A program made the translations under genes and the position numbers. From Candidatus Desulfovibrio intestinigallinarum (GTDB lineage Bacteria > Desulfobacterota > Desulfovibrionia > Desulfovibrionales > Desulfovibrionaceae), in NCBI GenBank assembly GCA_019114565.1, contig DXFI01000288.1:1-32547 (forward strand): a stretch of DNA of 32,547 nt. The letters are read 5' to 3'. This document shows positions 1 to 32,547 of the stretch, piece by piece. The stretch's first letter is position 1, and every line of letters starts with the position of its first letter. The notes under the pieces are model-generated. The model worked only from the letters and a program-made list of their open reading frames with translations. It did no database searches and was not told the origin of the DNA.

Positions 1-217
1 GATTGATGACAAGCGACATGTTTTTCCCCTTCCCTTGAGATGGTTTGATGCTGCCCATCCCATGCTAGAAACATGCCATACTTATTTAACTAATTTAAAT
101 AATTAACTATTTATAACAATAACATCCATTATAGGAAATTTTTTCCTTTAAAAAAGTTGTTTTAATGACGGTTTTAATCCACTGCCGGGTCTGCTAGAAG
201 GGGGCGAGGAGTGCTCC

Positions 218-541
218 ATGCCCAACGTATTTGAGAATCTGGCAACTCATTTGAAAACCAGAAGAAAACAGGCCGGTATCTCACAGGAGGAACTCGCCCG
301 GCAGACGGGTATTTCGTTGACGCTCATTCGCGATATCGAACGCAAGGCGGCCAACCCCACGCTTTCCAGCCTTGCCAAAATTGCCGATGCCTTCGATATA
401 AGCATCGCAGAACTCCTTGATTTCAATAATGAGTTGAAAGACTCTGCAAAAATTTCCTCTACTCTCGTCAAGGAGCTCAGGCAGCTGCCTCCCGACAAGC
501 TGCGCCTCATGCTGGAGTTTATCCGCATAGCTACCATGTAG
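218..541 (+). CDS. XRE-family (Cro/CI type) HTH transcriptional regulator
   Basis: ORF MPNVFENLATHLKTRRKQAGISQEELARQTGISLTLIRDIERKAANPTLSSLAKIADAF; classic HTH_3 pattern; GAGGAG upstream of ATG. Confidence 0.9.
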   Translation: MPNVFENLATHLKTRRKQAGISQEELARQTGISLTLIRDIERKAANPTLSSLAKIADAFDISIAELLDFNNELKDSAKISSTLVKELRQLPPDKLRLMLEFIRIATM

Positions 542-658
542 AATCATGCGCATCAGGAACCGCACTGCAGCCCACCCGGCCTGCATCGCCCCGCTAAACA
601 GTGCGCAAGGAACTTCGTCAGACTTCCTTACAGCATCGCCCCCCGATAAACCTTTTTA

Positions 659-830
659 TTGACAGTGCGCCTTGTATCGTCTAAGCAAAATTACCTCAGG
701 GATGTAGCAACATCTGAGATGGCTCTTGAATGAAGTTCAAAAGGCTAAAGATTCAAGCCTTTTCATCACGACCAGAAAAACGCTGAAAAAAAGGCCGGTT
801 GAGAAACTTCTCCACCGGCCTTTCTGTTTT
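659..830 (+). ncRNA. Candidate small RNA or cstA leader/attenuator: promoter-like TTGACA plus serial stem-loops ending in a terminator
   Basis: TTGACA at 659-664, 17 nt, weak -10 TAAGCA; then CTCAGGGATGTAGCAACATCTGAG, TTGAATGAAGTTCAA, AAAAGGCT..AGCCTTTT, and AAAGGCCGGT..ACCGGCCTTT followed by TCTGTTTT; no ORF. Confidence 0.45.
787..830 (+). terminator. Rho-independent terminator
   Basis: aaaggccggttgagaaacttctccaccggcctttctgtttt: 10-bp GC-rich stem plus T-rich tail. Confidence 0.75.
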
Positions 831-935
831 GAATTCAATGCACTCCTGCCTTTGAACTCATAAGAAACAGCGGATCTGGCGTTCTGAAAAGACTCCTGAA
901 TCTTGGCTTAGACCTGAGAGGAGGTAGTGCTTTTT

Positions 936-2765
936 ATGGAAGGTTCACTAGGCATTAATGCCGTCACGGTCATCTTTGCCTCGCTGTGCGTCTTCGCCAT
1001 CGGCTACAGGTTCTACGGGCTCTTCATTGCCCGTAAGGTTCTGAACCTGAATGACGCCCGTCCCACCCCGGCGGTCAAATACGCAGACGGGCACGACTAC
1101 ATCAAAACCAACAAATATGTGCTGTTCGGGCATCACTTTGCTGCCATTGCCGCAGCCGGCCCGCTGTTGGGCCCTGTGCTGGCGGCCCAATTCGGCTATA
1201 TGCCCGGCATGCTCTGGATCCTGATTGGCTGCGTCCTCGCTGGCGGCGTCCACGACATGGTTGTGCTGTTCTGCTCCGTACGCCACCGCGGCCAGAGCCT
1301 GGCCTATATCGCCACGCAGGAAATCGACAAAACCACGGGCACCGTGGCCGCATGGGCGGTTCTCGCCATCCTGATCCTGACGTTGGCAGGTCTGTCCATC
1401 GCCGTTGTCAACGCCATGCACAACAGTCTCTGGTCCACCTACACCGTGGCGGCAACGATCCCCATCGCCATTATTATGGGCCTGTACATGCAGATCTGGC
1501 GTAAGGGCGACGTGCTGGGCGCATCCATCATCGGCGTTATTCTGCTTGCCCTGTGCCTGCTCTCCGGCCCCATGGTCGCCGCCCACCCCGAAATCTTCGG
1601 CTGGCTGGATATCGACAAGAAATCCATGTCCGTTCTGATTCCGGTTTATGGCTTCATCGCCTCCGTTCTCCCTGTCTGGCTGCTGCTGCTGCCGCGAGAC
1701 TATCTCTCTACCTTCCTGAAGGTAGGCACCATTCTGGCGCTGGCCATCGGCATCATCTTTGTTATGCCGCACTTCAACATGCCTCCTTTCACAAAGTTTG
1801 TTGAAGGCGGCGGCCCCATTGTCGGCGGACCTGTCGTTCCCTTTATTTTCATTACCATCGCCTGCGGCGCGCTCTCCGGTTTCCATGCTACCATCGGCAC
1901 CGGAACTACGCCCAAGATGGTTGGCCGGGAACACGATGTCCTCTTTGTGGGCTACGGCGCCATGCTGCTCGAAGGTTTTGTGGCCATTATGGCACTGATC
2001 GCCGCCTGCGTACTCATTCCCGCAGACTACTTTGCCATCAACTCGCCTGAGCAAGCCTTCAGTGCTCTTGGCATGCAGGTTCAGGAACTGCCCCGCCTGG
2101 AGCAGGAAGTTCAGGAAAGCCTGATGCACCGTCCCGGCGGTTCGGTCTCCCTTGCCGTGGGCATGGCCCATATTTTCTCGCAGATTCCCTTTATGCAGCA
2201 TCTGATGGCCTACTGGTATCACTTCGCCATCATGTTTGAAGCCGTGTTCATCCTGTCCGCTGTGGATGCGGGTACCCGCGTGGGCCGCTTCTTCCTGCAG
2301 GAAATGCTGGGCAAGATTTCCCCCCGATGGGGCGACAAGAACTGGTGGCCGAGCGTCATTGTCACCAGCTTCATCTTTACCGGCGCGTGGGGGTATCTCG
2401 TCTATAGCGGCGACATCAGCAACATTTGGCCGCTGTTTGGGATCAGCAACCAGCTGCTGGCTTCCGTAACCCTGCTCATCGGCACCACTGTATTGCTGCG
2501 CATGAATAAGACAAAGTATGCCTTCATGACCGGTATCCCCGGAATCTTCATGACCGTCATTACCTTCTGGGCAGGTATATGGCTGATTCTCTACCAATAC
2601 ATGCCTAACGGCAAGTATCTGCTGGTCTTCCTCAGCCTGTTGGTCATGATCATGATGCTCTTCGTCATCTTCGGAACTCTCCGTCGCTGGCGTGTGCTCC
2701 TGAAGGAAAATACTGTCGTCAAGGACAGCTACGGTGACGAATTTAAGGAAATCGTTCCTGAATAA
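936..2765 (+). CDS. cstA: Carbon starvation protein CstA family (peptide/pyruvate transporter)
   Basis: Multi-TM protein with YADGHDYIKTNKYVLFGHHFAAIAAAGPLLGPVLAAQFGYMPGMLWILIGCVLAGGVHD; GAGGAGG upstream; ATG at 936 preferred over GTG at 927. Confidence 0.93.
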   Translation: MEGSLGINAVTVIFASLCVFAIGYRFYGLFIARKVLNLNDARPTPAVKYADGHDYIKTNKYVLFGHHFAAIAAAGPLLGPVLAAQFGYMPGMLWILIGCVLAGGVHDMVVLFCSVRHRGQSLAYIATQEIDKTTGTVAAWAVLAILILTLAGLSIAVVNAMHNSLWSTYTVAATIPIAIIMGLYMQIWRKGDVLGASIIGVILLALCLLSGPMVAAHPEIFGWLDIDKKSMSVLIPVYGFIASVLPVWLLLLPRDYLSTFLKVGTILALAIGIIFVMPHFNMPPFTKFVEGGGPIVGGPVVPFIFITIACGALSGFHATIGTGTTPKMVGREHDVLFVGYGAMLLEGFVAIMALIAACVLIPADYFAINSPEQAFSALGMQVQELPRLEQEVQESLMHRPGGSVSLAVGMAHIFSQIPFMQHLMAYWYHFAIMFEAVFILSAVDAGTRVGRFFLQEMLGKISPRWGDKNWWPSVIVTSFIFTGAWGYLVYSGDISNIWPLFGISNQLLASVTLLIGTTVLLRMNKTKYAFMTGIPGIFMTVITFWAGIWLILYQYMPNGKYLLVFLSLLVMIMMLFVIFGTLRRWRVLLKENTVVKDSYGDEFKEIVPE

Positions 2766-2799
2766 GCCGCTCGTAAACGCAACGCCTTTGCAGTAAGGC

Positions 2800-2834
2800 A
2801 ATAAAAAAGGCCCTCCACCAAGGGCCTTTTTTAT
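2800..2834. terminator. Bidirectional Rho-independent terminator between cstA and speG
   Basis: aataaaaaaggccctccaccaagggccttttttatt: GGCCCT/AGGGCC stem with A-tract and T-tract. Confidence 0.85.
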
Positions 2835-2982
2835 TAGAGCATTTTCAGTTTGAATTGCTTCGCATTTCAAACCATACGGCCTGTCGTTTCGCAGAAAAAA
2901 CGCGTTTTTTCCGCTCTCTTCGGGCCGGACATCGCTGTGCTGCCGCCTCGCGTTTCACCTTTTTCAAAATTGAAACGCTCTA
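2835..2982 (+). repeat. MITE-like dispersed repeat, copy A (148 bp)
   Basis: TAGAGCATTTTCAGTTTGAA...TTTTTCAAAATTGAAACGCTCTA; imperfect terminal inverted repeats with TA at both ends; shared with copies B, C, D, E. Confidence 0.85.
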
Positions 2983-3555
2983 TTTTTCCGGTGCAACGGC
3001 GGAAGAGCAGACAAGGCGTTCTCCGTCCCCGCGCTCGCAGGCCGCCAGATATTCCTCCTGAAAAAGACACATCCGCGTTGCGTCATGATAGCGTCCGTTG
3101 ACGAAAAACTCCTGAATCAGTTCTCCTTCCACCCGGAAGCCCAGCTTTTTGTAGACGGAAATGGCCTTGGCGTTGTCGTTGTCCACAATGAGATAAATCT
3201 TGTGCAGATTAAGGACGCCGAAGCCGTATTCCAGCGCCAGCCACATGGCCCGGGCAGCAAGCCCCTTGCCCTGATACTCCGGCGAAATGATAATCTGAAA
3301 TTCCGCCCGCCGATGAATGAGATCTATTTCCACCAGCTCCACGAGCCCGGCTTTGCGCTCGTCGCAGACCACAACGAAGCGGCGTTCCGTCTGATCATGA
3401 ATGTGCTCGTCATACAGTGCGCTCAGTTCCACAAAGGTTTCGTAGGGTTCCTCGAACCAGTAGCGCATCACTGTGGCATTGTTGTTGAGCTGATGCACAA
3501 AGAACAGATCCTCCCTTTCAAGAGGACGCAGAGAAACCTGCCTGTCGTTTACCAT
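2980..3555 (-). CDS. speG: Spermidine N1-acetyltransferase (GNAT)
   Basis: [62 protein letters not shown]...[19 protein letters not shown] closely resembles E. coli SpeG; AGGAG upstream of ATG at 3555. Confidence 0.93.
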
Positions 3556-3681
3556 AACGGCTCCTGCAATAACGAAGTATACCGGCGAACGCGCCGCCAT
3601 CGAACGTTGCCCTATGCCTGTTTATGACGGTATACGCCCGGAGAAAGCCTGTCGAGAGCCCCGACGCCGCACAAACCGAAA

Positions 3682-3724
3682 AAAGGAGAGAAAAGCCCGG
3701 GGGCTTTCTCTCCTCGTTTTCGCG
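3682..3724 (-). terminator. Rho-independent terminator downstream of copA
   Basis: minus-strand ggagagaaagcccccgggcttttctctccttttttcgg: stem plus T6 tract. Confidence 0.75.
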
Positions 3725-3749
3725 CCTGATTCAGGGCCGTGCCGTTGCC

Positions 3750-3892
3750 CAGGCATTTTCAGTTTGAAACGTTTTGCATTTCAAAATATACGGCCTGTCG
3801 TTTCGCGGAAAAAACGCGTTTTTTCGCTCACTTTGGGCCGGGCAACGCTGTGCGCGCCTCGCGTTCTGCATTTTCAAGGGCAAAACGCTCTA
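3750..3892 (+). repeat. MITE-like dispersed repeat, copy B
   Basis: aggcattttcagtttgaaacg...cggcctgtcgtttcgcggaaaaaacgcgttttttcgctcactttgggccggg...aaaacgctcta; same organisation as copy A, left end degenerate. Confidence 0.82.
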
Positions 3893-4096
3893 TTTCACGC
3901 CGACAACAGTAAAACCGGCTTCAACAATGGCCGCCTTCATGGCCTCCACGTCGGCATTGTCATGCGTCACGACAGCGTTCTTGTTTTCAAGGCTCACGGA
4001 TACGTCGCTGACGCCGCTGACGGCCCGCAGGGCCTTTTCGGCGGAGGCGGTGCAATGGCCGCAATTCATGCCGTTGATGTCAATGATGGTCTGCAT
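3890..4096 (-). CDS. Nested CopZ-like copper chaperone, putative internal in-frame start within copA
   Basis: MQTIIDINGMNCGHCTASAEKALRAVSGVSDVSVSLENKNAVVTHDNADVEAMKAAIVEAGFTVVGVK; AGGAG at 4104-4108, 7 nt before ATG at 4096. Confidence 0.5.
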   Translation of the reverse strand: MQTIIDINGMNCGHCTASAEKALRAVSGVSDVSVSLENKNAVVTHDNADVEAMKAAIVEAGFTVVGVK

Positions 4097-6442
4097 GCTG
4101 TGACTCCTGTGTTGCTGAGGTTCAAGAGAAGTATCTGCCGCTGCGGGGACAGCTCCGGCGGCATGGCGGGGTTTGAAGAAACGCAGCCGCAGGGCATTGC
4201 TGACAACGCTCACGGAACTGCAGCTCATGGCCGCGGCCGCGATCATGGGATTGAGCGTCAGGCCGCAAATGCCGTAAAGCGCGCCTGCTGCCACCGGAAT
4301 GCCGACGATATTGTAAAAGAAGGCCCAGAAGAGATTCTGCCGGATGGTGCGCATGACGGCGCGTCCGAGCTCCACGGCCGTCACCACGTCCCGCAGATCG
4401 CTCTTCATCAGCACGACGTCGGCGGACTCCACGGCGATGTCCGTTCCCGCTCCTATGGCGATGCCCACATCGGCCCGCGCCAGGGCGGGGGCATCGTTGA
4501 TGCCGTCCCCCACCATGGCGACCTTGTATCCCTGCGCCTGAAGAGCCCGGATTTCCCGCTCCTTGTCCTGCGGCAGGAGCTGTGCCGCGACATGCCGGAT
4601 GCCCGCCTGCCGCTGCACGGCCGCGGCCGTCACCGCATTGTCGCCCGTGAGCATGGTCACCCGGATGCCGAGGGCTTCCAGATCGGCCACGGCCTGCGCG
4701 CTGCCGGGCTTGATCATATCCGCCACGGCAATGATACCGAGCACCCTGTCATCGGCCGCAAAGAACAACGGCGTCCTGCCTTCGGCCGCAAGCCCCTGCG
4801 CTCTGTCGCGCAGAGCGTCCGGCAGGACAAGGCCGCGCGCCTCCAGCAGGCGGCTATTGCCTGCCAGACACAGCCGTCCGTCCAGACTGCCGCAAATCCC
4901 CTGTCCAGGCGTCTGGGAAAATGCCGTCACGTCCGCCGTCGCAAGCGAGCGCCGTTCCGCCTCTTTGACAATGGCCTTGCCCAGCGGATGCTCCGACAAG
5001 CGCTCCAGCGACGCGGCCACGTGAAGCAGTTCCGTCGCATCCACGCCGTCTGCCGGAAGAACGTCGCTTATTTCCGGCGTACCGCAGGTGACGGTCCCGG
5101 TCTTGTCCAGCACCACGGCCGTGATGCCCTGCATGGCCTCCACGGCTTCCGCGGATTTGAAGAGAATCCCGCCGGCGGCGCCCCGTCCTGTCCCCACCAT
5201 GATGGCCGTGGGCGTCGCCAGCCCCAGCGCGCAGGGGCAGGAAATGACCAGCACGGCAATGGCAATGGAAAGCGCAAATTCCAGATCCTTGCCAAGCAGC
5301 AGCCAGACGCAGGCGGCAAAAACGGCAATGGCGATGACTACCGGTACAAAAACGCCGCTTACTCTGTCTGCCAGGCGGGCAATGGGCGCCTTTGACGAGG
5401 TGGCTTCATCCACCAGCCGCACAATACGGGCCAGCGTGGTATCGTCGCCCACCCGCAGGGCACGAATACGGAAATGTCCGGACAGGGCGATGGTAGCGCC
5501 CGTTACCTGCGCTCCCGGCCCTTTCTCCGCCGGCATGCTCTCGCCGGTAATGGCAGATTCGTCCACAAAGCCGCCGCCGTCCAGAACAACGCCGTCCACG
5601 GGAAAGCTCTCGCCGGACTTCACCACAAGCACGTCGTCCACGCGCACATCTTCTGCGGCAACGCTCATTTCCTTGCCGTCACGCACGACGGTGGCCGTCC
5701 TGGGGGCAAGGCTTACCAGTTTGGCGATGGCTTCCGACGTTTTTCCTTTGGCGCGGGCTTCAAAGAACTTGCCGAGCGTAATCAGGGCAAGGATCATGGC
5801 CGCAGACTCAAAATAGAGATGCCCGCCCGCGACGCCGGCCGCTGCCGTGTCGCCCTGTTCCAGCGCCATGCCCACGGACAAAATGGACCAGACACCGGAA
5901 AGCGCGGCCGCGCCGGAACCAATGGCAATGAGAGAATCCATATTGGGGGCGCCGGAAAAAAGCGTTTTGAAACCGACGCGGTAATATTTCCCGTTCACGA
6001 TCATAATCGGCAGCGTCAGCAGAAACTGCGCAAAGGCGGATGTCAGCGGATGCGCGGCCGGGCGCAGAGCCTCGGGCAGAGGCAGGCCAAGCATGTGCCC
6101 CATGGAAATATACATCAGCGGCACAAGAAAACAGAAAGACACCAGCAGACGCCGGCGCATGGCGCGCAATTCGTCCGCCAGTGTATCAGCCCCTCTGTCG
6201 GCCTTGCCGCTCCCCTGCCCTGCCGCGCCGTCGCAGGACTGCGCCCCGTAGCCGGCCTGACGCACGGCGTCCGCAATCTGCGCCGGAGAAACAGCGGCTT
6301 CGTCAAAGGCCACCTTCATGCTGTTTTTCAACAGGTTGACGGAGACCTCCGACACCCCCGCCACCTGCCGCACGGCCTTTTCCACACGGGCCGAGCAGGC
6401 GGCACACGTCATGCCCGTAACGGCAAACATCGCCTTCCGCAT
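3890..6442 (-). CDS. copA: Copper-translocating P1B-type ATPase with N- and C-terminal heavy-metal-associated domains
   Basis: N-terminal GMTCAACS, CPCALGLATP, DKTGT, HPLG, GDGINDAPAL motifs; C-terminal GMNCGHC HMA domain; AGAGG upstream of ATG at 6442. Confidence 0.93.
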   Translation of the reverse strand: MRKAMFAVTGMTCAACSARVEKAVRQVAGVSEVSVNLLKNSMKVAFDEAAVSPAQIADAVRQAGYGAQSCDGAAGQGSGKADRGADTLADELRAMRRRLLVSFCFLVPLMYISMGHMLGLPLPEALRPAAHPLTSAFAQFLLTLPIMIVNGKYYRVGFKTLFSGAPNMDSLIAIGSGAAALSGVWSILSVGMALEQGDTAAAGVAGGHLYFESAAMILALITLGKFFEARAKGKTSEAIAKLVSLAPRTATVVRDGKEMSVAAEDVRVDDVLVVKSGESFPVDGVVLDGGGFVDESAITGESMPAEKGPGAQVTGATIALSGHFRIRALRVGDDTTLARIVRLVDEATSSKAPIARLADRVSGVFVPVVIAIAVFAACVWLLLGKDLEFALSIAIAVLVISCPCALGLATPTAIMVGTGRGAAGGILFKSAEAVEAMQGITAVVLDKTGTVTCGTPEISDVLPADGVDATELLHVAASLERLSEHPLGKAIVKEAERRSLATADVTAFSQTPGQGICGSLDGRLCLAGNSRLLEARGLVLPDALRDRAQGLAAEGRTPLFFAADDRVLGIIAVADMIKPGSAQAVADLEALGIRVTMLTGDNAVTAAAVQRQAGIRHVAAQLLPQDKEREIRALQAQGYKVAMVGDGINDAPALARADVGIAIGAGTDIAVESADVVLMKSDLRDVVTAVELGRAVMRTIRQNLFWAFFYNIVGIPVAAGALYGICGLTLNPMIAAAAMSCSSVSVVSNALRLRFFKPRHAAGAVPAAADTSLEPQQHRSHSMQTIIDINGMNCGHCTASAEKALRAVSGVSDVSVSLENKNAVVTHDNADVEAMKAAIVEAGFTVVGVK

Positions 6443-6570
6443 ATCCACACCTCTTTGCAAGAGCGGCTGAATAACACTGCACGAAGGCTCCCGCTCCGCC
6501 GCAGCAGCCCGATACGCGGGAACCCCGGTTGCCTTCAGAGTTCATTTTAGGCATAATTATCCTATTGGCA

Positions 6571-6612
6571 AGAATGTACCATATAAATAGAAAGTATCAT
6601 AAAAGAAAGTAT
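6571..6612. promoter_or_regulatory. Candidate operator repeats between copA and the HxlR-type regulator
   Basis: AGAAAGTAT at 6589-6597 and 6604-6612, related AGAATGTAC at 6571-6579. Confidence 0.35.
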
Positions 6613-6626
6613 GAAAGGAGGGGCTC

Positions 6627-7028
6627 ATGACCTCATGCTGCCCGCAACGCCCGCGCGACACCGTAACAACACCGCAGGGCGGCTGCCATTGCCCTGTGGC
6701 AACCACCCTGCGTCTTATCGGAGGCAAGTACAAGGCACTGATTCTCTGGCAACTGACGCCCGGCGTACTGCGCTTCTCGCAGCTGCAACGTCTCGTTTCC
6801 GGCGCAACCCCCAAGATGCTGACGCAGCAGCTGCGCGAGCTTGAGAAGGACGGTCTCGTGCATCGGGAGGTCTACCCCGTCGTACCGCCGCGCGTGGAAT
6901 ATTCGCTGACGCCTCTGGGGCACTCCCTCCGCCCCCTTCTGGAATCCATGTACCGCTGGGGCAGCGACTACCTCCGGGAACGCGGGATAACTCCCAACTG
7001 TGCCATGACGCCCCCGGATTCGGCATAG
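6627..7028 (+). CDS. HxlR-family winged-helix transcriptional regulator
   Basis: CPVATTLRLIGGKYKALILWQLTPGVLRFSQLQRLVSGATPKMLTQQLRELEKDGLVHREVYPVVPPRVEYSLTPLG; AAGGAGG upstream. Confidence 0.92.
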   Translation: MTSCCPQRPRDTVTTPQGGCHCPVATTLRLIGGKYKALILWQLTPGVLRFSQLQRLVSGATPKMLTQQLRELEKDGLVHREVYPVVPPRVEYSLTPLGHSLRPLLESMYRWGSDYLRERGITPNCAMTPPDSA

Positions 7029-7187
7029 CCGGGAAGGCCGCAGACAGAGGCCGAACACCTCTCGACACAAAAAACGGCATATCTCTTGCATAGTTATAAA
7101 AATATACGCAAGACCCGCACAATACCGACGGCCGGCGTCCGAAAGGCGTCCTTTTTCGAGCCTGCGGGGCAGCAAAGAGAGGTGTTC

Positions 7188-9269
7188 ATGTCCATCAAAG
7201 TAAAATTCATGCTAGGCTTCCTGCTCTGCATCGTCATTTCCGTCGGAGCCGTATCAGGCATCTCCTTCTGGAAGATGAGCGACACAAATCTGACGCTCTA
7301 CAATCAGGATGCCTCCAATCAGCTCCGCCTTGCCGACATCTATCTGCGGGATTTCTTTGCCTCCCGCATGGAAAAACTGCGTTATCTTGCCGCACTGCCT
7401 GCCCTGCAGGAAAGCCCCGGGCAGTTCCCCAACTTTGCCGCCACCACAAGCGCAACCAATTACGATACCGCAGCGCTTACGCCCAGGGGGCGTGAAATCT
7501 TCCAGTTGCTGCAGGAACTGCAAAAGACCTCGCCGGACTTTGCCGAAGTCTATATCGGCTTCCCTGACGGCAGCTATGCAACCAGTCTGCCGGGCAGCGT
7601 CCCCGCAGGGTTCAACACCTCGCAGCGCCCCTGGTACAAGCAGAATCTGGCGACACCCGCGGGGGCCTGCATCGGCAATGCCTATCAGTCTCTGACCGGG
7701 GAAGTGGTCGTTCCCATTTCTCTGCGCCTGCTTTCCCCGAAAGGAGAAGTGCTGGGCGTCATCGGCGCGGATATCAGCATCAAGAATATCGACGCCATGT
7801 TCAAGAGCATGAATTTCGGCCAGACCGGGTATTTCTCCATTGTGGACAACACCGGTCGCATGCTCTGTTCGCCGCGCAATTCCGCCCATCTGATGCAGCA
7901 GGTCGAATCCTTTGCGCCGGCGCTCAAGGCCATGCTCGGTCAGAAGATGAACGTCGCCGTGATTCCCTATGACGGCGTTGAACGAATGACCGGAACCATG
8001 CCCACCGTTGCCGGCTGGCACATCGTTTCTCTGGTGGATGATGAAGAAATCTTCGACTCCGCCTATACCGCCATCAAGATTGTGCTGGGATGCAGCGTCG
8101 CCATCATTGTCATCCTGCAGCTTCTGGCGTGGCTGCTGGCCCGCTCCATCTGCGATCCCCTGAGCCTCATCATGAAGGCTACCGGCCATGTGGCGCGCGG
8201 CGACATGTCGCACATTCCGCCGGACAGCGCCTTTTCCGGCGAATTGCTGGCCCTGCACCGCAATCTGCGCGACATGGTCGCCGAACTCCTGAAGGCACAG
8301 GAAAAGGCCGCCTCCGAAAGCGCCGAAGCCCAGAAGCAGGCCGAGGCCGCGCGCAAGGCCACCGAAGAAGCCAACAAGGCGCGCCGGCAGGCCGAGGACG
8401 CCAAACGCGAAGGCATGCTCTATGCCGCCCAGCAGCTGGAACAGGCCGTCAATATTATTTCGACCTCGGCTGACGAACTCTCCGGCACGGTCGAGGAATC
8501 CACCCAATCCGCCAAGGCCTCGGCGGACAGACTGGAAGAAGCCGCCACCGCCATGAACCAGATGAACGCCACGGTTCAGGAGGTGGCCCATAACGCCGCC
8601 GAGGCATCTTCCATGTCTTCCACCACCAAGGCTCAGGCGCTGGAAGGGGCCGATATCGTCAATCAGGCGCTGGAAAGCATCCGTCACGTGCATGAAGGTT
8701 CGCTGACCCTCAAGGAACACATGACCATGCTGGATCAGCATACCCACAACATCAATCAGATCATGGGCGTCATCTCCGATATCGCGGATCAGACCAATCT
8801 GCTGGCCCTCAACGCCGCCATTGAAGCGGCGCGTGCCGGAGAAGCCGGACGCGGTTTCGCCGTGGTGGCCGACGAGGTGCGCAAACTGGCCGAAAAAACC
8901 ATGGCCTCCACCACCGATGTGGATAATGCCATCCGCGCCATCCAGGACAGCGCGCGCAAGAGCATTGCCGCCGTGGAAGAAACCGTGACGCAGATTGAAC
9001 AGGCCACAAACTTTGCCAATCAGTCCGGCACGGCCCTGCAGCGCATCGTCAGCGATACGGAAGGCGCGGCCTTGCAGGTCAGCGCCATTGCCACTGCCTC
9101 CGAGGAGCAGTCCGCCGCCAGCGAACAGATCAACCGCTCCATTGATCAGGTCAGCGCCATGTCCGCACAGACCGTCAATGCCATGCATCAGGCGGTTCAG
9201 GCATTGAGCAGCCTGACATCGCAGACGGCAGCCCTCAGCGAGCTGATTACAAAGATGAAGCAGAGCTAG
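7188..9269 (+). CDS. Methyl-accepting chemotaxis protein with dCache-type sensor domain
   Basis: N-terminal TM, Cache-like region (RPWYKQ...VIGADISI), HAMP region, signalling hairpin [50 protein letters not shown]. Confidence 0.95.
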
Positions 9270-9356
9270 ACGTCGGACCTTTGCCTGAATCGGGACGCTG
9301 CCGCCTTGCCTGCGGCAACCGCCCCGCCGCGAACGTAAAAGCGCAACAAAACACGA

Positions 9357-9399
9357 GGGGCTGCCGCCTTCAAAAAGAAGGCGGCAGCCCCTCTGTCTT
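9357..9399 (+). terminator. Rho-independent terminator of the MCP gene
   Basis: ggggctgccgccttcaaaaagaaggcggcagcccctctgtcttt: long perfect stem. Confidence 0.85.
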
Positions 9400-9549
9400 T
9401 AGAGCAATTTCAGTTTGAAATGCTTCGCATTTCAAACCATACGGCCTGTCGTTTCGCGGAAAAAGCGCTGTTTTTCCGCTTACTTTGGGCCGGGCGGTGC
9501 TGTGCCGCCGCCTCGCGTTTCTCCTTTTTCAAAAGTGAAACCTTCAGAC
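9400..9549 (+). repeat. MITE-like dispersed repeat, copy C
   Basis: TAGAGCAATTTCAGTTTGAAATGCTTCGCATTTCAAACCATACGGCCTGTCGTTTCGCGG...CCTCGCGTTTCTCCTTTTTCAAAAGTGAAAC; right tip degenerate. Confidence 0.82.
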
Positions 9550-9586
9550 AAAAGAGGGCCCGGCAGTATTGCCGGGCCCTCTCGTC
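9550..9586 (-). terminator. Rho-independent terminator of the cytochrome c peroxidase gene
   Basis: GAGGGCCCGGCA GTAT TGCCGGGCCCTC stem; minus-strand CTTTTGTC tail. Confidence 0.75.
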
Positions 9587-9607
9587 ATTCAGGAAAATTC
9601 ACTGTGA

Positions 9608-10972
9608 CTAACGCGCCACAGCCGTTCCCTGCACAGGCTTGCCTTCATGCTCGCCCGTCAGCGTACGCAGGAACGCCACAATCAGGGCGCGGTCGCTTTC
9701 AGGCACATCAAGACCGGAGCAGTAGGTACCCATGATGCGCACGGCGTCATCCAGGGTGGTGACGGTGCCGTCATGCAGATAGGGGTGCGTCAGCTCCACG
9801 TTGCGCAGGTTCGGCACCTTGAAGCGGTGCATGTCGTCGGCCTGCTTGGTGGCATTGAAGCGGCCCTTGTCGGAACCCAGCGCTTCGCCGCCGCGATCCG
9901 CAAAGTAGTCCTTCTTCAGGTCCATGTATTCGTAGGACTGGCCGCCCACGCTCTTGCCCACATGGCAGGAAGAGCAGCGATACGCCTTGAAGCGTTCGTA
10001 GCCCTTGACTTCTTCGCTGCTCAGGGCCGTCTTGTCGCCGCGCAGCCACTTGTCAAAGCGGCTGTTGGGAGAAAGAAGGGTCTTTTCGTATTCGGCAATG
10101 GCATCCGTGATGTTCTTGCCGGACCAGCCGTCAGGGTACACGGCCTTGAACTGGGCCGTCAGCGCTTCGTCCTGAGCCAGACGGGCGACGATTTCATCCC
10201 AGTCCTTGCTGCCCATTTCGATGGGATTCAGCGGCGGACCACCGGCCTGTTCCTGAAGGTCGGCCGCACGGCCGTCCCAGAACTGGACAAAGTTGAACGC
10301 GGCATTGAAGACCGTCGGCGCGTTCACATCGCCGAACTGCTTGCGGATGCCTTCGGAGAAACGGGAGTTGTCCGTGCCGCCCTTGTCCAGCGCATGGCAG
10401 CCGGAGCAGGCGAGGCTGCTGTCGGCGGACAGGCGCTTGTCGTTGAACAGGGTCTTGCCAAGATCCACCTTCGCCTTGTTGACCGCCAGCTTGCGCGGCA
10501 GGGGCTGCAGGGGTTCGTTGGCGTGAGCGGGCGCGGCGTCCGTCGCATAGTGCGCCTTGCGGGTGGTCGCCACCCAGTCAAGAATCTGCTTCTTTTCCTT
10601 GTCGGAAAGACGGCTGCCCCAGTGCACCACGGCGAACTTGGCAGGCGGCATGGTGTCATTGTTGATGACCCATTCCATCTTGGCCAGCACGGTTTCGCCC
10701 ACGGGCTTGTCCTTGCTCTGCACCAGTTCCTGATTGAGGTTCATGGCGCGCAGACCGTCATTGTAATCCTTTTCAATGATGCTGCGGATACCGGGAACCT
10801 TGGCGTAGAAAGGCAAATCATACCCCTTGGTATGACAGGCCATGCACTTTTCCTGCACGATGCCGGAAACGCTGGCGAATTTGCTCTTCACATCGCCCAG
10901 GTCCTGCGCCATGACCGGAGCGCAGGCCAGAAGAAAGCCCACACCCGTTACTGCCGCAAAAACCTTCCTCAT
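9608..10972 (-). CDS. Cytochrome c peroxidase family protein with three CXXCH motifs
   Basis: Signal peptide; CMACH, CSGCH, CSSCH; FNDKRLSADSSLACSGCHALDKGG and VPNLRNVELTHPYLHDG typical of bacterial CCPs; AGGAGG upstream of ATG at 10972. Confidence 0.92.
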   Translation of the reverse strand: MRKVFAAVTGVGFLLACAPVMAQDLGDVKSKFASVSGIVQEKCMACHTKGYDLPFYAKVPGIRSIIEKDYNDGLRAMNLNQELVQSKDKPVGETVLAKMEWVINNDTMPPAKFAVVHWGSRLSDKEKKQILDWVATTRKAHYATDAAPAHANEPLQPLPRKLAVNKAKVDLGKTLFNDKRLSADSSLACSGCHALDKGGTDNSRFSEGIRKQFGDVNAPTVFNAAFNFVQFWDGRAADLQEQAGGPPLNPIEMGSKDWDEIVARLAQDEALTAQFKAVYPDGWSGKNITDAIAEYEKTLLSPNSRFDKWLRGDKTALSSEEVKGYERFKAYRCSSCHVGKSVGGQSYEYMDLKKDYFADRGGEALGSDKGRFNATKQADDMHRFKVPNLRNVELTHPYLHDGTVTTLDDAVRIMGTYCSGLDVPESDRALIVAFLRTLTGEHEGKPVQGTAVAR

Positions 10973-11186
10973 ATAGTCCTCCTCGTCGGATGGATACAAC
11001 GCCCCCACAATGGAGACGATTGGTGGCCGGATACCGGAAAGAAACCGGGAAAGCGCCCGCGCAAGGCGCGTGCGAATTCCGCTGCGGCGGGAACCGTCGA
11101 TGCTGCCCCGGCATAAAGAGAATTTCCTGCGCGAACGGCTAAAAAGCTATGGCGAAATTTTTTTCACAAAGACTGCTATTTGTCAA

Positions 11187-11204
11187 TAATAATAATTATT
11201 ATTA
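11187..11204. promoter_or_regulatory. 18-bp perfect AT palindrome, candidate Fur/PerR-type operator upstream of the peroxidase gene
   Basis: TAATAATAATTATTATTA; resembles NAT-repeat Fur boxes. Confidence 0.35.
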
Positions 11205-11306
11205 GGTAATTTATTTGCCGCAGGCTCTCAGTCCGTCTTTTCTGCGGACAGCAAAAAGTAAGCGTTTTACCTAGATACATGAAACAGACTGAAATTACTA
11301 GCTATA

Positions 11307-11338
11307 TTTTTCTAGAAAAAAAATACATTTTCTATATT
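11307..11338 (+). promoter_or_regulatory. Candidate promoter/operator for the structured leader and small ORF
   Basis: Perfect palindrome TTTTTCTAGAAAAA (11307-11320) then -10-like TATATT (11333-11338). Confidence 0.3.
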
Positions 11339-11348
11339 CTTTCGAACG

Positions 11349-11540
11349 GTTCCTTTTGGAACAAGTCCCGTTTCCGGCCGCGGTGAAACGCGCGGCCGCC
11401 CGGGACTTTCCGATGCGCCCGCGCATCTCCTCCGCTCCGGCATTTTTCCGTGCCTGCAGCCCGTCGGCTGTACGGCACAAAGATTTCCCCTTTCGGGGAA
11501 TCGGAGTCCCCTCCGACAACAAAAAGGGGTTCTCGGAACC
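11349..11540 (+). promoter_or_regulatory. Structured 5' leader, candidate cis-regulatory RNA
   Basis: Consecutive hairpins: GTTCCTTTTGGAAC; GTCCCG..GGCCGCG..CGCGGCC..CGGGAC; GTGCC..CAGCC..GGCTG..GGCAC; GATTTCCCCTTTCGGGGAATC; TCGGAGTCCCCTCCGA; GGTTCTCGGAACC, then AAAGGAGGTG. Confidence 0.45.
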
Positions 11541-11552
11541 AAAGGAGGTGTT

Positions 11553-11735
11553 ATGAGCGCATACGGTACGCCCGGCACGCCGGCGACCGGCTATGGCAGC
11601 ATCCTGACACGGCAGGAGATCGCCTTCATCCTCGGCATGTACGCCAAGGATGCGGAAGATCGCGAAAGAAAGCAGAGCCTTTCTTCACCCTGCTCGTCCG
11701 CACCCAAGGATGCCCGAGGACGCAAGCCGGAATAG
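11553..11735 (+). CDS. Small protein of unknown function (60 aa), possibly the 5' part of a frameshifted ORF
   Basis: MSAYGTPGTPATGYGSILTRQEIAFILGMYAKDAEDRERKQ...; near-consensus SD AAAGGAGGTGTTATG. Confidence 0.5.
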   Translation: MSAYGTPGTPATGYGSILTRQEIAFILGMYAKDAEDRERKQSLSSPCSSAPKDARGRKPE

Positions 11736-12029
11736 ACAATCGCGCCGTGCGATTGTCCCGACGAGCGCGGGAGCAGATGCCGCGACGACGCAGGACATAC
11801 CCGACGACGCCCCGCAGGGGATACGCGACGGCCTGTTCCTGCCTGCCGCGCGGTGACGTCGGTCGCTCAGGATGGTTCATACCGGGAGCTTTAACGGAAA
11901 TTCGCAGGCGTTTCCCGACGCGTGTGATTCCCCTTTCCGCAAAAGCATCCCCTGTTTTTGCCGTCCGGCACCGGGCATAACTGCGGCAGCGGGCTTCTCC
12001 CGCCCGCTGTCGCCCAAAACAGCGCCGGG

Positions 12030-12071
12030 AGCGAAAGATTCCCCCTCTTTCGCTCCCGGCTCATTTTTTCT
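12030..12071 (+). terminator. Rho-independent terminator
   Basis: gccgggagcgaaagattccccctctttcgctcccggctcattttttc. Confidence 0.8.
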
Positions 12072-12073
12072 CC

Positions 12074-12142
12074 AGAGCATTTCAACTTTGAAAAAGGTGA
12101 AACGCGAGGCTGCGACACAGCGCCGCCTCGCCAAAATGCTCC
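12074..12142 (-). repeat. MITE-like repeat, copy G (69-bp internal-deletion derivative)
   Basis: AGAGCATTTCAACTTTGAAAAAGGTGAAACGCGAGGC...AGCGCCGCC then directly ...AAAATGCTCC; both tips kept, middle missing relative to copy E. Confidence 0.7.
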
Positions 12143-12181
12143 ATCAGGCGACGGGACCCGTTTTTTGCGGAGTCCTCGCCC

Positions 12182-13744
12182 CTACGCTTCCCTGCCTTCC
12201 ATGCGGGCAAGCTCGGCGCTGCGCCCCTCCGCATCCAGGGGCGCGCAGAGCGTATAGGTCTGGCCCTGACGCACCACCTTGCAGACATGGAAATGCTTCT
12301 GCCCGCGGGCGGCCAGCTGCGGCCAGTGCGTAATCAGCAGGGTCTGCCGCGTGCGGGAAAAGTCATCCAGCTTGGCGGCCAGCTTGTTCAGCGTCAGACC
12401 GCCCACGCCCGCGTCCACTTCGTCAAAGATGCAGGTAGCGCTTTCCGCATGCGGCTGCACGGCAATCAGCGCCAGCAGAAAGCGGGACAGTTCGCCGCCG
12501 GACGCAATTCGATCCAGCGGATGCGGCGGCTGCCCGGGATTGGGAGCCCAGAGCAGACGCACCTTTTCATCAGCCACGCCGGGCCACAGTTCCTGCGGCA
12601 GAAATTCGGGAATGACGCGCACCTCTTCGGAAAAGCCCAGGCCGCGCAGTTCCTGCTCCAGCCGCCCGGTAAACTGCAGGGCCGCCTCCCGGCGCTGCGG
12701 CAGAATACGTTCCACAACCCCTTTCAATTCCTCCACCAGCGCGGCAATGCGCCGATTGGCAGCGGAAATATCCAGCGCGCAGGCATCCAGAAAGGACAGG
12801 TTCTCGGCAATTTCCTCGCGCATGGCCAGAATCTCCGGCATGCTGCGATGCAGTTTGCGCTTGAGCTGGGCCAGCTCGTACAGGCGTTCTTCCAGCGCAT
12901 CCACATCAATATCGTCATCCTGCACCGGGGGCCGCCGCAGCCGGGACCGCAACTGAGACAGCCGCTGCCGCGTCTCGGCCACGGCGTCGGCCTCTTCCGT
13001 AAAGTCCTCTTCCACAGCGCCTATGCGCCGCAGCAGCGACTCAAACTGCCCCAGCGCATCCAGCAGGCCCATGTCCTCGGAACCATAGAGGAATGCCTGC
13101 GCCTTTTCGTACAGATCCCGCAGACCGGCCGTTTCCCGCAGGCGCGCCCGCTGCTCTTCCAGCCGCTCTTCCTCCCCTTCTTCCGGGGCCACGCGATCAA
13201 TTTCCTGCTGGCGCATCTCCAGCAAATCCCGCTTGTCGGCCAGTTCCGCCCGCTTTTCCTTGAGTTCTTCCAGGGCATCGGCTTCCGCGCGCAGGCGGCG
13301 CATCAGTTCGTCCCGCGCTTCCAGCAGGTCCCGGCAGGGAACCACGCTTTCCATAAAACGCGCCTGAAAGGCCGGTTGCAGCAACTGCTGCTGCCCGTGC
13401 TGGCTGGTATGGATGAGCAGTTGCGTCCGCAGTTCGCGTACGGCCTCCTGCGAGCGCAGGCTGTCGTTGACATAAAGGCGGCTGCGCCCGCTTTCGGCCA
13501 GCAGTTCACGCCGGATGACAAGCTCCTCGCCGTCAAGCGTAAAAAGCGCCTCCACCCGCGCCTTGTCGGCGCCGCTGCGCACCATGTCCGCGGACAATCT
13601 GTCGCCAAGCACAAAGCCGAGCGCCTTGAGGATGAAACTTTTGCCCGCGCCGGTTTCGCCGGTCAGCACATTCATGCCGGGCGCAAATTCCAGCTCCATG
13701 TCCTCAATAAGCGCAAGATTGCGGATATGCAGATATTCAAGCAT
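12182..13744 (-). CDS. recN: DNA repair protein RecN
   Basis: MLEYLHIRNLALIEDMELEFAPGMNVLTGETGAGKSFILKALGFVLGDR; C-terminal SGGELSRFLLALIA, CIFDEVDAGVGG, LLITHWPQLAA. Confidence 0.93.
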   Translation of the reverse strand: MLEYLHIRNLALIEDMELEFAPGMNVLTGETGAGKSFILKALGFVLGDRLSADMVRSGADKARVEALFTLDGEELVIRRELLAESGRSRLYVNDSLRSQEAVRELRTQLLIHTSQHGQQQLLQPAFQARFMESVVPCRDLLEARDELMRRLRAEADALEELKEKRAELADKRDLLEMRQQEIDRVAPEEGEEERLEEQRARLRETAGLRDLYEKAQAFLYGSEDMGLLDALGQFESLLRRIGAVEEDFTEEADAVAETRQRLSQLRSRLRRPPVQDDDIDVDALEERLYELAQLKRKLHRSMPEILAMREEIAENLSFLDACALDISAANRRIAALVEELKGVVERILPQRREAALQFTGRLEQELRGLGFSEEVRVIPEFLPQELWPGVADEKVRLLWAPNPGQPPHPLDRIASGGELSRFLLALIAVQPHAESATCIFDEVDAGVGGLTLNKLAAKLDDFSRTRQTLLITHWPQLAARGQKHFHVCKVVRQGQTYTLCAPLDAEGRSAELARMEGREA

Positions 13745-13749
13745 GCCAG

Positions 13750-14583
13750 TCACCGTCTCAGACGCGGATCAGCCATATCGCGCAGGCTTTCGCCCAGCAG
13801 GTTATACCCAAGCACCGTCAGCAGAATGGCCATGCCGGGATACACGGAAAGCCACGGCGCAATCTCCAGCGCGCTCTTGCCCTCCAGCAGCATGTTTCCC
13901 CAGCTGGCGTCGGGCGGCTGAACGCCAAGCCCGAGAAAGCTCAGGCTCGATTCCACCAGAATGGCCCCGGCCACGCCCAGCGTGGCGGAAATGAGCACCG
14001 GCGCAAGGGCGTTGCTCAGAATGTGACGCCAGAGGATATACGGCGTGGAACAGCCCGCCAGACGCGCGGCATCCACAAATTCCCGTTCCCGCAGGCTCAG
14101 GGTTTCCGCGCGCACCAGCCGCGCCACCCCCATCCAGGACGTCAGGCCAATGACAATCATGATATTGGTCAGACTGGGCTCCAGAAAGGCAATGACGGAA
14201 AGGATGAGGAAAAAGGAGGGGAAGCACAGCATCACGTCCACCACGCGCATGATGAGCTCATCCACCCAGCCGCGAAAATAGCCGCTTACCAGCCCCAGCA
14301 CCACGCCTATCAGGGTGGAGATGCCCACGGCAACAAAGCCGACCCAGAGGGAAACGCGCCCGCCATAGAGCAGACGGGAAAAAATATCCCGCCCCAGCCG
14401 GTCCGTCCCCAGCCAGAACTCGGACGAGGGAGGCGCAAAGATGGCATTATGCGGCATATTGGGATCGTAGGGCGCAAGCAGCGGCGCGGCCATGGCGGCC
14501 AGCGACATAATCAGCACAAGGCCCAGACCGAGCGCCAGCATGGAGTGCCGTCCCAGAAAACGGCGCAGACAACGCGGCATCAT
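13750..14583 (-). CDS. dppC: ABC transporter permease, dipeptide/oligopeptide type (DppC/OppC)
   Basis: LGTDRLGRDIFSRLLYGGRVSLWVG...RHILSNALAPVLISATLGVAGAILVESSLSFLGLGVQPPDASWGNML. Confidence 0.92.
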   Translation of the reverse strand: MMPRCLRRFLGRHSMLALGLGLVLIMSLAAMAAPLLAPYDPNMPHNAIFAPPSSEFWLGTDRLGRDIFSRLLYGGRVSLWVGFVAVGISTLIGVVLGLVSGYFRGWVDELIMRVVDVMLCFPSFFLILSVIAFLEPSLTNIMIVIGLTSWMGVARLVRAETLSLREREFVDAARLAGCSTPYILWRHILSNALAPVLISATLGVAGAILVESSLSFLGLGVQPPDASWGNMLLEGKSALEIAPWLSVYPGMAILLTVLGYNLLGESLRDMADPRLRR

Positions 14584-14584
14584 G

Positions 14585-15625
14585 TCAGCGTTCCTCCCCC
14601 GCGGCCCGGATGCGCGGATCGGCAAGACCATAGCACACGTCGGCCAGAATATTGCCCGCCAGCGTCAGCACGGCCCCGATCACCAGATTCCCCATAATCA
14701 TGGTATAGTCCCGCGCCATGACGGCGGCATAAAAAAGCTGTCCCAGTCCGGGCAGGGCAAAGATGGATTCAAGAATCACACTGCCGCCGATCAGGCCCGG
14801 CACGGACAGGCCCAGCAGAGTAATGACGGGCAAAAGAGCATTGCGCAGGGCGTGACGCCAGATGACAACCGCCGAAGACAGGCCCTTGGCACGGGCCGTC
14901 AGGATGTAGTCCTGCCGCAGAACTTCCAGCATGCAGGCGCGCATATAACGCGACATGCCCGCCAGACTGCCCACGGTGTATACCAGAATGGGCAGCGCCA
15001 GATGTGACGCCAGATCCGCCGCCTTGCCCCAGAAATCGCGCTGCGCAAAATCCAGCGAGGTCAGCCCTGAAAGCGGCAGCCATTGCAGCTCAATGCCGAA
15101 AAAGAGCATCAGCAGCAGCGCCAGCCAGAAGGACGGCATGGCAAAGCCCAGAAAGACCAGTATCGTCACCGTCTTGTCCAGCAGGGAGTTGCGGCGGCAG
15201 GCCGAAAGAACGCCTATGGGTATGGCGATCAGCAGCGTCAGCATCAGGGACACCAGATTCATGCCCACCGTCAGAGGCAGACGCTCCAGAATCTTGTCCA
15301 GCACGGGGCGGCTGTCCGCCGACATGGATCGGCCAAAGTCCAGCTGCACAATGCGCGTCAGCCAGTCCCAGTATTGCACATACAGGGGCTTGTCGAGGCC
15401 GTACAGGCTTTCAAGCTGTTTTCGTGCGGCTTCGCCCGCCAGCGGATTGAGCGTCGTTTCCATATCCGTGGGCGAACCCGGCGCAAGATGGATGACGCCA
15501 AAGCTGATGACGGTAATACCCAGCAGCACAAGGACGGTCCAGAGAACCTTGCGGCCGATACGCCGCAAGCGCGCTTCCCAGGAGCCGCCGCGCACAGCGG
15601 ACAAAAACAGGCTGTCCTGCGACAT
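14585..15625 (-). CDS. dppB: ABC transporter permease, dipeptide/oligopeptide type (DppB/OppB)
   Basis: [21 protein letters not shown]...[15 protein letters not shown]...[33 protein letters not shown]. Confidence 0.92.
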
Positions 15626-15627
15626 GG

Positions 15628-16155
15628 CTACTCCGTCCGGGTCATCCACTGCCGCATGGCGGCCACTTCCTCTTCCCAGGCCGGCGACAGGCGCAACCCG
15701 AGAAAGCGGGCATACAGGCTGTCCAGCAGGCCGACGCAGGTTTCCATCAGATAGAATTTTTCCAGAAGCAGCGCATCAGGATCAGCATCGTCGTCGCCCT
15801 TGTCCAGCTTGGGCGTTTTAAGGCTGCCCATGCTGAAATCCTCGGCCTTGAGAGTCAGCTGAAAGGCCAGTTCCTCCTTTTCCAGCCGGATGAGCGCCCG
15901 CGTTACCTTCTTGCCCGTGCCCAGTCCGAAACGGGCCTCGCGCAGCGGCGACAGGGAACCGGAAACCGAGGCGGTTTCCCGGGCATCGCCCTCGCCGCCC
16001 TGCACCACGATGCGCTGTTCCATGGAAACGCTGAAGGGCTGCCCCTGCGCATCCACAAAGGCCCCGGGCGCAACGTCGCTCTGATACCAGAGCCACGTCA
16101 AAAACTCCTGTCCAAGAATATTGTCCAACGAATCCAGCGAGGAAGTCTGACTCAT
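15628..16155 (-). CDS. Conserved-looking hypothetical protein between rdgC-like and dppB
   Basis: [54 protein letters not shown]...; AAGGA upstream; ends 3 nt before dppB start. Confidence 0.8.
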
Positions 16156-16189
16156 GCGTATATCCTTCAAACGTCCGGCAGTCTAAGAA

Positions 16190-16237
16190 GCACAGCGCAG
16201 CCTCGCGTCTTACCTTTTTCAAAGGTGAAACGCTCCG
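16190..16237 (+). repeat. MITE-like repeat, copy H (right-end fragment)
   Basis: GCACAGCGCAGCCTCGCGTCTTACCTTTTTCAAAGGTGAAACGCTCCG matches the right end of copies A and D. Confidence 0.6.
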
Positions 16238-16307
16238 GCTTTTCCCGGCGCGCGGTATCAGGGGAGACGACGCGCTGCGGCCGCCTCCCGGAATCAGAAA
16301 AGACGGG

Positions 16308-16925
16308 CTACACGGCAAATTGCGTCGCTTCGATGCGATCGACCTGCTCCTGCCGCTTTTCATCCAGCAGAGTCAGAGCCAGCGTGTAGGGAGTAATCTG
16401 TTCAAGGCGCAGTTCAAAGGTTTGCAGGAAAAGTTCCATGAAGAGATCAATCATGGAATTCTGCGTCGAGGCAAACCAGATTTCATTGCGATCCGTTGCC
16501 CAGAGGACATTGAATTCCGCGGGAATGGGCAGGAAACGCGCGCGCAGGCGCAGCATGACCTGCTCCTTGATTTCCTTTTTGCGTTCCCGGGCAATAAAGG
16601 TCTTTCCCTGTTCGCTGATGCGGGCCTTTTCTTCCTTGAGCGCAATGGTCAGATGCTTTTTGACCACCGCGGCGGGGATGCGCCGCGTATCAAGCCGCAG
16701 GGAAAAGACAATGTACGCGCCCTTCTGCGGCGGCGCGGTGCGCCAGCGGGTATCCAGCATGTCCTCAAAGCAGACCCAGCCCTTGGACTGCATTTCCGGC
16801 AACTCGTCAATATCCATAAAGGCAAACTGTTTCAGCTTGTCCTCAATGCTCGTCCAGAGTTCGGCAGGCACGGGATCAACGATGCGAAAGCGCGTAAAGC
16901 TGCATGTATTATTGGCAAAACCCAT
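16308..16925 (-). CDS. rdgC: RdgC-like recombination-associated protein
   Basis: MGFANNTCSFTRFRIVDPVPAELWTSIEDKLKQFAFMDIDELPEMQSKGWVCFEDMLDTRW...ARERKKEIKEQVMLRLRARFLPIPAEFNVLW; recalled RdgC pattern, not verified by search. Confidence 0.65.
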   Translation of the reverse strand: MGFANNTCSFTRFRIVDPVPAELWTSIEDKLKQFAFMDIDELPEMQSKGWVCFEDMLDTRWRTAPPQKGAYIVFSLRLDTRRIPAAVVKKHLTIALKEEKARISEQGKTFIARERKKEIKEQVMLRLRARFLPIPAEFNVLWATDRNEIWFASTQNSMIDLFMELFLQTFELRLEQITPYTLALTLLDEKRQEQVDRIEATQFAV

Positions 16926-17102
16926 ACTTTTTCCTGTTGTCGCGCAGAAGGCCCCAGCCCTGCGGAAAAACATCCCGGTAAAAAACAGGCTGTCCGACCG
17001 GCAGCCGAAACACGCGCGCAGTGTACGCGAGAGCATGCGCCTCTGGCAAGGCGTCTCCCCCGTCCTGCCGCACGGCCCGCTTCGTCTCAGGCTCAGAACT
17101 CA

Positions 17103-17251
17103 TAGAGCGTTTCAACTTTGAAAAAAGATGAAACGCGAGGCGGCGGCACAGCGCCGCCCGGCCCGAAGTGAGCGGAAAAACCGCGTTTTTTCCGCGAAAC
17201 GACAGGCCGTATGGTTTGAAATGCGAAGCATTTCAAACTGAAAATGCTCTA
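17103..17251 (-). repeat. MITE-like dispersed repeat, copy E (149 bp)
   Basis: TAGAGCGTTTCAACTTTGAAAAAAGATGAAACGCGAGGCGGCGGCAC...GGTTTGAAATGCGAAGCATTTCAAACTGAAAATGCTCTA; TA at both ends. Confidence 0.87.
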
Positions 17252-17302
17252 AAGAATAATTCCGAGTTACCGCGCCCCAGCCCAGTGAAGCGATAAAAAC
17301 AA

Positions 17303-17341
17303 AACGCGGGCGATGGCCCTTGCACACCATCGCCCGCAGCA
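17303..17341 (-). terminator. Rho-independent terminator of the PEP-synthase-like/two-component cluster
   Basis: GCGGGCGATGG..CCATCGCCCGC stem; minus-strand GTTTTGTTTTT tail. Confidence 0.8.
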
Positions 17342-17366
17342 AAAAGCCAGAAACAGGCCGGAATCC

Positions 17367-19994
17367 TCACTTTGCCTTCAGGCCTGCAATATCCTGTTCA
17401 AACTTGGTGCGATAAGCCGCCACGCGGGCCTCCTCAAGCATAATCATGTCGATTTGCCGCGTATGTATGAGCAGATAGCCGAGAATACGCACGCGCAGCA
17501 ACGTCTCCTCCTTGTCGTAGCCTTCGGCCACGGCAAAAAGGGCATCCTTGCGTACATCGACCCGAAAACCTTCCGCCTCCAGCAGTTCGGCAATCAGCCG
17601 GGCGCGCCGCTCCCGGCGCTGGGCATCGGCCGCGCCGCCCTTGAACTGGAAGCTGACGAAGTTCTCGTGCCGATTATCTCCGGCAAGACACTCGACCGTG
17701 CAGAAATGATACCCGTAACGGGCCTGAAGAATCATGTATTTCGAGGAAATAATAAAGAAATTCTTCTCGGCCATGACGGCGGGCGCGGTACTTTCCAAAT
17801 CCTTGTTCATGGCGCTTTCAAAGACGACGCTCATGAAGCCCGCCGCCCCGGAGGACGGCGGCCCGGCCCAGGGAACGGCGGTCATCCCGGCCCAGAGCGC
17901 CTGCATGGGCTCGCAGGCAATATCGCGCAAATCCACGACCGGCCCGGTAACAGGCCGGGAAAAACCGTCGTCCATATCGACGACCCAGTACTGGAGCTTG
18001 ACGCCCGCCTTGAGCTGCTTGCCCGCGCGCTGATCCACATCGGCGTTTTCACCGAACATGAGCTCCACGGCCTTTTCATGACAAAAGCGCGTAATATCAT
18101 GAAAACTGCGGCAGGAAGCCGGAGCGAACTCCGGCGATTCCGGGTCCAGCAGATGCAGCGGCGTCATATACTCGGCCATGCTGCGCAGCGTCTCCTGCAC
18201 GGGACTGCCCTGCATCAGATTGCGCGGCTTCTCGTGACCGGCGAGCAGCTCGGGATACTCGCCGCGCAGAACCACAGCCCTGTCCGCATCCAGCGTCGCC
18301 ATGCCGCCATCGGCCAGCAGAGAGCAGGCGTCAGGCAGACTGAACAATGCGGGCAGGCCATATTCCCGCGCAACCGACGCCAGATGTCCGGCCATGCCGC
18401 CTGTTTCGCTGATCATGGCGGCGGCCTGCGGCAACAGCGGAGCCCAGCGCGGATGCGCCCGCTCCACGACCAGAATCCCCCCCCTGGGGAACGAAAGCAT
18501 GTCCGCATCCTTGCGCGCCACAAACAGAGGCCCGGCGGCAGCGCCGCCGCTGACGGTCATGCCGCCCTGCGCCAGGATGGCCGACGCAGGAATGGAATCC
18601 GGCAGGGGTTCGGCTCTCCCCGCCTCCGCCGTATCCCCGGACTCGGACAGAGGACGGCTCTGCAGCACCACAAGGCAGGAAGCGCCGTCGCGCATTTCCA
18701 GCGCCCACTCCACATCCTGCGGCTCATTGTAAAACTCTTCCAGCGCCAGAGCCAGACGGGCCAGATGCAGCGCCTGCCCGTCATTGATGCAGGCGCGCGC
18801 GCCCTCCTCCGGGCTCAGAGGCGTACGCCGCACGCCCTGCGCGCAGCCCGGCGCGCAATCCAGCCGAAACGGCTTGACGGCAATCTGCCGTTCCAGCAGT
18901 TCCGGCGGGTTGGTGCGGCTGAAGGTAAAGACATCCGGCGTCATGCCGCCGTCCACGACCGCCTGCGGCAAGCCCGGAACGGCGTTGAGCGTCACCTGCT
19001 CCCGGCCCTGCCGCGCAGCCACGGGGTCCCGGCTGTAGGCCACGCCGCCCGCCTCGGCCCGCACCATGCTCAGCACGCCCACGCACATGGGCGCGGCCTC
19101 GTCGGGGATACCGCGCTGAAAACGGTAGCTCATGGCCGTCACGGAATACTTGCTGGCGATGATTTCCTTCCAGACGTCGCAGGCTTCTTCCGGCAGCACG
19201 TCCAGTTCGGAACGATACTGCCCGGCAAAAGTCACCCCCAGCCCGTCCTCGCCCACGGCGCTGCTGCGCAGAGCAAGGCGCAGATCCGGCCCCAGGCGGC
19301 GCTGCATATCGGCAACGGCCTCTTCCAGAGCCGACTCCAGCTCCGGCGGCAGCGAAGCGCCCTGCACCAGCTGCTGCAGCGAGGCCGACAGGCTGAATAC
19401 CGCGTCCAGACTTTCCAGATCGGTACTCTGAATGCGTTGATTGATGGCATCGCGCAACCCGTTGTGCAGCATGAAACGCTCATAGGCCGCCACGGTCACG
19501 GCAAAGCCTTCGGGCACATCCATGCCCACATTGGCGGCCACTTCGCCAAGATTGGCCATTTTGCCGCCCACCAGCGGCATATGCTGGAGGCGAATGTCCG
19601 CCAGCGGCAGGATAAGAGGCACATCCTCCTCGTGCTCGCGCCGGGGAAGACAGGCCTCCATGGACGCATGCACGCGCCTGAAAGCGTCGTTCAGTTCGGG
19701 ATAGGCATTGCCGGAAAGGGCGTTCAGCTCACGCACCATCTGATAGACGGACGCGCCCACGCGCGTTCCAAGCGCCCGCACGGCATCCATGCCGAAAGGA
19801 TGCCCCCCGGAGAGCAGGGCTTCCGCTTCGCTCATGCCCTCCAGCGCCGCCTTGTTGGCGGAAAGCAGCCGACGGAAACGCGCGCACCGCTCCCGCAGAC
19901 GAGCCTTGAGCTCCTCCTCGCGGGCCAGCGCCTCGGGGTCCGGCTGCGCCGGGCCGCGCCTCAGCAGATTGCGTAAACTGTCGAGTACGCCCAT
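17367..19994 (-). CDS. PEP-synthase-like protein: PPDK_N ATP-grasp plus swivelling His domain plus novel C-terminal domain (motif-intact paralog)
   Basis: VGGKMANLGEV...VPEGFAVT; LRLALRSSAVGEDGLGVTFAGQYRS; DVEWALEMRDG..LVVLQSRP; ETGGMAGHLASVAREYGLPA; no recognisable PEP/pyruvate TIM barrel. Confidence 0.85.
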   Translation of the reverse strand: MGVLDSLRNLLRRGPAQPDPEALAREEELKARLRERCARFRRLLSANKAALEGMSEAEALLSGGHPFGMDAVRALGTRVGASVYQMVRELNALSGNAYPELNDAFRRVHASMEACLPRREHEEDVPLILPLADIRLQHMPLVGGKMANLGEVAANVGMDVPEGFAVTVAAYERFMLHNGLRDAINQRIQSTDLESLDAVFSLSASLQQLVQGASLPPELESALEEAVADMQRRLGPDLRLALRSSAVGEDGLGVTFAGQYRSELDVLPEEACDVWKEIIASKYSVTAMSYRFQRGIPDEAAPMCVGVLSMVRAEAGGVAYSRDPVAARQGREQVTLNAVPGLPQAVVDGGMTPDVFTFSRTNPPELLERQIAVKPFRLDCAPGCAQGVRRTPLSPEEGARACINDGQALHLARLALALEEFYNEPQDVEWALEMRDGASCLVVLQSRPLSESGDTAEAGRAEPLPDSIPASAILAQGGMTVSGGAAAGPLFVARKDADMLSFPRGGILVVERAHPRWAPLLPQAAAMISETGGMAGHLASVAREYGLPALFSLPDACSLLADGGMATLDADRAVVLRGEYPELLAGHEKPRNLMQGSPVQETLRSMAEYMTPLHLLDPESPEFAPASCRSFHDITRFCHEKAVELMFGENADVDQRAGKQLKAGVKLQYWVVDMDDGFSRPVTGPVVDLRDIACEPMQALWAGMTAVPWAGPPSSGAAGFMSVVFESAMNKDLESTAPAVMAEKNFFIISSKYMILQARYGYHFCTVECLAGDNRHENFVSFQFKGGAADAQRRERRARLIAELLEAEGFRVDVRKDALFAVAEGYDKEETLLRVRILGYLLIHTRQIDMIMLEEARVAAYRTKFEQDIAGLKAK

Positions 19995-19998
19995 AATC

Positions 19999-20376
19999 CT
20001 AGCCGGCGGCGCGCGCCGCCTCCTCCATTTTCAGGATGAGCTCATTGATGGCCACAGGCTTGAGCATGTAGTCAAAGGCCCCGAGATCCATGCCTTCCAC
20101 GGCAACCCCCAGCGAGGCATGCCCGGTCAGCAGCACCACCGGCAGCGTCGCCGCCACGGCCTTCATGCGCCGCAGGGCTTCCAGCCCGTCCATGCCGGGC
20201 ATGCGCACGTCCATGACCACCACATCGGGAAGCGTGCCCGCCGCAGCTGCCTCCTCCACGGCCCTGACGCCTTCCAGCCCGTCGTGCGCCGTGGACACTT
20301 CAATACCGCGCCGGGAAAGGCGTTTTTCCATCAGCTCCAGAAATTCCCGCTCATCATCCACGAAAAGGGCCCGCAT
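19999..20376 (-). CDS. Stand-alone response-regulator receiver domain
   Basis: MRALFVDDEREFLELMEKRLSRRGIEVSTAHDG...PDVVVMDVRMPGMDGLEALRRMKAVAATLPVVLLTGHAS; no output domain. Confidence 0.93.
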   Translation of the reverse strand: MRALFVDDEREFLELMEKRLSRRGIEVSTAHDGLEGVRAVEEAAAAGTLPDVVVMDVRMPGMDGLEALRRMKAVAATLPVVLLTGHASLGVAVEGMDLGAFDYMLKPVAINELILKMEEAARAAG

Positions 20377-20439
20377 ACGCTCTCCTTATTTAGTTGGGGG
20401 GTGGTGTTTCGGGGCCATTCTCCCGAACAGAACTCTGCC

Positions 20440-22185
20440 TTATGCTTCCTCGTCCTCCGGTTCGGCGGTTGCCGCGGCCTCCGGCGGTTCCGGCGGCAAG
20501 TCGATGCGGAATGTCGTGCCCTGTCCGGGCGTGCTTTCCACCTCGATGCGCCCGCCGAGCTTTTCCAGAATGGAAAAGCAGATGGCCAGACCGAGCCCCG
20601 TCCCTTCACCCACAGCCTTGGTGGTAAAGAAGGGATCGAAAATGCGCTTCATATTTTCCGGGGAAATGCCCGGGCCGGTATCCGTGATGGACAGGCGGGC
20701 CCCCTTGCCGTGCGCCTCGCTGCGCAGAGTGATGGTGCCGTCCTTGCCCACGGCGTCAATGGCATTGTCGATAATGTTGATGAAAACCTGCTGCAGCTGC
20801 GCCGGATCGGACAGAATCACCGGCACGTCCGCCCCCAGCTCGCGCACCAGCTCGATATGCCGTCCCCGGGCTTCCGTCGCCAGAAAGTCCGCGGCCTGAT
20901 CCAACAGCTGATTGGGCATGATCTCCGTGCGGCCGGGGTTCATGCGCCGCCCGAAGCCCAGCATGCGCTGCGTAATGCCCTTGGCGCGCTGCACATGCTG
21001 TTCGATCTTGCCGGTGCTCTCCAGCAGTTCCTTGTAATTCTGCATCTTCGCGGCATCTTCCTCTTCCAGAAGATCGCGCATCCAGCCCGCGTTTTCCTGA
21101 ATCAGCATCAGGGGATTGTTGATCTCGTGGGCCACACCGGCGGCCATCTTGCCCAGAGCCGCCATCTTGCTGGACTGAAGCATGCGGGCGTCAATATGCG
21201 CCTGCTTGCGGTCGGAGGCGGCCAGCGAAGACACCAGCCGCCGCGTGGCGACCAGCGCCCCGAAACCGGTAATCACCAGCCCCAGCAGCACCAGCAGCGC
21301 CACCGAGAGCCGCAGCTGCCGCAGCGGCTGAAGGCTGTCGGTCATGTCGTCCACCACGACCAGAATCCAGGGCATGGTCTCAAGGCGCATCATGGCCACG
21401 GCAGCCCTGGCACTGGATGACGTCGTAGGCTGGAGCGACGACGGCGTCGCCAGCTTTTCCACCACAATGCCGCCTTTGCGCAGCTGCTCCATCTTCAGCG
21501 GCAGGGCAAAATGCCCCATGCTGGAACCGTAATGCCGCGACGGCGTCTGAAGGATACCATCCTCGTTGACCAGAAAAGCGTCGCTGCTGCCTGCGGAATA
21601 AAGGCGCTGCAACAGCGCGCCGATGGCTTCCATGTCGATGGTGGCACGCAGGATGAAGCTGCGCGAGCCCTCGTGACGCAGCACGGCAATAATGAAGTGC
21701 GGCACGTTGCGATAGCCCATGAACACATCGCTGACATAGACTCCCCGCCGCAGCACGGCCTGGAACCATTCCGCCGAGGTATAGTCGGCGGTGCGCAGAT
21801 CAAAGGGGCCCACGTAGGCAACATGTTTGCCGTCCATGCCGATGATGCCCACATCCGCAAAAGAACGGCTGTGCGCCTGCATGACGGAAAAGATGGAACT
21901 CAACCGCTCGGGATCGCTCAATTCCTCATAGGAATGCGTGAACGCCAGCGTCCGAATCTGGGAAACACGCTCCGTCAGAAAGGTGTCCAGCGCCCGGTGC
22001 TTGCTGTTGGTGACGGACTCCAGACCAATGGCAAGCTTTTCATCGTACAGCGCGCCCAGGCGATCATAGCAGAACAGCCCCAGCGCCAGCAGCGGCGTCA
22101 TGGCCAGCAGCAGCAGAAGAAACAACAGGCGACGCCGTATTCCCGCATACCCGCGCTTGGCCACATAGCTCTTGGGTTCGCTCAT
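20440..22185 (-). CDS. Membrane sensor histidine kinase with extracytoplasmic Cache-like domain
   Basis: Two TM segments flanking a Cache-like region; MAAGVAHEINNPLMLIQENA H-box; NIIDNAIDAV; DTGPGISPENMKRIFDPFFTTK; GTGLGLAI. Confidence 0.93.
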   Translation of the reverse strand: MSEPKSYVAKRGYAGIRRRLLFLLLLLAMTPLLALGLFCYDRLGALYDEKLAIGLESVTNSKHRALDTFLTERVSQIRTLAFTHSYEELSDPERLSSIFSVMQAHSRSFADVGIIGMDGKHVAYVGPFDLRTADYTSAEWFQAVLRRGVYVSDVFMGYRNVPHFIIAVLRHEGSRSFILRATIDMEAIGALLQRLYSAGSSDAFLVNEDGILQTPSRHYGSSMGHFALPLKMEQLRKGGIVVEKLATPSSLQPTTSSSARAAVAMMRLETMPWILVVVDDMTDSLQPLRQLRLSVALLVLLGLVITGFGALVATRRLVSSLAASDRKQAHIDARMLQSSKMAALGKMAAGVAHEINNPLMLIQENAGWMRDLLEEEDAAKMQNYKELLESTGKIEQHVQRAKGITQRMLGFGRRMNPGRTEIMPNQLLDQAADFLATEARGRHIELVRELGADVPVILSDPAQLQQVFINIIDNAIDAVGKDGTITLRSEAHGKGARLSITDTGPGISPENMKRIFDPFFTTKAVGEGTGLGLAICFSILEKLGGRIEVESTPGQGTTFRIDLPPEPPEAAATAEPEDEEA

Positions 22186-24824
22186 GACGCGGACTCCTTC
22201 TTCGTCTCCCCGTTTTCAGTATCTCCGGCGGCGGGCGCAAAGGACACGGCACAGGCGGGCGCTTCAAGCCCCTCCGGCAGTCCCCTGCCCGTATAGAGGG
22301 CGCGGCAGTCCGCGAGAATGGAAGCCCGGGTCGCCTCCACCTTGGCAGGCTCCTGCATGATCATGTCCAGCTGCCGGGTATGGATGGTCAGATACCCGGC
22401 CACGGCCAGCAGGCAGCGGCCCTCCTCCATGTCCATGCCGTCCACGCGGGCCACCAGCGCATCGTTGCGCACAACAGGCGAAAGACCGAATTCCCAGAGA
22501 ATATCGGCCACAAAACGCACGCGCAGAATACGGCGCTCGATATTGGCAGCGCCGCCGCGCAACTGAAAGACAAGATAATTTTCGCTGCGCCGCTCGCCCA
22601 GACGGGCCTCCACGGAAACAAAATGGAAGCCGAAGCGGGAATGCAGACTGCAATAGTCGCGGGACACAAGAAAGTAGTTCTTTTCGGAAAAATAACTTGT
22701 CTGTGTCGCCGGATCGAGATTGGGATTGGCCGTGGCCTCAAACAGAACCGAAAGAAAGCCCTTGCCGTCCACCGGCGGCGGCCCCTGCCACGGATAGGCG
22801 TTCATGCCGTACCAGACAAAGAGCATGGGCAGGGACGCTATCTCCTCAATGTCGATATAGGGCTCGTTCCGCTGCACACGGAAGCCGTCGTTCAGATTGA
22901 CGACCCAGAACTGCTTGAGCACCTTGTCGCGCAGCTGTTTGACCCGCACGGCCGCATGCTTTTTGTCCGAGCCGAGCGAGAACATCGCGCTCACGGCCTT
23001 CTCGTGGCAGTAACGGGCAATATCGTGATAGGTCTGGCAGTTGGCGGCCCGGAATTCGATGCTGTCCACATCGTGCGTCAGAGGCAGAATATGCTCCGCA
23101 GCCTTTTGCAGACTGTGCATGACGGGACTCCCCGGCATATAGTCATGCGGCGGCGGCGCCTTGTCGAGCAGGCATTCCACCTGACCGGGGAAGACCACCC
23201 CGCCATCCGCGCACAGCGTCACCATGTCGCCGGTATGAAGCATGCGGCTGGCCTTGCCGACGTTGATGATCATGGGCCGCCCGAATTCGCGGGCCAGCGA
23301 GGCCAGACGGGACCCCATAAGCCCTTCTTCCGCCACAATGCCCGCTGCCACGTCAATGAGCGAAACCCAGCGGTAAATGTCGCGCCGCACCACAAGGATG
23401 TCCCCCTTGCGGATATGGCGGGCATCTTCCCACGAATCGGCCACCAGCACACGGCCGTAGACGCAGCCCCGGCTTGCGGTTTCGCCGCCGCTCAGCAGCG
23501 GCGCGGGGAGCTGATCGCGCTCCTCATGCAGCACGTCATGCAGAGGCGACGCAGGCACATAAATAATGTCGCGCAGCTGCAACAAATAGAAATCGCCTTT
23601 CGGCGTGCGCAGCCAGGTAAAGGCCTGCGGTTTTTCCAGCAGCCGTTCCAGCTTCACGGACAGATCCGCCAGCTGACGCAACGCGTTGTCATCCAGAACA
23701 GGGTGCGCGGGATCGTAGAGACGCCGGGACGTGATCTCGTGCGGTTCGGCGCGGGAGACGTGCACGGAATCCACGGGCAGCAGAGAATATTCCATATCCT
23801 GCGGCAGCCCCGGACAGGCATAAATATGCAGATTGCCGCTGACGGCCAGCGGGTTCGCGGAATGAGCGATACCGCCCACGCCGCCTTCCTCCACCGCCAT
23901 GCAGGCCACGCAGACGCCCGCGCCGCTGTCGGTCAGACCGCGCGCGCGGCGGTAAATGAGAGACTGGGCCTGCTGTTTGCGCGCCAGCGTCGTATGGAAG
24001 GCGGCCAGCACTTCATCGTCCGAGGCGTGCAGGCTCACGGGCGGCCCCCAGATGAGCAGACCGGGATCGCCTTCGCCGCCGACTTCCGGTCCAGGCCAGA
24101 GACGCCCGCGCAGCAAAAGCTGCATGCCCTCCTGCGGACACTGGGCGCGCAGTTGACGCACACCCTCCAGGAAGGCTCCGGCCACGTCTTCCGGCAAGGG
24201 CATGCTTTCCACCAGTTCGCGCAGACTTTCCGAAAGTTCGGCCAGATGCTCCGTGGCGTAGCCGCCCGAAGCCTGCACTCTCCGGCTGAATTCTTCCTGT
24301 AGTTCCTTGCGCTTGAAGACGCGCATACAGCCGGGGGCCGTCATGACGAAGCCCGGGGGCACATGAGCGGCCAGCGTTCTGCCCAGCTGGCCAAGGCGGA
24401 TGGTGCTCGGGTCCGCCAGATGCGGCATGGCCTCAAGATCGGGATGGCCCAGCGGCAGCATCAGCGGGCCGGGCTGCGCTTCTTCGTCTTCGTAGACCTC
24501 GGCGGCGACGATGGCCTGCAATTCGCCAAAGCGTTTGTACAGTTCGGGCGTCGATGCGGGACTCAGCTTTTCCAGCTGCTGTATGCACTGAAAAACCTGC
24601 GTCGCCACGCGGGTACAGAGCGCGCGCACACGGTAGGAGCCGAAGGGATGATCACAGCACAGCGTGTATTCAAGCTCGGTCATGGTTTCCTGAAACTTAT
24701 TCCATGCCGTAAGAAAGAGCTTGAAACGATGGTGCAGCAGCGCAAAGTCCTGCTCGGAGGAACCGACAGCGCGTTTCGGCGTCTCCGAACGGGAAAACAA
24801 TTGTTTCAGGCGGGAAAAAAGCAT
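22182..24824 (-). CDS. Degenerate PEP-synthase-like paralog (predicted pseudo-phosphotransferase) with the same C-terminal domain
   Basis: Colinear with 17367..19994 but GGK-type, RSSA-ED, EW/QSRP and swivelling-His motifs lost; GGAGGGAGC before ATG at 24824; ATGA overlap with kinase start. Confidence 0.82.
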   Translation of the reverse strand: MLFSRLKQLFSRSETPKRAVGSSEQDFALLHHRFKLFLTAWNKFQETMTELEYTLCCDHPFGSYRVRALCTRVATQVFQCIQQLEKLSPASTPELYKRFGELQAIVAAEVYEDEEAQPGPLMLPLGHPDLEAMPHLADPSTIRLGQLGRTLAAHVPPGFVMTAPGCMRVFKRKELQEEFSRRVQASGGYATEHLAELSESLRELVESMPLPEDVAGAFLEGVRQLRAQCPQEGMQLLLRGRLWPGPEVGGEGDPGLLIWGPPVSLHASDDEVLAAFHTTLARKQQAQSLIYRRARGLTDSGAGVCVACMAVEEGGVGGIAHSANPLAVSGNLHIYACPGLPQDMEYSLLPVDSVHVSRAEPHEITSRRLYDPAHPVLDDNALRQLADLSVKLERLLEKPQAFTWLRTPKGDFYLLQLRDIIYVPASPLHDVLHEERDQLPAPLLSGGETASRGCVYGRVLVADSWEDARHIRKGDILVVRRDIYRWVSLIDVAAGIVAEEGLMGSRLASLAREFGRPMIINVGKASRMLHTGDMVTLCADGGVVFPGQVECLLDKAPPPHDYMPGSPVMHSLQKAAEHILPLTHDVDSIEFRAANCQTYHDIARYCHEKAVSAMFSLGSDKKHAAVRVKQLRDKVLKQFWVVNLNDGFRVQRNEPYIDIEEIASLPMLFVWYGMNAYPWQGPPPVDGKGFLSVLFEATANPNLDPATQTSYFSEKNYFLVSRDYCSLHSRFGFHFVSVEARLGERRSENYLVFQLRGGAANIERRILRVRFVADILWEFGLSPVVRNDALVARVDGMDMEEGRCLLAVAGYLTIHTRQLDMIMQEPAKVEATRASILADCRALYTGRGLPEGLEAPACAVSFAPAAGDTENGETKKESAS

Positions 24825-24889
24825 GCTCCCTCCGCAAGAGTGGCCGTTTGCGCGCCGGAACAGCACGAAAAACCATCCGATGCGCATTC

Positions 24890-25037
24890 TAGAGCATTTT
24901 CAGTTTGAAACGCTGCGCGTTTCAAACCATACGGCCTGTCGTTTCGCGGAAAAAGCGCGGTTTTTCCGCTCACTTTTGGCCGGGCGGCGCTGTGCCGCCG
25001 CCTCGCGTTTTACCTTTGTCAAAGGCAAAACACTCTT
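24890..25037 (+). repeat. MITE-like dispersed repeat, copy D (148 bp)
   Basis: TAGAGCATTTTCAGTTTGAAACGCTGCGCGTTTCAAACCATACGGCCTGTCGTTTCGCGG...CCTCGCGTTTTACCTTTGTCAAAGGCAAAACACTCTT. Confidence 0.84.
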
Positions 25038-25135
25038 GTTCTTTATAGATCAAGCGTCCCCCCTCTTCAAGGGCGGGAGCGGCGGCGCGGGCCGATCCAT
25101 CCCTCTTCCCCTCTCTTTTCTCTCCACAAAAAAAC

Positions 25136-25173
25136 GGAAAAGGGGAAAAAGGCCGAAACCTTTTTCCCCCTGT
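25136..25173 (-). terminator. Rho-independent terminator of the TRAP transporter operon
   Basis: GGGGAAAAAGG CCGAAA CCTTTTTCCCC stem; T-rich tail on the minus strand. Confidence 0.75.
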
Positions 25174-25226
25174 TCGTCATGCGGCAGACAGCAGGACATC
25201 GTTACACCGGATCAGACCGGAACGCG

Positions 25227-27323
25227 TCATGCCTGCACCGGCGTTCTGCCGGCCGGGCCGACAGGATGCGCCTTTTGCAGGATGTAGACGGCCACCATGA
25301 TGCCGAGCCCCACAAGGTCCGTCACCACGCCGGGCGTGATAAGCGTGATGGCGCCCGCAAGCAGCGCAATCCGCTCATACCAGTGCAGATCGCGCACCCA
25401 GTAGCCCACGCTGGCAAAGGACAGCGAGGCGATACCGGTGGCGGCGGTCACCACGATAAGAGCCACTTCGCCCGCCGAGGCATTGATCATGAGCAGGGCC
25501 GGATTGTAGCAGAAGATATACGGGATGAGGAAGCCTGCCAGCGCCAGCTTGACGGCCATGAAGCCCGTGGCGTTGGGTTCGGAACGGGCAATGCCCGCCG
25601 CGGCGTAGGCCGCCAGAGCCACCGGCGGCGTCAGGTCGGCCAGAATGCCGAAGTACATGATGAAGAGGTGGGCAGCCAGCTGCGGCACGCCGAATTCCGT
25701 AATGGCGGGCGCGGCAATGGAGGCCAGCACGATATACTTGGCCGTCGTGGGCAGGCCCATGCCCAGCACGATGGAGGCCAGCATGGTGAAGAGCAGGGTC
25801 AGCGGGAAGATGCCGCCCGAGAATTCCACGATGGCCGAAGCCAGCTTCATGCCGAGGCCGGTCAGCGTCACCACGCCGATGACGAAGCCGGTGCAGGCGC
25901 AGGCGGCCGCCACGCCGAGAGCCAGGCGTCCGCCGTTTTCCATAGCCTGCAGAACGCTCTGCAGGGAAAGCTGATTCGCTTCCACCACGGCGCGGCCCAC
26001 GCTGATGCCCGAGAAGGACGCGCCGCGCCAGGCCTTCCAGTTATTGGCCAGAATGGAGATGACCACCGTCGTCACAATGCAGTAGTAGGCGGCCTTCAGG
26101 GGCGTATAGCCTTCCACCAGCAGATAGACCAGCGCCACAATGGGAATCAGCAGATAGCCGCCCTCGCGCAGCACGACCCAGACGCGCGGCAGACGCTCGC
26201 GGGGAATGCCCTTGAGGCCGAGGCGCTTGGCTTCCATGTGCACCATAAAGCCCACGGCAAGATAGTACAGCAGCGCGGGAATCAGCGCCGCCTTGGCGAT
26301 TTCCAGATAGCCCACGCCCAGGAACTGGGCCATGATGAAGGCGGCGGCCCCCATGATGGGCGGCATGATCTGGCCGCCGGTGGAAGAGGCCGCTTCCACG
26401 GCCCCGGCGAAGGAACCGCGATAGCCCACGCTCTTCATGAGCGGGATGGTAAAGGTCCCCGTGGAGACGGTGTTGGCAACCGAGGAACCGGAAATGGTGC
26501 CGAAGAAGCCACTGGCAAGAACGGCCACCTTGGCCGGGCCGCCCACATAGCGCCCGGCGGCCGCCAGCGCCAAATCGATGAAGAACTTGCCCAGACCGGT
26601 GCTGTGCAGGAAAGCGCCGAACAGAACAAAGAGGAACACGAAGGAGGCGGACACGGCCAGCGGCGAGCCGAACAGGCCTTCCGTCGTCAGATACATGTGG
26701 CCGATGATGCGGCGCAGCGAGAAGCCCGGATGCCCGAGAATGCCGGGGATGTATTCGCCCAGCAGCGCATAGAGCAGGAAGGCAATGGCGACAAGCGTAA
26801 TGGGCAGGCCCACGATGCGGCGCGTGGCTTCAAGCACCAGCACGACGGCGGCACAGCCGAAATAGAAGTCCAGATCGGTCGGCGGCCCGGCGTCCAGCAC
26901 GATCACGTCGTAGTTCCAGACAATATAGCCGCAGACGGCCGCGCCGGCAGCGGCCAGAAGCACATCGTACCAGGCCAGACGGTCAAGCCTGCCCGTGGCG
27001 CGGGCGGGATAGAGCAGATAGATCAGCGTCAGCACGAAACCGAGGTGGACGGCGCGCTGAATCTGGGGCGGGAACGGCCCCATGGCCGCGGTATAGAGAT
27101 GGAAGGCCGAAAAAATGATGCAGATGCAGCGGATGGCCAGATCCATCCAGCCCTTGAAATTTCTGTAGACGGATTCCTTGTCGTACTTGGCGACGATTTC
27201 GGAGACGTCAACGGTTTCCTGAACTTTTTCGACGGCTTCGGAATTCAGCGTTCCCACGCCTTCCAGGGCGAAGCCGCCTGATCCCTGTTTTTCAATGAGC
27301 TCCATGCGCTCCTTGTGGCTCAT
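25227..27323 (-). CDS. TRAP transporter fused permease (4TM/12TM, TAXI-associated)
   Basis: About 698 aa multi-TM; GFFGTISGSSVANTVSTGTFTIPLMKSVGY, GGQIMPPIMGAAAFIMAQFLGVGYLEI, GLPTTAKYIVLASIAAPA. Confidence 0.93.
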   Translation of the reverse strand: MSHKERMELIEKQGSGGFALEGVGTLNSEAVEKVQETVDVSEIVAKYDKESVYRNFKGWMDLAIRCICIIFSAFHLYTAAMGPFPPQIQRAVHLGFVLTLIYLLYPARATGRLDRLAWYDVLLAAAGAAVCGYIVWNYDVIVLDAGPPTDLDFYFGCAAVVLVLEATRRIVGLPITLVAIAFLLYALLGEYIPGILGHPGFSLRRIIGHMYLTTEGLFGSPLAVSASFVFLFVLFGAFLHSTGLGKFFIDLALAAAGRYVGGPAKVAVLASGFFGTISGSSVANTVSTGTFTIPLMKSVGYRGSFAGAVEAASSTGGQIMPPIMGAAAFIMAQFLGVGYLEIAKAALIPALLYYLAVGFMVHMEAKRLGLKGIPRERLPRVWVVLREGGYLLIPIVALVYLLVEGYTPLKAAYYCIVTTVVISILANNWKAWRGASFSGISVGRAVVEANQLSLQSVLQAMENGGRLALGVAAACACTGFVIGVVTLTGLGMKLASAIVEFSGGIFPLTLLFTMLASIVLGMGLPTTAKYIVLASIAAPAITEFGVPQLAAHLFIMYFGILADLTPPVALAAYAAAGIARSEPNATGFMAVKLALAGFLIPYIFCYNPALLMINASAGEVALIVVTAATGIASLSFASVGYWVRDLHWYERIALLAGAITLITPGVVTDLVGLGIMVAVYILQKAHPVGPAGRTPVQA

Positions 27324-27334
27324 TCACGATCCCC

Positions 27335-27925
27335 CTATTGAGCTGCGCCGCCTTCGGGCGGGCGTATGGGGCCTCCGTCGGCATCGTCCCGACCGAGACC
27401 AAAAGTAATAACCTGACCCGGACGGGCCAGAGAGTCCAAAGGTACAGCCTTTCTTCTGCCGGAAGCATCGTCCAGCAGAAGCGTATGCTGCGCCACCCGC
27501 CCGACGCGCACGTCAAAGCTGGGCAGCGGTCTGCGATAGCCGTCCATGATAACGCGGCCCCCCTCGACCCGCATGCTTTGTCCCTGCTCCGGAGCATGCG
27601 GCAGGCCCGCGCCGAAATCCTGATATTCCGATCGCTGCAGTTCGATAACACCGTCGACCACGGCGAACCAGTCTTCCACCGGCGTCAGCGCAACCGAATG
27701 CTTGTAGCGGATGGCAAAGGTCATGCCGTTCCATGCGGGGGTGCTCCACAGCAGATCGCCGCGGGCATCGCGCAGTTCCAGCCGCTGCCGGACGTTTTCC
27801 GCCGGAGCGGCCATGACCCCGCCGAAAAAATTCGGCAATATCAGCGCAAGTACCATGAACAGGCGGGCATAATGCCGTATTCGGCCCCCAAGGGCAAGCC
27901 CGCAACCGCGAGCAACTGATTCCAT
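27335..27925 (-). CDS. DUF1850-type protein
   Basis: Located between TAXI SBP and fused TRAP permease; LWSTPAWNGMTFAIRYKHSVALTPVEDWFAVVDG pattern. Confidence 0.75.
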   Translation of the reverse strand: MESVARGCGLALGGRIRHYARLFMVLALILPNFFGGVMAAPAENVRQRLELRDARGDLLWSTPAWNGMTFAIRYKHSVALTPVEDWFAVVDGVIELQRSEYQDFGAGLPHAPEQGQSMRVEGGRVIMDGYRRPLPSFDVRVGRVAQHTLLLDDASGRRKAVPLDSLARPGQVITFGLGRDDADGGPIRPPEGGAAQ

Positions 27926-27942
27926 AAAGGCACCGCCTTGTT

Positions 27943-27985
27943 CGCAACAAAAAAAGAAGGCGGGCGACGCAGCGTCGCCCGCCCC
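27943..27985 (-). terminator. Intra-operon hairpin/terminator between the TAXI SBP and DUF1850 genes
   Basis: GGCGGGCGACGCAGCGTCGCCCGCC stem; minus-strand TTCTTTTTTTGTTG tail. Confidence 0.75.
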
Positions 27986-27999
27986 GCCGGAAAAATGCG

Positions 28000-28947
28000 T
28001 TACTTCACGCCCTTTTCCTGGAGATACTTTTCAGCGCCGGGGTGGAAGGGAATGGTCACGCCCTGACGCGCCTTTTCGAGGGAAATTTCGCTGCCCTTGT
28101 TGTGGGCCTTGGCGATGTCGTCCACATTTTCATACAGCAGCTTGGTCAGATTGTAGGCCATGTCGTCGGGCATGTCCTTGTTGACCACCAGAATGGCCTG
28201 CACGGACAGGGTCGGCACGGGCTTGTCCTGACCGCTGTAGGTCTTGGCGGGGATGGCGTCCTTCACGAGGAAGGGGAACTTCTTCACGATATCGTCAACC
28301 TTGGGACCTTCCAGAGGCACGAAGACCACCTTCTGGGCCGTGGTGATGTCCTGAATGGCGGGGTTGGGGGTGCCGATGGTGAAGACGAAGGCGTCGATAT
28401 GACGGTCCTTGAACTGATCGGCCGTTTCGCCATAGGGCAGGAAGATGGGTTCCACGTTCTTGTAATCAAGACCGAAGAAACCGAAAATCTGGCGGCAGTT
28501 CACTTCATTGCCGCTGCCGCGGGCGCCCACGGAAACCTGCTTGCCCTTGAACTGCTCAATGCTCTTGATGCCGCTTTCTTCGCTGGCCACAAGGTGCAGG
28601 TATTCAGGATACAGGCGGCCGATGGCGCGCACGTTGGCCAGCTTGGAGCGGAAGGGCGCGGAACCCTTATAGGCGGCGTCGGCCACGTCATTCTGCACGA
28701 TGGCGAAGTCCACTTCGCCCATTTCCACAAGGCGCATGTTTTCGCCGGACGCGCCCGTCGCCTGCGGCGTCACGGAGAACTTGCCGTCGCTCTTGGAGGA
28801 AATCACCTGACCAATGGCGCCGCCCAGGGGGAAATACACGCCGGAGGTGCCGCCCGTGGCAAAGGTAAGGCGTTTGGCGTCGGCAAAAGCGGACGCGGCG
28901 GACAGCACAAGACCGGCCGCAAGAAGAAGGCTGAGAAGTTTTTTCAT
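28000..28947 (-). CDS. TAXI-family TRAP transporter solute-binding protein
   Basis: MKKLLSLLLAAGLVLSAASAFADAKRLTFATGGTSGVYFPLGGAIGQVIS...SGENMRLVEMGEVDFAIVQNDVA; start refined to 28947. Confidence 0.94.
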   Translation of the reverse strand: MKKLLSLLLAAGLVLSAASAFADAKRLTFATGGTSGVYFPLGGAIGQVISSKSDGKFSVTPQATGASGENMRLVEMGEVDFAIVQNDVADAAYKGSAPFRSKLANVRAIGRLYPEYLHLVASEESGIKSIEQFKGKQVSVGARGSGNEVNCRQIFGFFGLDYKNVEPIFLPYGETADQFKDRHIDAFVFTIGTPNPAIQDITTAQKVVFVPLEGPKVDDIVKKFPFLVKDAIPAKTYSGQDKPVPTLSVQAILVVNKDMPDDMAYNLTKLLYENVDDIAKAHNKGSEISLEKARQGVTIPFHPGAEKYLQEKGVK

Positions 28948-29170
28948 GACTCTCTCCTGCAAAAAAAGTCTCCGGAACTTCCGGATCGGATGCGGAAAGC
29001 CCGCGCATTGCCCCAGTATAAAGGAATCATGCCCCATTGGCAAACAGGCGGCACGGCACGGGCGGCCGCTCCGCGGCGCTTGCCGCCGGGCCTCCCGTGG
29101 TTTATTCTGAAGATCGGCACAGTCCAGCACGGCCTGCTCCGTAACACGTCCTTGCCACAAGGAGTCTGCC

Positions 29171-30019
29171 ATGAAATCCCGCACGGCCACTCTTGCCCTG
29201 ACAGCCCTGCTTGCCGCAACGCTGCCCCTTTCCGCCTGCTCCGGCAGCCGCTACCCCGCCCGGCAGACAGAGGTCACCTATTATCCCCAATGCTATCAGC
29301 CCATTGACCGCCTGCGTCAGGACGAACAACTTACCAATAATACCACCGTGGGCGGCGCTGTGGGCGGCGCTCTGCTGGGCGCTCTCATCGGCGGCCTGAG
29401 CACAGGCAAGGTGGAAGGCGCTCTTGTGGGCGCGGCCGCCGGCGGCGCGGCCGGCGCCATAGGCGGCAATATCTACGGCAAACAGAAGACCGCCGAACGC
29501 GATGCCGACTATCTGCAGCAGTACGCCCGCAGCCTCGGCGAAGATGCCGCCAGCATGAACCGCGCCACAGCCGCCGCCAGGGTATCCCTGCGCTGCTACG
29601 ATCAGCAGTTCCATCTGGCTGCCAATCAGTACCGCGCGGGCTCCATTTCCCGCACGGAATTTGAAGCGCGCTATCAGGAAATCCGCAGCGGCCTTCAGGA
29701 AACCTCCGCCATTCTCGGCAGCACGGCCACGACCATGCAGGAACGGGACAGGGAATATCAGGCGACCCTGCAACGACAGGAGGAACAACGCGCCCAGGCA
29801 TCCGCGCCGACGCCCGCGCCCGCGCCGCGCGCCACGACGCCGAAGACCAGGAAGCCCCGGACGCAGAAGGCGGCGACGCCCGCCCCCCGCACCACGCCGG
29901 AAGTTCAGCGCAAGAGCAATGAATTCAAGGCCGCGCAACGCGATCTTGATTCCGCGCGGCAGGATGTGGACAAGCGCATCAACAGCTACGAAAATTCGGT
30001 TGCGGCCCTGCTCGGCTAA
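29171..30019 (+). CDS. Glycine-zipper lipoprotein
   Basis: LSAC lipobox; NNTTVGGAVGGALLGALIGGLSTGKVEGALVGAAAGGAAGAIGGNIYG. Confidence 0.85.
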   Translation: MKSRTATLALTALLAATLPLSACSGSRYPARQTEVTYYPQCYQPIDRLRQDEQLTNNTTVGGAVGGALLGALIGGLSTGKVEGALVGAAAGGAAGAIGGNIYGKQKTAERDADYLQQYARSLGEDAASMNRATAAARVSLRCYDQQFHLAANQYRAGSISRTEFEARYQEIRSGLQETSAILGSTATTMQERDREYQATLQRQEEQRAQASAPTPAPAPRATTPKTRKPRTQKAATPAPRTTPEVQRKSNEFKAAQRDLDSARQDVDKRINSYENSVAALLG

Positions 30020-30031
30020 AACCTGTTACCA

Positions 30032-30171
30032 TAGAGCAATTCAACTTTGAGATGTAAAAAAGAGTGTCCTTATCTACCGTCTCATGAAATGACGCGCGGA
30101 GAAATACGAACGGCAACGATTGTGGCATATGAATCGAGAGTTTCCTCTCATTTCAAAGTTGAATTGCTCTA
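30032..30171. repeat. MITE-like element, copy I: same termini, unrelated interior (140 bp)
   Basis: TAGAGCAATTCAACTTTGAGATG...CATTTCAAAGTTGAATTGCTCTA; near-perfect about 23-bp TIRs flanked by TA; interior unlike copies A-E. Confidence 0.8.
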
Positions 30172-30330
30172 GAATGTCGGGGGGAAGAGCAACCCCTCTG
30201 CCGGCGCGAGAGGGGCCCGGCCTTTCCAGCGGAAAGGCGTTCCCGTAATTCTTCACCCCGAGCATCCATCTCTTCCCCGGCGCGCTTTTCAGACGAATGC
30301 AGGGCCATCCGTTTTATTTATGTTAACACG

Positions 30331-30407
30331 CCCTTAAAGCGTTTTTTCTGTGAAATGACAGGCCGTATGGTTTGAAATGCGAAGCGTTTCAGACTGAAAA
30401 TGCTCCA
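30331..30407 (-). repeat. MITE-like repeat, copy F (truncated)
   Basis: GCGTTTTTTCTGTGAAATGACAGGCCGTATGGTTTGAAATGCGAAGCGTTTCAGACTGAAAATGCTCC matches one half of copy E. Confidence 0.75.
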
Positions 30408-30473
30408 GGATGCTCCCGGCCCCGGGCTGTTTTGTGTCCCGGCCCTTTCATGCGGATTCGCACGAGGTTTGCC

Positions 30474-31541
30474 ATGAGTGAAGAACGTCCCGCGCCCTCC
30501 GGCGCTCCCGCAACGGAACCTGCGCCGCAGGCCGACGCCCCCCGCCCGGCGTGGTACGCGACGCCCTGGTTCTGGGCGGCTCTTGTCCTGATTGCCCTGC
30601 TGGGCCTGCTGGCGTGGCACATGTGGCGACAGTGGCAGGAGGCCGAGCTGGAAAAACAGGCCGCGCAGGCCACGCTGCGCGTTCTGGAAGAGCAGGAGCG
30701 CCTGCTTGTGCAGCAGAGGGAACAATGGCTTGCTCTGCTGCGGGAAGATCCCTGCCTTGTCAAGGAACGTCTCTCCACTCTGCCCGCAGCGCCGACGGAT
30801 ATGCCCGCGACGCCCCCGCCCGCCGCAAGCCCTGAAGCCACGCCCGCGCCGCAGGCCGCTCCTGCCGTGACGCCCGCTCCAGCCTCCACGCAGGCGCAGC
30901 GGCTTGAGGATGCCACAGTGCTTATTCTGGCGCGTCAGAGCGGCGGCCTTGCGCTGGGGTCCGGCTTTTTCATTTCCCCGTCCCACGTGCTCACCAATGC
31001 GCACGTCATCGGCGACGCCCGCGACGTCTTTCTGATTAACGGCAAAACCGGCGGCATCCGCCGCGCCCGGCCGCTGCGCCTCGCCGTGGACAAGGGACGC
31101 GACTTTGCCCTGCTCTCGCTGGACAAGCCTGCGGCCGTTCAGGCCCTGCGCTTTGCGCCGGACCCGCAGCGCACCGAACGCGTCAGTGCCTGGGGCTTTC
31201 CCGGGGCCGTTTCCGGCGACGATCCCAAATTCCGCGCCCTGCTGGCGGGAAAGAGCCAGACCGCGCCTGAAGTGGTCTACAGCGACGGCGTCGTCAACGT
31301 CGTGCTGGATCGCACGCCCCGTCTCATCGTCCACTCGGCCACAGTCTCTCAGGGCAACAGCGGCGGGCCTCTGGTCAATGCCGCCGGTCATGTGGTCGGC
31401 ATCAATACCTTCATCAAGCTGGACGAGGAATCCTATCGCCAGTCCAGCCTGGCCATTGTCGCCTCCAGCGCCATGGACTTTCTGCGCGAGGCGGGAGCGC
31501 CCTTTGCCGTGGCCGACGACACGGCAAAGAGCGCCCGCTGA
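30474..31541 (+). CDS. Membrane-anchored trypsin-like serine protease
   Basis: N-terminal TM; GSGFFISPSHVLTNAHVI (His), RDFALLSLD (Asp), QGNSGGPLVNAAGHVVGINT (Ser); upstream ATG at 30372 lies in repeat copy F and is not used. Confidence 0.85.
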   Translation: MSEERPAPSGAPATEPAPQADAPRPAWYATPWFWAALVLIALLGLLAWHMWRQWQEAELEKQAAQATLRVLEEQERLLVQQREQWLALLREDPCLVKERLSTLPAAPTDMPATPPPAASPEATPAPQAAPAVTPAPASTQAQRLEDATVLILARQSGGLALGSGFFISPSHVLTNAHVIGDARDVFLINGKTGGIRRARPLRLAVDKGRDFALLSLDKPAAVQALRFAPDPQRTERVSAWGFPGAVSGDDPKFRALLAGKSQTAPEVVYSDGVVNVVLDRTPRLIVHSATVSQGNSGGPLVNAAGHVVGINTFIKLDEESYRQSSLAIVASSAMDFLREAGAPFAVADDTAKSAR

Positions 31542-31589
31542 TCGGGCCCCTTCCCTCCGTCTTCAACCGACAGCTTTTGAGGCCGCAGG

Positions 31590-32547
31590 ATGAGCACCTT
31601 TCTCCATACCTCACAGCGCGGCGCGCTGCGCGCCCTTGCCGGACAGGGCATCTTTGCCGTGGAATGCCATGCGCAGCTGCGGGCCCTGCTGCTGCAACGG
31701 CTCGGCCCGGAACATGCCGCTCTTCTGGCGGAACCCCAGCATGATCCCGAGCGCCGCTCCGTGGACTGGTACACGGACGCCGACGGTCCCGCCGTCCCCG
31801 TCTCGCAACTGCCGCCGGATGAGGCCGAAGCCCTCCGGAGCAAAGCCGGAGCGCTGGCCCGCGACATACAGACGCTGGCAAATCAGCTGGATGCCGAAGG
31901 GCATAACGCCGCCCTGAGCGGCCAGCTTCTGGCACTGGCCCTGCGCCACCCCGCCGACGACGACCTCTGGTCCGTCAACGGGCAGCCAGTCCTGACCAAC
32001 TGGGGCTTTGCTCCGGGCGCGGTGGGCGCGCAGCCTCAGGATCTGACCCGCCTCGGCGCTTTTGCTCCCGCGCCTGCTCCGGCAGCGGCCCCGGCGGCCG
32101 CCGTCGCCGCGCCCGTTGCGGCGGCTGCCCCGCCTGCGGCGCGCGGCTGTCTGCTGTCACCGGGCTGGCTGCTGCCGCTCTTCCTGCTCCTTCTGCTGCT
32201 CTGGCTGCTGGCGGCCATGCTGGGGCTGCTGCCCTCGCCGCTGCCTTCCGGCTGCTTCAGGGACGATCAGGCGCGGCAGGCCGTGGAAGCCGCCGAAGCC
32301 AGACGCGCCGCGCTGGAAGACGAACTGGCGCGCCTCCGGGAACAGCTCGGCCTCCGGGCACAGCTCTGCAAACCCGCGCCCACGCCTCCCCCTGCGCCTG
32401 TTGAAAAGCAGCCCGAACCAAAGCCGGAACCCAAAGCCGAGCCGCAGATGGTGGAACCCTTCTTCGGCGAAACGCCGCCGGAGCCGGAACCCAAACCCGA
32501 GCCAAAACCCGAACCTAAGCCGAAGCCCGTCACGCCCAGGCCCGAAC
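31590..32547 (+). CDS. SrfA-like protein, truncated by window end
   Basis: Open frame MSTFLHTSQRGALRALAGQGIFAVECHAQLRALLLQRL...RRSVDWYTDADGPAVPVSQL...VNGQPVLTNWGFAPG; TM segment; C-terminal PEPKPEPK repeats; no stop before 32547. Confidence 0.6.
   Translation, partial: MSTFLHTSQRGALRALAGQGIFAVECHAQLRALLLQRLGPEHAALLAEPQHDPERRSVDWYTDADGPAVPVSQLPPDEAEALRSKAGALARDIQTLANQLDAEGHNAALSGQLLALALRHPADDDLWSVNGQPVLTNWGFAPGAVGAQPQDLTRLGAFAPAPAPAAAPAAAVAAPVAAAAPPAARGCLLSPGWLLPLFLLLLLLWLLAAMLGLLPSPLPSGCFRDDQARQAVEAAEARRAALEDELARLREQLGLRAQLCKPAPTPPPAPVEKQPEPKPEPKAEPQMVEPFFGETPPEPEPKPEPKPEPKPKPVTPRPE

Follow-up and report, generated by a model that had tools for sequence, protein, structure and literature searches.

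Four minus-strand genes of Candidatus Desulfovibrio intestinigallinarum form a conserved cluster, which we read, with a probability of roughly 0.5, as a phosphotransferase module under two-component control that includes a pseudoenzyme partner and works with an anion permease of the TSUP (TauE/SafE) type. The cluster lies in a window of 32,547 nucleotides, i.e., the whole stretch of DNA analysed, and encodes a catalytically dead PEP-synthase-like protein (PPSR), a histidine kinase (HK), a receiver-only response regulator and a motif-intact PEP-synthase-like protein (PPSH). Its building blocks are known, but there appears to be no earlier description of the C-terminal domain found across the family, of the association with permeases and receivers or of the conserved pseudoenzyme. 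A literature search of open-access papers returned no description of the PPS-like family or of the pseudoenzyme, and the D. vulgaris fitness and response-regulator papers do not discuss genes of the window-cluster type. To our knowledge, the substrates and control of the TSUP permeases of sulfate reducers are unknown, and a nitrate cluster reported in 2014 had stayed unexplained. A PPS-like family that has a shared domain and accompanies both these permeases and stand-alone receivers provides a concrete hypothesis for the control of anion uptake.

The original prediction had placed four open reading frames on the minus strand in the order PPSR, HK, receiver, PPSH, and all of its coordinates were confirmed (Table 1). 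The ATGA overlap it described between PPSR and HK amounts to four shared nucleotides (22182-22185), the receiver and PPSH are separated by four nucleotides (19995-19998) with PPSH beginning at the fifth, and the terminator expected after PPSH is a strong hairpin. HK and the receiver are 63 nt apart. The PPSR frame is open as far as a possible start at 24887, and the ATG at 24824 is preceded by a GGAGG Shine-Dalgarno sequence. Judged by this spacing, the four genes are likely to be one transcription unit.

Table 1. Features of the cluster and related elements; positions refer to the window unless a locus is named.
Feature	Position	Strand	Remarks
PPSR (880 aa)	22182-24824	minus	catalytically dead PEP-synthase-like protein; bundle, degenerate ATP-grasp, Arg506 swivel, conserved C-terminal domain
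C-terminal domain of PPSR	22290..23126	minus	~residues 567-845; family invariant residues kept; retained in relatives without catalytic domains
HK	20440-22185	minus	membrane protein; dCache-like periplasmic sensor; HisKA and HATPase_c intact
Receiver-only response regulator	19999-20376	minus	phospho-acceptor D56 and D7/D8, T84, K106 intact; without output domain
PPSH (875 aa)	17367-19994	minus	PEP-synthase-like, motifs intact
N-terminal helical bundle of PPSH	19653..19937	minus	residues 20-114, AlphaFold2 model; putative docking/dimerisation role
ATP-grasp (PPDK_N) of PPSH	18645..19613	minus	residues 128-450
Swivelling phospho-His domain of PPSH	18264..18578	minus	residues 473-577
Codon of predicted catalytic His537 of PPSH	18384..18386	minus	aligns with the PEP synthase swivel His
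C-terminal domain of PPSH	17370..18203	minus	residues 598-875; replaces PEP/pyruvate barrel; no Pfam, PDB or Foldseek match
Intrinsic terminator	17338-17305	minus	13-bp stem and T tract; directly 3' of PPSH
Copies of ~115-bp repeat	2865-2899, 3779-3813, 9430-9464, 17127-17243, 24920-24954, 30343-30377
mini-PPSR	L047:11214-12311, L097:5760-6896, L098:5567-6874		different kinase downstream in L097 and L098

HK and the receiver have the make-up of a two-component pair, i.e., a kinase with HisKA and HATPase_c domains, both above the Pfam cut-off, and a receiver with the DD/D/T/K residues. The dCache_1 match of HK scores 42.4 bits, just under the cut-off of 45. A simple hydropathy scan found two membrane segments in HK and none in PPSH or PPSR.

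The catalytic motifs of PPSH, namely VGGK, RSSAVGED, FAGQ, DVEWA, LQSRP and GGMAGH (His537), are all present. Pfam returns only two matches, PPDK_N (PF01326) at 258 bits and the PEP-utilising mobile domain at 59. The Lys, Arg, Glu, Gln and Arg motifs of the PPDK_N ATP-grasp site align in PPSH but not in PPSR, and the swivelling catalytic His is His537 in the former and Arg506 in the latter. The AlphaFold2 model of PPSH (mean pLDDT 87.6) has four parts (residues 20-114, 128-450, 473-577 and ~598-875), and that of PPSR (pLDDT 83.5) follows the same plan. The earlier view of PPSH as a PPDK_N/swivelling-His protein that is coupled to signalling and accompanied by a degenerate paralog is thereby supported.

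PPSH shares with PEP synthase (PpsA, TIGR01418) the catalytic motifs and the order of ATP-grasp then swivelling His, and its matches to PPDK_N and PEP-utilizers would suit an ordinary PEP synthase. However, the PEP/pyruvate TIM barrel is absent (no PEP-utilizers_C match in Pfam), and PPSH has an N-terminal helical bundle and an unclassified C-terminal domain. Since this domain takes the place of the barrel, PPSH is not a PEP synthase, as had been anticipated; its score against the PEP synthase equivalog is 274 bits, far under the cut-off of 739.75. The genome also encodes a separate PEP synthase-like protein of 1203 aa, recognised by motifs alone, beside a pyruvate-carboxylase-like ORF, and we consider an ordinary PEP synthase scarcely conceivable here. 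PPSH also falls far short of the cut-offs for other members of the class, with 212 bits against the rifampin phosphotransferase equivalog (NF041857, cut-off 999) and 39.8 bits against that of pyruvate phosphate dikinase (TIGR01828, cut-off 843.45). Rifampin phosphotransferase likewise combines the ATP-grasp and phospho-His modules with a third domain exchanged for another function, but its order is ATP-RIF-His, whereas that of PPSH is ATP-His-C. The HpeI/phenylphosphate synthase type shares the PPDK_N ATP-binding module (9goj is among the top Foldseek matches), but those systems have split subunits, while here there is a single chain and a pseudoenzyme.

The C-terminal domain ends both PPSH and PPSR, is alpha/beta with ~280 residues (AlphaFold2), and is the best conserved part, always kept by PPSR. 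Among its many invariants are C-x(3)-HD-x(2)-R-x(2)-H, R-x-G-x-H, GGAA and RQ-x-DM. At E 10 its profile matched no PDB sequence, and Pfam offered no credible family; a Foldseek search of the PDB returned PPDK_N/swivel-type enzymes, followed by general ATP-grasp and Enzyme I folds, with none for this domain. Neither this domain nor the links to TSUP permeases and to the nitrate cluster figured in the original prediction.

PPSR has lost the catalytic motifs of PPSH and carries Arg506 in place of the swivel His, which bears out its description as degenerate. The ATP-site Lys, RSSA, FAGQ and DxEWA are gone from every PPSR examined and the swivel His has become Arg (once Gln), whereas the aligned sequences of PPSH and of the wider family retain the catalytic motifs with small variations. 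In a quick tree of the C-domain, which has long branches elsewhere, the PPSR sequences form one clade (SH-aLRT 100) and its neighbour is a motif-intact protein of another genus (SH-aLRT 94), therefore catalysis was most simply lost once. Identity of the window PPSR to this intact sister is 30% in the ATP-grasp, 40% in the swivel and 55% in the C-domain, and that of PPSH is 47% in the ATP-grasp and 48% in the C-domain; the divergence of PPSR lies mainly in the ATP-grasp and swivel.

The absence of every catalytic motif could also mean that PPSR is a functionless, decaying duplicate and the cluster a mere neighbourhood. However, PPSR is under purifying selection: its pairwise omega is 0.05-0.18 in the N part and 0.04-0.10 in the C-domain, PPSH is about alike, and values across all domains of both proteins are ~0.04-0.18. 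Motifs of its own (RGRLWP, LWGP) are conserved, it is retained across genera, and its C-domain survives the loss of the catalytic domains. In three lineages, Desulfovibrio sp. OH1186 and two goat-cecum MAGs, a mini-PPSR of 365-435 aa consists of a remnant bundle and a C-domain 51-58% identical to that of the window, with the ATP-grasp and swivel gone, and its gene still adjoins those of the receiver and PPSH. As natural deletions, these lineages show that the catalytic domains of PPSR are dispensable, and a pseudoenzyme cut down to bundle and C-domain points to where the function is located. Neutral decay was rejected on the omega values and on the C-domain kept in mini-PPSR, and we regard a functionless PPSR as highly improbable.

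It had been suggested that the cluster might be conserved in relatives, and the neighbourhood check found its order in most sampled Desulfovibrio and in at least two other genera. PPSR is present in 36 fetched loci, 21 of which showed the strict order PPSR-HK-receiver-PPSH in the gene calls, with gene-calling or contig ends masking it at several others. The arrangement is not due to chance. A profile search with the C-domain recovered the wider family in 146 of the 395 sampled genomes of the phylum, and also in MAGs placed in the Acidobacteriota and Myxococcota. FliI/FliH-like neighbours occur in several Desulfovibrio and were read as adjacency by chance. Receiver-PPS fusions, looked for as Rosetta-stone evidence, were not found. 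Directly 3' of one family PPS gene is a cytidylate-kinase-like domain with a receiver fused behind it (L107:9810-11108).

The recurrent companions of the family are TauE/SafE permeases. Across 17 finished genomes, a PF01925 gene lies within 10 kb of 34 of the 57 family genes, with 2.5 expected at random. Outside the genus group of the window, a TauE/SafE gene was found at 35 of 55 loci and a stand-alone receiver at 33 of 55, counting same-strand neighbours up to five genes away. The layout seen most often runs HK, receiver(s), TauE (~430 aa), p235 and PPS, sometimes followed by a DASS transporter, where p235 is a membrane protein of ~235 aa and the companion of TauE. The link is seen separately in four paralog groups (A, B, nitrate-type and tandem), and at one locus in Desulfovibrionaceae (L099) TauE-p235 stands immediately before PPSR-HK-receiver-PPSH. 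Group B, which has a sigma54 activator and a 350-aa TauE, occurs in the genome of the window as well: a second family member adjoins a dCache sigma54 activator (L173:8166-15026; G000:C232), and this pair is divergent from a TauE permease and a ~98-aa membrane protein, a layout similar to that in G123 (L186). Elsewhere, three tandem family PPS genes lie beside a TauE permease of 312 aa and a universal-stress-like ORF (L190:5925-16135).

The window cluster itself has HK and the receiver, but no TauE, companion or PtxB gene adjoins it, and its neighbouring transporters are of the TRAP type. TauE and p235 are encoded on another contig (G000:C262), thus the permease link of this cluster rests on co-occurrence and on relatives. 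Co-occurrence of group-A PPS and p235 was 136/10 versus 4/49 in 199 genomes of the order, and 28/5 versus 0/5 (p=0.0005) within the genus of the window, where the two are unlinked; these genomes are related rather than phylogenetically independent, so that p-values overstate their independence, although the co-absences do fall in several genera. Five members of the genus have p235 without a group-A PPS, and so PPSH is not always required. On balance, the module probably belongs with TSUP permeases.

A physiological context is likely provided by this permease link together with the Desulfovibrio nitrate cluster, printed as DVU0251-DVU0245 in D. vulgaris and Dde_0598-0605 in D. alaskensis (PMC4001038). 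D. vulgaris transposon insertions in DVU0251, DVU0250, DVU0247 and DVU0246, i.e., the permease, companion, receiver and PPS-like genes, share one phenotype, growth insensitive to 100 mM nitrate, and none helped against nitrite; for DVU0250 the pooled and single-mutant data disagree (PMC4001038). That study put forward a leaky thiosulfate transporter (PMC4001038). Since receiver and PPS mutants share the permease phenotype, both proteins are required for the same output as the permease. Loci in G171, G088, G049 and other genomes, with not all elements recovered at each, run TauE, a ~220-aa protein, a PtxB-like lipoprotein, HK, a 119-aa receiver and PPS, followed in G171 and G088 by a dual-specificity-phosphatase-like ORF. 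This is the order of the nitrate cluster, and a family member occupies the position of DVU0246. The C-domain profile matches the PPS protein of these loci, mostly at E near 1e-60, and like PPSH this protein has PPDK_N and the mobile domain without a barrel. Gene order and annotation suggest that the family member would be the equivalent of DVU0246.

The window cluster resembles the nitrate cluster in its kinase, receiver-only protein and PPDK_N/mobile-domain protein, and in the TauE permease and small membrane protein that go with them. However, the nitrate cluster has a PtxB-type lipoprotein and a phosphatase and lacks the PPSR pseudoenzyme, its PPS protein belongs to a distant paralog group (N), and the permease of the window cluster is unlinked. 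NO lowers both a sigma54-type protein and the 'pyruvate phosphate dikinase' next to it (Ddes_1643-1644) in D. desulfuricans 27774 (PMC5701242), and this arrangement resembles the group B layout.

The TSUP-permease neighbours and the nitrate-sensitivity mutants together look like an undescribed control of anion transport. In the mechanism we propose, the membrane HK would detect a periplasmic ligand and phosphorylate the receiver-only protein, which would then dock on a PPSH/PPSR assembly, probably via the N-terminal helical bundles, and switch PPSH. Phosphate from ATP would pass to His537 in the swivelling domain and on to an acceptor that the C-terminal domain presents. PPSR would contribute only its bundle and C-terminal domain, as pseudoenzyme partner or scaffold, and the output would set the activity of the TauE-type permease and small membrane companion encoded elsewhere in the genome. 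We infer the phosphotransfer, the binding partners, the acceptor and the direction of control from the evidence above. That PPSH transfers phosphate under control of the receiver is plausible at somewhat less than even odds, and a direct protein acceptor in place of a small molecule, namely the permease or p235, is a tentative suggestion that we rather doubt. Equally speculative is the boldest form, a new class of signal-transduction phosphotransferase, widespread in sulfate-reducing Desulfobacterota, in which a receiver-switched, ATP-driven swivelling-His enzyme and its pseudoenzyme would directly phosphorylate or gate TSUP anion permeases via the undescribed C-terminal domain.

PPSH could instead be a metabolic dikinase or ligase, comparable to phenylphosphate synthase or rifampin phosphotransferase, which phosphorylates a small molecule imported by a permease; the C-domain would then be the substrate pocket, and the two-component pair and PPSR would tune activity. 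The invariant polar residues of the C-domain form a constellation that resembles a binding site, transporters adjoin family genes, and among characterised PPDK_N/His proteins that carry a third domain, small molecules are the usual substrates. However, PPSR keeps the same C-domain invariants without a working catalytic domain, a pattern better suited to binding or scaffolding; catabolic enzymes do not recur beside the family, with receivers rather than pathway genes repeatedly paired; and loss of the DVU0246-type gene gives the phenotype of permease loss. We judge a metabolic enzyme unlikely. A phosphorelay that PPSH feeds or drains by exchange of phosphate between its phospho-His and the receiver Asp, as in HPt-type relays, with the module as an ATP or energy-charge input to the receiver, would fit an intact receiver without an output domain, the occurrence of family members with stand-alone receivers, and phospho-His to Asp transfer, which is common chemistry. 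Yet it leaves the C-domain without a role and the receiver would still need a further target, making it more doubtful again than the metabolic enzyme.

Upstream of the cluster, on the same strand (25227-29190), lies a TRAP-type transporter unit with a DctM-fused permease, a DUF1850 protein and an NMT1_3 (TAXI-like) receptor; it was rejected as a cluster partner because it does not recur as a neighbour in relatives. Just past the terminator and a repeat copy, 16308-17036 gives a weak match to an RdgC-like exonuclease. The high-copy intergenic repeat (~115 bp) lies on both sides of the cluster, and its 48 scored matches genome-wide, drawn from 673 first-look candidates, are mostly 97-100% identical, several of them at contig ends.
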